A stretch of 64,000 nucleotides of DNA from Enterococcus sp. DIV0212c. Its GTDB lineage: Bacteria; Bacillota; Bacilli; Lactobacillales; Enterococcaceae. Positions 1 to 64,000 of this stretch are shown here, one piece after another (positions within the stretch are counted from its first letter, which is position 1; each line of letters starts with the position of its first letter). Position numbers and translations under genes: made by a program. The stretch spans positions 1 to 64,000 of the forward strand of contig NZ_JAFREN010000012.1 in the NCBI RefSeq assembly GCF_017377505.1, given 5' to 3'. The notes under the pieces were generated by a model that saw nothing but the letters and a program-made list of their open reading frames with translations, was not told the origin of the DNA and searched no databases.

Positions 1-18
1 TTGACTGCTCCTTTTCTA

Positions 19-465
19 TTAATCCATTTTCGGTTGCAATAATGTAGTAACGCCAATGCGATTATACATATTAATCGTTCCTACAAGTACAAGCAACTCA
101 CCAATTTCTTTTTCACTGTAGTACTTTTGCAGTTCTTGATATGTTTCATCACTCACTCCACCTTGACTGATCAGTGTAACTTCCTTCGTGAATGCAAGTA
201 CTGCACGCTCTTCTGCTGTATAAAATGAAGCCTCTTCCCACGCTGTTAATCCGATGATTCTTTGTAGTTTTTCCCCTTTAGCTAAGGCATCTTTTGAATG
301 CATATCAATGCAAAAAACACAGCCATTTAATTGAGAAGCGTAGATTTTGATCAACTCTTGTAAGTTTTCATTGATACTACCGGATTTTCCAATTTGATCC
401 AGTTCAGCAATCTTTTGATAAGCTTCTTTGTTTTCCTTTGGTAATAAAAATCTTGTTTTACTCAT
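19..465 (-). CDS. Carboxymuconolactone decarboxylase / AhpD-like protein
   Basis: A 148-residue protein of the AhpD/CMD fold. Residues about 48-56 carry the hallmark NGCVFCIDMH (CxxC followed three residues later by His), the redox and proton-relay motif of AhpD-type peroxidases. An SD AGGAGG precedes the ATG. It lies directly downstream of an ECF41-type sigma gene on the same strand, with a near-consensus ECF41 promoter between them; carboxymuconolactone decarboxylase-like genes are the classic partner and target of ECF41 sigma factors. The family assignment is firm. The physiological substrate (peroxide or another oxidant) is not visible from sequence. Confidence 0.88.
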   Translation of the reverse strand: MSKTRFLLPKENKEAYQKIAELDQIGKSGSINENLQELIKIYASQLNGCVFCIDMHSKDALAKGEKLQRIIGLTAWEEASFYTAEERAVLAFTKEVTLISQGGVSDETYQELQKYYSEKEIGELLVLVGTINMYNRIGVTTLLQPKMD

Positions 466-500
466 AATAACATCCTCCTAAATTTGTTAACTTTTATTAT

Positions 501-514
501 TACACTAATTAAGA
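501..514 (-). repeat. Leader 14-mer shared with the sigma gene (copy 1)
   Basis: The sequence TCTTAATTAGTGTA (minus strand) covers the predicted transcription start of the AhpD-like gene. It recurs with one mismatch at 1431-1444 in the leader of the sigma-factor gene, also at that gene's predicted start site. It could be a common operator or a shared initial transcribed sequence. Confidence 0.4.
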
Positions 515-539
515 CCATTTAATCTAGTAAAACGTGACA
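513..539 (-). promoter_or_regulatory. ECF41-type promoter for the AhpD-like gene
   Basis: On the minus strand TGTCACG (533-539) is followed after exactly 16 nt by GGTC (513-516). The published ECF41 consensus is TGTCACA-N16-CGTC, so only two of eleven defined bases differ and the spacing is exact. It sits about 48 nt upstream of the AhpD-like start and just after the sigma gene stop. No good sigma-A promoter is visible here. Confidence 0.7.
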
Positions 540-543
540 GGTT

Positions 544-1404
544 TTAGGAAATATTTTTTAATTTATCTGGATTATTAATAATATAAATATGCTGAACCTT
601 GGTCTTTTCTGGATTTAGACCTAAAAACAAAATGCATTTTAATTGATTTTTCTCTTTGATAAACAAACATGGCTGATGATAAACTTCCGCAATATACCGT
701 TCATCTCCAAAAAAATCATGTGGCATAACCCCTTTTAAAAAGGCAAAGATACGTGTTGATTTGATTAACGTCCTCAATGGCGCACGACGTTTTTGTCCAC
801 CATCGATCGACATTTTTGCATCTTCAGTTAAATATGTTAACAAAGGTGTTAAGTCCCCTTTTTCTATGCTTAGATTAAAAAGATCGATAAATTTTTGATT
901 TTCAGGATTACTGGATCTATCTACTGAAACATTATTATCCTTAATGGCTTTTTTAGCTCGGCTCAACAATTTCCGACTATTTTCAGGTTTAATATCCAAT
1001 AGCTCGCTAATTTCCCCATGTGAGTAATCAAAAACTTCTTTCATTAAGAAAACGACACGTTCTTGTGGGGTCAATTGTTCCAGGACCACTAATAACGCAT
1101 AGGTAATTTTTTCTTTTCCAATCAAAGGATCTTCATACTGTTCCATTTCTGGTTCTGGAATCCACGGCCCATAATAGTCGACACGTTTAACTTGAGCAGA
1201 GTTTAGATAGTTGATTGAACGGTTGACAACAAGCTTTGATAAGAATGCTTTAGGATTTTCAATTGAATCCATTGTTTGTTCCAACCATTTTAGCTGAACT
1301 TCTTGTAAAATATCTTCCGCTTCTTCTCTGGAATGACAAATTCTATAAGCAATTGAATATAGTAGAGATTTAAAATCATTAAAAATTAAAATAGCTTCAT
1401 CCAT
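544..1404 (-). CDS. ECF41-family RNA polymerase sigma factor with SnoaL-like C-terminus
   Basis: A 286-residue SigJ/ECF41-type sigma factor. Region 2 lies near residues 10-75 (YRICHSREEAEDILQEV) and region 4 near 100-155 (LTPQERVVFLMKEVFDYSHGEI). A C-terminal SnoaL/NTF2-like domain of about 115 residues follows, which in ECF41 proteins replaces the anti-sigma factor. The interdomain WIPEP matches the family WLPEP motif, and DGGQKRRAP matches the C-terminal DGGGK motif. No anti-sigma gene is adjacent. The start is ATG after GGGGAG. It probably activates the AhpD-like gene downstream; its own promoter looks like sigma-A, so there is no sign of autoregulation. Confidence 0.9.
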   Translation of the reverse strand: MDEAILIFNDFKSLLYSIAYRICHSREEAEDILQEVQLKWLEQTMDSIENPKAFLSKLVVNRSINYLNSAQVKRVDYYGPWIPEPEMEQYEDPLIGKEKITYALLVVLEQLTPQERVVFLMKEVFDYSHGEISELLDIKPENSRKLLSRAKKAIKDNNVSVDRSSNPENQKFIDLFNLSIEKGDLTPLLTYLTEDAKMSIDGGQKRRAPLRTLIKSTRIFAFLKGVMPHDFFGDERYIAEVYHQPCLFIKEKNQLKCILFLGLNPEKTKVQHIYIINNPDKLKNIS

Positions 1405-1430
1405 GATAATACTCCCCTCATTTCCATTGA

Positions 1431-1444
1431 TACACTAACTAAGA
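1431..1444 (-). repeat. Leader 14-mer shared with the AhpD-like gene (copy 2)
   Basis: The sequence TCTTAGTTAGTGTA differs by one base from the copy at 501-514. Both lie about 30 nt upstream of their start codons, over the predicted transcription start. Confidence 0.4.
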
Positions 1445-1448
1445 GTTC

Positions 1449-1477
1449 ATTATAGTTGTTACTACCTTTTGTTACAA
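1449..1477 (-). promoter_or_regulatory. Sigma-A promoter of the ECF41 sigma gene
   Basis: On the minus strand TTGTAA (1472-1477), 17 nt, TATAAT (1449-1454), ending 45 nt before the start codon. The perfect -10 and optimal spacing suggest constitutive housekeeping transcription of the sigma gene. Confidence 0.65.
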
Positions 1478-1501
1478 TGTATTTTGATGCTTTATTTTGT
1501 T

Positions 1502-1546
1502 CAAAAAAACACTGTTTCCTTCAATTAATTAAAAGAAAACAGTGTT
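1502..1546 (-). terminator. Rho-independent terminator after rbsK
   Basis: Arms AACACTGTTT and AAACAGTGTT form a 10-bp stem, followed on the minus strand by seven T. It lies 17 nt beyond the ribokinase stop and ends the nucleoside-utilisation operon. Confidence 0.85.
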
Positions 1547-1562
1547 CACTCTATTTATTAAT

Positions 1563-2462
1563 TTAAAATTCGTTAATTTCAGCTAATGTTGGCATTCCAG
1601 TTTGTGCGCCTAATTTTGTAACTGAAAGTGTCGCCCCTTTGCCAGAAAGTTTAACTGCCTCGGAAACAGTCATCCCTTTGGCTAAACAAGCTGCTAAAAT
1701 CCCATTAAAAGTATCTCCAGCGCCTGTTGTATCAACCACAGGAACCTTTTCAGCGGCAATTGTAACGACTTCATTCTTGGTCGTATAAGAAATTCCTTGT
1801 CCTCCACGCGTTACGATCAATTGCGTTTTATTTTGCAGTGACCAGTTTAACATTTCCTCCTCAAATTGAGCTGGATCAGTAATCGAATAGCCTAATAGCC
1901 CTTCAAATTCTGTTTCATTTGGGGTAATGATATCCACAAATGGCAACATGTCAATCACTGCTTCGTTATATGGAGCTGGATTTAAAATTGTTATTGCCCC
2001 TTTATCTTTGGCTAAAGCTAAGCCTTTTTTCACTGTTTCTACAGGAATTTCTAGCTGTGTCAAAAGTACATCCTGAGCGTTTACCTTTTCGTTTAGCTCG
2101 TCAGCGATGTCACTCAACAGCATATTTGCTCCTGGTAAAACCACGATTGCGTTATCTTCTTTTAGTTTAAAAATAGAGGCAACGCCTGTAAAAATATTTT
2201 TCTCAGAGGTAACAGCCGTCACGTCGACTTTTTCTCTTTCTAGATGCTTGTATACTTTTGAGCCAAATGTATCATCTCCAATTTTCCCAATCAAAGACAC
2301 ATTTGCGCCAACTCGAGCTGCGGCCACCGCTTGATTAGCGCCTTTGCCACCGACATAGTAGTCGATGCTTTCTCCTAAAAGCGTTTCTCCAACCTTGGGT
2401 AAACGGTCTGTTTCCATGACCATATCCATATTAATACTTCCTAAAACTATTACTTTTTTCAT
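1563..2462 (-). CDS. rbsK: Ribokinase
   Basis: A 299-residue PfkB-family sugar kinase of normal ribokinase length. It shows the N-terminal GSINMDMV, the GGKGANQAVAAAR sugar-binding signature near residue 39, and the C-terminal DTTGAGDTFNG motif with the catalytic Asp near residue 245. It phosphorylates ribose to ribose-5-phosphate. It is the last gene of a unit with a nucleoside hydrolase and a transporter, so the ribose probably comes from nucleosides; no rbsD or rbsACB genes lie nearby. The family is certain and the in vivo source of ribose is inferred. Confidence 0.95.
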   Translation of the reverse strand: MKKVIVLGSINMDMVMETDRLPKVGETLLGESIDYYVGGKGANQAVAAARVGANVSLIGKIGDDTFGSKVYKHLEREKVDVTAVTSEKNIFTGVASIFKLKEDNAIVVLPGANMLLSDIADELNEKVNAQDVLLTQLEIPVETVKKGLALAKDKGAITILNPAPYNEAVIDMLPFVDIITPNETEFEGLLGYSITDPAQFEEEMLNWSLQNKTQLIVTRGGQGISYTTKNEVVTIAAEKVPVVDTTGAGDTFNGILAACLAKGMTVSEAVKLSGKGATLSVTKLGAQTGMPTLAEINEF

Positions 2463-2478
2463 CGCGGACTCTCCTTAC

Positions 2479-2946
2479 TTATATTTTCTTCAAATACTTA
2501 TAGAAAGAACCCAGATGCTCTCTTTCAATTTCAGTGTATTCTGAAATCTTTTCAAAACCGTGCTTTTTAAAAAAGTGCTGCATTTTGAGATTGGAATGAT
2601 TTGTACTTGAATAAATATGTTTTCCATTTTTTTCTTTTACTCTATTTATTATATCATTCAGTAAAACAGAAGCATAACCATTTGACAGATAGTTAGGGTC
2701 TGTTGCAATTCGCCTTAATGTAAACTCATCATGTCCTGAAATATCCAAAGTTGCGACTGCCACGATTTTATCTTGATCAGCTAATTTGTATAACTGATGA
2801 TCACTAATATCATTTTGAACGATCTGTTCATTAGGATACGTCGTTGTCCATTGATGTACATCCGCATGAATCATTTGGCTTTTGGCGGCTTCAAATAAAT
2901 GATTGATTTCTCTAAAATCTTTAGGATTAGCCAATGTTATCTTCAT
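2479..2946 (-). CDS. GNAT-family N-acetyltransferase
   Basis: A 155-residue acetyltransferase of the Gcn5-related fold. The acetyl-CoA loop region reads RRIATDPNYLSNGYASVLL near residues 80-97, a slightly degenerate R/QxxGxG/A motif, and an SSTNHSNLKMQHFFKKHGF segment follows that is typical of the C-terminal half. It is placed between ribokinase and the DcuC-type transporter (16 and 26 nt gaps), so it is probably co-transcribed with nucleoside genes, although no acetylation step is known in that pathway. The acceptor substrate is unknown. Confidence 0.8.
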   Translation of the reverse strand: MKITLANPKDFREINHLFEAAKSQMIHADVHQWTTTYPNEQIVQNDISDHQLYKLADQDKIVAVATLDISGHDEFTLRRIATDPNYLSNGYASVLLNDIINRVKEKNGKHIYSSTNHSNLKMQHFFKKHGFEKISEYTEIEREHLGSFYKYLKKI

Positions 2947-2972
2947 CTATACTCATCTCCGAAAATACTACA

Positions 2973-4346
2973 TTAATATGGCAGTAATAAAATCGATAAG
3001 ACAACCACACAGATAATACCTATAATAGTTGGCACACTGGTCCGTTTTAAAATGCGAACTGGACTAACACCAACAGTTGAAGCAACAATCATTACAACTG
3101 CAGCAACAGGTGAAATCGTTCTTGCTAAATTAGCAATCATTTGCATTGGTAAAGCAATCAAGATACCGTCGATACCAGCTTTGGCAGCAATATCAGGAAT
3201 CAATTCGATCACCGCATAAAACATTGCTAACCCACCGCCGCTTAAAATACCAAATAAGGTAGTTGCACCGCTAAAGATCAAGGTTGTAACTAATCCAGCT
3301 GATGCTGATGATTCAACTGATGCCATTAAATTATCAATAATTCCAAGAGACTGAACTGCAGTTGTAAATAAAGACCCACCAACAACGAGCATCACAACTT
3401 GGCTAAAACCTTGTCCCATCCCTTTAAACATTTCAGCAGCTGAATCTTGGATTTTTTTATACGATTTGTGTCGAATTGCTTCAAATGCAACCGCAACGAA
3501 AAATGAAATAAAGGTTAAGACAAAAATATCCATTTGAATTCCTTTAACAAACATTCCGGTAATTCCAACGATCAAAATCAAAATCAGCGGTAACAATGGT
3601 AACAACGCATAAATTTTAGGTGCATCTGTTTCTTCCTGTTTCGCTAATCCATCATCTTCAATTGTGACAAACGCCGTATCCCCTTCTTTTTTGTCACAAT
3701 GCTTTTGCCAAAAATAATGAGCAATTGCCATGATCAATAAAGTTGGGATTGAGATTTTAGCATTCCAAGCAACATAGTTTAAAAGATCATAACCTAATGT
3801 TTCAGCTGCAATCACATTATCTGCTCCTAGTGGTGTCGGCATGATCGTTGCTGTCATAGCAATCACGCCTGCTGCAGTCAATGAAGAAATCCCCATACTA
3901 GACAACATTGGATATAAAATTGCCATCAAAATAATTGCTAAACTAGAAGCACTCGGAACAACTAATGACATTAAATTTCCAACTAAGAAAACAAGTGGAA
4001 CAAACAATGCTTTTGATTTAATTTTTTGCAATGGTTTGACCAGACTATTCACTGCTACCTGATTGGCACCGATTACATTCATATACCCAGAATAACCAAA
4101 TAAAATCATGATCACGATTCCTGCTGAACTAACTTGAGCGATGATCGTATCTTTAAATTTCAAAAAGACATCGAAGAAGGCTAAGCCAGTTCCTTCACCT
4201 GCTGGATAAAGTGGATGTCCTAATAAAACAGCAAACAGTAGTAAAATCAACGCTCCGCTGATCAAACTTAGAGCAGGATGGTAATTTTTAATAATCAAAT
4301 AAGCAACAAGAGCTAAAACAACTAACACTAACAATGACTCAATCAT
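2973..4346 (-). CDS. DcuC-family transporter, probable nucleoside uptake
   Basis: A 457-residue very hydrophobic protein with about a dozen predicted membrane helices. It resembles the anaerobic C4-dicarboxylate carrier family DcuC: two hydrophobic halves with conserved NLMSLVVPSASSLAIILM and NLARTISPVAAVVMI segments. Family members are annotated for dicarboxylates, but this one lies 16 nt after a nucleoside hydrolase and upstream of ribokinase. I therefore infer that it imports nucleosides or an N-riboside. The family is reasonably sure; the substrate is inferred only from neighbours. Confidence 0.78.
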   Translation of the reverse strand: MIESLLVLVVLALVAYLIIKNYHPALSLISGALILLLFAVLLGHPLYPAGEGTGLAFFDVFLKFKDTIIAQVSSAGIVIMILFGYSGYMNVIGANQVAVNSLVKPLQKIKSKALFVPLVFLVGNLMSLVVPSASSLAIILMAILYPMLSSMGISSLTAAGVIAMTATIMPTPLGADNVIAAETLGYDLLNYVAWNAKISIPTLLIMAIAHYFWQKHCDKKEGDTAFVTIEDDGLAKQEETDAPKIYALLPLLPLILILIVGITGMFVKGIQMDIFVLTFISFFVAVAFEAIRHKSYKKIQDSAAEMFKGMGQGFSQVVMLVVGGSLFTTAVQSLGIIDNLMASVESSASAGLVTTLIFSGATTLFGILSGGGLAMFYAVIELIPDIAAKAGIDGILIALPMQMIANLARTISPVAAVVMIVASTVGVSPVRILKRTSVPTIIGIICVVVLSILLLPY

Positions 4347-4362
4347 AGTATGAACTCCTTTT

Positions 4363-5283
4363 TTAGTTTATTTTTTCTAAATTTGACACAACCCATTTTT
4401 GAAACGCAGGAATATCGATATCCAAACAAACGGCAGCATTCGTTGTATCATGATATTTCATTTTCAAATCAGCGACAGTTGCTCCTGCAGCTGGACCATC
4501 TAAAGCAATCTCAACAAAGGTTTCTTGAACGGTGAATAACGTAGGATCAGTCAAATAGGCAATGGCACAAACATCATGCATTTTTAACCCAGTTTGCAAG
4601 CTGCCACCACGATAATGTTGAAATAGTGAGTAGAACATATTACCGACTTTACCAAATTCTTTGATTTTTTCTGTTTCATTTTTTGTTAGAACAGCTGTGC
4701 TGGTAACATCTAATCCAACCATCACGATCGGAATTCCTGATTGAAAAACGATTTGTGCCGCATGAGGATCGACATAAGTATTAAACTCAGCACTTGTATT
4801 CGTATTTCCTCTTGATAAAGAACCGCCCATCATAACTATTTCTTTGATATTTTGCTTTGTTTCTGGATACATGCTCAAAAGCAAAGCAATGTTTGTTAAA
4901 GCTGCAATAGGAACTAAAGTAATCGGCTCTTCACTTGAAAGAATGCACTCTTTCATCGCTTCAACTGCATGAACATCAAGCGCTTTTGCTGTAGCTGGTG
5001 GAAAATCGTACCCATCCATGCCGCTTTCTCCGTGAATTTCAGCTGAATCTTCAAGTTGAATCAATAATGGTTTATCACAGCCTTTTGCAACAGGGACTTG
5101 TTTACCGAAAAATGACACTAGTTTCAATGTGTTTTCAGTTGTTTTGTGTACGTTTACATTTCCAGCTACAGTTGTTAATAATTGAACATCCAACGCTGGG
5201 TGATTAAGGGCGATCGATAAGGCTACTGCATCGTCAATTCCTGGGTCTGTATCAATGATGATCGGTCTCTTTTCTTTTAGCAT
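4363..5283 (-). CDS. Inosine-uridine-preferring nucleoside hydrolase
   Basis: A 306-residue IUNH-family enzyme. It has the N-terminal calcium-binding DTDPGIDDAVAL motif (residues 11-22) and the C-terminal region HDVCAIAYL containing the conserved metal-binding Asp. It cleaves the N-glycosidic bond of ribonucleosides, giving ribose and a free base. It is the first gene of the operon ending in rbsK, so ribose is fed to ribokinase. Upstream are two palindromes that fit a LacI-family regulator. Base preference (pyrimidine, purine or both) cannot be read from the sequence. Confidence 0.93.
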   Translation of the reverse strand: MLKEKRPIIIDTDPGIDDAVALSIALNHPALDVQLLTTVAGNVNVHKTTENTLKLVSFFGKQVPVAKGCDKPLLIQLEDSAEIHGESGMDGYDFPPATAKALDVHAVEAMKECILSSEEPITLVPIAALTNIALLLSMYPETKQNIKEIVMMGGSLSRGNTNTSAEFNTYVDPHAAQIVFQSGIPIVMVGLDVTSTAVLTKNETEKIKEFGKVGNMFYSLFQHYRGGSLQTGLKMHDVCAIAYLTDPTLFTVQETFVEIALDGPAAGATVADLKMKYHDTTNAAVCLDIDIPAFQKWVVSNLEKIN

Positions 5284-5302
5284 AAAACCTTCCTCCTTCT
5301 TA

Positions 5303-5318
5303 GGTTAAGCGCATTACC
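5303..5318. promoter_or_regulatory. Candidate LacI-family operator O1
   Basis: GGTTAAGC/GCATTACC is an imperfect 16-bp palindrome with a central CG, as is usual for LacI-family operators. It lies just upstream of the nucleoside hydrolase SD, where a bound repressor would block transcription. Confidence 0.55.
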
Positions 5319-5367
5319 AAAATGATAGAAAAAAATACCTTTTCAATAATTAAAAAAGTATCTTTTA

Positions 5368-5383
5368 GATTAATCGCTTAACC
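5368..5383. promoter_or_regulatory. Candidate LacI-family operator O2
   Basis: GATTAATC/GCTTAACC shares the half-site GCTTAACC with O1 in opposite orientation (O1 has GGTTAAGC), with centres 65 bp apart. Two related sites in the upstream region of the operon, next to a LacI-family gene, suggest co-operative or looping repression. A weaker cre-like sequence lies at 5397-5410. Confidence 0.55.
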
Positions 5384-5427
5384 TATCTGGTTATTATGAT
5401 AGCGTTTTATTTTCGGTTAGTCAATGA

Positions 5428-6444
5428 CTATTTTATTTTTTTTACGCTTTCACCTTTAAATAGGCTTGGCTTCAAAATAATCGACTCCGTTTTTTTCTTT
5501 TGATTTGTGAGTATGTTTTTCAAAAGAGTAACTGCTTGTTCTGTTAAAGAAGAACTATTTTGTTCCACCGTTGCCAATGAAATCCCTAGAATATCCGCTA
5601 TCTCTAAACGGTCGTAGCCAATTACGGAAAGCTCTTCTGGAATCGCCTTTCCATTGATCAATGCTTGTTTTAAGATGCCAAAAGCAACCATATCATTGGA
5701 GGTGATCACAGCTGTTATATCAGTTAATGCAAAAAGTTCTTTGGCTTTTTTCATGCCGTCGTTAAAACGGTAACCAGTTTCAATAATATAGTCTTCTCTT
5801 ACTTTTATACCATAACTTTGAAGTGCTTGTTGATATCCCTGAATTCGATCAAGCGTACTTGGAACTTTAACATCTCCTGTCATAAAGGCGATATTTCGAT
5901 GACCGTTTTCAAGAAGATACTCTGCCGAAAGCTTGCCACCCTCTTGGCTATCAAAATACACTTGGTTAACCCCAGTAAACGAAACCTGTCTATCAACTAA
6001 AACAAATGGTGCATCGATTTCCCTCAAAAAATGTTCTTGTTCTTCTTTGAATGAAAAAGACTCATTCGATAAAGCAATGATCAATCCATCGACACCGCGA
6101 TTTAACAGCATTTGGATCAAATTTTTTTCTACAGTAAAATCATCATTGGAATTGACGATAATAGTCAAATAGCCCATCGCTCTAAACTGTTCTTCTAATT
6201 GCTTACAAAGCTTTGAAAAGAATGGATTTTCAATATCAGGAATAACTACGCCGATTGTTTGAGAAGCATTTTTAGCAAGGCTTTGCGCCGCAATATTGGG
6301 AACGTAGTTTAGCTCTTTTGCGATTTTTTTTATTTCTTGCTTCTTTTTTTCAGAGATTCTAGAAGGTTTATCATTTAAAACTAGAGAAACTGCAGCTTCA
6401 GATACATTTGCCATTTTTGCAATATCTTTCATCCTAATTTTCAT
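5428..6444 (-). CDS. LacI-family transcriptional regulator of nucleoside use
   Basis: A 338-residue LacI/PurR-type repressor. The N-terminal helix-turn-helix reads MKDIAKMANVSEAAVSLVLN, with hinge residues NIAAQSLAKN near 52-61 and then a periplasmic-binding-like effector domain (IGVVIPDIENPFF near 64-76). It lies upstream of the nucleoside hydrolase operon in the same direction, with about 145 bp between that holds two matching palindromes. It probably represses the operon and is released by a ribose- or nucleoside-derived ligand. The family is certain and the ligand is inferred. Confidence 0.9.
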   Translation of the reverse strand: MKIRMKDIAKMANVSEAAVSLVLNDKPSRISEKKKQEIKKIAKELNYVPNIAAQSLAKNASQTIGVVIPDIENPFFSKLCKQLEEQFRAMGYLTIIVNSNDDFTVEKNLIQMLLNRGVDGLIIALSNESFSFKEEQEHFLREIDAPFVLVDRQVSFTGVNQVYFDSQEGGKLSAEYLLENGHRNIAFMTGDVKVPSTLDRIQGYQQALQSYGIKVREDYIIETGYRFNDGMKKAKELFALTDITAVITSNDMVAFGILKQALINGKAIPEELSVIGYDRLEIADILGISLATVEQNSSSLTEQAVTLLKNILTNQKKKTESIILKPSLFKGESVKKIK

Positions 6445-6480
6445 AGCGCTCTCCTTTATCGTTACACTTGTTTTAGTTTT

Positions 6481-7347
6481 TTATTTCCATAAAAAATCTG
6501 CAACAAGTTGATCTACTTCTTTATTTTCGTGTAGCTGGCTATGCTGTGCTGATTTCCCATAAAATATTTTTTCTTGCACCTCATTACCGTGTGTTTTAAA
6601 CAATGAAACAGCGCTTAATGCATCCGCGACAGGAACAGCCTCATCACTTAAACTGCCATCTTCCACATCCCCGGCAATGATCATCACTTTTATGTCTTTA
6701 GACACTTTTTCGATCCCGTTGACATAGTCAACATAACGCTCACTTTGAACTGTAGGGCCATTATTGATGACATCATCGATCGTTTCCCCATTTGATAACT
6801 CTACAAAATTATTGAATGGTGCTGCTATACCGATAAACTTGTTGATTTTTGGAAGGCTTGTATCATCACCAAATGTAGTCAAATAACGTAAAGAACTTGC
6901 GCCGCCCATTGAGTGTCCGACCAAATTGACTTCTGTTACACCATAATTCTTTTGAATATAAGTTAAACAATTCTTGATCCACTCTGCCTGATTCCATTCA
7001 TTACTCTTATTGTCTTGAAAAAGAACTTGGACACTGGGATTGTTTTTCTTACCAGTCAATTTGCCTTTTGCTTGAACTTTCCCATCAACACTGACGGTCA
7101 AAACTAGTTCTTTTTTTGTACGATCATTTCCTTCCATCCGTTTGATCATGCGCCCAAAAGAATTATTGCCGCCACTATAACCGTGGATAAAAAGTGTGGG
7201 AATAGATGTTTTTTGAATCGTTTCGGTAGCCGTAGAATTTTTAGCCGCTTGCTGATGTTCATTATCAGATGTTTTTTTACTAGTACAACCAGCGAAAAAT
7301 AACAAGACACAAATCATTGCTAGCAAATAATACTTCTTTTTTTTCAT
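6481..7347 (-). CDS. Alpha/beta hydrolase lipoprotein (DUF915 type)
   Basis: A 288-residue lipoprotein. The signal peptide ends in the lipobox FFAG-C, giving Cys21 as the lipidated residue. The mature part is an alpha/beta hydrolase of the DUF915 family: IPTLFIHGYSGG oxyanion region, nucleophile elbow GHSMGG, an Asp in IIAGDVEDGSLSDEAVP, and the terminal His in SAQHSQLHEN. A second homologue lies at 16505-17350. It is probably an esterase or lipase at the outer membrane face; the substrate is unknown. Confidence 0.85.
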   Translation of the reverse strand: MKKKKYYLLAMICVLLFFAGCTSKKTSDNEHQQAAKNSTATETIQKTSIPTLFIHGYSGGNNSFGRMIKRMEGNDRTKKELVLTVSVDGKVQAKGKLTGKKNNPSVQVLFQDNKSNEWNQAEWIKNCLTYIQKNYGVTEVNLVGHSMGGASSLRYLTTFGDDTSLPKINKFIGIAAPFNNFVELSNGETIDDVINNGPTVQSERYVDYVNGIEKVSKDIKVMIIAGDVEDGSLSDEAVPVADALSAVSLFKTHGNEVQEKIFYGKSAQHSQLHENKEVDQLVADFLWK

Positions 7348-7380
7348 TTTACCACCTTTTCATTCATCACTATAGTAAGA

Positions 7381-7422
7381 AGAGAGCAGGACAAAACTAT
7401 GGTTAGTTTTGCTCCACTCTCT
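7381..7422 (-). terminator. Hairpin terminator after nusG
   Basis: A stem built from AGAGAG...AAAACTA and TAGTTTT...CTCTCT lies 12 nt beyond the nusG stop. The following T tract is weak (TTCTT on the minus strand). It belongs to a recurring hairpin style in this window (GGACAAAA paired with TTTTGTCC or TTTTG). Confidence 0.65.
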
Positions 7423-7434
7423 CATTTTCAACTT

Positions 7435-7980
7435 CTATTGAATTGAATCTACTTGTTCATAATCTAATTCTGTACTTGTTTCACGACCGAACATGTCGAT
7501 ATTAACTTTTAATTTTTGACGTTCTTCATCGACTTCTGTTACTTCACCTTCAAGACCAGAAAACGCGCCTTCAATGATGCGGACAGTATCGCCTAGGGCA
7601 ACATCTAGATCAGATTGACGTGTGCTCATACCGATTGAACGCAAGATGTGGTTGATTTCTTCTTGCAATAATGGTGCTGGCTTACTTCCGGCACCGTGTG
7701 AGCCGACAAACCCAGTAACGCCTGGTGTATTACGTACTACATACCAAGAATCATCTGTCATAGTCATTTCCACTAACACATAACCAGGGAAAGTTTTATG
7801 CACGATTTCTTTTGATTTACCGTTTTTTACTTCTGTTTCTGTTTCTTCTGGAACAACTACACGGAAAATGAAATCTCCCATGCCCATGCTTTGTGCACGT
7901 GATTCAATGTTTGCTTTTACTTTGTTTTCGTAACCTGAGTATGTATGTAATACATACCAATTCTTTTCAAATGATTCCAT
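7435..7980 (-). CDS. nusG: Transcription termination/antitermination protein NusG
   Basis: A 181-residue NusG. The NGN domain starts with NWYVLHTYSGYENKV and contains FPGYVLVEM and TPGVTGFVG; the C-terminal KOW domain carries GDTVRIIEGAFSGLEGEV. It binds RNA polymerase and modulates pausing, termination and coupling. The open frame runs 19 codons further upstream, but the ATG at 7980 has a good SD (AAAGGAG, about 12 nt upstream) and gives the normal family N-terminus. It is preceded by secE and rpmG, the standard Gram-positive rpmG-secE-nusG order. Confidence 0.97.
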   Translation of the reverse strand: MESFEKNWYVLHTYSGYENKVKANIESRAQSMGMGDFIFRVVVPEETETEVKNGKSKEIVHKTFPGYVLVEMTMTDDSWYVVRNTPGVTGFVGSHGAGSKPAPLLQEEINHILRSIGMSTRQSDLDVALGDTVRIIEGAFSGLEGEVTEVDEERQKLKVNIDMFGRETSTELDYEQVDSIQ

Positions 7981-8153
7981 TTCTGATTCCGCTCCTTTGG
8001 GGTTAATAGTTGATAGTTCATAAATTAAAAGCCACAAGCACTTTCTTGCAACTCATTTTCTTTTTTTCATGTGAAAATAAAAAAACCTCAGTTCCCCGAA
8101 GTTTTTCCTCGCTTGTTATTATAGCACTGTTTACAATGAAATACTAGTTTGAA

Positions 8154-8324
8154 TTATTTAAGAATCCAACCAAAAGTAGTTTGAATCACTGTGTCCATTA
8201 CAAAGAATAATACTGCAAATATAATTGATGTTTCAATAACAACTAATGTATCTTTGCGCAATTGTTTTTTTGATGGCCAAGTAACTTGCTTCATCTCGTC
8301 TACGACACTACGTAAAAATTTCAT
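8154..8324 (-). CDS. secE: Preprotein translocase subunit SecE
   Basis: A 56-residue single-helix SecE, read directly from the sequence because it is short. The N-terminus MKFLRSVVDEMKQVTWPSKK has the conserved amphipathic helix and VTWPS motif, followed by one membrane segment (VVIETSIIFAVLFFVMDTVI) and FGWILK at the end. It forms the SecYEG channel with SecY. It lies between rpmG and nusG, as usual. The SD GGAGGC lies about 9 nt upstream of the ATG. Confidence 0.95.
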   Translation of the reverse strand: MKFLRSVVDEMKQVTWPSKKQLRKDTLVVIETSIIFAVLFFVMDTVIQTTFGWILK

Positions 8325-8341
8325 TTGAACGCCTCCATTAT

Positions 8342-8494
8342 CTATTTCGTCTCTTTATGTAACGTGTATTTTTGACAGTATTTACAGAATTTTTTGATTT
8401 CTAACCGTTCTCCACGCTTTCCTTCACTGACGGCTTTAGAATAGTTTCTGGAGCCACAATCTGAACAAGCAAGTGCTGATTTTTTTGTTGCCAT
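8342..8494 (-). CDS. rpmG: 50S ribosomal protein L33
   Basis: A 50-residue L33 of the zinc-binding (C+) type with two CxxC pairs ([10 protein letters not shown] and [10 protein letters not shown]) and the conserved end TLHKETK. It is a component of the large ribosomal subunit. It is the first gene of rpmG-secE-nusG, with a GAGGAGG SD. Gram-positive genomes usually have other L33 copies, and the C+ type is the zinc-replete form; that general point cannot be checked here. Confidence 0.95.
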
Positions 8495-8531
8495 TGTTCA
8501 ACCTCCTCTATTCACAAATTTACTCAATAAC

Positions 8532-8558
8532 ATTATCATTCTTTTAGCAAAATGTCAA
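8532..8558 (-). promoter_or_regulatory. Probable promoter of rpmG-secE-nusG
   Basis: On the minus strand a perfect -35 TTGACA (8553-8558) is followed by GATAAT (8532-8537) at 15 nt, or an overlapping TAATGT at 17 nt. The region lies 38 nt upstream of the rpmG start. Confidence 0.5.
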
Positions 8559-8642
8559 TGGATACTCAATAAACTATGGTTTTCTTTCAAATTATGTTAT
8601 CATTACATTGTCAGATGAATTTAACCTACGGGAGGTCAAAAT

Positions 8643-9287
8643 ATGTTATTAAAATCCGTTGTTATCAAAAAGAAAAATCTTACAACTGTCAACGAATCTT
8701 GTACTTTAGAAGAGGCTTTGAAAATCCTTGAAGATTCAGGTTATCGTTGTGTACCGATCTTAGATGAATCGGAAAAGATTTTTAGAGGAAATATCTATAA
8801 AATGCACATCTACCGCCACAAAGCAAACGGTGGAGACATGAGTTTACCAGTGACTTATTTATTAAAAAATGCGACAAAATTTATTTTTGTGAACACATCA
8901 TTCTTCAAAGTTTTCTTTACGATCAAAGAATTACCTTACATCGCTGTGTTGGATGAGAATAATTATTTCTATGGAATTTTAACACATAGCACGTTATTGA
9001 ATATCCTTGCTCAGTCTTGGAATATTCAACGCGGTAGTTATGTTTTGACAATTGCTACAACAGGTAAACAAGGAGATCTAGCCGCAATGACGAAAATTAT
9101 TGCGAAACACAGTAGTATCGCCAGCTGTATTACGCTAGATATTGGTGAGGATGAATTTATCCGCCGTACCTTGATCACTTTACCTGCAGACACAACTGAA
9201 GAAACGTGTGCAGTGATTGTTGAGAATTTAGAGCGTAAGAATCTTAAAGTTGTTGAGATCGAAGATTTACAGGCAAATGCTGAATAA
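8643..9287 (+). CDS. cbpA: CBS-domain c-di-AMP-binding protein (CbpA type)
   Basis: A 214-residue protein with a tandem CBS pair (about 10-130) followed by an ACT-like domain (about 135-205, VLTIATTGKQGDLAAMTKIIAKHSS region). This CBS-plus-ACT layout fits the CbpA family of cyclic-di-AMP receptors of Listeria and relatives rather than the shorter CbpB/DarB. It starts at ATG after GGGAGG. It is monocistronic, divergent from rpmG, and followed by a hairpin terminator. Ligand binding is inferred from the family. Confidence 0.75.
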   Translation: MLLKSVVIKKKNLTTVNESCTLEEALKILEDSGYRCVPILDESEKIFRGNIYKMHIYRHKANGGDMSLPVTYLLKNATKFIFVNTSFFKVFFTIKELPYIAVLDENNYFYGILTHSTLLNILAQSWNIQRGSYVLTIATTGKQGDLAAMTKIIAKHSSIASCITLDIGEDEFIRRTLITLPADTTEETCAVIVENLERKNLKVVEIEDLQANAE

Positions 9288-9292
9288 AATGA

Positions 9293-9321
9293 TAAAAAAG
9301 AAGCCTTTCAACTAAAAGGCT
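9293..9321 (+). repeat. Terminator-derived direct repeat, copy 1
   Basis: A 29-bp sequence (TAAAAAAGAAGCC...AAAAGGCT) matches 27 of 29 positions of the active bidirectional terminator at 10336-10364. Here the right-hand T tract is missing. The two copies flank the phzF-like gene, which suggests insertion by duplication or recombination at the terminator. Confidence 0.7.
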
Positions 9322-9326
9322 ACTAT

Positions 9327-9375
9327 AGACAAACTATTTTTTGAGAAATCAAATGCGAAAAATGGTTTGTCTTTT
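9327..9375 (+). terminator. Terminator of the CBS-domain gene
   Basis: Arms 9327-9341 and 9358-9372 match at 14 of 15 positions, the exception being a G-U pair in RNA. A 16-nt loop separates them and TTTT follows. It lies 40 nt after the cbpA stop. Confidence 0.75.
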
Positions 9376-9460
9376 GCTTTACAAAAATTTTACCCAACAA
9401 TAGTTATGTGTAGTGCTTTCTACGCTACAATTTAATCTAAGTAATGAAAGCAGGTGTCTT

Positions 9461-10318
9461 ATGAACATATCCGTTTATGTAGCAAGTGCATTCAGCAAGG
9501 ATCATAATGGCGGAAATAAAGCAGGAGTGGTACTGATGGAAAATACATTGACCACCACTCAGAAAATGGCAATAGCCAAACAACTAGGCTACGCAGAAAC
9601 CGCATTTATATCAGATTCTGAAATTGCTGATTATAAATTTGAATATTTTACACCCAAAGAAGAAGTTGATTTATGTGGTCATGCCACAATTGGCTCTTTC
9701 GTGATATTGATGTATTTAAATAAAATTTTTAGGAATCACTATATGATTGAAACAAACAGCGGTGTTCTTTCTATCACCATAAACGATGACAGTATATTCA
9801 TGGAGCAAAATAAACCACTATTCTATGATACTTTATCTCCAAACGAGTTCAGTGCCTGTTTTGATAGTAAAGATATTGATCATAAATACCCGATTCAAAT
9901 TGTTTCCACTGGCTTAAAAGATATTTTGATTCCTATAAAAAGTGAAGCACATTTACATGCACTACAACCAAATTTTGACAAAATCAAAGAAATCAGCCAG
10001 GCTTACGATGTTGTTGGGACGCATCTATATACTTTTACTGACGATCGAATTATATGCAGAAATTTTGCGCCACTATACGATATCAATGAAGAAGCAGCAA
10101 CTGGAACGTCAAATGGTGCATTAGCTTGCTACCTTTATGAGCACAACTACTTGCAAAAAGAAGTCTATGTATTTGAACAAGGTTATTCTTTAGACTCGCC
10201 TTCCGAAATATTCGTTAAATTGGCAACCAATGACCAGGATGAAATAGAGAAGGTTTATGTTGGCGGTAAAGGTTATTACTGTGAAACTAAGTATTTAAAT
10301 GTTGAAAATATCCAGTGA
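9461..10318 (+). CDS. PhzF-family isomerase/epimerase-like protein
   Basis: A 285-residue PhzF-fold protein with two related halves. The N-terminal part shows the catalytic Glu in YAETAFI and the FTPKEEVDLCGHATIGS motif; the second half carries DINEEAATGTSNGAL. Family members isomerise or epimerise small acids, but most have no known substrate. The ATG at 9461 follows AGCAGGTG; an upstream in-frame start at 9413 lacks an SD. It stands alone, flanked by duplicated terminator sequences, so it may be an insertion between cbpA and murB. Confidence 0.85.
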   Translation: MNISVYVASAFSKDHNGGNKAGVVLMENTLTTTQKMAIAKQLGYAETAFISDSEIADYKFEYFTPKEEVDLCGHATIGSFVILMYLNKIFRNHYMIETNSGVLSITINDDSIFMEQNKPLFYDTLSPNEFSACFDSKDIDHKYPIQIVSTGLKDILIPIKSEAHLHALQPNFDKIKEISQAYDVVGTHLYTFTDDRIICRNFAPLYDINEEAATGTSNGALACYLYEHNYLQKEVYVFEQGYSLDSPSEIFVKLATNDQDEIEKVYVGGKGYYCETKYLNVENIQ

Positions 10319-10335
10319 AAAAAGTCTGAAGAGCG

Positions 10336-10372
10336 TAAAAAAGAAGCCTTCCAACTGAAAGGCTTCTTTTTT
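10336..10372. terminator. Bidirectional terminator between phzF-like gene and murB
   Basis: AAAAAAGAAGCCTT pairs with AAGGCTTCTTTTTT, so the A and T tracts serve both directions. It ends the plus-strand phzF-like gene and the minus-strand murB (stop at 10371). A decayed copy lies at 9293-9321. Confidence 0.9.
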
Positions 10373-11273
10373 AACGTTCTTCACCAATAATACGGACTTC
10401 TGTCTCCAATGAAACATCAAATTTTTCTTTGATGACTTGTTGGATATGGGCAATCAATTCTACATAATCTGTCGCTGTCGCCTGATCAATGTTTACAATA
10501 AAACCAGCATGTTTTTCTGAAATTTGAGCGCCGCCCCATTTTAGTCCTTGCAAGCCAGCATCTTGAATCAGTTTTCCAGTAAAATGTCCTTCTGGACGTT
10601 TAAAGACGCTGCCACAAGATGGATATTCTAATGGTTGCTTGGATTCTCTAAGTTCAGTCAGCTCTGACATTTGCCCTTTTATTATGCTGTGCTCCCCTTT
10701 TTCTAAAGAAAAAGTCGCTTCTAACACAATACAGTGCATATCTTGAATCGCACTGTGACGATATGAAAATGCCATCTCTTCATTTGTAAAGGTTTTGACC
10801 GTTCCATCTTCTAACAACACATCAACACTTGTGAAAACATCCTTGATTTCGCCACCATAAGCACCTGCGTTCATATAAACAGCTCCGCCGATACTCCCTG
10901 GAATGCCGCAAGCAAACTCAAAGCCTGTCAAATCATGATCTAATGCAACATATGTTGTATCGATCAATTTCGCTCCTGCTTCAACAATGATCTGGTTTTT
11001 AGAAACAGAAATTTGCTTCATATTTTCTAACATGATCACCATGCCGCGAATTCCACCGTCTCGTACAATCAAGTTACTGGCATTTCCCAAAACAAGCCAT
11101 GGAATTTCATGATTTTTGCAATATTCGACCAGAGTAGCCACTTCAGCTTTTGATTTTGGAAAAGCTAAAACGTCTACAGGTCCACCCGTTTTAGTAAAGG
11201 TAAAATTCATCAAAGGTTCATCAAATAGTAAGGTTATATCCGTTAATTCATTCATCATTTCAATTTTATTCAT
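10371..11273 (-). CDS. murB: UDP-N-acetylenolpyruvoylglucosamine reductase MurB
   Basis: A 300-residue FAD-dependent MurB that reduces enolpyruvyl-UDP-GlcNAc to UDP-MurNAc in peptidoglycan synthesis. Visible motifs are [16 protein letters not shown], the FAD-binding [13 protein letters not shown] and [25 protein letters not shown] segments, YRHSAIQD, and [12 protein letters not shown] near the active site. Length and motifs fit the short Gram-positive (type II) form. The ATG at 11273 follows AAAGGA; the frame extends nine codons further without a better SD. Terminated by the hairpin shared with the phzF-like gene. Confidence 0.96.
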
Positions 11274-11344
11274 CGAAAGTCGTTCCTTTCTTTCAAACAT
11301 CCTACTTATTCTAGCATGTCAAAGAGAAACTTTCTAGTCTGACT

Positions 11345-12259
11345 CTATAAAATATGTTCTTGATGTTTGCGTAGCATTTGCGCACATAGCTCATGACTAG
11401 TGAAGACTTTTTCTTGTTTTAAATGAGATCCATCATTTGTTTGAACGGCTTTGATAAATTCTTCTACCATTTGATGGAAGCCGCGTTTTTCTAGTGTTGT
11501 TGACCAATCGCCAAAGTTTTTTTGTTGCGTTCCCAGCTGGTTTTTAATCGTTAAGTCCGTTAGATTTTCTAATACTAACGTTCCTTCTGGGCTTGTTAGC
11601 TGGTAGGTTTCAGTATTTGCTCCAGCATAGAGATTCATTGAAGCAATTGCTGTTGTGGTTTCCGTTTCTACTTGGAGTAAGGCTCTTTTTAATAGGCCAT
11701 TTTCCTCGATGATTTTGGTTTGGACGTGTCGAATCTCGTCATCAAGTAGATAAACAAGCGTGTCCGCTACATGTAAAAATAAATCGTAGATCACAAAATT
11801 AGCTGTGGATTCTGAGGCAATACGATTTTTTTGTATCAGCAACATATTTTTATTTTCAACAGCTTTTAATTCTTCTACAAATGGAGCAAAACGGCGATTA
11901 AATCCAACCATCAACAGGAGATTTTTTTCTGCTGCTAGAGTTTGGATTTCTTTGACTTCTGCTAGGTTTTCACTTAACGGTTTGTCGACAAAAACGTGAA
12001 TGCCAGCTTCTAATAATTGTTTTACTAGTTGACCATGAACTTTAGTTGCCGCATGGACAAAACAGGCTGATATGCCAACTTCAATCAACTCTTCTGTCGA
12101 AGCAACTATTTCATTGAAGCCGTATTTTTCACTAATTTCTTTTCTAGTTTGTTCATTTCTGGTAGATAAAATAAACGTTGCTTGATCTCTTAGTTGAGAG
12201 TAAACAGGTAAATACGCTTTTTGCGCAATATTTCCTAAGCCGATGATTCCAATTTTCAC
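11345..12259 (-). CDS. Gfo/Idh/MocA-family oxidoreductase
   Basis: A 304-residue NAD(P)-dependent oxidoreductase. The Rossmann motif is GIIGLGNIAQKAYLP at the N-terminus, and the family signature VFVDKPLSENLAEV (the EKP-type motif, here DKP) lies near residue 90, followed by GFNRRFAPF. Such enzymes oxidise or reduce sugars, inositols or related compounds; the substrate is not evident. It is monocistronic, downstream of a divergent promoter region shared with exonuclease III. Confidence 0.88.
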   Translation of the reverse strand: MKIGIIGLGNIAQKAYLPVYSQLRDQATFILSTRNEQTRKEISEKYGFNEIVASTEELIEVGISACFVHAATKVHGQLVKQLLEAGIHVFVDKPLSENLAEVKEIQTLAAEKNLLLMVGFNRRFAPFVEELKAVENKNMLLIQKNRIASESTANFVIYDLFLHVADTLVYLLDDEIRHVQTKIIEENGLLKRALLQVETETTTAIASMNLYAGANTETYQLTSPEGTLVLENLTDLTIKNQLGTQQKNFGDWSTTLEKRGFHQMVEEFIKAVQTNDGSHLKQEKVFTSHELCAQMLRKHQEHIL

Positions 12260-12433
12260 GAAAAGTCCTCCTTGATTTTAAAAGCTGAACAAGCTAGTTA
12301 ATACACTTATTTCTTTAAGTTTAGCATATCAGGAATTGATTTAGATGTAAAAAAATAGAATTATTTATAAGGTACAGCCTTTCATAGTTGAAATCACTGA
12401 CTTTCTTGTTACAATAGTAATGAGGTGAATGAA

Positions 12434-13192
12434 ATGAAATGTATATCATGGAATGTCAACGGCCTGCGTGCTGTTGTTAAAAAGAACTTTATGGAAGTGT
12501 TTAACGAATTAGATGCAGATTTTTTCTGCTTACAAGAAACAAAATTACAAGAAGGTCAAATTGATCTAGACTTACCAGGTTATCACCAATACTGGAATTA
12601 TGCTGAGAAAAAAGGTTACTCTGGCACTGCTATTTTTGCTAAAGAAGAAGCTTTAAGCGTTCGTTATGGTATGGATCTTGAAGAACATGATCAAGAAGGT
12701 CGTTTGATCACATTGGAATATCCAAACTTCTTTATGATCACTTGTTATACACCAAATTCACAAAATGAGTTAAAACGTTTAGATTACCGTATGACATGGG
12801 AAGATGCGTTTCGTGCGTATTTAAACGAATTAAGTAAAGAAAAACCAGTGATTCTTTGTGGCGATTTAAATGTTGCCCATCAAAACATTGATTTAAAGAA
12901 CTGGAAAACCAATCAGAAAAATGCTGGATTCACACCTGAAGAACGTGGGAAGTTCACAGAGTTATTGGATAGTGGTTTTATTGATACTTACCGTTATTTC
13001 TATCCTGATCAAGAAGGCGTTTATTCTTGGTGGAGCTATCGTTTTAATGCTCGGAAAAATAATGCTGGATGGAGAATCGATTATTTTGTCGTTTCAGATG
13101 GCTTGAAAGAAGCTTTGACTAGTGCGAAGATCCATACTGACATTACTGGAAGTGACCACTGTCCAGTTGAGGTTGACTTGACTATTGCTTAA
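12434..13192 (+). CDS. exoA: Exodeoxyribonuclease III
   Basis: A 252-residue ExoIII/AP endonuclease of the EEP superfamily. It shows ISWNVNGLRAV, the metal-binding LQETKLQEG, YSGTAIF, CGDLNVAH, and the terminal SDHCPVEV with the catalytic Asp-His. It cuts DNA at abasic sites and trims 3' ends in base-excision repair. The ATG at 12434 follows GAGGTG at 7 nt; the in-frame GTG at 12425 lies inside the SD. A hairpin terminator follows directly. Confidence 0.95.
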   Translation: MKCISWNVNGLRAVVKKNFMEVFNELDADFFCLQETKLQEGQIDLDLPGYHQYWNYAEKKGYSGTAIFAKEEALSVRYGMDLEEHDQEGRLITLEYPNFFMITCYTPNSQNELKRLDYRMTWEDAFRAYLNELSKEKPVILCGDLNVAHQNIDLKNWKTNQKNAGFTPEERGKFTELLDSGFIDTYRYFYPDQEGVYSWWSYRFNARKNNAGWRIDYFVVSDGLKEALTSAKIHTDITGSDHCPVEVDLTIA

Positions 13193-13217
13193 CGAGAGGC
13201 TCCTTCTCTCGTTTTTT
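13191..13217 (+). terminator. Terminator of exonuclease III
   Basis: AACGAGAG pairs with CTCTCGTT around a short loop and is followed by a T run. It overlaps the stop codon of the gene. Confidence 0.85.
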
Positions 13218-13318
13218 ATTTAGTTTCTGTTAATATTTTTAAATTAACCTTACTATCTCTCACTTATTTTGATATACTACATGTATGAATTAATTTTGAA
13301 TTGAAAGGGATAATGAAC

Positions 13319-13852
13319 ATGAATTTTTATTCCATAGACTTTGAAACAGCTAGTTATGCTAAACATAGTGCCTGTTCTGTTGCGCTAGTAAAAGTAGAAA
13401 ATAATAAAATCGTTGATGAATACTACTCCTTGATTAAACCAGAAACTGATTTTTTCTGGAAAAACATTCAAGTTCACGGGATTAAACCAGAAGATGTAGC
13501 CGATGCACCTAAATTTCCAGAAGTTTGGAAGCAAATTCAAGGTTGCTTTAAAGCGAATAGTTTAGTCGTCGCTCATAATGCGCCTTTCGACTGTGGTGTT
13601 TTAGCTGGATGTTTAGATTATTATGGCATCGATCAGCCGAATTATCTTTCGCTATGTACTGTGAAAACGAGCCGTAAGTTATTTCCAGAAATGCCGAATC
13701 ATAAATTAAACACCGTTTGTGAGAATTTAGATATCCAATTGAACAATCATCATGACGCTCTAGAAGATAGTCGCGCTTGTGCTGAAATTCTTTTGTACCA
13801 AGAAAAACATTTTGGTGTTGAACCTTTGAAAAAACTTGTCACAATAAAATAA
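13319..13852 (+). CDS. DnaQ-type 3'-5' exonuclease
   Basis: A 177-residue stand-alone DEDDh exonuclease resembling the epsilon/PolC proofreading domain. ExoI is FYSIDFET, ExoII is VVAHNAPFDCGVL, and ExoIII is HDALEDSRACA with the His of DEDDh. No polymerase domain is attached. It probably trims single-stranded DNA or RNA ends. The ATG at 13319 has AAAGGGA at 8 nt; the upstream TTG and ATG are too near the SD. It ends at a terminator shared with the thioredoxin-reductase-like gene. Confidence 0.85.
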   Translation: MNFYSIDFETASYAKHSACSVALVKVENNKIVDEYYSLIKPETDFFWKNIQVHGIKPEDVADAPKFPEVWKQIQGCFKANSLVVAHNAPFDCGVLAGCLDYYGIDQPNYLSLCTVKTSRKLFPEMPNHKLNTVCENLDIQLNNHHDALEDSRACAEILLYQEKHFGVEPLKKLVTIK

Positions 13853-13900
13853 AAACAGCCGAATCAAGAACAAATCGTTCAGTTGATTCGGCTATTTTTT
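13851..13900. terminator. Bidirectional terminator
   Basis: AGCCGAATCAA and TTGATTCGGCT form an 11-bp perfect stem flanked by A and T tracts. It serves the exonuclease on the plus strand and the AhpF-like gene on the minus strand. Confidence 0.9.
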
Positions 13901-15587
13901 ATTTTTCTAAAATCTCAATAATCTCATCCATATTCTTAGAACCAAAAACAATTTCTTGATCATCAATAATCATCGCAGGGACGCTCATGATTTTCTTTTC
14001 TGTTTTCAATTCTGGGAAAACACCGATATCGATCATCTCAGCTTCAATATTATGATTGATCGAAGCAATTCGCTGACAAGCTGCCACAACATCTGGGCAG
14101 TAATGACAAGTTAATGAAACGAAAATCTGTACTTTCTTTTTAGGTAGCTCTTTGATTTTATCAACGACAGGCTCTTCTATTGGCTGTCCAGCGCTTCCTA
14201 CATTGTAGACAGCTAAAACGATCGAGTTAACTTCATGTCCGCTTGGAATACCACTAAATTTGATTCCTGTGTATTCGCCTTGATCATCTAAGACCACAAC
14301 ACTTGGTAATTTATCAATGCCATATTTCGCTTCTACATCAGAGTCTGCACCTTTTTGAACAGTTTCTAACAAAATTTTATCGCTTAATGATGCAAATTCA
14401 GTTAAGAAAGAATTCAATTCAAGTGATTTCTCTTCGCTACTATCCATGATTTGTAATAAGGTTACATTCTTCGTTAATTTACCGAAAATACCACCTAGCT
14501 GCTCTCTCATTGCATCAGGGAACCATGTGTTATTTCCACTTGTTGCTTTAGCAGGTTTCTTCTCTGCTTTTGGTTGTGTTTCTTTATTTTCAGCATGCTG
14601 TTTCGCTAAACGTTTTTCCATACGTTCATTGACGATCGGCAAGCCAGCTTTTGTTTTTTCTTCTGTAATGTATTTTTGTGCATTGGTTGCAGCGATTGCC
14701 CCATCTGCAACAGCGGTAACGATTTGACGTAATTCTTTGATACGTAAATCTCCTGCCGCATAGACACCAGGTACATTTGTTTCCATATTTTCATTTGTCG
14801 GTACATAGCCGCGATCTAATTCGACTTTGCCTTCAAAAATCTCGGTACTTGGTTTGTTTCCTGCAAAAACAAACATCCCAAAAGTACTGTCAGCTGGTGC
14901 TTCGTACGTTGTTTCTTCGCCTGTTTCATTATTGACAAAAACGGCTTTACGAACAAAATCATCACCAGTGATTTCTTTGACTTCTGTATTGTAGACGATC
15001 TTGATATCAGGATGTTTTTTAGCTGCTTCTGCCGTTAATTTCGCACAAGTAAAATCAGGTTCGCGAATGATCATTGTGACTGATTTACCGTAACGAGTTA
15101 AATAAACCGCTTCTTCGGCTGCTGCATAACCGCCACCAAGCACAAAAATATCTAAGCCTTGGAAAAATTCACCATCACAAGTTGAGCAGTATGCAATTCC
15201 ACGTCCTGTAAATTCAACTTCACCCGGGAAACCGATTTTACGTGCTGACGCACCTGTTGCGATGATCACAGCATAGGCTTGATAGGTTTTAGTCGCAGAT
15301 TTGACGGTTTTGACGGTTTGGCTTAAATCAACATCAATGATTTCATCGGTTGTAAATTCAACCCCAAAATCTAGCGCTTGTAAACGCATATCTTCCATCA
15401 ATTCAGGACCAGTTGTTGCTCTAATCGCTGGATAGTTCACGATTTCGGAAGTCGTCGTTACTTGTCCCCCGATCTTGTCTTTTTCGATGATCAATGTATC
15501 TAACATCGCACGACCTGCGTAAATCCCTGCTGATAAAGCAGCAGATCCGCCGCCAATTACGATCAAATCATAAATTTCTTGACTCAT
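13899..15587 (-). CDS. ahpF: Thioredoxin reductase / AhpF-like fusion, domain-swapped
   Basis: A 562-residue flavoprotein disulfide reductase. The N-terminal half is a thioredoxin-reductase module: FAD motif VIGGGSAALSAGIYAGR, redox pair CSTC (134 and 137), NADPH motif LGGGYAAAEEA, and AAGDLR. A charged linker (about 325-350) follows, then a C-terminal pair of thioredoxin folds with CHYC near residue 480, as at the N-terminus of AhpF. The order is thus the reverse of enterobacterial AhpF. Lying 95 bp after ahpC, it probably passes electrons from NAD(P)H to AhpC. The ATG at 15587 follows AAAGGAG. Confidence 0.9.
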   Translation of the reverse strand: MSQEIYDLIVIGGGSAALSAGIYAGRAMLDTLIIEKDKIGGQVTTTSEIVNYPAIRATTGPELMEDMRLQALDFGVEFTTDEIIDVDLSQTVKTVKSATKTYQAYAVIIATGASARKIGFPGEVEFTGRGIAYCSTCDGEFFQGLDIFVLGGGYAAAEEAVYLTRYGKSVTMIIREPDFTCAKLTAEAAKKHPDIKIVYNTEVKEITGDDFVRKAVFVNNETGEETTYEAPADSTFGMFVFAGNKPSTEIFEGKVELDRGYVPTNENMETNVPGVYAAGDLRIKELRQIVTAVADGAIAATNAQKYITEEKTKAGLPIVNERMEKRLAKQHAENKETQPKAEKKPAKATSGNNTWFPDAMREQLGGIFGKLTKNVTLLQIMDSSEEKSLELNSFLTEFASLSDKILLETVQKGADSDVEAKYGIDKLPSVVVLDDQGEYTGIKFSGIPSGHEVNSIVLAVYNVGSAGQPIEEPVVDKIKELPKKKVQIFVSLTCHYCPDVVAACQRIASINHNIEAEMIDIGVFPELKTEKKIMSVPAMIIDDQEIVFGSKNMDEIIEILEK

Positions 15588-15682
15588 GTGTGTTCTCCTT
15601 TTTGTCCATCTCATTATTTTGATTGATAAATTTTAAGAAAGACTTCCCAGAAAGGAAGTCTTAAGGTTATCTATTTAAGGAT

Positions 15683-16246
15683 TTAGATTTTACCAACTAG
15701 GTCTAAACTTGGTGCGATTGTTTCTTCGCCTGGTTTCCAGTTTGCTGGACAAACTTTATCGCCGTGTTTTGCTACAAATTGAGAAGCTTCTAATTTACGA
15801 ACTAACTCATCAGCGTTACGGCCAATTCCCATATCATTGATTTCGTAAGATTTAATTTCGCCTTCTGGGCTAACGATAAATGTTCCACGGTATGCTTGAC
15901 CTAAATCTTCATTTAAAACACCGAAGAAACGAGCAATTTTACCATTTGGATCAGCTAACATTGGGTATTTGATTTTACCGATCGTATCAGTCGCATCTGC
16001 CCATGCTTTATGAACAAAGTGACTATCTTCTGATACAGAGTAAACTTCACAATTCAACTCTTTTAAGTGATCGTAGTGATCTTGCATGTCGCCAAGTTCT
16101 GTTGGACAAACAAATGAAAAGTCAGCTGGATAGAAGAAGAAAATACTCCATTTTCCTAATACGTCTGCTGTTGATACTTTGATAAAGTCTCCATCTTGGT
16201 ATGCGTCACATTCAAAGTCTAATAGTTTTGTGTTGATTAAGTTCAT
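15683..16246 (-). CDS. ahpC: Alkyl hydroperoxide reductase subunit C (2-Cys peroxiredoxin)
   Basis: A 187-residue typical 2-Cys peroxiredoxin. The peroxidatic Cys47 lies in FSFVCPTELGD, and the resolving Cys is in DKVCPANWKPGE near the C-terminus. It reduces hydrogen peroxide, organic peroxides and peroxynitrite in the cytoplasm. It is first in a two-gene unit with the AhpF-like reductase. A TTGACA promoter lies 48-76 nt upstream. I looked for a PerR box but found no convincing match. Confidence 0.97.
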   Translation of the reverse strand: MNLINTKLLDFECDAYQDGDFIKVSTADVLGKWSIFFFYPADFSFVCPTELGDMQDHYDHLKELNCEVYSVSEDSHFVHKAWADATDTIGKIKYPMLADPNGKIARFFGVLNEDLGQAYRGTFIVSPEGEIKSYEINDMGIGRNADELVRKLEASQFVAKHGDKVCPANWKPGEETIAPSLDLVGKI

Positions 16247-16293
16247 TTATTATTCCTCCAATTTTTTAAATCTAGATAATTTCCTACCTTATA

Positions 16294-16322
16294 AGCCTAT
16301 CAATTTAAAATTATTATGTCAA
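16294..16322 (-). promoter_or_regulatory. Probable ahpC promoter
   Basis: On the minus strand TTGACA (16317-16322), 17 nt, then TAGGCT (16294-16299) preceded by TGA, giving an extended -10 element. Confidence 0.5.
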
Positions 16323-16447
16323 TAGAATTATTACAGTTTAGTTATTTTATTTTTGCCATTTTCGTCTTTTCTTTGAGAAAATAGCTCTTTCATTCTCAAT
16401 AACATGAAAGAACACTCTTTATGGTTTGTCTGATCATATTTACACAA

Positions 16448-16487
16448 TAAAACAAAAACAGAACAAAGAAAAAAATCTCTGTCCTGT
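16448..16487 (-). terminator. Terminator of the second DUF915-type hydrolase
   Basis: Arms 16476-16487 and 16458-16469 pair over 12 positions with three G-U pairs, followed on the minus strand by a T-rich run. It begins 18 nt after the hydrolase stop. Confidence 0.75.
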
Positions 16488-16504
16488 TTCATCTTCACTC
16501 TATT

Positions 16505-17350
16505 CTACCAAAAGAAATCTTTCAATAATTGAACGACTTTCTGGTTTTCAACTAACTCACTGTGACTTGTATTTTCTCCTTGAATCAGCACTTCTTGATA
16601 CTCGGCTACTTGATCCTGAAAAATATATCTTCCAGAAAAAACACTTTGTACCGGAACTGTATTGTCCGATGCTGTATCATCAACTTCTCCAGCGATATTT
16701 AACATCTCAATCGTATTAGGGATATTTTCCAGATTCTTTAAATAGCCTTTGAGCAGATCGCTGGTTTCTTTTAGTTGTGTAAAGGAAATTGCGGCTTCAT
16801 TGTATTTTTCTGATGTATCATTATATGGTGTTCCTAAAGTTATCAGTTTGGCTAATTTTGGATCGGTGGCTTGTTGAAATTCTTCTAGGTAAGAAGTAAT
16901 CACTAATCCACCATTGGAATGTCCTAGATAGTTGTATGTTTCAAATGAATATTTTTCTTGAATATAGCTTAACGCCAATTGATACCATTTTCCTTGAACA
17001 GGTAACGTGCTGTTACTACTGTCTTTAAACGCAATCACGATCATGGGATGATTCGTTGAACTAGTTAGTTTTCCTTTAGAAGAAACAGTTCCGTCTGTTG
17101 CTACTGTAACTTTTAACACGTCAGCTTTGGGGTCTAACGATTTGATCAATCCATTAAATCTATTTACCGTTCCGTTAGTCCCTGGAACCAAAATCGTTGG
17201 CGCTTGAATTTCTACTGGTTCACTATTTTGCACAAATTTTTCAGCAAATGCCGTTAAACTTTTTTGAAATAAAAGAAAGAGCATCAGAACAACACCTACA
17301 ATCAAAAATATTTTAGGAAGCTTTCTTTTTATGTTTTTAGTATTATTCAC
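16505..17350 (-). CDS. Membrane-anchored alpha/beta hydrolase (DUF915 type)
   Basis: A 281-residue paralogue of the lipoprotein at 6481-7347. It has an N-terminal membrane anchor (about residues 13-33) instead of a lipobox. It keeps the family core: APTILVPGTNGTVNRF, the SKGKLT segment, nucleophile elbow GHSNGG, LITLGTPYND, IAGEVDDTASDNTVPV with the acid, and a final His in NTSHSELVEN. It is probably a cell-surface esterase of unknown substrate and appears monocistronic. Confidence 0.82.
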   Translation of the reverse strand: MNNTKNIKRKLPKIFLIVGVVLMLFLLFQKSLTAFAEKFVQNSEPVEIQAPTILVPGTNGTVNRFNGLIKSLDPKADVLKVTVATDGTVSSKGKLTSSTNHPMIVIAFKDSSNSTLPVQGKWYQLALSYIQEKYSFETYNYLGHSNGGLVITSYLEEFQQATDPKLAKLITLGTPYNDTSEKYNEAAISFTQLKETSDLLKGYLKNLENIPNTIEMLNIAGEVDDTASDNTVPVQSVFSGRYIFQDQVAEYQEVLIQGENTSHSELVENQKVVQLLKDFFW

Positions 17351-17433
17351 GACGTTTCCCTCCTCTTACAAGGAAAGTGTACGCCTCGAAACTTAAACGA
17401 AAATTAAACACAAAATAAAGAGAACAATTTAGC

Positions 17434-18060
17434 TTAAGAGATTAAAAACGATTCATCCATACTCTTGTCTTTGTTAAAATGCTTGCCATGAACATCAATC
17501 ACCGCATGCCATTCTTTACATAAATCATGCGGAATTCCTTCGGTCAAATGAATAAAATCCTTACGCATTTCTTCATATGTCTTATATGGGCCAAAACCTA
17601 AACGATTAAATAGTCGAATCGCATATTGATCCGCGATAAACACATTTCGTTCAAAGATATAAAGGAGCATCGCATCTGCTGTTTCTGAACCGACACCTTT
17701 GATCGTCAACAGCTCTTTTCTAAGTTCCTCAGTGGAGTATGCACGAAATTTATCAAAATCACTACCATGAGAAACAAACCAGCTGATCAAGGCTTTGATA
17801 TAGTTACTTTTTTGGGTGAAAAATCCTGCTGGACGAATCAGTTCTTGTAGTGTTTCCAATTCGATTTCCTGAAGACTTTCTACGGTTAAATAAGGTTCTA
17901 AATTTGCTAAAGCTTTATGGGCATTTTTTTCAGTTGTTTGCTGGATTAGGATCATCGAAACCCAATCAGAGATACGATTCTTATCTTCCCACCAGTATTG
18001 AAAACCGTAATGCGCAACCAAGTTATTTAACACTTGTTGCTTCTCTTTATCTGATTTCAT
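17434..18060 (-). CDS. HhH-GPD base-excision DNA repair protein (endonuclease III-like)
   Basis: A 208-residue helix-hairpin-helix glycosylase. The hairpin reads LLTIKGVGSETADAMLLY, followed by VFIADQYAIRLFNRLG, where the Asp is the catalytic acid of the superfamily. The usual Nth Lys is absent, suggesting a monofunctional glycosylase. The C-terminal four-Cys iron-sulfur loop of Nth/MutY is also missing. The N-terminal WWEDKNRISDWVSMILIQQTT region matches the MagIII/YhjD-like branch. It probably removes damaged bases; the specificity is unknown. Confidence 0.8.
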   Translation of the reverse strand: MKSDKEKQQVLNNLVAHYGFQYWWEDKNRISDWVSMILIQQTTEKNAHKALANLEPYLTVESLQEIELETLQELIRPAGFFTQKSNYIKALISWFVSHGSDFDKFRAYSTEELRKELLTIKGVGSETADAMLLYIFERNVFIADQYAIRLFNRLGFGPYKTYEEMRKDFIHLTEGIPHDLCKEWHAVIDVHGKHFNKDKSMDESFLIS

Positions 18061-18136
18061 ATTTATTCACTCCTTTATTATCACATAAAAAAACTTGAAT
18101 CAAAATAATTAAATCCTGACCCAAGCCGTATCATTG

Positions 18137-18817
18137 TTATTCAGTTATTTCTCTTTCTTTTGTGATCATGATCACGCCATCACCTAATGGCAATAAAGTC
18201 GATGTCAAATCTGGATGAGTCATGACTGTATCTAAGAATTGATTCAACTTTCTATGAATTGTTCTTTGGCTGCGTGGAATTTCCTCGATTGGGTCTAAAA
18301 TCGTTCCTGCTTGGAAAACATCATCCACCATCAAGACACCGCCAACACGTAATAAACGTAAACATTCCGGTAAGAATTCGATATATTTAGATTTCGCACT
18401 GTCCATAAAAATAAAATCATAAGGTCCAGTTAAAGTAGGTAAAACTTCTGCCGCTTGTCCTTCTAACAACGTTACTTTGTCTGTTAAACCTAAACGTTCA
18501 TAAGTTACTTTCGCTTTTCTGATCATTACATCAAATCGATCGATCGTAGTGACATGTCCATCTTCTCCAACGTATTGTGCCATCAGGCTAGAAGAAAAAC
18601 CGATTGCAGTTCCAATTTCTAGAATATTTTTAGGTTTGATTTGATCTAAGAAAAATTGCAGAAATACAACTGTTTCATGAGGAATAATCGGCACTCCAGC
18701 AACGTGTGCTTCTTCTTCGATCACACCTAATTCTCCTTGGATCTTTTTTTGTTTATTTCGCATAAAATCAACTAGTTCTTGTTTTACAACTGGTCGATGC
18801 ATCATTTCGTTTCGCAT
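18137..18817 (-). CDS. SAM-dependent O-methyltransferase (TrmR/YrrM-like)
   Basis: A 226-residue class I methyltransferase of the O-methyltransferase family 3. It has ILEIGTAIGFSSSLMAQYVG for SAM binding, VTTIDRFD, YDFIFMDSAKSKY and VLMVDDVFQAG metal-binding segments. Such Firmicute proteins include TrmR, which methylates 5-hydroxyuridine in tRNA, and the sequence fits that group. The ATG at 18817 follows AAAAGGAG; the longer frame upstream lacks a start signal. A second family member lies at 46879-47544. Confidence 0.82.
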   Translation of the reverse strand: MRNEMMHRPVVKQELVDFMRNKQKKIQGELGVIEEEAHVAGVPIIPHETVVFLQFFLDQIKPKNILEIGTAIGFSSSLMAQYVGEDGHVTTIDRFDVMIRKAKVTYERLGLTDKVTLLEGQAAEVLPTLTGPYDFIFMDSAKSKYIEFLPECLRLLRVGGVLMVDDVFQAGTILDPIEEIPRSQRTIHRKLNQFLDTVMTHPDLTSTLLPLGDGVIMITKEREITE

Positions 18818-18945
18818 AATATTCGCTCCTTTTCGCTTCTTTATTATACGAATAGAAAGATACGATGTCAAAAGAGAAAACAAGAAATTTTTCTGTGAAT
18901 GGGACATAACTCTTCAAGTTACATCCCCCACTCACTTAGAATCCG

Positions 18946-18981
18946 AATAAAAGCTGGGAACAGAAGCAACTCCGTCCCAGC
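18946..18981 (-). terminator. Terminator of the PadR/DUF1048 unit
   Basis: GCTGGGA and TCCCAGC form the stem, followed on the minus strand by TTTTATT. It begins 20 nt after the DUF1048 gene stop. A second imperfect inverted repeat (GGGACATAACT...) lies at 18901-18928. Confidence 0.8.
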
Positions 18982-19000
18982 CTCAAAATACTTTTTACTT

Positions 19001-19363
19001 CTATTCATCACCTAATTTTTTTGCGATCCGTTCATTCATTTTTCTTTTCAATTCATTGATTCGGTTGCGTGCTTGCATTTCATCTAGCGTATTTTCTGCA
19101 AAGGAGCCAACATCTTCACCGACTAATTGTAAAACAGGAATATTATTTGCTGCACCTTCTTCAAAAAATTCTAGAAGATCCAACATTACTGGTAACATAT
19201 CCATGCCGTCTCCTGCAGTAAATTCCCACAAAAATTTTTGAATTTCTTTATAAACCATTTGGTACTCATCAGGAAGTTCTCTCAATCGGGCGATTTGCTT
19301 ATTGTACTTTACTTTATCTGCATGCACTTGTTTGAAATAATTGAAAATATTTTTATTTTTCAT
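19001..19363 (-). CDS. DUF1048-family protein
   Basis: A 120-residue soluble helical protein recognised as DUF1048 (segments like YNKQIARLRELPDEYQMVYKEIQKFLW and a charged helical C-terminus). Its function is unknown. It overlaps the upstream PadR gene by 11 bp, so the two are translated together; this pairing with a PadR regulator is common in Firmicutes. It may be a target or co-factor of that regulator. No membrane segment or catalytic motif is seen. Confidence 0.8.
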   Translation of the reverse strand: MKNKNIFNYFKQVHADKVKYNKQIARLRELPDEYQMVYKEIQKFLWEFTAGDGMDMLPVMLDLLEFFEEGAANNIPVLQLVGEDVGSFAENTLDEMQARNRINELKRKMNERIAKKLGDE

Positions 19364-19688
19364 TCTCTTTTCTCTCCTTTAATTTTTCAATCTGTCCTGA
19401 AATAAATCCCCAGCGTTGCCAAAATAAATCGAGTTCTTTTTGTCCGTTCTCATTCAGTGAATAAAACTTTCGCATAGGTCCTACATTGGATTTTTTCTTC
19501 GTAACAGTTACTAAATTCTTTTTTTCTAAACGTAAAAGTATCGTATAAACCGTTCCTTCAACGATATCTTCAAACCCATATTCTTGTAACTTGTTGGTTA
19601 TTTCATAGCCATAGGTTTCGTGCCGATCGATAATTTCCAGAATGACACCTTCTAGAACACCCTTGAGCATTTCTGTTGTCCCGTTCAT
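19353..19688 (-). CDS. PadR-family transcriptional regulator
   Basis: A 111-residue winged-helix PadR protein. ILEIIDRHETYGYEITNKLQ is the N-terminal helix-turn-helix part, GTVYTILLRLEKKNLV the recognition helix, and RKFYSLNENGQKEL the wing, followed by a short dimer helix. I place the start at the ATG at 19688, which has AGGTG at 9 nt; the longer frame adds 34 residues without homology to PadR. It is co-transcribed with the DUF1048 gene from a strong promoter that it probably represses itself. Confidence 0.88.
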   Translation of the reverse strand: MNGTTEMLKGVLEGVILEIIDRHETYGYEITNKLQEYGFEDIVEGTVYTILLRLEKKNLVTVTKKKSNVGPMRKFYSLNENGQKELDLFWQRWGFISGQIEKLKERKENEK

Positions 19689-19761
19689 AATTTTCATCAC
19701 CTGTTCTTTCTTGTGATACTTAACATCCATCTCGCTACTCATTAATATTAAGTACAGGTAT

Positions 19762-19790
19762 ACAGTATAACTTAGTAGAGAGAATGTCAA
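19762..19790 (-). promoter_or_regulatory. Promoter of the padR-DUF1048 unit
   Basis: On the minus strand TTGACA (19785-19790), 17 nt, TACTGT (19762-19767). The -10 runs into CTGTATACCTGT, a partly symmetrical sequence that could be the PadR operator. Confidence 0.65.
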
Positions 19791-19814
19791 CTACTTTGTT
19801 TTGCTAAGTAGCCA

Positions 19815-19859
19815 TAAAAACACCTGCAGTAAAACTATTCTCTAGTTTTACTGCAGGTG
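19815..19859 (-). terminator. Terminator of the lipoate ligase unit
   Basis: CACCTGCAGTAAAACTA and its exact complement form a 17-bp stem with a 5-nt loop, followed on the minus strand by TTTTT. Confidence 0.92.
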
Positions 19860-19875
19860 CCGTATTTTCCACATC

Positions 19876-20880
19876 TTAATAAAGCAAGCCGACCAAATCT
19901 TCTTTTTCAATATTACCAAAGTATTTTTTAATATCGATTTGATCCACCGCAGCTTCGATCGCTGCTTTTTCGTATTTTGTACCTGTCAAAATTTCTTCTA
20001 CGTCTTTAATTTCACCTAGTCCAAAGAAATCGCCAAAGACTTTGATTTCTTTGATCACGCCGTCTCCAACATTCATTTGTGCATCGATGGAACCAATTGG
20101 AAAGCGTTGATGACGTTCTAAGTTAAAGGCTGGTGATTTACCATAATTCCAATCCCAGTTACGGTAATATTCGTCAGAGATTTTGTTGATTTTTTCCCAG
20201 TCCTCATCCGTTAATTCATAGGTTTTCACTTGGTCAACAGAGTCGACACCAAAGATTTTCAATAAAATATCTTCACGAAATTCTTCTGTTGTCATATCTT
20301 GTTTATCTGCTGGCAAGAATGGTTTGATATTGGTTACCCGTGAACGAACAGATTTGATTCCTTTTGATTCGATTTTATCTTTGCGAACTTTTAATGTGTT
20401 AACTACTTCATCAATATCGCTGTCAAACATCAATGTGCCGTGAGCAAACATTCTTCCAGCCGTTGCATACATCGCATTTCCAGAAAATTTCATCCCATCG
20501 ATAACTAAATCGTTACGGCCTTTTAACTCAGCACCAGAAACTCCAAGCTCGTGCAATGCTTGAATGATTGGTTGTGTTACCTTCGCAAAATCACGGAAAG
20601 AATTACCATCATCCGGCATAATAAAACTAAAATTCAAATTTCCATGATCATGGTACACAGCACCACCGCCGCTTAATCGACGAACCACATGAATCCCGTG
20701 TTCATCTACATATTCTTTATTGATTTCTTCGATTGTATTTTGATTGCGTCCGATGATGATTGAAGGGTCATTGATATAAAATAATAAAATTGGTTCATCT
20801 AAAGGTTTTTCTTTTAATAAATACGTTTCGATCGCTAAGTTGACTCTTGGGTCGTTATTTTCATTTGGTACAAAAATCAC
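19876..20880 (-). CDS. lplA: Lipoate--protein ligase
   Basis: A 334-residue LplA/LplJ-type ligase. It shows SIIIGRNQNTIEEIN, the lipoate-binding RRLSGGGAVYHDHGNLNFSF loop, the lysine-containing GRNDLVIDGMKFSGNA, and a C-terminal accessory domain (about 250-334). It activates lipoate with ATP and attaches it to E2 subunits or GcvH. It is 13 nt downstream of an MBL-fold gene and probably co-transcribed. Enterococci may carry two lipoate ligases; which of them this is cannot be decided here. Confidence 0.94.
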   Translation of the reverse strand: MIFVPNENNDPRVNLAIETYLLKEKPLDEPILLFYINDPSIIIGRNQNTIEEINKEYVDEHGIHVVRRLSGGGAVYHDHGNLNFSFIMPDDGNSFRDFAKVTQPIIQALHELGVSGAELKGRNDLVIDGMKFSGNAMYATAGRMFAHGTLMFDSDIDEVVNTLKVRKDKIESKGIKSVRSRVTNIKPFLPADKQDMTTEEFREDILLKIFGVDSVDQVKTYELTDEDWEKINKISDEYYRNWDWNYGKSPAFNLERHQRFPIGSIDAQMNVGDGVIKEIKVFGDFFGLGEIKDVEEILTGTKYEKAAIEAAVDQIDIKKYFGNIEKEDLVGLLY

Positions 20881-20893
20881 AGTTCACCACTCC

Positions 20894-21640
20894 TTAAATT
20901 TCGATCACTAAATTTTTCTCTGCTAAACTAACGGTTACTTGACTGCCAGCGGCTTTTTCAGCTTGTTGTTTCAACTCTTCTAAAGAGCCATGTTGAGGTA
21001 AATGAGTCAATATAAGTTCTTTGACACCAGCAGCTTTTGCGATTTCTCCTGATTCTTTTGAGGTAAAATGAGCATGATGATTTTCATTGCCTTCAAATAG
21101 ATAAGTATCAGCTAAAAAGACATCCGCATCTTTTGCAAAATCAACAAAACTTTCCAAATAACCAGAATCACCTGTAAAGACAAACACTTTGCCTGTTTTT
21201 TCTTCTACAAAACGCATCGCATAACAAGGTACAGGATGAATCGTTTTCATAAAAGTCACAAGGAAAGGTCCTAATTTTAATTCTTCTGCTTCAAAATAAG
21301 GAACGGCTTTTGACACATTTGGCATATTCAATGCTTCAAAGTGAACAGGGTCATCTGTATGTCCATAAATCGGCAAAACAGGCGTCGGTTCCATCACCGG
21401 ATATAATTGACGATAATACTGCAACACACCGAGATCTGCGATATGATCGTAATGATAATGGGACAAAATCACTGCATCTAATGTTAGTGGATCAAGATGC
21501 TCTTCTAAATTAACTAAGGTTGTACTTCCAGCATCTAACAATAGCTTAAAACCTTCAGACTCCAGCAAATAAGAACTGGTTCCTTCTCCTTTATAAGGAT
21601 AAGCACCTAAACAGCCTAAAACGGTTATTTTCAACTTCAT
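20894..21640 (-). CDS. MBL-fold metallohydrolase (RNase Z-like)
   Basis: A 248-residue metallo-beta-lactamase fold protein. The metal-binding HYHYDH motif lies in LSHYHYDHIADL, further ligands are HPVPCYAMR and FTGDSGY (Asp), and the final His is in LILTHLPQ. It is close to the RNase Z/YhfI family. YhfI-like genes commonly sit beside lplJ in Firmicutes, as here. The substrate is unknown; it could be a cyclic nucleotide or RNA phosphodiesterase. Confidence 0.88.
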   Translation of the reverse strand: MKLKITVLGCLGAYPYKGEGTSSYLLESEGFKLLLDAGSTTLVNLEEHLDPLTLDAVILSHYHYDHIADLGVLQYYRQLYPVMEPTPVLPIYGHTDDPVHFEALNMPNVSKAVPYFEAEELKLGPFLVTFMKTIHPVPCYAMRFVEEKTGKVFVFTGDSGYLESFVDFAKDADVFLADTYLFEGNENHHAHFTSKESGEIAKAAGVKELILTHLPQHGSLEELKQQAEKAAGSQVTVSLAEKNLVIEI

Positions 21641-21742
21641 CGACCTCCTTGATTATTCTTCGCTTAATGGTAACATAAAAACGGAAAATAGAGACAATTA
21701 TTTATCCTGATTTTATTTTCCTTTAACTATTTTGGGATTCAT

Positions 21743-21780
21743 AAAAAAACAGAACATATCTGATTACAGATTGTCCTGCT
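21743..21780 (-). terminator. Terminator of the DUF975 gene
   Basis: The stem GCAGGACAATCTG/CAGATATGTTCTGT has one weak pair, followed on the minus strand by seven T. It is one of the recurring GGACA-type hairpins of the window. Confidence 0.85.
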
Positions 21781-21790
21781 TTTCTTAATA

Positions 21791-22588
21791 TTAATCAACT
21801 AAAACTGGTGCGCCTTTTTCTTCACGGGCGGTATCATAAAAACTGGCAATCGCCACATCATGATATGGAATCACCCATAATAAACCAATTCCGAAGACTA
21901 AAGCACCAATAATAAACCAACCGATAAATGAAAGTTGTAGAAGTAAATATTGACCAAAACGGCCTTTCATTAAGAATAATGCATACTTGAGCGCATCTCC
22001 TACAGATAATTCAGGATCATCCATTTTGACCCACACTGCAAATTGAAAAACACCGCTGACAAACACACCCACAAAAATCATTAAAAATGCAAAAACAATT
22101 AATAGTATGGCTAAAACGATGTCTCCACCCATTTGAGATTGAAATTGATCAACTGAGACGGTGTTGAACATTAAACCAAAATACATAGCTGTCCCATAAG
22201 ATAAAAGGACTGGTAACAAGACTATTAAATTTAATAATAATTCAACAAGATATTGCGTAATATTAATCAATAACATCGGAATATAAAACTTTCCTTGAAA
22301 AATAGTTGTTAGCATTCCAGCCTGAACTTTTTTCCCTCGTAAAACTTGTAGTGCACAGTAATAAGTACCATAAGTAATTGCGAAAAAAATAAAGTTATTT
22401 AATAAGAAAGACATAACATTATTTCCAGCACTCTCTTTTGGTAAGTTTGCAAAACCTGCTACTAATGTACCAATAATAAACCGGATAAATACTGCTAAAA
22501 ACGTAATCCAAGCCATCAATCCCCATTGATTTTTCAACGAGATTCTCGCTTGTTCTCGATGCATTGCATTTGTAATCTGACTTTTCAT
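21791..22588 (-). CDS. DUF975-family integral membrane protein
   Basis: A 265-residue protein with about six hydrophobic segments recognised as DUF975 (N-terminal SLKNQWGLMAWITFLAVF, conserved GDALKYALFLMKGRFGQYLLLQL segment, C-terminal IPYHDVAIASFYD). Its function is unknown. The ATG at 22588 has AGAGG about 10 nt upstream; the in-frame GTG at 22600 overlaps that SD. The gene begins 20 nt after the M42 peptidase stop and may be co-transcribed with it. Confidence 0.82.
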   Translation of the reverse strand: MKSQITNAMHREQARISLKNQWGLMAWITFLAVFIRFIIGTLVAGFANLPKESAGNNVMSFLLNNFIFFAITYGTYYCALQVLRGKKVQAGMLTTIFQGKFYIPMLLINITQYLVELLLNLIVLLPVLLSYGTAMYFGLMFNTVSVDQFQSQMGGDIVLAILLIVFAFLMIFVGVFVSGVFQFAVWVKMDDPELSVGDALKYALFLMKGRFGQYLLLQLSFIGWFIIGALVFGIGLLWVIPYHDVAIASFYDTAREEKGAPVLVD

Positions 22589-22607
22589 TTGAACTATCAC
22601 CTCTTTT

Positions 22608-23690
22608 TTAGTAACTGCGAAGCTTATCTACTGTTTCTTGATCTAATCGCTTAACAACTTCTGTAACTAGTTTGACTGTATTTAAATAATCATCTTCATG
22701 AATCATCGAAGTATGAGAATGTAAGTAACGCACAGGAACTGTGATTGCTAATGATGGTACGCCATTTCTGCTTAAGTGCATCCTACCTGCATCTGTCCCT
22801 CCACCTGTAATCACAGTGTATTGGAAAGGAATATTGTTTTCTTCAGCTACTTGAATCACAAAATCACGTAATTTTTTGTGAGGAATCATAGACGCATCGA
22901 AAATTAGGATTTGCGGTCCTTTCCCTAATTTAGAATCGGCTTCTTTCGGCGTCATTCCCGGTGTGTCACCAGCAGTTCCAGTATCTAGGGCAAAAGCAAT
23001 ATCTGGATCAACTAAATGAGTGCTCGTTTGTGCACCGCGCAAGCCAACTTCTTCTTGTACGTCGCTTCCCGCAAATATGATATTAGGATGTTTATCTGTC
23101 GCTAAATTTTCTAAAACTTTTAAAGATACAGCTGTACCAATGCGATTATCCCAAGCTTTGGCTAACATAAATTTAGTATCATTCATCCTGCGATATTCAA
23201 TATATGGAGTGATCATATCACCTGGTTTAATGCCCCACTCAGCTACTTGCTTATCACTTGATGCACCAATATCAATGAACATATCTGCAACATCATAAGG
23301 CTGTTTTCTAGCTTCTGCGGACAACACATGAGGCGGTTTTGACCCAATCACACCATGAAATACATCACCTTTACCTGTTTTGATCTGCACTTGTTGAGCC
23401 AACATCACTTGACCCCACCAGCCACCAAGGGTTTGGAATTTAATAAACCCTTTTTCTGTGATTTGTGTCACCATAAAACCGACTTCATCTAAGTGTCCTG
23501 AGAAAAAGACTTTTGGTCCTTCTTTATCCCCAACACGTTTGGCGATAATACTGCCTAAACCATCATACATAATTTTATCCGCAAAAGGTTCTGCGTATTT
23601 TTTAAATATCTCTCTGACTTCTCCTTCATTGCCAGGTACCCCTTTGGCATTTGTTAATTCAATTAACATCTTCTCTTCTTTTTTATCCAA
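22608..23690 (-). CDS. pepA: M42-family glutamyl aminopeptidase
   Basis: A 360-residue M42 metallopeptidase of normal length. Metal ligands and catalytic residues are seen in [11 protein letters not shown], the [13 protein letters not shown] segment (bridging Asp), [13 protein letters not shown] (the catalytic Glu-Glu), [10 protein letters not shown], and the terminal RYLHSHTSM His. It removes N-terminal acidic residues from peptides in the cytoplasm. The likely start is TTG at 23690 with GGAAGGGAG at 9 nt; an ATG seven codons further in is the alternative. Confidence 0.92.
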
Positions 23691-23787
23691 AGTATAAAAC
23701 TCCCTTCCAAATATAGATCCAAATGTATTATACCATTCCTCTCTATTAAATCTAAAAATAAGCTATCTAGAACGATTTATGGGCGTA

Positions 23788-23841
23788 CAAAAAAACAAGA
23801 GAGCAAGACAAAAGTATAAAATACTTTTGCCCCACCCTCCC
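23788..23841 (-). terminator. Terminator of the dlt operon
   Basis: CAAAAGTAT and ATACTTTTG form the stem core, extended by partly paired GGG and CTT flanks. A T run (TTTTTTT) follows on the minus strand. Confidence 0.85.
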
Positions 23842-23857
23842 TAAACGAAAGCTTTAA

Positions 23858-25129
23858 CTATTTTTTTATATCTTCAGGCTCTTTTTGTTGCCATTCTTTT
23901 GAATAAAATGAACTATCAAGCTGATATTTCGGTGTTTTAGTCGAACTATTTTCAAGAAATGGCTTGATTCGTTGATCGGCAGCTAGCCAACCTCGCCAAC
24001 CTAAGTGAATTGTATCTGCCATAAAATATTTTGTATCAGAATTTTTTGTAAAATCGGCAATGTTGTTAAAGCCCTGACTTTCCAATTGATACTTAACTTT
24101 TTTAGCAAAACCTTGCAGCATTTCTTGTGAAAGTCCTGTAAAATTCGACCAATTTTTATTAACTGGTGGAATAATAAACAAGACTTCTGCATTATCCTGA
24201 GCTAACTGACTTAAGACTAATTGTAAATCCGAAAATTCAGGGGAAAAACGATAATCCCAATTTACTTGAGAATTCTCTAAACTATTTAATTTCTTCTTTA
24301 ATCGTTTATCAAAGAATGGATTGGAAATTTCAAATGAATTGTTGTTTGTTGCCTTTTGACCGATTTTTTCAGCTAGTTGATCTAACTCGTTCACATCATA
24401 GGTATCGGGCAAACGACGTTCAGCTTTTTCAATCGCTTTATCTTTGTTTATCATACCGATTTTTCCAAATAATTCATCTTCACGTGAAAACATATTAAAC
24501 ATCAAATCAATATACCGCTTATCCGATGCACTCGGCAAGGTTCCTGAAATAATCGATTTTAAAGCACTGTCTAAACGCTTGTCTTCTTTTACTTTGGGAA
24601 AATCCATTAAACGCGTTGCAAGGTACTTATCATCAGGCGTTATTTTTTTTAGATCACTGACCCATTGGTAGGTTTGCAACTCAGAATAATACGCATTGAA
24701 ATAGTCATTAGTCACACCCTCTTTTACAAACCATTGTGGTGAAATAATAAAAACTACTTTTTTATGAGAAAGATTTTTTCCCATCGACTGCATCATCAAG
24801 GCTTGTGTTAAAGACTGAGTTCCTGGCGCTCCTAATAAAAATGGGCGATAATTCCGATCATATTTATCTGCTAAAACTGACGGATGAAATGGACTGATCC
24901 GACTCAGCTCAGAAGAACCAAAAAATGGAACATACTCTTTTGAACCGATCGCTTTATTTTTGATTGCATTTCCTCTTAGGACGTTGGTTGCCATAGATGT
25001 AGATGCATCGGCTAAAACACGCTTGCTATCCATGTCTATTTTGAACGGCGCAAAGAAAAAAACAATAAGCAGAACCGCAGAAATCAGGATCGGTCCAAAA
25101 ATTCCAAAGATTTTTTTCTTCATACTCAT
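23858..25129 (-). CDS. dltD: D-alanyl-lipoteichoic acid biosynthesis protein DltD
   Basis: A 423-residue DltD. It has an N-terminal membrane anchor (about 9-28) and an extracellular SGNH-like hydrolase domain: the nucleophile Ser in FFGSSELSRISPFHPS, and Asp/His in DTIHLGWRGW near residue 370. It catalyses the final transfer of D-alanine to teichoic acid outside the cell. It overlaps the dltC stop by one base. It is last of five genes before a terminator. Confidence 0.97.
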   Translation of the reverse strand: MSMKKKIFGIFGPILISAVLLIVFFFAPFKIDMDSKRVLADASTSMATNVLRGNAIKNKAIGSKEYVPFFGSSELSRISPFHPSVLADKYDRNYRPFLLGAPGTQSLTQALMMQSMGKNLSHKKVVFIISPQWFVKEGVTNDYFNAYYSELQTYQWVSDLKKITPDDKYLATRLMDFPKVKEDKRLDSALKSIISGTLPSASDKRYIDLMFNMFSREDELFGKIGMINKDKAIEKAERRLPDTYDVNELDQLAEKIGQKATNNNSFEISNPFFDKRLKKKLNSLENSQVNWDYRFSPEFSDLQLVLSQLAQDNAEVLFIIPPVNKNWSNFTGLSQEMLQGFAKKVKYQLESQGFNNIADFTKNSDTKYFMADTIHLGWRGWLAADQRIKPFLENSSTKTPKYQLDSSFYSKEWQQKEPEDIKK

Positions 25130-25365
25130 TATTGTAATGCTTTCACTTGCTCGATGACTTTATTTGGTGTGTTCCATAAATCGCGGTCAAATTCTGAAAC
25201 TGGTACTTGTACACCTAATTGTCCATCAATTTCAACTAACAACTGAACTGTTGCTAGTGAATCCATCAAGCCTTCTTCAAATAAATCAACATCTCTATTT
25301 TCTTTAACTTCATCAGTACCAGCAATTTCTTCTAAAATATCTAAAATGGTTTCTTCTATGTTCAT
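25129..25365 (-). CDS. dltC: D-alanine--poly(phosphoribitol) ligase carrier protein DltC
   Basis: A 78-residue acyl-carrier-like protein. The phosphopantetheine-attachment serine is Ser36 in EGLMDSLATVQLL. It is loaded with D-alanine by DltA and docks with DltB at the membrane. Normal length and position between dltB and dltD. Confidence 0.97.
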   Translation of the reverse strand: MNIEETILDILEEIAGTDEVKENRDVDLFEEGLMDSLATVQLLVEIDGQLGVQVPVSEFDRDLWNTPNKVIEQVKALQ

Positions 25366-25414
25366 GTGTAGTTCTCCTCTGTCGTACAGTTTTTAGCTGT
25401 AGGTTATTTTGTTT

Positions 25415-26620
25415 TTATTTAAAGAATAATGTATCTAAAAATCCTGAAAAAATCAAGAAGCTAAAGCAAACTGCATTAAAAGTTAAGAAAATCGCAAACG
25501 CATGGGTGAATTTGTTTGATGGGATTTTCTCTTTATGTTTTTTCTTAAATCGTAGCCACGCATCAGTCAAACAAATCAAGAGGGCGTGATACAATCCGTA
25601 AACTAGATAATACCATGTTAGTCCATGCCAGATTCCCATAAGTAAGAATAAAGCAAAATACCCAACATTTGAAGCAACGATACGGCTTTTGAAAACTTTC
25701 TTTTTGATTAAAGTAAACATCAAGCGCATATAAATATAGTCACGGAACCAAAAAGAAAGAGTCATATGCCAACGATTCCAGAATTCTTTAATATTCCAAC
25801 TTAAAAATGGTTTGTTAAAGTTGACCGGTGTATCATAGCCCATCAAATAACTTGTCCCAACTGCAAACAAACTATATCCGGCAAAATCAAAGAACAAATA
25901 CATACTATAAATATACATATAAGCGACTAATTCCCAAGAAAAACCGCCTGTTTTCAAGGCTGTCTTAGCAACAATCGGCATCAACACTTGACCAAAATAA
26001 TAACCAATAATAAATTTATATAAAAATCCAAGGAAAAAATTATGAATTCCTTTGCCGAGAAAATCGACATATTTTTCAGGCGTTGGTGGATTTTCTACAT
26101 CTTTTTCAAAACGACGATAACGATCGATCGGTCCAGACGATATCGTTGGAAAGAATAACAGAAATTCAATATAACGGAAAATATTGTATTCTTTGATCGA
26201 ACCATCACGCATTTCCATAATGATCTGCACAGACTTGAAGGTCAAGTAGGAAATACCAAGAAATCCTAACAATGAAGCATGTCCAGAAACAAAAGGCATT
26301 ACCTTAACTAAAACTAATGGCAAAATTGCTAAAAATACAGCTAGATAAAAGACCCCGCTTGCGTTTTTCTTTTGCCGATAATGGAAATAAAACCAAACCA
26401 AGATCGTTTGCCAAATGACATAAACAATCAACGCTACCCCTTGTTTCCAATCTTTACCGCCAAAACTCATATACAAGAACAATAATGTGACCAACACTTG
26501 ATACCATGACCAGCGTTTGCCTTTAGTCAGCAACGTAATAATCATTGGTAATAGCGCAATCAGTAAATAAATAAAATAAATAGGATTCGCATAAGGAATC
26601 ATATAAGGGAAATCGATCAT
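25415..26620 (-). CDS. dltB: D-alanyl transfer protein DltB (MBOAT family)
   Basis: A 401-residue membrane-bound O-acyltransferase with about eleven membrane helices. The MBOAT core shows LLFFPTISSGPIDRYRRF, NRWHMTLSFWFRDYIYMRLM, and GIWHGLTWYYLVYGLYHA with the catalytic His. It moves D-alanine from DltC across the membrane. It overlaps dltA by 4 bp (ATGA), indicating translational coupling. Confidence 0.97.
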   Translation of the reverse strand: MIDFPYMIPYANPIYFIYLLIALLPMIITLLTKGKRWSWYQVLVTLLFLYMSFGGKDWKQGVALIVYVIWQTILVWFYFHYRQKKNASGVFYLAVFLAILPLVLVKVMPFVSGHASLLGFLGISYLTFKSVQIIMEMRDGSIKEYNIFRYIEFLLFFPTISSGPIDRYRRFEKDVENPPTPEKYVDFLGKGIHNFFLGFLYKFIIGYYFGQVLMPIVAKTALKTGGFSWELVAYMYIYSMYLFFDFAGYSLFAVGTSYLMGYDTPVNFNKPFLSWNIKEFWNRWHMTLSFWFRDYIYMRLMFTLIKKKVFKSRIVASNVGYFALFLLMGIWHGLTWYYLVYGLYHALLICLTDAWLRFKKKHKEKIPSNKFTHAFAIFLTFNAVCFSFLIFSGFLDTLFFK

Positions 26621-28131
26621 GTAGCATTCACCTCATTCATCAATCCTTTACGATCGATCTTTCCATTGGCTGTCAGTGGCAGCTGTTCCACATAAATAAA
26701 TTTTTGCGGAATCATATAGTCCATCACTGATAGGCTTAATTCTTCTTTGATTGCTTTTGATAATTTAAATTCTTTGTCAAAATCATGCGGATTAGCAACT
26801 ACAAAAGCAACAAGCTGCTGCACTTTATGATTTTGGTATTTAGGCACAACGGCTGCCTGCTTCACATAAGAAACACCAGCTAAATGATGATCGATGTCTT
26901 CAAGTTCGATTCGATAACCGTGAAGCTTCACCTGAAAATCAATCCGTCCATCATAAATCAACATGCCGTCTTTTAATTTGCCAGCATCACCTGTGCGATA
27001 AGCTGGTTGACCTTTGTATTCAAAAAAAGCAGCTGCAGTTTTTTCTGGATTATGCAGATAGCCTTTTGAAACACTAGGACCTGCAATTACAATTTCACCA
27101 ACCTCTTCAGCTGGAACTTCTTGATCATCATTCATGATATAAACATTCGTATCATTTTTTACGCGGCCAATCGGTACCCGACTATAGTTATCCAAAAGTT
27201 CTTGCGTGATCTCCACACCAGAAATCGCCACAGTCGCTTCAGTTGGGCCATACGTATTGAAAATGTGAGTATTTGGAAAACGATCCAGCAATTTCTGTGC
27301 TGTGGCTTTAGGCAATTCTTCCCCACAAAATAGAAAAACTTTCAAGCTTTCGACATGTTCTCCATCAAATATTGGTTCCATCAAACAAATATCCATAAAC
27401 GAAGGGGTCGAAACCCAAACTTCTATTTCCAATTGCGGCAAGACTGCAAACAATTGTTTAAAATCATTAATGACTTCTTTTCGCATCGGTGTTAACGAGC
27501 CACCTGTTGTCAATGCTGGATAAAGATCCATCACTGATAAATCAAAAGAGTACGGCGCTTGAGATAAAAAACGCATCCCTTCTGTAATTCCAAAATCAGT
27601 TAGCTCCCAGTTGACAAAACTTAAAAGATTTCCATGACTAATCTGAACGCCTTTAGGCACTCCAGTTGTTCCAGAAGTAAAAATAATATAATACGTTTCT
27701 GAATCAATAACAGGTTGAATAGTTTCCGAAGCTTTATATTCTGTGCAAATGTGTTGTACTTTTTCCAATGAAACTAGCTTCGCATCCGTAGAAAGCTCTG
27801 GCCATTCTTTTATAGAAAAAATCACTGCTGGTTTGGCCACATCTAAAATCATTTCTACCCGTTCTTTGGGCGTATGTGCTTCAATCGGAATATATGCGTG
27901 ACCAGCCTTTGATGCACCTAAAAAGCAGGCTAACATTTCAAATTCCAACTCTCCGTAAACAACCACTGGACGAGCTCGTTCTACATTTTCCTGTAAAAAA
28001 GCAGCAATTGCATCTGAGTTTTTTTTCAACTCTCCATAAGTATACGTTCGATTGGTCTCAATATAAACGGGACGGTTCGGCTCTTTCATCCCCCAATGAT
28101 CGATCGCTTCAATAATATTTAAAATCGTCAT
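26617..28131 (-). CDS. dltA: D-alanine--D-alanyl carrier protein ligase DltA
   Basis: A 504-residue adenylate-forming enzyme. It shows the AMP-binding loop YYIIFTSGTTGVPKGV, NTYGPTEATVAISG, YRTGDAGKL, and the C-terminal TANGKIDRKGL with the catalytic Lys. It activates D-alanine with ATP and loads DltC, the first step of teichoic acid D-alanylation. The ATG follows AGGGAGGG. It begins 14 nt after dltX. Confidence 0.97.
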   Translation of the reverse strand: MTILNIIEAIDHWGMKEPNRPVYIETNRTYTYGELKKNSDAIAAFLQENVERARPVVVYGELEFEMLACFLGASKAGHAYIPIEAHTPKERVEMILDVAKPAVIFSIKEWPELSTDAKLVSLEKVQHICTEYKASETIQPVIDSETYYIIFTSGTTGVPKGVQISHGNLLSFVNWELTDFGITEGMRFLSQAPYSFDLSVMDLYPALTTGGSLTPMRKEVINDFKQLFAVLPQLEIEVWVSTPSFMDICLMEPIFDGEHVESLKVFLFCGEELPKATAQKLLDRFPNTHIFNTYGPTEATVAISGVEITQELLDNYSRVPIGRVKNDTNVYIMNDDQEVPAEEVGEIVIAGPSVSKGYLHNPEKTAAAFFEYKGQPAYRTGDAGKLKDGMLIYDGRIDFQVKLHGYRIELEDIDHHLAGVSYVKQAAVVPKYQNHKVQQLVAFVVANPHDFDKEFKLSKAIKEELSLSVMDYMIPQKFIYVEQLPLTANGKIDRKGLMNEVNAT

Positions 28132-28145
28132 GAAGTCTTCCCTCC

Positions 28146-28295
28146 CTAAAACTCATTATAAATAAACGTTCCGCCGTCAATATTTTTGTAATGATATAAA
28201 TAAATCAACATCAGCAAGACTCCAAAATAAAAAACGGTTCTTCCAATGAATTTCCCCCAATATTGCACGTTGGGTCGATTAAAAAATTCTTTCAT
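28146..28295 (-). CDS. dltX: Teichoic acid D-alanylation small protein DltX
   Basis: A 49-residue protein read from the sequence directly. It has a short cytoplasmic N-terminus (MKEFFNRPNVQYWGKFIGRT), one membrane helix (VFYFGVLLMLIYLY), and the conserved C-terminal GGTFIYNEF that in known DltX proteins mimics the acceptor and is needed for D-alanylation. The start is the inner ATG with GGAGG 6 nt upstream; an outer ATG at 28300 meets a stop after two codons. It is the first gene of the dlt operon. Confidence 0.93.
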   Translation of the reverse strand: MKEFFNRPNVQYWGKFIGRTVFYFGVLLMLIYLYHYKNIDGGTFIYNEF

Positions 28296-28640
28296 TTCAT
28301 GCCTCCAAAATTCCACATATTCATAATTTTAGTACTGCTATTGTAATCAAAACAAACAAGAAAAGAAACTAAATTTTTAAATAAAGCTTCCTTTTCTACT
28401 AACAGTTTTGTCACTTCACAAAAAAAGAAGGCAGGACAAAAGGGAAAAGTTTTTGTTCCGCCCTCTTTATTGTAAGAATAAGTACAAAAAAATATTTTTC
28501 TACGTCCATGTACTGCGTAAAAACTACCTTAAACGATCGATTTTTATATTTTTTAAAATTCTTCGTCAACTTGAACTAAATAAAACATTGCTTACAAAAA
28601 ACAACTTGATAATTTATCTTCCTCTTAAAAAAAATTTAAG
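28296..28640. other. Gene-free interval between dltX and the ABC transporter
   Basis: About 345 bp. The dltX-proximal end should hold the dlt promoter: a TACAAT -10 is seen on the minus strand near 28357, but without a clear -35. The middle holds the terminator at 28419-28462. The rest (28463-28640) is AT-rich and shows nothing I can name; an 84-codon plus-strand frame here looks spurious. Confidence 0.5.
28419..28462 (-). terminator. Terminator downstream of the BceAB-type transporter
   Basis: GGCGGAACAAAA pairs with TTTTGTCCTGCC, followed on the minus strand by TTCTTTTTTT. It lies about 180 nt after the permease stop, so a long 3' UTR is implied if it serves that gene. Confidence 0.75.
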
Positions 28641-30749
28641 CTATTGTCGGTCTTTTCCATGAATCATACGAGAATAAATTGCTGATGTTAAAATATAAAA
28701 AATCAGATAAATCAGTATTAATATCCCGCAAGAAAGATATGCCAGCCAATAACCAGAACTTGTAATAAATTTACTAAAAACATAAATGGCAAAAGTTGCA
28801 TGTAAGACACCAATAATCATCGGCGGAAAAAACATAATACTATTTTGCTGATAAACAAGTTTTGTGATTTCATTTTTAGGAACGCCGATTTTTTTTAATA
28901 AATCATAATTTCCCTTTTCTCGTTCAGCCTCAGAAAATTGTTGCAGCATTAAAATACTTCCAGTTATGATCAAGGCTAGAATGCCTAAAAACATTGCTAC
29001 AAAAATGAACAGCCCCATTTCTCTTCTTTTATATCTCAAATCAGAAAAACGGCTAGTATAATTCAGTTGCCAGAATTCCTGTTCATCATCTTCAGAATAA
29101 TCTTGGGATTTCTCTTTTTGTGGCTGTTGGCTCGTTTTCGATGTATAGCCTTGTAGCTGATTATTGACCCACTGATATTTATAATAAACAGGCGTTATCC
29201 ATTTGGGTTTTACAGCTTCTGACAACTTATTTGCAAGAGCTTCTTCATCTTTGGCTTGAATGTTAAAAGCACTTAGCGTATAACTTATGCCTGATTTTAT
29301 CTCACTAAATTGTTTGTCCGATACAATGACCGTTGGAAAATTGTATCGTAATAAATCTTGGCCTAAGTAATCTGCTCTTACATCTGCAACATGAAGTGTG
29401 GTCCCTTCTGGCAAAATAAAAGTCGAATCATAACGAATAAAACCACCCAAAATATTTTGGATACTGTCTAAAATAACAATATCGTGTTCCTTTTTTAAAT
29501 CGATATTTTTTAGATAAGGATTTATTTTTTGAAATTCATGATAATTTGAAAGTGATAATAAATTGATAGGGCTTAACGTCTGCTGTTTTTCTTCCTGTCC
29601 AATTTTAAGATGAAATTGACTGCCCGTCAACTTATAATTCAATTTGACTAATGAATCAATTTTTGTATCCGGTTCCTTTTCGATCACTTGTGCAATCTCT
29701 TTAAAATTTTCCTCGGCTACAATAAAATCAGTCGGCGCCGTTATATTCACTGAATTCATGCCTATCGTATAAAAAGAAGCTGCCCCGCCAATCATCCCTA
29801 AAGCAATCGCAATAAAAATAGTAACAGCAGATAACGTATTCCCGCCTCTTTTAATATGTTGTTTTGTATTTCCTAATGCCAACATATTTAAATTTCGATA
29901 ATAATGACCTTTATTTTTTCCAAAGAAAAATACCACTAAGTACATCGTGTATTTAAAAAATAAATATGTTCCTACCATACAAATATACATAATCACTAAA
30001 GGCGCGATCAAAAAACCAACAAACCCCAATGACGTATGCAAAAAAACTGTGCTAAAGGAAATAACATTGTACGATAAAAAATAGCCTGTACCAATAAGCA
30101 CTATACCAAGAATTCCTAAACAACTCTCTAATAGAGACATTTTATTTGAATGGATCGCTTTTTTTTCAGTTGGTTTAAGTAAGTTTGTTACTCGATAACG
30201 ATAAATCAGCCAGCTGCTTCGAAGAGAGACTGCAAACAACATAAATATAAATACTAAACTAGTTTGGAACATTGACGGTATTGAAATAAAAAACAAACTT
30301 TCAACTTGCAAAAACATCGCTTTGGCTAGAATCATCGAAAAAAGCTTTGAAAAAATAATGCCTAAAGCGATTCCTGTTACTAACGAGACTGCACCTAAAA
30401 TCAATGTCTCCACAAAAAATAAAAAAGAGATCTGACTTTTCCGCATACCGATCAGATGATACAGTCCAATTTCTTTTCCTCGCTTTAATAAGAAGAAATG
30501 ATTCGCTGCAAACATAAAACCTAAAATCATAATAACGATCAATATTCCGCCTAAATTCATGGCGCCATTGATGTGGATTTCTTGTCCAACTCGATTAGCT
30601 AACGATCTATTATAGGTAATAGCACTGAAACAATAATACACAACAACGGCAAATGTCATGCTAACGAAGTAGACAAAATAATTGAGAAATTGCCCTTTGA
30701 AATTTTTCCAAGACAAATTAAAAATCATTGGCACGACCACCTCCACCAA
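28641..30749 (-). CDS. BceB-type ABC transporter permease
   Basis: A 702-residue FtsX-like permease of the peptide-sensing BceB family. About ten membrane helices are arranged 4+4+2-like, with a large extracellular domain (about residues 320-580) between the seventh and eighth, which in this family binds lipid-II-cycle targets or antimicrobial peptides. Residues near the C-terminus (LLKKIGVPKNEITKLVYQQ) are typical. It overlaps the ATPase gene by 32 bp. In E. faecalis a transporter of this type, SapAB, senses bacitracin for a distant two-component system; position next to nrdD suggests orthology. No histidine kinase or regulator is adjacent. Confidence 0.88.
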   Translation of the reverse strand: MVEVVVPMIFNLSWKNFKGQFLNYFVYFVSMTFAVVVYYCFSAITYNRSLANRVGQEIHINGAMNLGGILIVIMILGFMFAANHFFLLKRGKEIGLYHLIGMRKSQISFLFFVETLILGAVSLVTGIALGIIFSKLFSMILAKAMFLQVESLFFISIPSMFQTSLVFIFMLFAVSLRSSWLIYRYRVTNLLKPTEKKAIHSNKMSLLESCLGILGIVLIGTGYFLSYNVISFSTVFLHTSLGFVGFLIAPLVIMYICMVGTYLFFKYTMYLVVFFFGKNKGHYYRNLNMLALGNTKQHIKRGGNTLSAVTIFIAIALGMIGGAASFYTIGMNSVNITAPTDFIVAEENFKEIAQVIEKEPDTKIDSLVKLNYKLTGSQFHLKIGQEEKQQTLSPINLLSLSNYHEFQKINPYLKNIDLKKEHDIVILDSIQNILGGFIRYDSTFILPEGTTLHVADVRADYLGQDLLRYNFPTVIVSDKQFSEIKSGISYTLSAFNIQAKDEEALANKLSEAVKPKWITPVYYKYQWVNNQLQGYTSKTSQQPQKEKSQDYSEDDEQEFWQLNYTSRFSDLRYKRREMGLFIFVAMFLGILALIITGSILMLQQFSEAEREKGNYDLLKKIGVPKNEITKLVYQQNSIMFFPPMIIGVLHATFAIYVFSKFITSSGYWLAYLSCGILILIYLIFYILTSAIYSRMIHGKDRQ

Positions 30750-31485
30750 TCGTTGCTTGCATATCGATCACCCGATTAAAGAACTCTTTTCTAGAACCTT
30801 GTCGAACAACTTCAGAGAAAAATACACCATCTTTAATAAATAAAATACGATTACAATAACTTGCGGTATAAGGATCATGTGTGACCATCATGATCGTAGC
30901 ATCATCTTCTAAATTCATACTTGTCATATATTGCAGCAACTCAGCTGCTGATTTAGAATCTAACGATCCTGTCGGTTCATCAGCAAAAATGATTTTAGGT
31001 TTAGTGATTAATGCTCGTGCTGCTGCCACACGTTGCTTTTGTCCAATAGAGATGGCATTGGGATAAGCAGTCAATAATTGTTCGATTCCTAATATATTAG
31101 CGACATGAATCAACCTTTGCTCCATTTCCACTAAAGGCATCCGATCAACAGCTAATGGCAAAAGGATATTATCTTTTACGTTCAGCGTATCCATTAAATT
31201 AAAATTTTGAAAAATAAATCCTAATTTTTTACGGCGAAAATCACTAATTTGATTATCACGCATTTTTAAAATATCCTGCCCGTCGATGTGAACGGTTCCT
31301 GTTGTAGGTAAAGCAATCGTGGATATAGCACTTAATAATGTAGATTTACCTGCACCACTTGGTCCCATAATGCCAACAAATTCACCTTGATCAACTGAAA
31401 AAGAAATATTATTCAAGACTTGTACCTTATTATTTCGATACCCATATGATTTACTTAAATGATTTACTTCTAAAATTTTTTTCAT
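30718..31485 (-). CDS. BceA-type ABC transporter ATPase
   Basis: A 255-residue ABC ATPase. Walker A is GPSGAGKSTLL (about 40-50), the Q-loop lies in FIFQNFNLMDTL, Walker B is KIIFADEP, followed by the D-loop GSLDSKS and the H-loop MVTHDPYTAS. The signature reads ISIGQKQRVAAARAL in place of the usual LSGGQQQRVAIARAL, an unusual change of the SGG core. It partners the downstream BceB-type permease in antimicrobial peptide sensing or resistance. Confidence 0.9.
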   Translation of the reverse strand: MKKILEVNHLSKSYGYRNNKVQVLNNISFSVDQGEFVGIMGPSGAGKSTLLSAISTIALPTTGTVHIDGQDILKMRDNQISDFRRKKLGFIFQNFNLMDTLNVKDNILLPLAVDRMPLVEMEQRLIHVANILGIEQLLTAYPNAISIGQKQRVAAARALITKPKIIFADEPTGSLDSKSAAELLQYMTSMNLEDDATIMMVTHDPYTASYCNRILFIKDGVFFSEVVRQGSRKEFFNRVIDMQATIGGGGRANDF

Positions 31486-31675
31486 CGTTTTCGCTCCAGT
31501 TTATTCGTTGTCCTTATTCTACCAATATTTTGTGTAACTTAACATCGTTTCTCCTTACAATTAAGTAATAATAAAAAAAATTTTACTAATCATTTAGTTT
31601 TCTTAAAAAGAATGTTGTGACAATTTCCACAAACCTTTTAGGGAGTTGTTTTCACTGTTTTTTCATTTCTCATAA

Positions 31676-31691
31676 ACACTATATGTAGTTA
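31676..31691. promoter_or_regulatory. NrdR box 1
   Basis: ACACTATATGTAGTTA fits the NrdR consensus acaCwAtATaTwGtgt closely. It is the distal of two boxes upstream of nrdD, 42 bp (about four helical turns) from box 2. Confidence 0.8.
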
Positions 31692-31717
31692 TCGAAGTAG
31701 AATAAAAATTAAATTTC

Positions 31718-31733
31718 ACACTACATATAGTTG
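31718..31733. promoter_or_regulatory. NrdR box 2
   Basis: ACACTACATATAGTTG matches the NrdR consensus and overlaps the -35 element of the nrdD promoter, a repressing position for the ATP-cone regulator NrdR. Confidence 0.8.
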
Positions 31734-31759
31734 AAAGATTCAACGAATTGTTTTATGAT
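31731..31759 (+). promoter_or_regulatory. nrdD promoter
   Basis: TTGAAA (31731-31736), 17 nt, TATGAT (31754-31759), 37 nt before the start codon and overlapped by NrdR box 2. Confidence 0.65.
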
Positions 31760-31795
31760 AGTGAAGGAATAAATCTATGAGGAGATGGGTAGCAA

Positions 31796-33988
31796 ATGAT
31801 AGAGATTAAGCACGCTAATAATGAAGTGAGTTCTACTGATTCGACCTTGCACATGATGAAAATTGTTAAACGAGATGGTCGATTGGTTGATTTTGATGAT
31901 CGAAAGATTTATGATGCTTTGATCAAAGCTGAACAAAAAATTCGTGGTTCTTTGGATCCACTTGCCCATGAACGGATTCAAGATATTGTTGAAAGAATCA
32001 ATCAGGAAATTTCAGATCGTTTCGCTGAAGATGTAAAGATTTATGAAATTCAAAATATTGTCGAACATATTTTACTGGCAAAAAATGAATATGAACTAGC
32101 GGAAGAATATATCAATTATCGGACTCGACGTGACTTTGAACGTAGTAAAGCAACTGACATTAATTTTACGATCAGTAAGTTGATCAACAAAGACCAGGCT
32201 GTTGTAAATGAAAATGCGAATAAAGACAGCGATGTTTTTAATACGCAACGTGACTTGACTGCTGGTATCGTTGGTAAATCGATTGGCTTGAAAATGCTGC
32301 CTCCTCATGTTGCGAACGCACACCAAAAAGGCGACATCCATTATCATGACTTAGATTATCATCCATACACACCAATGACCAATTGCTGTCTGATTGATTT
32401 TAAAGGAATGCTGAACAATGGTTTTAAAATCGGTAATGCCGAAGTGGAAGCCCCAAAATCGATTCAAACAGCAACTGCCCAAATATCACAAATCATAGCT
32501 AATGTAGCTTCTAGTCAATACGGCGGCTGTTCTGCTGACCGTGTCGATGAATTATTAGCCCCTTTTGCCGAATTAAATTACCAAAAACATTTAAACGATG
32601 CAAAAGAGTGGATCGAAGGCTCTGATCGTCAGGAAGCCTATGCCAAAAGTAAGTCAAAAAAAGATATTTATGATGCAATGCAAAGTTTAGAATATGAAAT
32701 CAACACGCTATTTACTTCTAATGGTCAAACACCATTCACTTCTTTAGGATTTGGTTTGGGCTTGAGCTGGTTTGAACGTGAAATCCAACGAGCGATTTTA
32801 CAAATTAGAATCAATGGTTTAGGAAGCGAACATAGAACTGCAATCTTCCCTAAATTGATTTTCACGTTAAAACGAGGGGTAAACTTAAATGAAACAGATC
32901 CAAACTATGATGTAAAACAACTGGCATTAGAATGCGCTACAAAACGGATGTATCCTGATGTTTTAAATTATGATAAATTAGTTGATTTAACAGGAAGCTT
33001 TAAAGTACCAATGGGTTGCCGTTCTTTCTTACAAGGCTGGAAAGATGAACATGGCGAAGAAATCAATGTAGGCCGTATGAATTTAGGTGTGGTTACCTTG
33101 AATCTTCCACGAATTGCAATGGAAGCTCACGGTGATGTGAATAAATTCTGGACACTTCTAGCTGAGCGTTTAGAAACAATGAAAGATGCTTTAGTCTATC
33201 GAGTTGAACGTTGTAAAGAAGCAACACCTGCAAATGCACCGATTCTTTATATGTATGGTGCATTCGGCAAGCGTTTATCTAGAACAGAGTCTGTCAATGA
33301 ACTTTTCAAAAATAAACGTGCTACTGTTTCGTTAGGTTATATTGGTTTATACGAAGTTGCTTCTGCCTTTTACGGTGGCGACTGGGAAACAAATCCTGAA
33401 GCGAAAGACTTTACCATCGAAATTCTAAAAGATTTAAAAGCTCATGCAGATGATTGGGGCAATGAATATGGTTATCACTTTAGTGTATATTCAACACCTA
33501 GTGAAAGTTTAACTGACCGCTTCTGCCGTTTAGATACTGAAAAATTTGGTGTAGTAGAAAACATCACGGATAAAGAATATTATACAAACAGTTTCCACTA
33601 TGATGTTCGTAAAAATCCAACATCGTTTGAGAAACTAGATTTTGAAAAAGACTACCCACAATATTGTTCTGGCGGTTTTATTCACTATTGTGAATATCCT
33701 GTTTTACAACAAAATCCTAAAGCGTTGGAATCTGTTTGGGATTATGCATACGATCGTGTTGGGTATTTGGGAACAAATACACCGATCGACCATTGTTATG
33801 AATGCGACTTTGAAGGTGACTTCAATCCGACTGAACGTGGTTTTGAATGCCCACAATGCGGCAACCATGATCCAAAATCCTGCGATGTTGTAAAACGCAC
33901 TTGCGGCTATCTAGGCAATCCCCAAGCTAGACCAATGGTTCACGGAAGACATAAAGAAATCTCTTCACGTGTAAAACATATGAAATAA
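31796..33988 (+). CDS. nrdD: Anaerobic ribonucleoside-triphosphate reductase
   Basis: A 730-residue class III ribonucleotide reductase. An N-terminal ATP-cone (KIVKRDGRLVDFDDRKIYDAL, about 21-110) is followed by the glycyl-radical barrel. Near the C-terminus are two zinc-binding CxxC pairs (CYECD and CPQCG) and the RTCGYLG motif carrying the radical glycine. It makes dNTPs without oxygen. SD GAGGAG. Two NrdR boxes precede it, and the activase gene nrdG follows after a structured 322-bp gap. Confidence 0.97.
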   Translation: MIEIKHANNEVSSTDSTLHMMKIVKRDGRLVDFDDRKIYDALIKAEQKIRGSLDPLAHERIQDIVERINQEISDRFAEDVKIYEIQNIVEHILLAKNEYELAEEYINYRTRRDFERSKATDINFTISKLINKDQAVVNENANKDSDVFNTQRDLTAGIVGKSIGLKMLPPHVANAHQKGDIHYHDLDYHPYTPMTNCCLIDFKGMLNNGFKIGNAEVEAPKSIQTATAQISQIIANVASSQYGGCSADRVDELLAPFAELNYQKHLNDAKEWIEGSDRQEAYAKSKSKKDIYDAMQSLEYEINTLFTSNGQTPFTSLGFGLGLSWFEREIQRAILQIRINGLGSEHRTAIFPKLIFTLKRGVNLNETDPNYDVKQLALECATKRMYPDVLNYDKLVDLTGSFKVPMGCRSFLQGWKDEHGEEINVGRMNLGVVTLNLPRIAMEAHGDVNKFWTLLAERLETMKDALVYRVERCKEATPANAPILYMYGAFGKRLSRTESVNELFKNKRATVSLGYIGLYEVASAFYGGDWETNPEAKDFTIEILKDLKAHADDWGNEYGYHFSVYSTPSESLTDRFCRLDTEKFGVVENITDKEYYTNSFHYDVRKNPTSFEKLDFEKDYPQYCSGGFIHYCEYPVLQQNPKALESVWDYAYDRVGYLGTNTPIDHCYECDFEGDFNPTERGFECPQCGNHDPKSCDVVKRTCGYLGNPQARPMVHGRHKEISSRVKHMK

Positions 33989-34105
33989 AAAGCGGAATAA
34001 GCCGCTTAGCTCTCGAATGATAAGGAAGAAGAATATAGCGATGCTTCTTATCGCGGATTTTTATTCCTTATTATTGAGAGAGCTGGCTTATGCAGCTAGA
34101 TTAGA
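33986..34105 (+). repeat. Tandem structured RNA element, copy A
   Basis: A 120-bp unit beginning TAAAAAGCGGAA, whose first TAA is the nrdD stop, and ending CTAGATTAGA. It folds as a long hairpin: outer stem ATAAGCC (33997-34003) with GGCTTAT (34085-34091), a 4-nt bulge, middle stem AGCTCTC (34008-34014) with GAGAGCT (34078-34084), and an inner stem AAGGAA/TTCCTT. Compared with copy B, three outer pairs and one middle pair change on both sides, so pairing is kept; this is direct covariation evidence for a functional RNA structure. Confidence 0.75.
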
Positions 34106-34226
34106 TAAAAAGCGGAACGAACCGGGTAGATCTCGAACAAATTAGGAAAATGAAGGAAAGATGCTCTTTATCTTTACAGCATTTTATCTATTTGTTGAGA
34201 GATCTGGTTCGTGTAGCCAGATTAGA
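34106..34226 (+). repeat. Tandem structured RNA element, copy B
   Basis: The second unit, 121 bp, with the same ends (TAAAAAGCGGAA and CCAGATTAGA) and the same fold: outer stem ACGAACC (34117-34123) with GGTTCGT (34206-34212), a 4-nt bulge, middle stem AGATCTC (34128-34134) with GAGATCT (34199-34205), and inner AACAAAT/ATTTGTT. The internal sequence differs strongly from copy A except at conserved ends and paired positions. A third copy begins at 34227 (TAAAAACGGAAT) but stops after about 13 bp. I do not recognise a named RNA family. Confidence 0.75.
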
Positions 34227-34254
34227 TAAAAACGGAATCAATCAATTCCAAAAA

Positions 34255-34290
34255 AACGATGTCCCCTGCACTTTTGCAGGCATCGTTTTT
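34255..34290 (+). terminator. Hairpin terminator/attenuator before nrdG
   Basis: AACGATG and CATCGTT enclose CCTGCA/TGCAGG, followed by a T run, and end only about 20 nt before the nrdG start codon. It is strong enough to be a terminator. Since nrdG has no obvious promoter after it, it may attenuate nrdG, or nrdG may be read by controlled read-through. Confidence 0.85.
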
Positions 34291-34310
34291 CTTTGAAAGG
34301 ATAACTAAAA

Positions 34311-34913
34311 ATGAGAAATCCTAAACCACAAGAATGGTTAGCAGAAGAACTTAGCCAAAATTATATTGCTGATTATAAAGCATTTAACTTTGTCGATGGC
34401 GAAGGTGTTCGAAATAGTCTATATGTTAGCGGCTGTTTATTTGCTTGTGAAGGTTGTTTTAACCAAGCAGTCCAAAATTTTCGATACGGTAAACCATTTA
34501 CAAAAGAATTAGAAGATAAAATCATCGAAGATTTATCTCATGATTATGTACAGGGACTAACTTTATTAGGCGGAGAACCCTTTTTAAATACAGACGTTTG
34601 CTTGACCGTTGTCGATCGAGTTCATCAAGAATTCGGGCTAAAAAAAGATATCTGGTCGTGGTCTGGTTATACCTTTGAAGAACTCCTGCTAGAATCTGAG
34701 GATAAACTTGAACTATTAAACAAAATCGATATTTTAGTAGATGGTCGTTTTGAACTATCAAAAAGAAATTTGAACCTTCAATTCAGAGGCAGCAGTAATC
34801 AACGAATCATTGACGTAAAAAAATCATTGGCTACTGGGCAAGCTGTTATTTGGGATAAATGTCATGATGCCGAGCAAGCTTATGAACAAATAAAAAAATC
34901 AAAATTGATTTAA
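34311..34913 (+). CDS. nrdG: Anaerobic ribonucleotide reductase-activating protein
   Basis: A 200-residue radical-SAM enzyme. The iron-sulfur cluster motif is CLFACEGC (Cx3Cx2C) near residues 44-51, followed by LTLLGGEPF. It installs the glycyl radical on NrdD. The SD AAAGGAT is just after the upstream hairpin. It pairs functionally with nrdD; the gap between them holds two structured repeats and a terminator. Confidence 0.96.
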   Translation: MRNPKPQEWLAEELSQNYIADYKAFNFVDGEGVRNSLYVSGCLFACEGCFNQAVQNFRYGKPFTKELEDKIIEDLSHDYVQGLTLLGGEPFLNTDVCLTVVDRVHQEFGLKKDIWSWSGYTFEELLLESEDKLELLNKIDILVDGRFELSKRNLNLQFRGSSNQRIIDVKKSLATGQAVIWDKCHDAEQAYEQIKKSKLI

Positions 34914-34953
34914 CTTTATATAAATAAAAATTTCAATATAATACTATTGTTTG

Positions 34954-35001
34954 ATGAGGTTGAGATGTGACTCCTAGAGTTATATCCCAACCTCATTTTT
35001 T
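34954..35001 (+). terminator. Terminator of nrdG
   Basis: ATGAGGTTG...ACTC pairs with AGTTATATCCCAACCTCAT (long stem with mismatches), followed by a T run. Confidence 0.85.
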
Positions 35002-35106
35002 ATCCAAATTATTGGCTCATCTTTTACATGTATATTACAATAAAAACTGAAATGATCCCCTATGATCTAAATAAAATCAATCAAGAATATGAAAGGATGA
35101 ACCATC

Positions 35107-35886
35107 ATGACTACAACACCAACAAAAAAAGCCATTATCACAGGTGCTGCTTCTGGAATTGGGTATGCGACAGCAAAACTATTTATTGAAAAAGGATTTA
35201 AAGTAGGTCTAATCGATGCTGATTCACAAGGCTTAGAGGATATTTCCAAAGACTTTAAACAAACTGGCGCTGAATGTTATTATCGCAGTGTAGACGTGTC
35301 TGATGAAGTTCGTTTAAAAAAAGCCATTGATGAATTAACCAGCAGTCTACAGGGCTTAGATGTTTTGTTCAGCAATGCTGGAATAAATGGAACTTGGGCG
35401 CCAATTGAAACATTGACCACTGCAGAATGGGATCGGACTATCAATACAAATCTGCGTAGCACATTCTTATGTACTAAATTTGCCATTCCTTATATGAAGG
35501 AAAATGGAGGTTCGATCATTATTACTAGTTCGATCAACGGGACTAGAATTTTCAATAATTTTGGTGCATCAGCATACAGTGCTTCAAAAGCTGGACAAGT
35601 GGCTTTCACAAAAATGGCTGCGTTAGAGCTTGCTCGCTATAACATTCGTGTCAACGCAATCTGTCCTGGGGCTATCGATACTGCAATCAACGAAAAAACT
35701 ACCTATTCTGATGAATTAAAAGAAATTGAAATCAAAGTGGAATTTCCAGAAGGTGATCGTCCATTGAAAAATGACACAGGAACCAGTGAGCAAGTTGCTC
35801 AATCAGTTTTATTTTTAGCAACTGATGCATCAGCTAATATCTCTGGAACAGAACTTTATGTAGACGGAGCAGAATCTTTACTTTAA
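35107..35886 (+). CDS. Short-chain dehydrogenase/reductase
   Basis: A 259-residue classical SDR. The cofactor motif is TGAASGIGYATAKL, the structural motif LFSNAGING, the active-site Ser in IIITSSING, and YSASKAG holds the catalytic Tyr and Lys. The C-terminal AICPGAIDTAIN and GTELYVDGAESL are typical. Asp after the second strand (LIDADS) suggests NAD preference. The substrate is unknown. It is monocistronic with SD AAAGGATG. Confidence 0.88.
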   Translation: MTTTPTKKAIITGAASGIGYATAKLFIEKGFKVGLIDADSQGLEDISKDFKQTGAECYYRSVDVSDEVRLKKAIDELTSSLQGLDVLFSNAGINGTWAPIETLTTAEWDRTINTNLRSTFLCTKFAIPYMKENGGSIIITSSINGTRIFNNFGASAYSASKAGQVAFTKMAALELARYNIRVNAICPGAIDTAINEKTTYSDELKEIEIKVEFPEGDRPLKNDTGTSEQVAQSVLFLATDASANISGTELYVDGAESLL

Positions 35887-35894
35887 AGCATATA

Positions 35895-35940
35895 AAAAAA
35901 CAGGACGAAACTACTATTTTTAGTATTGTCCTGCTTTTTT
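35895..35940. terminator. Bidirectional terminator, SDR and photolyase
   Basis: CAGGACgaaACTA pairs with TAGTattGTCCTG, with A and T tracts on the two sides. It lies between two convergent genes. Confidence 0.85.
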
Positions 35941-35943
35941 ATT

Positions 35944-37362
35944 CTATGAAGAAGCTGTTTTAAAAAATGCAAGAATCTCCGAACGAATTTTACTATGATC
36001 GACCATTGGCTTTGGATATTCTTTTCCAATCAAAACATCGATCGACTGTTGAATATCTGCCGGCATCTTACTAGGCTCGTGAATGTATTTATTGGGTACA
36101 CCTTTTAATTCTGGAATAAATTGACGAATAAAATCACCCTGTGAATCAAATTTTTCAGCTTGTGACGTAGGATTGAATATTCGAAAATAAGGAACTGCAT
36201 CTGTTCCAGTAGAAGCTGCCCATTGCCAGCCGCCAATATTACTTGCAGCATCATAATCGATCAATTTTTGTTGAAAGTATTTTTCTCCCAGCTGCCAATC
36301 AATCATCAGATCTTTCGTCAAAAATGAGGCTACGATCATTCGTAAACGGTTATGCATCCAACCAGTCTGATTGAGTTGTCTCATGCCAGCATCTACGATT
36401 GGAAAACCAGTCTGACCATTTTTCCAGCGCTCAAACGCTACTTGGTTATAACTCCAGTGCAGTTGTCTGTATTGCTCTTTAATTTCTTGTGTTTTCTGAT
36501 TGGGATTCTCATAATAAATCATATTATAAAAATCTCGCCAGCAAAGTTCCGAAATGAATGTTTGCCGACCATCGGAATTCGGCTCAGCATTAAGGGCATA
36601 CCAGACTTTGCGAATCGATAATTCCCCTGTCCTTAAAAATCTTGAAAGTTTACTTGTTTGATCTGAAAAAGGAAAATCTCGCACTTTTTGATAGTCATGT
36701 AAGTGATCTCTGATAAATTCTTTTAGATAATTCTCAGCTACCGCTTCTCCACATTCATAATCGAATGGTAACTTTATCTTTTCAATGATCCGGTTAAACT
36801 GTTTTTCACCCTCAATAAATAATGGGTGAACGAGTTTTACAAACGATTGGCCGCTCTTTTGTGTTCTTTCATAAGGTCGTTTGGGCATTGTTAGCCATTT
36901 TCTAAAATAAGGCGTAAATACTTTATAGCTTTCACCAGTTGTTTTTTTTATTTCTTTTACACCATGTAAATGACTATCTTGATAAGAGTGTACCTGAATG
37001 TGATTGCGCTCAAAAAAAACAGTCATTTTTTGATCCCGTTCTCGACCAAAGCCACGTTCATCCACATTAAAATAAACTTTATTCCAATCTTGATACACTT
37101 TTTTTAATTCAGTAAAATTTTCCTCTAAGCTTCCAAACACAAAATGGATTGGAACGTTATTTGCTTCAGCATGCGTGTAAAAAGCATATAGACTGCTGAA
37201 AAAAGCATCGTGATTATAGCTATCTTCTATAAATTGCAAAGGATTTAATTGAAAAAGGCAGATCAGCTCATCGGCATCTTTGCTATTCTCTATCATCTTA
37301 TTAAATGCTGTATTATCATCTAAACGGAGGTCTTTACGAAACCACATAATTGTTTTGCTCAT
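35944..37362 (-). CDS. phrB: Deoxyribodipyrimidine photolyase
   Basis: A 472-residue class I CPD photolyase. The N-terminal photolyase domain starts MWFRKDLRLDDNTAF. The FAD-binding domain holds TGFPIVDAGMRQLNQTGWMHNRLRM, the DYDAASNIGGWQWAASTGTDA core and YFRIFNPTSQAEKFD. It repairs UV-induced cyclobutane dimers using light. It is monocistronic. Confidence 0.95.
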   Translation of the reverse strand: MSKTIMWFRKDLRLDDNTAFNKMIENSKDADELICLFQLNPLQFIEDSYNHDAFFSSLYAFYTHAEANNVPIHFVFGSLEENFTELKKVYQDWNKVYFNVDERGFGRERDQKMTVFFERNHIQVHSYQDSHLHGVKEIKKTTGESYKVFTPYFRKWLTMPKRPYERTQKSGQSFVKLVHPLFIEGEKQFNRIIEKIKLPFDYECGEAVAENYLKEFIRDHLHDYQKVRDFPFSDQTSKLSRFLRTGELSIRKVWYALNAEPNSDGRQTFISELCWRDFYNMIYYENPNQKTQEIKEQYRQLHWSYNQVAFERWKNGQTGFPIVDAGMRQLNQTGWMHNRLRMIVASFLTKDLMIDWQLGEKYFQQKLIDYDAASNIGGWQWAASTGTDAVPYFRIFNPTSQAEKFDSQGDFIRQFIPELKGVPNKYIHEPSKMPADIQQSIDVLIGKEYPKPMVDHSKIRSEILAFFKTASS

Positions 37363-37451
37363 TGACTCTTCCCTTTCATATTCATGAATATGTAGATAAT
37401 AGCATAGATACTAATTTATCACTAAAATTTAAAATTGCTTGATTTAATCAT

Positions 37452-38600
37452 TTACTTCTTCAACTCTTCGCTTGCTTCCGTCTTTGTTTTTTCCCATAAC
37501 GGCAAAACCATATTCTCATAAGCCATTGGATCGAGATTCGTCAACGTGATCCCTAATAATCGAATCCCTTGTTCAAGTCCTAGGATTTCTTCCCAAATCA
37601 AGTTTGCTTGATAATATAATTCTTCTTTTTTAGAAATATATTCTGGAAGTGTCTGACGTTTTGTTACTGTTGTGTAATCTGCATAACGAACTTTTAAGAC
37701 AACAGTTTTTCCATGCTTTTGGACCCTATCTAACGACTCTTCTACACGTTCTGCTAATTGTCTTAATTGAGCCGTTACTTGAGCTTCTGTTGTTAGCGGG
37801 GTGCCATATGTATGTTCTTTACCTACTGATTTACGGTCTCTTGTGATATTTACTGGAGAATCGTGAATTCCACGAACCTTTCGATAAAGGGAATAACCCA
37901 TTTTACCAAAATTACGGATTAGTTCCATCTCATCTTTTTTATATAGATCCTCGCCAGTAAAAATACCTAAGTCATGCATTTTCGGGACGGTCTTTTTACC
38001 AACACCGTGAAATTTTTCAATCGGCAAAGCTTTTAAAAAAGCTTCTGCTTCATCTGGTAAAACAACTGTCAGCCCTTTCGGTTTTTGAAAATCAGAGGCT
38101 AATTTGGCTATAAATTTGTTATAACTAACGCCAGCCGAACAAGTTAGATGCAACTCATTCCATATGTCATACTGAATCAGCTTGGCGATCTTGATTGCTG
38201 ATTTGCTGTTGATTTTATTTGTTGTTACATCCAAGTATGCTTCATCGATTGAAACAGGTTCGATAATATCAGTGTAGCGATGAAAAATTTCTCTGATCTG
38301 CTGAGAAATTTCAGAATATTTTTCATAATTACCTGGCTTGAAAATGGCATCTGGGCATAATTCATAGGCCTTTTGAGCACTCATTGCAGAATGAATTCCA
38401 AATTTACGTGCTTCATAATTTGCAGTAGTCACAACACCTTTACCACCTGTATCACTAGGATGACGCGCAATTACTAAGGGATGCCCGACTAGTTCAGGAT
38501 GATCACGCTCTTCTACAGAAGCAAAAAACGCATCCATATCGATATGAATGATCTTGCGTGAAGTATCCTTCTTCAAAGGAAAACGTAGCTCACTAATCAT
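37452..38600 (-). CDS. dinB: DNA polymerase IV
   Basis: A 382-residue Y-family polymerase. It shows [41 protein letters not shown] with the catalytic acids, and the little-finger domain after residue 240. It carries out error-prone translesion synthesis. The chosen ATG at 38600 has GGAGG at 9 nt; the first ATG (38609) abuts the SD. A perfect GAAC-N4-GTTC SOS box lies inside its promoter, so LexA control is likely. Confidence 0.95.
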
Positions 38601-38716
38601 CCTTAACATCCTCCTTTAAATTGATGCAACGCACCATTCATTCAATTCTCAATCATTACTGGAACCACATGTAACAATCAGTGATTCCCTTCAAGTTTCC
38701 ATCATCTTTTATAAAC

Positions 38717-38745
38717 ATTATATACGAACGTTTGTTCATTTACAA
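38717..38745 (-). promoter_or_regulatory. dinB promoter
   Basis: On the minus strand TTGTAA (38740-38745), 17 nt, TATAAT (38717-38722). It implies a leader of about 110 nt before dinB. Confidence 0.7.
38725..38738. promoter_or_regulatory. LexA/DinR SOS box
   Basis: CGAACGTTTGTTCA matches the Gram-positive consensus CGAACRNRYGTTYG in all but the outermost base, and lies within the spacer of the dinB promoter. Confidence 0.85.
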
Positions 38746-38759
38746 CTTATTTTACCTAA

Positions 38760-38795
38760 ATAAAAAGAAGCAGAACCATTTCCAGTTCCACTCCC
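38760..38795 (-). terminator. Probable terminator of amtB-glnB
   Basis: GGAAC and GTTC with flanking GAAG/CTTC form an imperfect stem, followed on the minus strand by TTTTTA. It starts about 15 nt after the glnB stop. Confidence 0.6.
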
Positions 38796-38810
38796 TCTTC
38801 AATTAGATCA

Positions 38811-39152
38811 TCAAATCGCACCTATACCACGTTCACCTGTTCTGATCCGAATTGCCTCTTCTACAGGATAAACAAATATCTTACCGTCTCCTACTTCTCC
38901 TGTCTGACATACAGCTAAAATCAGAGAAATAAGTTCCTCTACTTCTTCGTCCAAAATAACAAAGCTAACTTTGACTTTAGGCAATAATGTTGTGATGATT
39001 TCTTGCCCACGAACATATTCTTTTAACCCTTTTTGATTACCAAAACCTAATACTTGGCTCACGGTCATCCCTAACGCTTCAAAATTATCGTCCATTTTTA
39101 ACTTCAGCTCTTCTAATTTCTCCTGCTGAATAATCGCTTCTACTTTTTTCAT
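38811..39152 (-). CDS. glnB: PII-type nitrogen regulatory protein
   Basis: A 113-residue PII signal protein (KVEAIIQQEKLEELKLKM start, GMTVSQVLGFGNQKG, LPKVKVSFVI, TGEVGDGKIFV and IRTGERG). The T-loop reads EYVRGQEIITT, so the tyrosine uridylylated in enterobacteria (Tyr51) is Ile here. This fits a Gram-positive lacking GlnD. It binds ATP, ADP and 2-oxoglutarate and gates AmtB, whose gene is 11 nt upstream. Such AmtB-linked forms are often called GlnK. Confidence 0.93.
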   Translation of the reverse strand: MKKVEAIIQQEKLEELKLKMDDNFEALGMTVSQVLGFGNQKGLKEYVRGQEIITTLLPKVKVSFVILDEEVEELISLILAVCQTGEVGDGKIFVYPVEEAIRIRTGERGIGAI

Positions 39153-39163
39153 CTATTTTCCTC

Positions 39164-40381
39164 CTAAGAATCTAGTCCCATAAATGTCGGATAGGCTGTT
39201 TCATCATGTTCGATTCGATCCATTCCTAGCGCCTCTTCTTTCTCTGAAACTCTGATTGGCATGAATAGTTGAATTCCTTTGATGATCAGAAAACTAGCTG
39301 CTCCAGCAAATACGATCGTAAAAGCTATACTAGCGACTTGAGCCACAAATAATTCTGTTCCACCATAGATGAGTCCAGTTTTACCGCCAATAGTAGGATC
39401 TGCAAATATTCCTGTCATTACCCCACCAAAAATACCACCAACACCATGACAACCAAACGCATCCAGTGCATCATCATATCCAAATTTATGTTTAACGAAT
39501 GAAATAAAATAATAACAAAACGGACTGACTAATGCGCCTAGAACAAACGAGCTCCAAAGAGAAACAAAACCTGCACCCGGCGTGATCGCAACTAAGCCCA
39601 CGACAGCACCTGTACAAGCACCAACCACTGTAGGTTTGCCAATCGCTAATTTTTCAATCAACATCCACGAAAGCATCCCGCTTGCGGCTGCTGTATTTGT
39701 CGTAAGCATTGCGTGGATCGCTAACCCGTCGGCTGCCAGTGCAGATCCAGCATTAAACCCAAACCAGCCAAACCATAGTAAACCAGCTCCTAAAACAACA
39801 AACGGGATGTTGTGTGGACGATACTCAGTTTGTCGATATTCGCGACGTTGCCCTAAAACAATCGCCAACACCAAGCCTGAAATACCGGAACTAATATGAA
39901 CCACATTTCCCCCAGCAAAATCGATTGACCCAATTTTATCTAAAAACCCTCCGCCCCAAACCATATGAGCCATCGGATAATAAACGACGATCGACCAGAT
40001 AGCGATAAATATAAAAATCGCTGAAAACCGCATCCTTCCAACCACTGCTCCTGTAATAATCGCGGTCGTGATCAATGCAAACATCATTTGAAAACCCGCA
40101 AACAAACCTTCTGGAATCGTATCGCCTTTTGTCATTGACACATGATTAAAAAATAGCTTATCAAAGTTACCAACGAATAAATTTTCCCCACTAAAAGACA
40201 TCGAATAACCTAACATAACCCAAAGAACAGATGCTAATCCCATCACACAAATCACCATCATCATTGTGTTGAGAATATTTTTTCTTCGTTCCAATCCACC
40301 GTAAAAAAATGCCAATGCTGGTGTCATCAAAAAAACCATTGCCGAACAAATCATAATAAATGCAATATTTCCCGTTTCCAT
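39164..40381 (-). CDS. amtB: Ammonium transporter AmtB
   Basis: A 405-residue Amt/Rh-family channel with eleven predicted helices. Conserved segments are the MTPALAFFYGGL start, the HMVWGGGFL pore lining, DFAGGNVVHISSGISGLVLA with the first twin His, and DDALDAFGCHGVGGIFGG with the second. It lets ammonia into the cell when ammonium is scarce. It is first in amtB-glnB, with a GlnR-like box upstream. Confidence 0.96.
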   Translation of the reverse strand: METGNIAFIMICSAMVFLMTPALAFFYGGLERRKNILNTMMMVICVMGLASVLWVMLGYSMSFSGENLFVGNFDKLFFNHVSMTKGDTIPEGLFAGFQMMFALITTAIITGAVVGRMRFSAIFIFIAIWSIVVYYPMAHMVWGGGFLDKIGSIDFAGGNVVHISSGISGLVLAIVLGQRREYRQTEYRPHNIPFVVLGAGLLWFGWFGFNAGSALAADGLAIHAMLTTNTAAASGMLSWMLIEKLAIGKPTVVGACTGAVVGLVAITPGAGFVSLWSSFVLGALVSPFCYYFISFVKHKFGYDDALDAFGCHGVGGIFGGVMTGIFADPTIGGKTGLIYGGTELFVAQVASIAFTIVFAGAASFLIIKGIQLFMPIRVSEKEEALGMDRIEHDETAYPTFMGLDS

Positions 40382-40513
40382 AACAAACCCCTCCGATTCA
40401 AAATTAAGCCAACCTTCATTTTAGCTTTGTCGGTTATTTTAGCATCGTTTTTTGAATTATCCTAGCAAAAATCCCTTGAACCAACAAAATAATTTCATTT
40501 TTCTGACAATTCA

Positions 40514-40530
40514 CGTTATAAAAAATAACA
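40514..40530. promoter_or_regulatory. GlnR box upstream of amtB
   Basis: On the minus strand TGTTA-N7-TAACG matches the GlnR consensus TGTNA-N7-TNACA at all but the last base. It lies about 130 bp upstream of amtB, pointing to nitrogen control. Confidence 0.7.
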
Positions 40531-40592
40531 TCTATACCAATACAACGGTTTCATTCTATTCTATGGGTTCAATCGAGTAAACCGATTACTAC

Positions 40593-40629
40593 AAAAAAAT
40601 AAACTGACTTTTGAAATCAGCTTATTTTT
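40593..40629 (-). terminator. Terminator of rsmI
   Basis: AATAAGCTGATTT pairs with AAAGTCAGTTTATT with two mismatches, followed on the minus strand by a T run. It starts 12 nt after the rsmI stop. Confidence 0.75.
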
Positions 40630-40640
40630 CACTATTCAAT

Positions 40641-41507
40641 TCAATCTACATGAAACTCTTTATAAACCTCTTGTTTTTTCAATCCGCGAAGCTTGGCAAC
40701 TTCTTTGATTGCTTCTTTAGAAGAACTTCCGATATTCATCAATACTTCGATATGCTCCTTGATCGAAAGTTCTAGATCGGCATTTTCAGCTACTTGTGAT
40801 CCGTCAGCTCCCTCAACTAAAAGACAACATTCTCCCTTTAATGTATGCTCCGCCAAGTAATCTCTTAATTCAGCCAAAGTCCCGCGAAGATATTCTTCAT
40901 GAAGTTTTGTCAATTCACGGCAAATCACAGCTTTTCGTTCTTCACCAAAAACTTCTGAAAAATGTTTTACAGTAGTAGCAATTCGATGGGGTGATTCATA
41001 AAAAATTTGGGTTGGAATTGCTGTTTTCAACTTTTCTAAAACCTCAACTTGCTCTTTTTTCTTTCGAGGTAAGAAGCCATAAAATGTAAATGGCTGCGGC
41101 GTTAATCCTGAAGCTATCAGTGCCGTGATTCCAGCAGTCGGACCAGGTAACGCAACCACTTTAATGCCTGATTCAATGCACGCTTCCACTAACTCATGAC
41201 CTGGATCACTAATTGATGGCATCCCCGCATCGCTAACTTGAGCAATCATTTCACCAGCTTCTAAACGTTCTATAAACTGTGGGATCCGCTCCTTATAATT
41301 ATGTTCATGAAAACTAATTTGAGGCGTTGCTATCTCAAAATGATTCAATAATTTTTGTGTATTACGGGTGTCTTCACTGGCAATAATCGTTGCTTCTTTC
41401 AAAATATTGATACAACGAAAACTCATATCTTCCAAGTTCCCGATTGGTGTAGGCACCAAATATAGTTGGCCTGTGCTAGATGAATCAAAACTTTTTTGTT
41501 TTTGCAT
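40641..41507 (-). CDS. rsmI: 16S rRNA (cytidine1402-2'-O)-methyltransferase
   Basis: A 288-residue tetrapyrrole-methylase-fold enzyme. It shows LYLVPTPIGNLEDM, ASEDTRNTQKLL, VSDAGMPSISDPG, VALPGPTAGITALIASGL and FYESPHRI, all typical of RsmI/YraL. It methylates C1402 in the ribosomal decoding site. It is separated from yabA by a terminator; yabB and yazA, usually found between them in Bacillus, are not here. Confidence 0.96.
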   Translation of the reverse strand: MQKQKSFDSSSTGQLYLVPTPIGNLEDMSFRCINILKEATIIASEDTRNTQKLLNHFEIATPQISFHEHNYKERIPQFIERLEAGEMIAQVSDAGMPSISDPGHELVEACIESGIKVVALPGPTAGITALIASGLTPQPFTFYGFLPRKKKEQVEVLEKLKTAIPTQIFYESPHRIATTVKHFSEVFGEERKAVICRELTKLHEEYLRGTLAELRDYLAEHTLKGECCLLVEGADGSQVAENADLELSIKEHIEVLMNIGSSSKEAIKEVAKLRGLKKQEVYKEFHVD

Positions 41508-41542
41508 AGCGACTCCTTCTCAACACTCTGATTGATAATTGT

Positions 41543-41573
41543 AAAAAGGCTGAGACAGATTTTGTCACAGCCT
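41543..41573 (-). terminator. Terminator after yabA
   Basis: GGCTGtGACA and TGTCtCAGCC form a compact stem followed on the minus strand by TTTTT. It closes the tmk-to-yabA unit. Confidence 0.88.
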
Positions 41574-41595
41574 CTAAATTTGATTTGTTTAACAT

Positions 41596-41943
41596 TTATT
41601 TGTATCGTTCACCATAAATAACATCTAAACAAAAAGCACATTCTTCATCATTTTCACGACGTGAACCATATAAAATATTGCAAACATGAAATCCTTCTTC
41701 GTAAAGTTTTTCTAAATTCATTCGAGATTTAGATAGCTCTTGTTTTGCTGGGTCATTTGGATCACTAGCTAATTTAGTTAGTTCCTGTAAATGTTCCCGC
41801 AAACGTTGATTCTCGATTTCAAGTGTTGTATTTTTTTCAACTAACTCATGAAGTGCTTCTTTAATCTCTGATAATTGTCCCAAAGTTCCCTGTAAATCTG
41901 TCTCTAAAGAACTCAGACCATCATATAAAGAGCGTTTATCCAT
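41596..41943 (-). CDS. yabA: Replication initiation control protein YabA
   Basis: A 115-residue protein with an N-terminal coiled coil (about 5-65) for tetramerisation and a C-terminal zinc-binding domain ([21 protein letters not shown]). It restrains DnaA by bridging DnaA and the DnaN clamp. The ATG at 41943 follows AAAAGGGTGAT, and the gene overlaps ricT by 8 bp. A longer in-frame reading has no SD. Confidence 0.93.
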
Positions 41944-42781
41944 TGTGATCACCCTTTTCGGCTTGAGCTTTTTGCGTTGCTTCTTTGATTTCTTCATAAT
42001 CATATTCCACAGCTATTTCACGTCCAACTAAACGGACTTTGATGATGCGGCTCAATAAATTCAAACCGACTACTCGACCTTTTCCATCTGGAGTGATCAC
42101 ATCTTTGCCGTAATCAGGCAATTCTTTTTTCGCTGCTTCGTATTCATCATTTTCGTATTTCAAACAACACATCAAGCGCCCGCATAATCCTGAAATTTTT
42201 ACTGGATTTAATGATAAGCCTTGATCTTTCGCCATTTTAATTGAAACCGGCATAAAGTCACCTAAGAATGTTGAACAGCACAATTGTCTACCACATGGTC
42301 CGATTCCGCCTAAAATCTTCGCTTCATCTCTAACACCGATTTGTCGTAATTCGATCCGCGTACGGAAAATTGCCGCCAAATCTTTGACTAATTCACGAAA
42401 GTCGATGCGGCCATCTGCTGTAAAATAAAAGACCATCTTACTACGATCAAATGTATATTCCACACGAATCAATTTCATTTCTAATTCATGCGCTCGAATT
42501 TTTTCTTTGGCTACACTTAGTGCTGCTCTTGCATCATCTACGTTCTTTTGTTCTTTTTCCAAATCAGTATCTGATGCTTTATTTAAAATGGGTTTTAAGT
42601 CCTCAGGTAAATCTTCTGGATCAATAGATTTTTTTGGTACCGCAACTGTGGCCAGCTGTTTAGACTGCTGTGATTCCACAAGGACTTTATCATTGTAAAA
42701 ATACTCTGATTTTCCAGGAGCAAAATAATAGATATGACCTGCTTCACGGAAGCGAACTCCTACTACTTCTACCATTTTCAT
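41936..42781 (-). CDS. ricT: RicT/YaaT PSP1-domain protein
   Basis: A 281-residue PSP1 C-terminal-domain protein. It carries the conserved cysteine clusters [16 protein letters not shown] and [16 protein letters not shown]. In Bacillus, RicT with RicA and RicF forms an iron-sulfur Y-complex that stimulates RNase Y processing. The gene sits between holB and yabA as in Bacillus. Confidence 0.92.
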
Positions 42782-42789
42782 CCTCCTAT

Positions 42790-43740
42790 TTATGTTTTAG
42801 GGTGAATCATTCGTATCACTAATTGCTCACAAACACTTTGAAAGCTAACATTCGCTTCCCACTTTTGGCGTGCTTTTAAAATCAGCTCAACTCGTTGTGC
42901 CTGTTGTTCTATCACACGTTTGAGTTGTTCTTGCACTATACTTTCAGTGAGCTGTTTGCGGTAATAAGCGAGTAATAAATCAAAACTCAACGCTTGCTGA
43001 TCTTTTTCTTTAAAGACCTTGATCATCTTTTTTTGAACATAAACAAAAGCTTGTAAATCATCTTTTATCATGTAATCAAACCACTGTTGAGTTATTTCCC
43101 TAGCTTCATTAAACCATTCATCTTGAGAGATTTCAACTGCTTTGTCAAAACTATTTGTCAACTCTGCTAAAAGACCCGCAGTATTTTTATTGATTCCTGA
43201 TTCTACCAAAGCATGGACTAATTTTTCCTTAACTAAAGGTTGAAAATGAAGCACCTGACACCGTGATTGGATCGTTGGTAAAATCTTTGCAAGCGAAGTT
43301 GTCTCTAAAATCGCTAACACTTTGCCTTCTGGTTCTTCTAAAAACTTCAATAAACTGTTAGCCGCACCAATACTCATCTTATCAGCTTGCTCAATCAAAA
43401 AGACCTTTTGTGCTGTCTCCACTCCACTTTTGCTAAACTCTGCTTTCAATGAACGGATTTGATCGACTTTGATGGTTTGCCCATCTGGTGCAACACGTAA
43501 GACATCTGGATGTTCATTTTCAGCGATCCGCAAACAGTTATTGCAGTGATTACAAGGATTATTGTCAGTCAAATTGGTACAGAAAACGTGTTTGGCCATC
43601 CATAAACCAAATTCTTTTTTACCAGTTCCTGTATCGCCTTCAAAAAGATAAGCATGGGCAAGACGACCATGCTCGAAACTTTTTTGAAGTTGCTGGTAAA
43701 GCAGCGGTTGCTGTTCTTTTAAAACTTGTGCTTCATTCAT
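42790..43740 (-). CDS. holB: DNA polymerase III subunit delta'
   Basis: A 316-residue clamp-loader subunit. It has the P-loop-like GDTGTGKKEFG near residue 35, the zinc module with CTNLTDNNPCNHCNNC, and SIGAANSLLKFLEEPEG. It works with delta and tau/gamma to load the beta clamp. It is in the order tmk-pstA-holB-ricT-yabA with very short gaps. Confidence 0.94.
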   Translation of the reverse strand: MNEAQVLKEQQPLLYQQLQKSFEHGRLAHAYLFEGDTGTGKKEFGLWMAKHVFCTNLTDNNPCNHCNNCLRIAENEHPDVLRVAPDGQTIKVDQIRSLKAEFSKSGVETAQKVFLIEQADKMSIGAANSLLKFLEEPEGKVLAILETTSLAKILPTIQSRCQVLHFQPLVKEKLVHALVESGINKNTAGLLAELTNSFDKAVEISQDEWFNEAREITQQWFDYMIKDDLQAFVYVQKKMIKVFKEKDQQALSFDLLLAYYRKQLTESIVQEQLKRVIEQQAQRVELILKARQKWEANVSFQSVCEQLVIRMIHPKT

Positions 43741-43741
43741 C

Positions 43742-44071
43742 TTAATACTGATGGAATCCTTCTACAGGAAGAACGAACACTGTTGCGCCGCCTACCTCAA
43801 CCTCGACAGGATAAGGAACTTGTCCATCCATCGTAATATCTAGTGTTACAGGAGTTGACACATATTGTTTACGAGATTGGCATGTTTTTTTGATCAATTC
43901 CAATGCTTCATCTACACGGTCATCGTCAATACCAATGATAAACGTACTGTTTCCAGCTTTTAAAAAGCCGCCTGTTGATGAAAGTTTTGTCGCACGAATA
44001 TTGGCATCAATAAGTTCATTGGCTAAACGGTTACTATCTTTATCTTGGACAATCGCTAAAATAATTTTCAT
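43742..44071 (-). CDS. pstA: Cyclic-di-AMP receptor PstA (DarA)
   Basis: A 109-residue PII-like protein of the YaaQ family. KIILAIVQDKDSNRL, the TKLSSTGGFLKAGNSTFIIGI loop and VEVGGATVFVLPVEGFHQ are typical of c-di-AMP-binding PstA/DarA. It forms trimers; its downstream target is unknown in general. It is located between tmk and holB with gaps of 14 and 1 nt. Confidence 0.94.
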   Translation of the reverse strand: MKIILAIVQDKDSNRLANELIDANIRATKLSSTGGFLKAGNSTFIIGIDDDRVDEALELIKKTCQSRKQYVSTPVTLDITMDGQVPYPVEVEVGGATVFVLPVEGFHQY

Positions 44072-44085
44072 ATTCGGTCACCTTC

Positions 44086-44730
44086 CTAGTTTCTAAAATA
44101 TTCTGGATATCGGTTTACGATGGCTTGAAAAGTTGCTTCCACAACATCTTCCAAACTCATTCTGGCATCAATCTTGGTAATTCTTTCTGGGTTTTCTTCC
44201 ACGAGTTTCAAATATTCATGTCGAACTCTTTGATGAAATTCAAGTCCTTCTGAATCTAATCGGTCGATTTGTTGTTGACGATGGTTTTTGATACGGTTCA
44301 GTCCTGTATCTGAATCTACATCCAAATATATAGTAAAATCTGGAACCGTGCCTTCGATCGCAAATTCATTGATCGTCGCAATCGCTTCAACACCAATACG
44401 TCGGCCAGCTCCTTGATAAGCTAAAGAGCTGTCTACAAAACGATCACACAAAACGATCTTTCCTTCTTCTAATGCAGGTAATACTTTCTCCATCAAATGC
44501 TGGCGTCTAGCTGCTGCGTAAAGCAAGGCTTCTGTCCGCTCATCCATTTCCTGATTCTTTGGATCTAAAATGATTTGACGAATTTTCTCAGCAATGGGAA
44601 TACCGCCAGGTTCTCTTGTTTTGATAATACTTCTTTCTGCCGCCAGATCCAGCCTTGGATATAACTCATTCAATACACTTGTCTTTCCTGCGCCGTCTGG
44701 TCCTTCGATTGTTATAAAAATACCTTGCAC
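44086..44730 (-). CDS. tmk: Thymidylate kinase
   Basis: A 214-residue dTMP kinase. The P-loop is EGPDGAGKTSVL, the substrate motif is CDRFVDSSLAYQGAGR, and the TREPGG loop is seen at 41-46. It makes dTDP for DNA synthesis. It begins with GTG after AAGGGGAT. It heads the pstA-holB-ricT-yabA unit. Confidence 0.96.
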   Translation of the reverse strand: MQGIFITIEGPDGAGKTSVLNELYPRLDLAAERSIIKTREPGGIPIAEKIRQIILDPKNQEMDERTEALLYAAARRQHLMEKVLPALEEGKIVLCDRFVDSSLAYQGAGRRIGVEAIATINEFAIEGTVPDFTIYLDVDSDTGLNRIKNHRQQQIDRLDSEGLEFHQRVRHEYLKLVEENPERITKIDARMSLEDVVEATFQAIVNRYPEYFRN

Positions 44731-44833
44731 TTTACTAATCCCCTTACTTACTTTGATTCCTTTTATCTATTATACTTTATCTGTCACAATCAGTCTAATT
44801 GAATTCCTTATTATTAACAAATTCCTGATGAAT

Positions 44834-44877
44834 AAATAAAACTGGGATGAAAAGCCTAACAGACTTTACCCCAGTTT
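44834..44877 (-). terminator. Terminator of the surface-protein gene
   Basis: AAACTGGG and CCCAGTTT, with further TAAA/TTT pairing, form the stem. TTTATTTATT follows on the minus strand. It starts 27 nt after the gene's stop. Confidence 0.85.
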
Positions 44878-44903
44878 CAATGTTTTGATTTTTTTTAGAC
44901 TAT

Positions 44904-46646
44904 TTAAACTTTTTTACTTCTCCAGAAAAGAATGATCGATCCCGCGCCTAAACAAAGACTACCGAATACAACCAAATAGTTTCTAGCATTTTCTCCTGCT
45001 TTTGGTAACTCTTTGTCTTTTGATTGCGTTGAACTATTTTTTTCTACATGACTTTCACTGTTGCTTACTTTCGATGACTCTGGTGTTATTTCTTTTCGAT
45101 TTTCTACAACCACTTCCAAGGTCTCAACTTGTTCTGAATTAATTTCGAAGGGAATTGGTTTTTCGTCTAGTATATAATCGTCTAACGCTTTCGTCTCAAC
45201 GAACTGATAGTTTCCTGGTGCTAAGCCTTGAATGAGTAGTTCACCATTTTTATCAGTGATCAGCCCACTTTTCAGTACGTTTCCGTCTTTATCTTGAAGT
45301 TCAAATACAACATCTGCCAAGGGTGTTTTCGTTGATTGATCGATTTTGATCAGTCGAACTGAGCCGAATGTTGGTTCAGCTTTATTGGTCACTTGTTTGA
45401 ATGCAATTTTGTTTTGAAAATCGCTTGGGGAAATTTTTATTGGTGTTGCATCTAGTATAAATCCAGTCGGCGCTTTTGTTTCTATTAGTGTATAATCTTC
45501 CTGCAATAAATTATTTATTGCACCTAAACCCTGCTCGTTTGTGATGATTTGACCGATACGTTCGTTCGTAGAATCCCTGAAAACATCAAATTGTGCATCT
45601 GCCAAAACGTTACCTGCTTCTGACGTTTTCAGTAATTGAATAGAAAATACTTCTCCTGTTCCCGAACCATTTCCATCAGAGTATTGTGTATTGACTTCCT
45701 TAGAGTCGATCGTCGTTTCATTACTTTCCAAGGTAGCAATATTGGAAAATTCTTCTTGATCTGTTGGTTGATGATCGATCGTTGTGTCATAAGAGATAAG
45801 ATAGCCGATTCCTTTAGGCATATCACCAAAATCCACTGTAAAACCATTTGGAAGATAATTGACTGTTACTTGACTAGTAATATCGGTTTTATTGATTGGA
45901 TTATCAAATATTCCTTTGTCCCCATCTGGAAATTCTGCTGAAATCACTTTGATTGAGCCTGGGACTAATGTATAGTTATCTGTTTGAAACGTATCCGTAA
46001 CTACAGCGTTAGGAAATTCTTGTCCGCTCGCATTCACTCGAACCTCCCAATAAAGCGTGCGGGAATCCGATGAAAACCAAGCCCATTTATTGATGACTTC
46101 GTTAGGATCATCTGTTGCTTTTTCAACTTCGACTTCTGTAGAGATTTCGGTTGTTTTGTTGATGGGAAATACAAGCTTGATCGTGCCATATTCATCAATT
46201 ATTTGTGTATCAAATCGACTTAAAAATTGCAGTGTACCTTTTACATTTGAATGGGTTTCTACAAAATCAGTATACGTCAGTAAAACTGTTTTTGACTCCT
46301 TATCTGCAACCGCAGTAGCCACAACTGCACCATTTTCATCCAAAACATCGAAGGTTAAACTATTCACTAAATCTAACTCCTCAGGCAACTCTATCAACGT
46401 TGTATCCCCTTTTTGGGCGCTTCCATTTGGAATACTCCAATCCATATGAACTTGGATAATGTCCCAAGATTTAAATGAGGTTTGATCTTCTCCTTTTTCA
46501 TTGGTGATTTTTACATTTTGAATTGTATCATTAAGTTCTTTTGCTTCCGTGGTCATTTTAAATAGCTTCATTGAGCCAAACACGATCCAAATGAAAGCGA
46601 TACTTAGAACTAGTAATTTAATAAACTTATAAAATTTCCCCTGCAT
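44904..46646 (-). CDS. Sortase-anchored surface protein with SpaA-like repeats (LPKAG)
   Basis: A 580-residue cell-wall protein. It has an N-terminal signal/anchor helix (about 8-28), then two adhesive Ig-like domains of the collagen-binding or SdrD type (about 40-330, for example EFPNAVVTDTFQTDNYTL and GYLISYDTTIDHQ), and two SpaA/Cna-B-like prealbumin repeats (about 335-425 and 430-515). A Ser-rich linker leads to the sorting signal LPKAG (547-551), membrane helix and RSKKV tail. The ATG at 46646 has AGGAG at 8 nt. It is probably an adhesin or minor pilin-like protein; no sortase gene is adjacent. It interrupts the usual recR-tmk neighbourhood. Confidence 0.87.
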   Translation of the reverse strand: MQGKFYKFIKLLVLSIAFIWIVFGSMKLFKMTTEAKELNDTIQNVKITNEKGEDQTSFKSWDIIQVHMDWSIPNGSAQKGDTTLIELPEELDLVNSLTFDVLDENGAVVATAVADKESKTVLLTYTDFVETHSNVKGTLQFLSRFDTQIIDEYGTIKLVFPINKTTEISTEVEVEKATDDPNEVINKWAWFSSDSRTLYWEVRVNASGQEFPNAVVTDTFQTDNYTLVPGSIKVISAEFPDGDKGIFDNPINKTDITSQVTVNYLPNGFTVDFGDMPKGIGYLISYDTTIDHQPTDQEEFSNIATLESNETTIDSKEVNTQYSDGNGSGTGEVFSIQLLKTSEAGNVLADAQFDVFRDSTNERIGQIITNEQGLGAINNLLQEDYTLIETKAPTGFILDATPIKISPSDFQNKIAFKQVTNKAEPTFGSVRLIKIDQSTKTPLADVVFELQDKDGNVLKSGLITDKNGELLIQGLAPGNYQFVETKALDDYILDEKPIPFEINSEQVETLEVVVENRKEITPESSKVSNSESHVEKNSSTQSKDKELPKAGENARNYLVVFGSLCLGAGSIILFWRSKKV

Positions 46647-46878
46647 TTTACCCACTCCTGCTATAAATTGATTTTTAGGTAAGCTTCTTCAAAAAGCATC
46701 CTACCTATTTTTACTTGATTAATTATATAATATTTATCTCAAATAAATGTCTTTATTTTTTTAAAAAACATTATTTTCAAAACACTTTATTTAATTAAGT
46801 GCAAATAGATATTATTTACAGTCATACAAGAGGTATAATTATTTTAGAAAGACCAATAAAAAACTAGGAGTGAGTTAT

Positions 46879-47544
46879 TTGGAAAAATTATTTGCAGCAG
46901 TTGATGAGTATTTCATTGAAAAACTAGTGGAAAAAGACCCCATTTTTGATCAAATCCTTGCTAATAACCAAAAACACCAATTACCTCCACATGACGTTTC
47001 ACCTTCTCAAGGAAAATTTCTGTATCTTCTTGCAAAAATCAAAGGAGCTAAACGCATTTTAGAAATCGGCACACTTGGTGGTTATAGTACACTTTGGTTT
47101 GCTAAGGCACTAGATAAAGAAGGACAGGTCATCTCTCTTGAATATGATAAAAAACATGCCGAAGTCGCTAAAGAAAATTTGATCCTTGCTGGAGTTTCAG
47201 ATAAAACGACCATTTTAGTAGGTGCCGCTTCCGATAGTTTAGAAAAAATGGTACAAACCCAAACAGCGCCTTTTGATTTGATATTTATCGATGCTGACAA
47301 AGAAAATAACTCCGTTTACTTAAATTACGCACTGCAACTTTCAACACCTGGAACGATCATTATTGGGGACAACGTTGTTCGTGACGGTGAGGTTCTTGAT
47401 TCAGATAGCTCTGATGGCAGGATTTTGGGCGTACGTTCATTTGTTGACGAGCTTTCTACAAATCGCTCATTGACTTCAACAGCTGTTGAAACAGTTGGTG
47501 TCAAAGGGTACGATGGGTTCACGATCAGCATTGTTGGAAAATAG
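46879..47544 (+). CDS. SAM-dependent O-methyltransferase family 3
   Basis: A 221-residue class I methyltransferase like catechol O-methyltransferases. It shows RILEIGTLGGYSTLWFAKAL for SAM binding, VISLEYDKKHAEVA, FDLIFIDADKENN and IIIGDNVVRDGEV with metal-binding acids. The substrate is unknown. It starts at TTG 46879 with AGGAG at 8 nt; the GTG at 46870 overlaps the SD. The nearby -10 TATAAT (about 46836) suggests its own promoter. It is the only plus-strand gene between 36 and 64 kb. Confidence 0.85.
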   Translation: MEKLFAAVDEYFIEKLVEKDPIFDQILANNQKHQLPPHDVSPSQGKFLYLLAKIKGAKRILEIGTLGGYSTLWFAKALDKEGQVISLEYDKKHAEVAKENLILAGVSDKTTILVGAASDSLEKMVQTQTAPFDLIFIDADKENNSVYLNYALQLSTPGTIIIGDNVVRDGEVLDSDSSDGRILGVRSFVDELSTNRSLTSTAVETVGVKGYDGFTISIVGK

Positions 47545-47547
47545 ATA

Positions 47548-47588
47548 TAAAAAATCAGCTGCCATTGAAACTGGCAACTGATTTTTTG
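47548..47588. terminator. Bidirectional terminator, O-methyltransferase and recR
   Basis: AAATCAGcTGCCA pairs with TGGCAaCTGATTT and is flanked by A and T tracts. It serves the two convergent genes. Confidence 0.88.
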
Positions 47589-47592
47589 TATT

Positions 47593-48189
47593 TTAAAGCT
47601 CACGACGGCCTTCTACAGCCTTCAACAGAGTCACTTCATCTGCATATTCAATATCACTGCCGACAGACAAGCCATGGGCTAATCGGGTCACTTTGATCCC
47701 AGCTGGTTTGATCAAACGAGAAAGGTACATCGCAGTCGCTTCGCCTTCTGTCGTCGCATTAGTAGCAATAATGACTTCTTTGACTTCATCATCATGCAAG
47801 CGTTGGATCAATGAGGCAATGTTGATATCTTCAGGTCCGGTTCCTTCCATTGGTGATAATACACCATGAAGCACATGATACAAGCCATGATATTCACGCA
47901 TTTTTTCCATTGCCATAACATCTTTAGGTTCTTCTACAACTAAAATGATGCTGCGGTCTCTCGTTGTATCTTGGCAAATTTCACAAGGATCTTCTTCTGT
48001 AATATTCCCGCAAATACTACAAAAATGTAAATCACGCTTCACACTGATCAATGCTTTAGCAAAAGCATTGACATCTTCTTCTTTCATATCAAGTGTATAA
48101 AAAGCCAAACGTACGGCCGTTTTTTGACCAATACCTGGTAATTTCATGTAACTTTCGACTAATTTTGCGATTGGTTCTGGATAGTGCAT
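47593..48189 (-). CDS. recR: Recombination mediator RecR
   Basis: A 198-residue RecR of exact family length. It has the helix-hairpin-helix [18 protein letters not shown], the zinc finger [16 protein letters not shown], and a Toprim domain ([14 protein letters not shown] and [15 protein letters not shown]). It loads RecA at gaps with RecO. The ATG at 48189 follows AAAGGAT. It lies 143 bp beyond the end of the type IV pilus cluster; dnaX and ybaB, usually just upstream, are not in the window. Confidence 0.96.
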
Positions 48190-48332
48190 ATTTTCAAATC
48201 CTTTCAAATCAGCTGATTAACACTGATCTCAAACTTCTTCTTTATGGTAAGACTATTGCTCATTATACCATTTTTTATGCGAAAGTTTGTAGGATAATGA
48301 TTTTTTGTTAACATTATTAGAGCGACTAATTC

Positions 48333-51300
48333 TTATTCTGAATTCAGTGCATCATTTACATCTTTGTTCCATTTCTTTTTATTCCACGTTGTGACACCTT
48401 TAAGCAATTTACTAGTATTTTGAGGTTCTGGGTAATAGTATTCTGCTGTAATATTTCGACGATGCTGATCGATCGGTATATCTAGTACGATCGATTTCTC
48501 AGCGGTTGATAGTTCTTGTAAGCCCGATGCTTTATCAAAGGTTTTATAGTCATCTCCATCGATTTTAACGACAATTTTCGTCACATTTCTATAGTAAGCT
48601 GTTAAACGTTTATTGATAACGGATAACCTCACATAAGCTTTGCCATCTTCTATGACTGATTCCGGTTCATCCGTTGCTATTTTTTTAGGCATCGGACTTG
48701 TCATCGTGGCCTCAGCTGTCAATGTTTTTTGGTTGTCTAGGATAAAATCGCCTGGGATAAATGGCTCTTCTTTTGGTGATTTCCCTTCTGCTTTTACAAT
48801 TAAACTAAACTCTGGTGAACCTTCTGGAATGTCCGTCACTTTAGCAGAAAAGTTGAAGGTGATTACATCATCCTTTGTTAAATTATCTACATTTGCTGAC
48901 AAGATTCTTGATGTCTGATCATAATTTCCAGCAATTTTTTTCCCGTTCTTCTCAAAAAAGAAAGCCAAACTACTTGATGCATCATCATCCAAGTCAGTAG
49001 GAATTTCCGCTTTGAAGACAACATTTCTTATAATTTTTTTAGATGCGGAGGGATTATTGTTCGCACTTCTTATTTCTCCAGAATAAGTCAATAAGCTGCC
49101 AACTCTAGTGATATCCACTTCTTTATTGGTTGCAGGATCTTTTTCTTTAGTACTTGATTCGACCTTCAAGTTTTCCAAAATCAATCCTTCCGGCATTATA
49201 TCTTCTACTGAAATCATTTTAGCAGGCTTGAAGCGGTCATCTTTTTGGCCTGTTTTTACTGCGTCATGATAGCCTTTAAAATTCCCATAGTTAAGGCTTG
49301 AAGGCATGACATTACCATTAATTCCGTTAGGATCTTTACTATACGTACTTAATTGAGCTTTATCCTTTAAATTATCAAGTTCACTACGATCTTTGGCAAA
49401 AATTTCGATTTTTTCATTAGGTGCTAAATATCTTGGTAAATTAATTGTCCAATTCGCTTTAGAATTCTTGGTACTTTTCCCCTTGCTTGTTACTTCTGTC
49501 AACGTTCCCTCTAGAAATTGGTTGTTTACTTTAGCGAAGATATAAACTTTATCCATCAATTGATTATCGTATTGTTTGTCATATAAGTTGATCGTACCTT
49601 TGATTTGTTTGGTTGCGTTAGTAATGGTATTCGCTTTCCCAGAAATTGAATCTTTTGTTATCGTCAACTCCATGGGTGGTGTAACATCCACTGTGGTGAC
49701 AGGTTTAACAAGAATCGTTGGTTCTTCTAAACTGTCCCGATGTCTTCCTCGAGTAGCATTGATAACTTCTACTTTATCACCCGTTTTAATAAAATCAGCT
49801 AATTCAACGACGAATATTCCGCCTCGCGGTTTTGTCTCGTCCCATTGTTGAACTCCTGGCAGATTTTTTGATCCTTTATAGCCTTTGGTCAGTACTTCTT
49901 TTTCCATAAGCACTGCGTTGTCTCTTGAGATTTTAACTTTCACCAAAACTTCATTCTCCCAAGCATCGCGCATTTCGTCACCATAACCAACTTTCACATT
50001 GACATGCCCATAGAGTTTTTTATCTGCATTTGTTGGAATTCTCAGCTCATCCACGATTGGAGCGGAATTATTACCACTCATACGAGCATAATTCTGAGCT
50101 CCTTTATACGTACTTTGATTGAATTCATCTTTGTAATCTGTACTGACGATCGTCTCAAAATTCCGCCCCTGTAATGTATAAGAAATCGGTGCCCAATAAG
50201 CGTCCGGATCTTGGTCTAAATCAAGTCCGTTTTTGATCTCCCAAACAGAAAGATATGATTTTATCGCTTTAAACACACCATTGTTAGAGCCGTTTGAGAA
50301 TACTTGTCCCCCATTTTGGCGATTGTTTCTGATATCATAAAAACGTGGTTGATCTAATTCAAAATCGGCTTGCCCTGCTGATTGAATTACGCCACTATTT
50401 TGAGAATTTGTTTGTCCTTCTGCTCTAAATACAGTATCTTTTCCTACTAAAAATCTAAGACTACCATTTTGTGTCCATAATGCCGGTCCCAACGCCGCAT
50501 TAATATAAACTTCACTTTCCTTACCTTCAAGAGAAAAGATTGACGTTTTGCCGGAGCCGTCTATTGGAAATTGAATGCCTTGCTTTCCCCCAGTATCTGA
50601 ACCATTGACTGGTTTTCCATTAGTAGATTTATCTGCTTGATTATTTATTTGAAGATCTCCACCGCTTTTTACAAAAAACTGATTTTTTTGGCCGTATAAA
50701 CGAACACCCGATGCTGACCCATTTTTCTTGGTTATTGATACTTTTCCTTTATTAGTGATAAGAAAATTTTGGCCCCCAACTAATCGAAAACGAAGCACCG
50801 CACCAATGTTGTTACTTTCTCCTTCAGAAGTCAAATTTAGTTCAGAGCCTTTTCCATCAACGTAAAAATTACCGTCTGTAACTTGATTGATCATTGCTGG
50901 TTGTGCTCGTTGCTTATTATTAGTTTGACCTAAACTATGAATATTAAGCTTTGCGCCACTCGTTACTTTTGTTATTGATTTAGTTGCTTCAGAGCTGTTA
51001 TTAGATGATCCGCATAAAGAGACCGTTGCACCATAGTAATCAATTAGAGAGCCATTGGATGTAGCATTAAGGACTGTGCCTTCATCTCTCGCTTCAAAAT
51101 GAACTTTATTTACATAATTTTGGCTGTTTGCATAAATAGCTTGTGCTTCTCTACTGTGCAGTTTAAGAGTTGATCCTTTTTCAATCACAAAAACTGTGTT
51201 GATTCTATTTCCGGGATGCATTCTAATAACTGATGACTTACCTTCAATATTTATCTTAGCCTGTTCAGTGATCAAAATTTCCTTGGCATTTACAATATCT

Positions 51301-52307
51301 TGCCCTGTAGTTCCTGAACTCCACTTTATTTGACCTTTCATAACTAAATAAGATTTTGATGCATCAATAAAGGTTCCGGCGCTACTTGAGTAACTATTTT
51401 GAATATTCTCTGTTAAGATTGTCCAGCCATCTTGTGTACTACGAATAAGCCCACTGGTATTGTTACTATTAACTTTCATATTCTTTACAACCAAATACCG
51501 TTTAGCTGATCCTAAATGAAATGTGCGGGTATTTCCTGTCCCAGTAGTAAAAGTATAATTCTTTCCGTCAATCATTAATGAACGATTGATTTCCGGCAAT
51601 GCAGTAGTTCCAGAAATATTGGCACCAAATTCAATATGATCAGTCGATGTATCTTTGAGTGCTGTAATCAATTGCTGATAAGTCGTAACGACTTTTTTAG
51701 TGGAAGACGGAGCAAAGTTTTGAATTTGTATGACTGAAGGTGAACTAAACATCTCATAACTATTGCTTGAAGCATATGAGCCTGCTGTTGCATACATGTT
51801 TGGCTTGGCCGTCAATGAAGCTGTTTCCTTTTTTTCTTTAGGTGTTGTGTAATTTATATCCACTGATTTGATTTTACGTTTTTGTCGATAAATTTCAATT
51901 TTATCTTTGCTGTCTCGAACAATCGGCAGTGGAATTTTTATGGTTGTTTTTTTGTCTGATTGTTTGATTTTTATCATTACCCCATCGCCCTCTGGTACTT
52001 CTGTCGTTAAAATTTCCATACCATCTACTTTTACTGCTTCCAATGTTTCTGGGGTAATCAATTGTTTTTCCTTTGATTTTATCGTAATGGTTTCTTCTTT
52101 AGGATTATTTACTGCAAGTTCGATAACCATTCCAATTTTTTCTTTCATCTCTGGATGAATGTACTCTTCAACGTTTAAATTGTACTTATTTTTCCCAAAA
52201 TCACGAAAAAAATAATAGCCTTGATAACTTAAAAAAACCATACACAAAATGAAGAATAGACTTCCTATTCCCAAACCAATTCTTTTAGTCATGTTTTTTT
52301 TCTTCAT
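48333..52307 (-). CDS. Large membrane-tethered protein with pectate-lyase-like adhesive domain, last gene of the pilus cluster
   Basis: A 1324-residue secreted protein. One N-terminal membrane helix (about 9-34) has no prepilin or lipoprotein motif. A short extracellular domain (about 40-160) follows, then from about 205 a long beta-helix-like region resembling the pectate-lyase-like adhesive domain (TYQQLITALKDTSTDHIEFG, with many short Val/Ile strand repeats), to about 690. The last 600 residues look like several beta-sandwich domains. There is no LPxTG signal or WxL motif. It starts 15 nt after pilO with GGAGGAG, so it is part of the pilus operon. I infer a pilus-linked surface adhesin, comparable in role to PilY1 but unrelated in sequence. 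No lyase catalytic residues are evident. Confidence 0.72.
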   Translation of the reverse strand: MKKKNMTKRIGLGIGSLFFILCMVFLSYQGYYFFRDFGKNKYNLNVEEYIHPEMKEKIGMVIELAVNNPKEETITIKSKEKQLITPETLEAVKVDGMEILTTEVPEGDGVMIKIKQSDKKTTIKIPLPIVRDSKDKIEIYRQKRKIKSVDINYTTPKEKKETASLTAKPNMYATAGSYASSNSYEMFSSPSVIQIQNFAPSSTKKVVTTYQQLITALKDTSTDHIEFGANISGTTALPEINRSLMIDGKNYTFTTGTGNTRTFHLGSAKRYLVVKNMKVNSNNTSGLIRSTQDGWTILTENIQNSYSSSAGTFIDASKSYLVMKGQIKWSSGTTGQDIVNAKEILITEQAKINIEGKSSVIRMHPGNRINTVFVIEKGSTLKLHSREAQAIYANSQNYVNKVHFEARDEGTVLNATSNGSLIDYYGATVSLCGSSNNSSEATKSITKVTSGAKLNIHSLGQTNNKQRAQPAMINQVTDGNFYVDGKGSELNLTSEGESNNIGAVLRFRLVGGQNFLITNKGKVSITKKNGSASGVRLYGQKNQFFVKSGGDLQINNQADKSTNGKPVNGSDTGGKQGIQFPIDGSGKTSIFSLEGKESEVYINAALGPALWTQNGSLRFLVGKDTVFRAEGQTNSQNSGVIQSAGQADFELDQPRFYDIRNNRQNGGQVFSNGSNNGVFKAIKSYLSVWEIKNGLDLDQDPDAYWAPISYTLQGRNFETIVSTDYKDEFNQSTYKGAQNYARMSGNNSAPIVDELRIPTNADKKLYGHVNVKVGYGDEMRDAWENEVLVKVKISRDNAVLMEKEVLTKGYKGSKNLPGVQQWDETKPRGGIFVVELADFIKTGDKVEVINATRGRHRDSLEEPTILVKPVTTVDVTPPMELTITKDSISGKANTITNATKQIKGTINLYDKQYDNQLMDKVYIFAKVNNQFLEGTLTEVTSKGKSTKNSKANWTINLPRYLAPNEKIEIFAKDRSELDNLKDKAQLSTYSKDPNGINGNVMPSSLNYGNFKGYHDAVKTGQKDDRFKPAKMISVEDIMPEGLILENLKVESSTKEKDPATNKEVDITRVGSLLTYSGEIRSANNNPSASKKIIRNVVFKAEIPTDLDDDASSSLAFFFEKNGKKIAGNYDQTSRILSANVDNLTKDDVITFNFSAKVTDIPEGSPEFSLIVKAEGKSPKEEPFIPGDFILDNQKTLTAEATMTSPMPKKIATDEPESVIEDGKAYVRLSVINKRLTAYYRNVTKIVVKIDGDDYKTFDKASGLQELSTAEKSIVLDIPIDQHRRNITAEYYYPEPQNTSKLLKGVTTWNKKKWNKDVNDALNSE

Positions 52308-52325
52308 CACTTTCTCCTCCTTCCC

Positions 52326-52916
52326 TTATTCTTTTGATTCCTCTTTGACATTTAAATAATACATATTAAACAACAAGGTAATATCAAATGTGGTAGCACT
52401 TCCCTCTTCTGAGGAACTTTTATAGCTAAAATCAGTTACTTTAATAAAACGCTGATCATTTTCTAACGTATGGATAAAATCAACGAATTCTTTTTTCCCT
52501 GCTGCACTAAATTCTAGAACGATTTTACTTGAATAGACTTTCTTTGTCTGATCACTTGGAGATGAAAACAGTAACGTATCTTCAGCCGTGATTTGTTTTA
52601 ATATGATTCTATTTTTTGCTACTTTTTGTTCTAATCCTGTCAGATATTCCTGAATTTGAATTCCTTTGGAAAATCGAGGTAGTTCGTTAACGATCGTCGA
52701 ATCAAGTAGGTTTTGCTTACCTTCCAACGATTTTCTAGATTGATGCAGCGCGGTTACTTCGCTTTCTGTTTTTACGATTTCTTGTTTGATTTTTCCTATC
52801 TCTTCTTGCTTGGGTGCAATACCCGTATACCAACCTAAAACAATCAGAAGCAGAGAAAGAAAAAAGAATACTATAAACATGACAACATGCTTTTTGGTAA
52901 AGACGACCGTCTTCAT
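52326..52916 (-). CDS. pilO: Type IV pilus assembly protein PilO
   Basis: A 196-residue bitopic protein: short cytoplasmic N-terminus, one membrane helix (about 10-32), a coiled coil (about 38-70), and a C-terminal ferredoxin-like domain (about 80-190) typical of PilO/GspM. It pairs with PilN in the inner-membrane alignment complex. Sequence is weakly conserved, and the assignment rests on topology and on its place right after pilM-pilN, overlapping pilN by 4 bp (ATGA). Confidence 0.8.
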   Translation of the reverse strand: MKTVVFTKKHVVMFIVFFFLSLLLIVLGWYTGIAPKQEEIGKIKQEIVKTESEVTALHQSRKSLEGKQNLLDSTIVNELPRFSKGIQIQEYLTGLEQKVAKNRIILKQITAEDTLLFSSPSDQTKKVYSSKIVLEFSAAGKKEFVDFIHTLENDQRFIKVTDFSYKSSSEEGSATTFDITLLFNMYYLNVKEESKE

Positions 52917-53551
52917 TTATTTTCTCCTCCTCTATCGATTGAAGGTACTTTTTCTTTCAGCATTTGTAGTTGAATGACTGATTCAAATTTATCACCAGAA
53001 TCTTCTTCAAGTGAGGAAGATAAAAAGGTTGCTTGATTCACCCAATCGATTTGGCTCAGTGCTTCTGTTAAGGCACCAATATTGGATAACTTTGGTCCCT
53101 TGATCGTTAAATCAAATTGAATCAACTCTTGCCCATCTTCTGTTTTTAACACTTCTTGAGGAGAAGCTGCAGCGGCTTCATCTCCTGTTGCTTCAAGTAA
53201 AGGAATAACAATTTGGTAAGATTCGATGGTTTGCTTATATTTTATGACCACTTCATCTAAACTTTTCGCCATATCAGCAAATAGAACTTGTTTGCCTTTT
53301 AGCTCTGTCAAATATTGCTGGACTTCTTCAGATTGTTCTTTTTTTAGACTTGAAATCTGAGCTGTTAATTGCGCCTGCTCCATTTTTTTTGTTTGTACAG
53401 ATTGTTCTAATGTTGTTGCTTCTTGCTGTGTCACTAGATACATCGTTGCAAGGCCTGCAGCACCAACTCCAGTTAACACAAGAAAAAGGATAATCAAAAA
53501 AAGTGAAGCTTGATTTTTATAAAATTTATCCGGCAATAAATTAATATTCAT
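52913..53551 (-). CDS. pilN: Type IV pilus assembly protein PilN
   Basis: A 212-residue bitopic protein. It begins MNINLLPDKFYKN, containing the INLLP motif through which PilN docks onto PilM. One membrane helix (about 17-39), a coiled coil (about 42-95) and a C-terminal ferredoxin-like domain follow. It is 6 nt after pilM and overlaps pilO by 4 bp. The motif makes the call firm in this context. Confidence 0.88.
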   Translation of the reverse strand: MNINLLPDKFYKNQASLFLIILFLVLTGVGAAGLATMYLVTQQEATTLEQSVQTKKMEQAQLTAQISSLKKEQSEEVQQYLTELKGKQVLFADMAKSLDEVVIKYKQTIESYQIVIPLLEATGDEAAAASPQEVLKTEDGQELIQFDLTIKGPKLSNIGALTEALSQIDWVNQATFLSSSLEEDSGDKFESVIQLQMLKEKVPSIDRGGENK

Positions 53552-53557
53552 ATGTGC

Positions 53558-54598
53558 TTACACTCCTTTCATGGCAAGTCCTGCTGCTAATAGGTATTTT
53601 GAAGGAATTGCATAGCGTTTTTCTGTATTGACTGCAACCACAGGAATATCGATTCTCGTTTCCATAGATTTAACAACCTGTTTAAATAGTAAAGGATGCT
53701 CTCCTACCAGATAAATTTTGCTGATTTTTTTCCCAACGGCTAATGTATTGCTATAGTAGTAAAGAATATTTTTGGTCACATCTGCTAAATCAGATAACGC
53801 GTCCTCTTCTTTGTCTTTATGAAATTCTGCCTTGTATTCTCCATTATCGTCTTCTATATATTTCCAATTGGCCACATTGTATTCTTCGTATTGGCTGTAT
53901 ATTGGAATATGATTTTCAAATATGGTGAAGGTTGCAACACCACAATCTACCTCGATCAACAACAAAACCTCTGACCACTTGATATTTCGGCTGATCGCGC
54001 GCGTGTATGCTAAAGAATTCAGATCCACTGCACTAGGAATCCCGCTGGCTTGCTGGATACCGTCACCTAAGCTGATCAGTGTTGGTTCAGAGGTTGCGAC
54101 AAAGTATATTTCGCCATCCACAACCATACGATCGCGCCTCGTTGCTTTTACTTTTTGTTTTGCAGCTTTTTTTTGTACTTTCTTTTTCTGACGTGCTTTT
54201 TGTTTTTCAAATACTAGTAAGTCAAATGTTGGTTGCTCAAACGGAACAGAAATAGATTCTCCCAATTCCAAAAATAAATATTTTTTGACTTCCTTATCAT
54301 TTCGCATCCCATTTTCTGGAATACTTCTAATCAGCAACTCATGATTACACGCTGAAAAAACCACATGAGGATTTTTTATGTTATGTTCTTTAAATAATTG
54401 CTTGATTCCTTCCAGCAGCATTTGTTTATTCACCAGTTTTCCATTTTTAAAAATACTGGATTTTAAAACAATTTCTCCTTTTTTGTGGATAACCAACGGA
54501 TTAGTACTTTTTAAGATTACAAAACGAATCACATTTTTTTTAATATCCAAACCAACGACAGTTTTCAATCCTTTTTTTAAAATGATCGTTTCCTCCAT
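53558..54598 (-). CDS. pilM: Type IV pilus assembly protein PilM
   Basis: A 346-residue cytoplasmic actin-like protein. The N-terminal TVVGLDIKKNVIRFVIL is the phosphate-1 strand of the FtsA/PilM fold; LLLIEVDCGVATFTIFEN is the second phosphate loop, and KIYLVGEHPLLFKQV is near the adenosine motif. A basic insertion rich in Lys and Gln (about 135-155) is unusual. It binds the PilN N-terminus and links the complex to the ATPases. Confidence 0.88.
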   Translation of the reverse strand: MEETIILKKGLKTVVGLDIKKNVIRFVILKSTNPLVIHKKGEIVLKSSIFKNGKLVNKQMLLEGIKQLFKEHNIKNPHVVFSACNHELLIRSIPENGMRNDKEVKKYLFLELGESISVPFEQPTFDLLVFEKQKARQKKKVQKKAAKQKVKATRRDRMVVDGEIYFVATSEPTLISLGDGIQQASGIPSAVDLNSLAYTRAISRNIKWSEVLLLIEVDCGVATFTIFENHIPIYSQYEEYNVANWKYIEDDNGEYKAEFHKDKEEDALSDLADVTKNILYYYSNTLAVGKKISKIYLVGEHPLLFKQVVKSMETRIDIPVVAVNTEKRYAIPSKYLLAAGLAMKGV

Positions 54599-54622
54599 TT
54601 CTGCCCCATTTATCTAGATTTT

Positions 54623-55408
54623 TTAACCAAAGAATAGTGAAAAAGCATAATTCAATTGCCCTGTCGCATAACAGTATACAAGCCAACTGCCTAGTGCGAT
54701 GAAGGGACCAAAAGGAATGTGCTTTCTTAATTTTTTCTTGATAATCATCTCACCAATGCTGTAAACTAACGCTAAAACACTCGCTAAAACCAGTGTGATC
54801 AATATGTAGATAGGTCCTAAAAATAGGCCTAACACAGCGAATAATTTTATATCGCCGCCAGCCATGCCGCCTTTACTTAAAAGTGCTAGCAGGAAAAGAA
54901 CCCCAAAACCAACGGCAAAACCTAATGGTGCAAACCACCATGGGTTTAATTGCTGAACAGTGAATCGCTCGATGATTGCTAAAATGAAAAATGGTATCAA
55001 CACCTTATTGGGAATTTTTTGTGCCGTGATATCCGTTACGGTAATAATTAGTAATAATGATAATAGCGTCCACGCAACTAAGGTTTCATTGCTCGTTCTT
55101 AATAGAAATGCAGACGATGTAAATAAGATACCGGATAGACATTCAAAACCTATGTAAACAATACCGATTTTCTTATTACAGTTGCGGCATTTTCCTTTTA
55201 AGAGAATATAAGAAAATACGGGAATCAATTCCCAGAAAACTAAGGTGTGATCGCAATTTTCACAGTGGGAACGTTTCTTTACGATATCCTCTCCTCGAGG
55301 AATTCGTTGGCCGATCAATAGATAAAAAGAACCTAGACAAGTTCCTAGGATGAATAAAAATATGTAGAAAAATAGGTATTCATATGTGAAGACAGTTCCA
55401 ACGTTCAT
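54623..55408 (-). CDS. pilD: Prepilin peptidase PilD
   Basis: A 261-residue polytopic aspartyl protease and N-methyltransferase. The zinc module has two CxxC pairs (Cys49/52 and 74/77), so the methyltransferase domain is intact. The catalytic aspartates are Asp126 in TVTDITAQKIPN and Asp186 in GGMAGGDIKLF. About seven helices. It cleaves the four prepilin-like proteins encoded upstream. The ATG at 55408 has AAGGAG about 10 nt upstream. Confidence 0.94.
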   Translation of the reverse strand: MNVGTVFTYEYLFFYIFLFILGTCLGSFYLLIGQRIPRGEDIVKKRSHCENCDHTLVFWELIPVFSYILLKGKCRNCNKKIGIVYIGFECLSGILFTSSAFLLRTSNETLVAWTLLSLLLIITVTDITAQKIPNKVLIPFFILAIIERFTVQQLNPWWFAPLGFAVGFGVLFLLALLSKGGMAGGDIKLFAVLGLFLGPIYILITLVLASVLALVYSIGEMIIKKKLRKHIPFGPFIALGSWLVYCYATGQLNYAFSLFFG

Positions 55409-55439
55409 TAGTCATTTTCTCCTTTTATTATTTATTGCA

Positions 55440-55479
55440 AATGTAGTAAGGAGATCCATAATGAACTCCTTACTACATT
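55440..55479 (-). other. Intra-operon hairpin between major pilin and pilD
   Basis: Arms AATGTAGTAAGGAG (55440-55453) and CTCCTTACTACATT (55466-55479) form a perfect 14-bp stem with a 12-nt loop. On the minus strand it is not followed by a T tract. It starts 12 nt after the pilin stop, so it looks like an mRNA-stabilising or processing hairpin that could raise pilin level over the downstream genes. Confidence 0.7.
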
Positions 55480-55490
55480 AATTTTTAAAT

Positions 55491-55937
55491 TTAAGGTTTT
55501 TCTTTAAATAAATCATCTCTATTTAACGCTGAAACTTCCTCTTCAGAGATTGTCTTTGGCTGACTATCTGTTCCTCCTGCTTTTAGAGACCCAGCAGGTA
55601 GTTCTACGCTAATTACTGCCTGATTATTCATTGAGAATTTTACTTTCCCTGGCTCTTTTAGATAAGTAGCTTGTGTTAAGTAGTTGTTGTCTACAAGAGT
55701 TTGTGCTGTCACTTGTCCCTTTGAAATAGATCCTTCTTCAGAAGGTGATGCCTCATACAAACGAGCTGCGCTTAGTAAAGTTTGTACATTAGCTACTCCT
55801 GCATCCTCTCTATTTTTTTGAATCACATTTGAAATCGCAACCGCTCCAATTCCCGCAATAATCGCCATGATTACTACAACTGCAAGTAACTCAACTAGAG
55901 AAAGTCCTCGCTCATCCTTCAACACTTTTTTTAACAT
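55491..55937 (-). CDS. Major type IV pilin (prepilin)
   Basis: A 148-residue prepilin. The class III leader ends DERG with cleavage after Gly11, giving mature N-terminus LSLVELLAVVVIMAII with Glu at position +5, as in type IV pilins. The mature protein is 137 residues: the hydrophobic helix, NREDAGVANVQTLLSAARLYE helix extension, then a small beta domain without disulfide cysteines. The very strong SD (GAGAGGAG), a following stable hairpin and the canonical features suggest the major subunit. It is flanked by pilC and pilD. Confidence 0.9.
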   Translation of the reverse strand: MLKKVLKDERGLSLVELLAVVVIMAIIAGIGAVAISNVIQKNREDAGVANVQTLLSAARLYEASPSEEGSISKGQVTAQTLVDNNYLTQATYLKEPGKVKFSMNNQAVISVELPAGSLKAGGTDSQPKTISEEEVSALNRDDLFKEKP

Positions 55938-56024
55938 TTTTGTTTCTCCTCTCTGTGTACAATTTTTATGTACGTTTTTTTATGATTAACACAAATAGTC
56001 TCCTATCCATGTGTCATCCTTTGA

Positions 56025-57236
56025 TTAGCCTTGTACTGCATCATACATAGAAAACATCGGCAACAGAATCGCTGAAACAATCAACCCAACGATTATACAA
56101 ATCACGATAATCGTTATCGGTTCCATGATCAATTTGATCCGCTCACCTAACATTTCTACTTCTTCTTCAAACATGTTACTTAATTTCTTCAGCATGCTTT
56201 CCAGTGAACCTGTCGACTCACCGACGATTGTCATCTGAGTCACTAATGGCGGAATGACTTTATCTTTACTGAAAACGTCACTTAGTGAACCGCCTTTTTC
56301 AACTTCTGCCTGACATCGATGTATGAGTTGCTTGATATATAAATTGTCCACTGCATCAGCAGACATCCCTAAAGCTTTAGAAATAGAAACGGAGCTTTCT
56401 AACAATGTCGATAGGGTGCTCAACATCATATTTAAATTACTTTTTTGGATCAATTCGCCAAATACCGGCATCCGTAAAATCAGACTATGCCATTTAAATT
56501 TCAGCTCAGCATTACGCATCATTAACTTAAAGCCAATGACAACTGCTGCAATCATAACGAGCAGTAGCCAGCCTTTTGTTTGTAAAAATTCACTTAAGCC
56601 GATTGTAATTTTTGTGATTGCTGGTAACTCTGCATCCAAACTTTCAAACACGGTCACAAACATCGGAACAATGCTTACAATCAAGAAAATCCCTACACAA
56701 AGCGATAGAACCAACATGATGATTGGATAAATCATTGCCGTGATCACGCCACCGCGTGCTTTGGCTTTTTTCTCATAATAGGTACTCATTCTTAGTAGTG
56801 TTGCATCTAGTGTTCCAGACATTTCTGCCGCTCGCACGATACTTACCAGCATTGATGGAAAGGCATTAGGATGCCTACTATAACAAGTAGACAATGCATC
56901 TCCACCGCGAATTTCCTCACAAATTTGAGTCAGAATTTTTTTGAAATTTTTATTCTGTTCTTGTTCTGCTAACATTTCACAAGCAGAGGTAATTGATATA
57001 CCGCAATCGATCAACGTTGAAAACTTCTGCAAATATTCCGCAAGCAATTTGACACTGATTTTGTTAAATAACTGAATGTCTTTGGTAGCAAACGTTTCTT
57101 CTTGCTCAATTAGCAGTGTCGAACGTAAGCCTTTTTTTTTGAGAAATTGACCTGCTTCGTACAAACTATCAGCTCGTAAACGTCCTTTTTTTATACTGCC
57201 ATGCATCGTTTGCGCTTCATAAGAATAGATTGCCAT
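56025..57236 (-). CDS. pilC: Type IV pilus platform protein PilC
   Basis: A 403-residue GspF-family inner-membrane platform. It has two repeated cytoplasmic domains (FSTLIDCGISITSACEMLAEQEQNK near 70-95 and LSTLLESSVSISKALGMSADAV near 275-295) and three membrane helices (about 165-190, 220-245, 375-398). It starts 3 nt after pilT. The platform joins the pilin pool to the PilB and PilT motors. Confidence 0.94.
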   Translation of the reverse strand: MAIYSYEAQTMHGSIKKGRLRADSLYEAGQFLKKKGLRSTLLIEQEETFATKDIQLFNKISVKLLAEYLQKFSTLIDCGISITSACEMLAEQEQNKNFKKILTQICEEIRGGDALSTCYSRHPNAFPSMLVSIVRAAEMSGTLDATLLRMSTYYEKKAKARGGVITAMIYPIIMLVLSLCVGIFLIVSIVPMFVTVFESLDAELPAITKITIGLSEFLQTKGWLLLVMIAAVVIGFKLMMRNAELKFKWHSLILRMPVFGELIQKSNLNMMLSTLSTLLESSVSISKALGMSADAVDNLYIKQLIHRCQAEVEKGGSLSDVFSKDKVIPPLVTQMTIVGESTGSLESMLKKLSNMFEEEVEMLGERIKLIMEPITIIVICIIVGLIVSAILLPMFSMYDAVQG

Positions 57237-57239
57237 TAA

Positions 57240-58370
57240 CTATTCCTCCTCACCAAGCAACGCCTCTGCCGCATCAATATCTACTTTTCCTGAAGACATA
57301 AGCTGTTGAAGACAACTTTCCATGGTATACATGCCATCGCTTTTTCCTGTTTGAAGCATATTACTGATTTGATGGGTTTTATTTCCTCGAATTAAATTCG
57401 CAATGGATTTATTATTTACCAACATTTCCGTTGCAGCGACTCGTCCGTTATTGCCACGATTAGGCAATAAACGCTGAGCCAAGATCCCCACTAACGCACC
57501 TGCCAACTGAGTCCGAACTTGAGACTGCTGTTCAGGTGAAAAAACATCTACGATCCGCTCGATCGTTGCAGCAGCACTGGTTGTATGAAGTGTTCCTAAA
57601 ACTAGGTGACCAGTTTCAGCGGCTGTCAATGCGATTGAGATCGTATCAAAATCACGCAGCTCACCCACTAAAATAATATCTGGATCTTGACGAAGCGATG
57701 CCCGCAAACCATTGGAAAAAGACTCTGTATCTACACCGATTTCTCGTTGATCGATCACACTCATTTTGTGATTGTGGACATACTCTATTGGATCTTCCAA
57801 CGTAATAATATGCGTCTTTTTCGTTCGATTCAGATAGTCGATCATAGAGGCTAATGTCGTTGATTTACCCGATCCAGTAGGCCCGGTAACTAAAAACAGA
57901 CCTTGCTTTTTTTGGATCATGGTTTTTAAAACTGACGGGACGCCTAATGAACTTAACTCAGGAATCTTCGTTGCAATGATCCGCAAAGCAATTGAGACAT
58001 TCCCTTTTTGTTTAAAGATATTCACACGGAAACGGCTAGCATTTTTAACTTCATAAGCCAAATCGACTTCTCCGTTCTCTTTAAATTCAGCCCATTGTTC
58101 CCCATTACACATCACACGACCATACATAGAAATCGTTTTGTTCGTCAATACGTCTTCAGAGGTTACTTCCATTAATTCTCCATTCAAACGAAAAACAGGA
58201 GCCAAGCCAACAGTCAAATGAATATCTGAAACTTTATTGTGAACTGCTTCTCTCAATAGCTCATCAAAATCTTCTTTATACGGTCTTAATTTAGGATTTA
58301 TTTTCCCTGGGCGTTCTTCTTTGCGTCTTGCTGCTTGCTGTGCTAGCAACTCTATTTCTTCTTCGTGCAT
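57240..58370 (-). CDS. pilT: Pilus retraction ATPase PilT
   Basis: A 376-residue hexameric secretion ATPase of the PilT group. Walker A is GPTGSGKS (163-170), the Asp box lies near 190-193 (LEDP), Walker B is DIILVGELRD (231-240), and the His box includes TGHLVLGTLHT. The C-terminal SIANLIRGNKTHQ (322-334) corresponds to the PilT hallmark AIRNLIREGKxHQ, followed by TMESCLQQL. It lacks the PilB N-terminal domain. A retraction motor implies dynamic, possibly motile, pili rather than a competence pseudopilus. Confidence 0.94.
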   Translation of the reverse strand: MHEEEIELLAQQAARRKEERPGKINPKLRPYKEDFDELLREAVHNKVSDIHLTVGLAPVFRLNGELMEVTSEDVLTNKTISMYGRVMCNGEQWAEFKENGEVDLAYEVKNASRFRVNIFKQKGNVSIALRIIATKIPELSSLGVPSVLKTMIQKKQGLFLVTGPTGSGKSTTLASMIDYLNRTKKTHIITLEDPIEYVHNHKMSVIDQREIGVDTESFSNGLRASLRQDPDIILVGELRDFDTISIALTAAETGHLVLGTLHTTSAAATIERIVDVFSPEQQSQVRTQLAGALVGILAQRLLPNRGNNGRVAATEMLVNNKSIANLIRGNKTHQISNMLQTGKSDGMYTMESCLQQLMSSGKVDIDAAEALLGEEE

Positions 58371-58393
58371 TTTACTCTCCTTGCTTTATCGAT

Positions 58394-60151
58394 TTATTCA
58401 TTAGTTGTAGCTTTCAATACTTCTGAAATGGTTGTAAATCCTCTGGCAACCTTATCTAAACCATCATCCAGCAATTTTTTCATTCCATTTCTTTTAGCTA
58501 CAGCTGCTAATTCATTTGCCTCACCATTTCTGGAAATAACCAAACGTGCATCTGGAGTGATGATAAATAATTCCTGAATTGCTACCCGACCTTTAAAGCC
58601 AGTCATATTACACTTTTTACAACCAGTTCCTCTATATAGATGGTCAACATACACATTATTTTTTTCTAAAAACTCAATTTCTTCTATCGTTGCAGGTTCT
58701 TCGACTTTACAGTTCGGGCAAATCGTCCGAACTAATCGTTGTGAAAGAACACCGGTTAAAGCATTTGCAACTAAAAAGGAATCTACACCCATATCGATCA
58801 GTCGACTGACTGTGGCAATCGAATCATTGGTATGCAATGTACTAAGTACCATATGACCTGTCATGGATGCGCGAATCGCAATTTCTGCTGTTTCTGCATC
58901 ACGAATTTCTCCTACCATGACAACATTTGGATCCTGACGTAAAATCGAACGTAACCCTGCAGCAAAATCTAAGCCAATATCACTATTTACCAATACCTGA
59001 TTCACGCCGTCCAGCTGATACTCAACAGGATCTTCTACTGTAATAATATTGACATTCGGCTGATTTAACTCATTTAGTGCTGCATATAACGTTGATGATT
59101 TCCCTGAACCTGTTGGTCCTGTGACAAGAAAAATACCGTGCGGTTGCTTTAATAATTCTTTAATTCCATTTAGTACATCTTTATCAAAGTTAAATTCATC
59201 AAGACCTCTTAATCCTGATGACATATCAATGATCCGAATAACAACTTTTTCTCCATAAATCGTCGGTAAAACAGAAACCCGTAAATCAACCATTCGGCGG
59301 CCGTTTTGGATTTGCGCACGACCATCTTGGGGTAATCTTGTTTCAGTGATATCTAAAGAAGAAATAATTTTTAATCGAGAGGTTACAGCCTGTTGAACAT
59401 TTTTAGGTAGCTGATTGAGTTCAACTAATTCTCCATCAACACGAATTCTGACATTCAAACTTTTTTTCTGTGGGTCAAAATGAATATCACTGGCTTTTTT
59501 ATCTACAGCAGCTTGCAACAACGAATTGACCAATTTGATGATCGGCGAGTCATCTTCTAATAATGTATTCGTTGACTGCGTTTCGCCAATAGCACTATCA
59601 TCTGTTGCATCCTGCAACCATTCTTCCAACATCAAATCTTCTGGATAATGTTCTGTGATCATCTGACTAATATCAGATGATGAAGCAAAATAAGGCACGG
59701 CCGACATACCTGTTATCAATCGCAATTCATTGATAACGTCATACGCCATCGGATTGACCATCGCCACGACCAGACGTCCTTTTCGTTTTTTCACAGGAAA
59801 TAGCTGATGCTTTTGAGCAAACTTTTTCGGAACTAAATCAAGAACGGCTGTTTCTCTTTCCACTGTAAATAAATCCATGATTCTGATGCCTGTTTGGAGG
59901 CTTTGGAGCTTCATTAATTGATTTTCATCAACGTAATGCTCATCCAGTAGAATTTTTTCAACTGATCTTGTTGAAGTGATCTGTTCTTTGATTTCTTCTG
60001 CTTGCTGCTTCCTTAGCAAGCCTTGTTCCACAGCAATTGCTAAAAGATCATTTTCATCTATCGTTCGATTTTTGGGAGATCGGCTAGGTTGTGGTCGTTC
60101 TCCTAAAGTTGGCCGTACTTTTTTTCTTCTGCGTACTTTTTTTTCTTCCAT
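58394..60151 (-). CDS. pilB: Pilus extension ATPase PilB
   Basis: A 585-residue extension motor. An N-terminal MshEN/GspE-N-type domain (about 30-170) precedes the ATPase core with Walker A GPTGSGKS (345-352), Walker B NVVMVGEIRD (409-418) and His box TGHMVLSTLHT. The zinc-binding tetracysteine is CPNC (478, 481) and CKKC (511, 514). It powers pilus polymerisation. The basic N-terminal 30 residues are unusual. It is 31 nt after the large minor-subunit gene. Confidence 0.95.
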   Translation of the reverse strand: MEEKKVRRRKKVRPTLGERPQPSRSPKNRTIDENDLLAIAVEQGLLRKQQAEEIKEQITSTRSVEKILLDEHYVDENQLMKLQSLQTGIRIMDLFTVERETAVLDLVPKKFAQKHQLFPVKKRKGRLVVAMVNPMAYDVINELRLITGMSAVPYFASSSDISQMITEHYPEDLMLEEWLQDATDDSAIGETQSTNTLLEDDSPIIKLVNSLLQAAVDKKASDIHFDPQKKSLNVRIRVDGELVELNQLPKNVQQAVTSRLKIISSLDITETRLPQDGRAQIQNGRRMVDLRVSVLPTIYGEKVVIRIIDMSSGLRGLDEFNFDKDVLNGIKELLKQPHGIFLVTGPTGSGKSSTLYAALNELNQPNVNIITVEDPVEYQLDGVNQVLVNSDIGLDFAAGLRSILRQDPNVVMVGEIRDAETAEIAIRASMTGHMVLSTLHTNDSIATVSRLIDMGVDSFLVANALTGVLSQRLVRTICPNCKVEEPATIEEIEFLEKNNVYVDHLYRGTGCKKCNMTGFKGRVAIQELFIITPDARLVISRNGEANELAAVAKRNGMKKLLDDGLDKVARGFTTISEVLKATTNE

Positions 60152-60182
60152 TTGCCTCTCTCCTTTTTTATAAACATCATGA

Positions 60183-62216
60183 TTAATAACTTACATTGTT
60201 GGTATAATCAAATACTCGCTGTATGATCCATTGGGAATTATTTTTGGGCACCACACCATGTGCTGGTTTCACGATTGTCACAACACCATTTTTTGCTTTA
60301 CTCTGGTCACCTTCTTCGATTGGTACTTCTTTTTCTAATTCTTGTATTAACAAATCACCGTCTTCTTTTGTCGCAACTTCAATGATCAGTTTCCCTTTGA
60401 TTGTTTCCTTGCCTTTTTTCAATCCTTCTTTGATAAACGTTGTATCAAAAAGCTCAAGATTAGGAAGAAGTTTCATTGAAATCGTAGTGTTTGCCTGAGT
60501 TTCTAAATTAAAAGGTTCAATCCCGGCGATCCCTAAATCCAAACGGCTACTGTCTTTCAACCGAATGGTATTCCAATATTTTTTATCGTTATAATACGTT
60601 ACTTTCTTAGCATTAGAGCCTCTTCGTTTCATCTTTGGTGCATCAATAAAACTCACGCCATTTTCAACAGTCAGCGAGGTTTGTTGCCCTTCTAACTCTA
60701 ATAAAGCTGGTGGTCGTGCTTTCGATGTATAGGTGCCTTTATCTGCATAAGCAAATGTTTCTTCTCCTTGGTTCAACAAAGAGGCCGAGGTCAACATGAA
60801 ATTACCGCTTTTTACTTGAATTCTACGTTTATCATTTTTCCCAGCAGTAACGGCGACACCGTCAACCTTAATAGTATTTTTAGGAGGCGTTAGGAAAACA
60901 TTAGAACCCGCAATAACAAAACCGCCGTCCATAAATTGATTCCAGTACTTATCCACCGGATTATTGATTTTTGTATCACTGGCATATTCACCAAAATTAA
61001 TCGACGAATTGCTTGTTGTCTCTTTTTCTAAAGTGATTTCTCCTTTGGCTAAGAAAAAACCCTTATCCGTTTTACCTGATCCTGTGTTGTTGATCAATAA
61101 ATTAGGCGTTTTTATCTCATAGGAGTCGTTATCCACATAAAGACCTGCGTTCTTGTTCGTTGAATTATTTACATCAATAGTGACATACATCCCAACATCC
61201 GCTTTAATATTGAGATTTTTTATAGCATTTATCTCTTGGGTTAGATTTTCATCATTACGCAGTGCAATTATATTTTTCGACGTGATCGATTTTTTTCCAC
61301 TCATCAACACGCCATTTTTTAATAAAAAGGAACCAGCAACATTTAAATCTTTATATATAACTGAATTAGTGCCTTTCCAAAAATTCAAAAAAGTACCATC
61401 TTGAAGATCTACTAAAAAATTATTGGACCGTCCATAACTTGTTTCATAATTACTAAAATATTCTGCATACGGAAATAGCGGTTGATTTGATTGATAACGA
61501 TAAATACGATCCATTTTGCGAATCCAAGTATCAGCTGTAATCAATTCATCCCCGTCGGCAAGTGTTGGTTGGTAATAAACATACCTCCAAGCATCTAATT
61601 TTAGAGCCTCAGCTCCTTGCTGTCCTTGTGCCCATTGAAACTCATACACATAGTCTCCTTTAGAAGATGACTGTTTTTTCTGTCCATTTTTTACAGTTTG
61701 CTCCACATTAACCTCTACTTGAAAGGTGGTATTCGTATTGACTATTCCATTTTTTAAATCACTTGCTTCCATTGGCATCCAGCCGCTTGCGCCGTTGTCC
61801 TCAGAAATAAATTTATATGGATTGATCATCGAAACAGTTGGTTCTGAAACAGTTACAGTATATGAAAAATCTTGCTGTTTCCCAAGATTACTTTTTTGAA
61901 TGGGCTGATTCTGTAATTCTTTCGTTACCTCAGACATTTTAGTCGTTAGAACCGTGTTATCTAGTCCCAATTGAATGTTTCCAGATAGTTTTGTTTCAAT
62001 CGTTTTTTTGATCGTCATTGACGCTTCCTGTAACGCATATTCTTTTACATCTTTCATCTTTGCCAGTTGATCGACCGCACTTATTTGCAGAAAATTATTT
62101 CTAGCTCTTAGAAAAATCCCCATCATCACAAGACTTACAATCACGATTGCTCCCAGTGCGTAGAGTAAAGCATAGCCTGCTTCATCACTTTTCAGTTTTT
62201 TACCATCTGCCTTCAC
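60183..62216 (-). CDS. Large minor pilin-like protein (PilX/GspK position), lacks Glu5
   Basis: A 677-residue protein with a prepilin-like N-terminus: KSDEAG with cleavage after Gly14, then YALLYALGAIVIVSLVMM. Position +5 is Tyr, not Glu, as in GspK/PilX tip subunits that start pilus assembly. The remaining 630 residues are mostly beta-rich, with many short Val/Ile repeats (DVGMYVTIDVNNSTNKNAGLY), far larger than usual minor pilins. It starts with GTG (GGAGAG 8 nt upstream) and overlaps the preceding gene by 17 bp. The large exposed part could be a tip adhesin or scaffold. Confidence 0.75.
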   Translation of the reverse strand: MKADGKKLKSDEAGYALLYALGAIVIVSLVMMGIFLRARNNFLQISAVDQLAKMKDVKEYALQEASMTIKKTIETKLSGNIQLGLDNTVLTTKMSEVTKELQNQPIQKSNLGKQQDFSYTVTVSEPTVSMINPYKFISEDNGASGWMPMEASDLKNGIVNTNTTFQVEVNVEQTVKNGQKKQSSSKGDYVYEFQWAQGQQGAEALKLDAWRYVYYQPTLADGDELITADTWIRKMDRIYRYQSNQPLFPYAEYFSNYETSYGRSNNFLVDLQDGTFLNFWKGTNSVIYKDLNVAGSFLLKNGVLMSGKKSITSKNIIALRNDENLTQEINAIKNLNIKADVGMYVTIDVNNSTNKNAGLYVDNDSYEIKTPNLLINNTGSGKTDKGFFLAKGEITLEKETTSNSSINFGEYASDTKINNPVDKYWNQFMDGGFVIAGSNVFLTPPKNTIKVDGVAVTAGKNDKRRIQVKSGNFMLTSASLLNQGEETFAYADKGTYTSKARPPALLELEGQQTSLTVENGVSFIDAPKMKRRGSNAKKVTYYNDKKYWNTIRLKDSSRLDLGIAGIEPFNLETQANTTISMKLLPNLELFDTTFIKEGLKKGKETIKGKLIIEVATKEDGDLLIQELEKEVPIEEGDQSKAKNGVVTIVKPAHGVVPKNNSQWIIQRVFDYTNNVSY

Positions 62217-62928
62217 CAGGAATCTCTCCTTTCGCTTTTAGCTCATCACGATAAGTAAATTCTGCTTTTCGACTATATAAAATAGCTGCAGCTTCTTTTT
62301 CTTCAACGCCGTCTTTTCCAGATAAATTTATTTCACCATTTTTAACATAGCGGTTAAAATCGATTGTTCCTTTATAAAATAAAATCGTCACACTGGTCTG
62401 GATCGTAAAAGTATCTCGATAATTTGGTGTCTTGAATTGTGTTTTCAAGGATTCATTTTTATTTTTTTGCTGAAAAATCTTGATTTTATACTCTTGATTT
62501 TTTAAACGATAAAAACGTGCTTCTGAATTTTTCCCACTATCTTTAGTGGCATCCAATATATCAGTAAGCCCGATTTTATTTTTCCCTTGTTCTGTTAAGT
62601 CAATTGGTTTTTGATTCGTTGCTTCCGAATCGAAAACACTAATGATTTGATCGGTCTGCCAAGGATTTCCTGAAGAAGCTGTTGTAGGAAACTTACCCAA
62701 ATATCCAGCTTTTTCATAAAGGCCCTTTTTTTTCGATAATTGGTTTATTTGAGCTACGATATCATTTGCAGTTTGCTGGAATTCGACTTTTTGTCCTTGA
62801 ATCGAAAATGCCTTACCGATACTGCCGATGATCGCTCCAAAAAACAGGATCACGATTGAAAAAATGGCTAAGGTCGCAATCATTTCTATTAATGTCAATC
62901 CGTCTTCATCTTTCAGAATCCTGCTCAT
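62200..62928 (-). CDS. Minor pilin (PilW/PulJ-like prepilin)
   Basis: A 242-residue prepilin-like protein. The leader ends KDEDG with cleavage after Gly10, followed by LTLIEMIATLAIFSIVILFF with Glu at +5. The C-terminal domain has a coiled start (VEFQQTANDIVAQINQLSKKKG) and a beta region. The ATG at 62928 has AAGGAG at 6 nt; the TTG at 62943 is less likely. It lies between the PilV-like gene and the large minor subunit, in the place of PilW/PulJ. Confidence 0.82.
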   Translation of the reverse strand: MSRILKDEDGLTLIEMIATLAIFSIVILFFGAIIGSIGKAFSIQGQKVEFQQTANDIVAQINQLSKKKGLYEKAGYLGKFPTTASSGNPWQTDQIISVFDSEATNQKPIDLTEQGKNKIGLTDILDATKDSGKNSEARFYRLKNQEYKIKIFQQKNKNESLKTQFKTPNYRDTFTIQTSVTILFYKGTIDFNRYVKNGEINLSGKDGVEEKEAAAILYSRKAEFTYRDELKAKGEIPGEGRW

Positions 62929-62950
62929 ATCTTTCTCCTTCAACTCACTG

Positions 62951-63637
62951 CTAATAAGTGATTACCCAATTAAATAGTGTGTCTGTCATTAAATGTCCCG
63001 TTTTTTCATCATAAATTTCCAGTACTACTTCGACACCATCCTTACGAGGATCATAGTTCTTTGAAGTATTTTTAAAATTCACTTTACACAGCACAAGATA
63101 ATTATGCTGATTTACGTTTCCAATATATCTGCCTAAGTAGTTACTTTCTTCTTTCTCTAAAGTTCCTTCTTCTGCATCTTTCCACTTCTTAGGAAGTATG
63201 GTTGCTTTATTTGGATAGTTATACTCAATTTTCCGTTCCTGTTGCTTTTTCTCTGCCTCATTCGTCTTATCAACTCTGTCAGTCAAATCAATCTCTTGCT
63301 CACCATAAATAGGAAGATGTCCACTATTTGTCTGAATCCCCGAATTATCGAGAATTAGATAGTTTCTTCTTATCTTTTGACTGTCTGTCAGATTCTGATT
63401 ATCCCTAACGCTGAAAACATATTGATTCAATCCTGCTAGGTCTTGTGTTTGCCCACGATAGCCGATCCATTCACGAAGTTCATCACGAATATATTGTGCT
63501 TCTTTTTTCTTTTCGTTCAATTCAATCATTTGCTGATTTCGAACCAACATTGATGCTAGCAACATAAACGATGTTCCTAATATAACTACTGCTACTAAAA
63601 CTTCTATCAGGGTCAAGCCATCTTCATCTTTTACCAT
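62951..63637 (-). CDS. Minor pilin (PilV/PulI-like prepilin)
   Basis: A 228-residue prepilin-like protein. A very short leader MVKDEDG is cleaved after Gly7, giving LTLIEVLVAVVILGTSFMLL with Glu at +5. The rest contains the helix extension NQQMIELNEKKKEAQYIRDELREW and a beta region without cysteine pairs. It is first gene of the pilus cluster, with SD AAGGAG and a promoter about 35-65 nt upstream. It resembles the PilV/PulI class by N-terminus and position. Confidence 0.82.
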   Translation of the reverse strand: MVKDEDGLTLIEVLVAVVILGTSFMLLASMLVRNQQMIELNEKKKEAQYIRDELREWIGYRGQTQDLAGLNQYVFSVRDNQNLTDSQKIRRNYLILDNSGIQTNSGHLPIYGEQEIDLTDRVDKTNEAEKKQQERKIEYNYPNKATILPKKWKDAEEGTLEKEESNYLGRYIGNVNQHNYLVLCKVNFKNTSKNYDPRKDGVEVVLEIYDEKTGHLMTDTLFNWVITY

Positions 63638-63673
63638 TAAAGTGACTCCTTCCTATAAAAATAACATATATAA

Positions 63674-63702
63674 ACTATAATAATTTCATAAAACCCCTAC
63701 AA
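63674..63702 (-). promoter_or_regulatory. Probable promoter of the type IV pilus operon
   Basis: On the minus strand TTGTAG (63697-63702), 17 nt, TATAGT (63674-63679), 37 nt upstream of the first pilin-like gene. Both elements overlap AACTATA repeats, which might be activator sites. Confidence 0.5.
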
Positions 63703-63956
63703 CTATAGAACTATACAGCACTGTTACGAAATTAACAATCCGTAAAATAACCATGTCATATAATCGGAAAATAAACATAAAATATAAATTTACCATTATT
63801 TTTAAATATTAAAATATAAACTATTTTAATAAAAACAGGTTTAAAAAACGTTCTATAAAACAATAAAAACAAACGTATCAATTCTTTTAAATTGATTTAA
63901 AAACATCATGAGCAGAAAACAATAAAATAGTCACCAGTAAAACAGCCCTTACTAAT

Positions 63957-63990
63957 ATTCATTTTTTTATAATAAAATAAAAAAATGAAT
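63957..63990. repeat. Perfect 14-bp AT-rich inverted repeat
   Basis: ATTCATTTTTTTAT (63957-63970) and ATAAAAAAATGAAT (63977-63990) are exact complements around a 6-nt loop. It is symmetrical in its A/T tracts, so it could be a weak bidirectional terminator for a gene just outside the window, or a protein-binding palindrome. Confidence 0.6.
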
Positions 63991-64000
63991 ACAACTTGTT

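Follow-up and report, generated by a model that had tools for sequence, protein, structure and literature searches.

A twelve-gene cluster for a probable type IVa pilus with an adhesin-like twelfth protein in Enterococcus sp. DIV0212c

The window analysed is a 64,000-nt stretch of Enterococcus sp. DIV0212c DNA (contig NZ_JAFREN010000012.1, positions 1 to 64,000). A preliminary description had placed twelve same-strand pilus genes at 48333..63637, overlapping or separated by at most 31 nt apart from 80–90 nt beside the pilin gene. The ORF check of the window confirmed the twelve-gene cluster. At those coordinates, 12/12 ORFs read through uninterrupted on the minus strand. Adjacent genes either share at most 17 nt or leave a gap of no more than 31 nt, the pilin gene excepted, which has 87 nt before it and 82 nt after it. 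The genes and features are as follows.

62951..63637, minus strand: minor pilin 1, 228 aa; leader MVKDEDG, mature LTLIE, Glu5
62200..62943, minus strand: minor pilin 2, 247 aa; class III leader and Glu5, with GRW conserved at the C-terminus
60183..62216, minus strand: minor pilin 3 ("BIG"), 677 aa; DEAG then YALLY, no Glu5
60369..61445, minus strand: module of minor pilin 3 predicted to be a beta-solenoid, residues 258-616
58394..60151, minus strand: PilB extension ATPase, 585 aa; MshEN domain, CPNC and CKKC
57240..58370, minus strand: PilT retraction ATPase, 376 aa; family model, motifs, tree
56025..57236, minus strand: PilC platform protein, 403 aa; T2SSF and GspF/PilC models
55491..55937, minus strand: major pilin, 148 aa; KDERG then LSLVE, hypervariable C-terminal head
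55409..55490, minus strand: hairpin in the pilin/peptidase gap, 82 nt; 14-bp stem without mismatch, the whole gap folding at -22 kcal/mol
54623..55408, minus strand: PilD prepilin peptidase, 261 aa; two CxxC pairs, VTD..IPN, GGDIK
53558..54598, minus strand: PilM, 346 aa; PilM models below cut-offs
52913..53551, minus strand: putative PilN, 212 aa; N-terminal MNINLLP, hydrophobic stretch (by eye), position
52326..52916, minus strand: putative PilO, 196 aa; weak PF04350, position
48333..52310, minus strand: twelfth gene, 1325 aa; exported and adhesin-like, with a membrane segment at the N-terminus (by eye)
50274..51743, minus strand: candidate adhesin head of the twelfth protein, about residues 190-679; PF20585/SRRP-BR-like beta-helix, then Ig-like domains
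48336..48668, minus strand: C-terminal "dock" domain of the twelfth protein, residues 1215-1325; conserved among relatives

The major pilin scored above cut-off with PF07963 (N_methyl) and TIGR02532 and has a class III leader and Glu5, as expected of the canonical pilin, with cleavage after Gly, first described. Three prepilin-like minor subunits had also been reported. Minor pilins 1 and 2 agree with that report in having Glu5; minor pilin 3 lacks it, and Pfam scans yielded no family name for this protein. PilT scored 471 bits with TIGR01420 (cut-off 319). PilB scored 437 bits with T2SSE, far above cut-off, matched MshEN, and fell below the equivalog cut-offs of GspE (583 vs 630 bits) and PilB (577 vs 676 bits). 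PilC and PilD matched Pfam T2SSF, A24_N and Peptidase_A24 above cut-offs, their equivalog models scoring below their own, and both catalytic Asp motifs claimed for PilD are present. Both motors have intact Walker A/B, Asp and His boxes. The Cys motifs, originally attributed to both, belong to PilB only, with CxxC pairs at 478 and 511.

The assignment of PilM, PilN and PilO stood in part. The MNINLLP motif is present, and PilM matches were significant yet below cut-off (PF11104, 25.1 vs 27; TIGR01175, 42.4 vs 133). The profile scan gave no PilN-family match for PilN. The PilO of the window matched PF04350 alone (E 0.034), a family that matched 4/11 PilO rows with a best E of 0.009; in one genome (G259, locus L162) PilO was undetected by BLAST. 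The names PilN and PilO are putative, following gene order, length, an N-terminal hydrophobic stretch (by eye) and orthologues at the same place.

To place the motors, an ATPase tree of 70 rows was used, in which several distant rows sit on long branches and had their placing flagged by the tool. ComGA rows separated at 100/100, and the PilB and PilT of the window fell within the PilB and PilT clades, so the tree sets the operon apart from comGA. Identity with a ComG pseudopilus was rejected: both ATPases lie outside the ComGA clade and miss the ComGA equivalog cut-off of 300 (PilB 263.3, PilT 151.6 bits). Family models, tree, conserved gene order and purifying selection support well the original claim that the operon encodes a type IVa pilus other than comG and able to retract; we hold such a retractable pilus to be very probable. 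The PilT loop, which commonly reads AIRNLIRE, is SIANLIRG in the window genome, as it is in L102 and L103; L007 and L107 show variants, L110 has AIRNLIRE and L112 AVRNLIRE, and the script did not locate the motif in most remaining rows of the window-type clade. The altered loop would count against a retractable pilus.

Rows of the window operon type (14) form one clade, starred in both halves of the tree, nearest to Paenisporosarcina and to a second Lactobacillales type. The seven Enterococcus carriers are split between two parts of this clade, the second of which also holds another Enterococcaceae genus and other families. This distribution suggests that the operon has moved horizontally.

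The genome of the window has, at other sites, a comG operon and one more A24 peptidase. DNA capture, which the preliminary description listed beside twitching and adhesion, is therefore the least supported function. Such a pilus might use the solenoid of minor pilin 3 to bind DNA, as proposed for Thermus ComZ, a pilin into which, according to excerpts of PMC8179133, a beta-solenoid believed to bind DNA is inserted. The best structural matches of the predicted solenoid point elsewhere: an adhesin and a tapirin domain rank first, with autotransporter and phage beta-helices after them. We regard this function as improbable. Predicted models of minor pilin 3 and the twelfth protein have mean pLDDT of 70.1 and 73.2, respectively, which is moderate confidence.

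PilT was found above cut-off in 7/22 genomes of the genus (own included), 9/105 of the family and 43/395 of the Lactobacillales (15/80 genera). The same 12-gene layout occurs in further enterococci and in other families. These counts contradict the rarity that the preliminary description implied. At E 1e-10, minor pilin 3 was detected in 14/395 order genomes, and 2/398 genomes of a class-wide sample had it, namely the window genome and G010 (apparently E. plantarum LMG 26214). Minor pilin 3 marks a sub-lineage of this pilus type. Carriers by name are E. plantarum LMG 26214 (PilT 96%) and Lactococcus plantarum (PilT 70%); protein names add E. ureasiticus and others. Two proteins labelled Erwinia sp. 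CPCC 100877 (P0007 and P0016) are close to enterococcal proteins, perhaps because that genome is mislabelled. One genome, listed at 5% contamination (G288), has on contig C4 two complete 12-gene clusters (L160 and L161) about 27 kb apart with one dock protein each.

As to earlier reports, excerpts of PMC3244431 tabulate seven Lactobacillales, each with one com operon and no pil operon. The term "enterococc" does not occur in the excerpted text of PMC6916266 or PMC6668835, and no enterococcal type IV pilus is named among the matches listed, from a search that most subscription journals lie outside. The statement that such a system is not described for enterococci agrees with these matches, which is less than absence from print.

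The operon is bordered by recR (47593-48207) at one end and, just beyond the window, by ybaB (contig 64141-64455) at the other. The ybaB-recR interval was examined in six relatives. It measures 282 bp in G009 and 581 bp in G001. In G010, G021, G004 and G013 other ORFs lie inside it, and the first two of these genomes have their pilus cluster at another site. Judged from the window and these six relatives, ybaB-recR is a variable cargo site of the genus, being near-empty or holding the pilus, genes for exported-looking proteins or transposase-like genes (by eye). Near recR, at 44904-46655, the window also encodes a surface protein that looks SpaA-like by eye and has an LPKAG sorting-type end. 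No terminator-like site was found between the twelfth gene and recR (48208-48332), and a 16-pair stem follows recR at 47549-47587, suggesting that the pilus transcript may run on into recR. Within the operon, the 14-bp stem between the pilin and peptidase genes has no clear T tail and is a possible mRNA stabiliser or attenuator. This gap also folds strongly in L107 and not in most other carriers, a comparison in which wrongly set ORF starts shorten some of the gaps.

Selection was estimated against two relatives. Compared with L103 of G010, dN/dS was 0.04-0.17 in eleven genes and 0.56 in the pilin. Compared with the more distant L102 (G021), it was 0.03-0.12 in nine non-pilin genes and 0.32 in the pilin, dS being saturated for two genes, which gave no ratio. 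At the DNA level the first 40 codons of the pilin are 92% identical to L103 and the remainder 52%; hence the pilin head is the fast-changing part. The major pilin has about 49% amino-acid identity to that of E. plantarum, and PilM, PilT and PilB about 95%. The major pilin appears to be diversifying or to have been replaced, as pressure from phages or a host might cause.

Could the cluster be an acquisition that is now decaying or silent? Its occurrence in the genus is patchy (7/22), and its chromosomal site differs between the window genome, G010 and G021. In Enterococcus sp. DIV0840 two entries (P0003 and P0019) end early, with minor pilin 3 at 422 aa and the twelfth protein at 755 aa; their homologues are intact in other strains. 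In Lactococcus plantarum the dock and head of the twelfth gene (L007 16365-20640) lie in different frames. Thus the system is not intact everywhere, and the inactivated copies in related genomes that the preliminary description had raised are partly seen, as the two shortened genes of DIV0840. In the window, however, all twelve frames are open and eleven genes have low dN/dS, and gene order is kept across families. Decay or silence of this cluster is very improbable.

The twelfth protein has no class III leader and no obvious cleavage site after its membrane segment (by eye). Its head fits the SRRP-BR/PF20585 beta-helix in both sequence family and fold. Because autotransporters, tailspikes and pectate lyases often contain beta-helices, the fold is no proof of adhesion. 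Among relatives, the heads are exchanged and the dock is retained; the head types found on dock proteins are beta-helix, MucBP and two others. With up to 12 candidates scored per genome, the dock (E 1e-5) was not found in the 381/395 order genomes without minor pilin 3, the other 29 PilT-positive order genomes included, and matched minor pilin 3 in copy number. The best weak Pfam hint for the dock was TcaA_3rd_4th (2/11 rows, E 0.001). A solenoid-bearing minor pilin together with a dock carrying exchangeable heads is the most distinctive part of the operon, and the preliminary description did not mention it.

Co-occurrence of the dock with minor pilin 3 does not imply contact with the pilus, as the twelfth protein may be a membrane-anchored, co-transcribed surface protein. 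It might then be an independent membrane- or wall-associated adhesin that acts after pili have drawn the cell close, which would suit its membrane segment, the features missing from its N-terminus, and the PF20585 relatives labelled isopeptide-forming fimbrial or WxL. The lack of dock matches in the order genomes without minor pilin 3, the matching copy numbers and the retention of the dock while heads swap argue against this role, and we consider it rather unlikely.

A complete type IVa pilus with the twelfth protein as a dock-held adhesin is the best overall explanation, and probably the correct one. Gene identities, clade, co-occurrence and head swapping are supported by sequence and comparison; we infer extension and retraction themselves, tip placement, docking partner and ligand. 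Prepilins would be processed by PilD. PilB, with PilC and PilM/N/O, would extend a fibre of the 148-aa pilin that PilT would retract. The three minor pilins would make up the starting tip complex, in which minor pilin 3 (677 aa, without Glu5) would sit at the very tip and bear its beta-solenoid. The twelfth protein would be exported separately and held by its dock on the pilus or pilus tip; we put the chance of such display at even. If so held, its beta-helix head would be the adhesive end, and the protein would do the work of PilC/PilY1, with heads that can be interchanged. By retracting, the pilus would pull the cell up to what the head has bound, perhaps a polysaccharide, for instance a glycan of plant or mucosal origin, although a glycan as ligand is somewhat less likely than not.

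No Pfam match to the PilC/PilY1 beta-propeller family was obtained in the seven twelfth-gene proteins scanned. Together with the conserved dock, the swapped heads and the 1:1 relation to a tip-type minor pilin, this suggests a convergent tip adhesin. The Lactobacillales may thus have a detachable tip adhesin of their own, non-homologous to PilC/PilY1: an exported protein whose C-terminal dock of about 100 aa would plug into a tip complex topped by the Glu5-less, solenoid-bearing minor pilin, and in which head swaps between lineages would change what the pilus grips. We hold this to be a real possibility, though somewhat short of an even one. A compact, apparently complete and probably retractable type IV pilus is added to enterococci and other Lactobacillales, in which comG alone is usually expected. 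If the dock model is true, monoderm bacteria reached the PilY1 solution independently, and tip-adhesin display by type IV pili would become testable in a single-membrane, twelve-gene system with natural head swaps.

The comG pseudopilus belongs to the same superfamily as the operon of the window but, to our knowledge, lacks PilT and PilM-O. The L. reuteri SRRP is a wall-anchored serine-rich-repeat surface protein and, as far as we know, lies outside any pilus operon, unlike the twelfth protein. Excerpts of PMC6916266 ascribe type IVa pili to clostridia and S. sanguinis. The clostridial pili (C. perfringens, C. difficile) are described there with PilT, PilM, PilN and PilO, to which the window operon has PilT, a PilM below model cut-offs and putative PilN and PilO as counterparts; the clostridial rows in our tree are two MAG PilT rows on long branches (L037 and L040). 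The S. sanguinis pil locus, 22 kb in excerpts of PMC4832360, likewise clusters an extension ATPase, PilT, platform protein, PilD, PilM, PilN and PilO with its major pilin(s) and with three minor pilins (excerpts of PMC4832360, PMC6916266 and PMC8179133). Its minor pilins are modular and one is a shown adhesin (same excerpts), the modules being vWA and lectin-like in S. sanguinis and a predicted solenoid in the window operon. In the ATPase tree L110 and L112 make up a separate clade; L112 may be S. sanguinis-like, judging from its pilin, whose best PDB match is PilE1. PilC/PilY1, as excerpts of PMC8179133 describe it, is exported separately, has a conserved C-terminus and varied N-terminal modules, and is tied to minor pilins. 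The twelfth protein shares the separate export, the conserved C-terminus and the varied N-terminal modules, and differs in that its conserved part is only about 100 aa.
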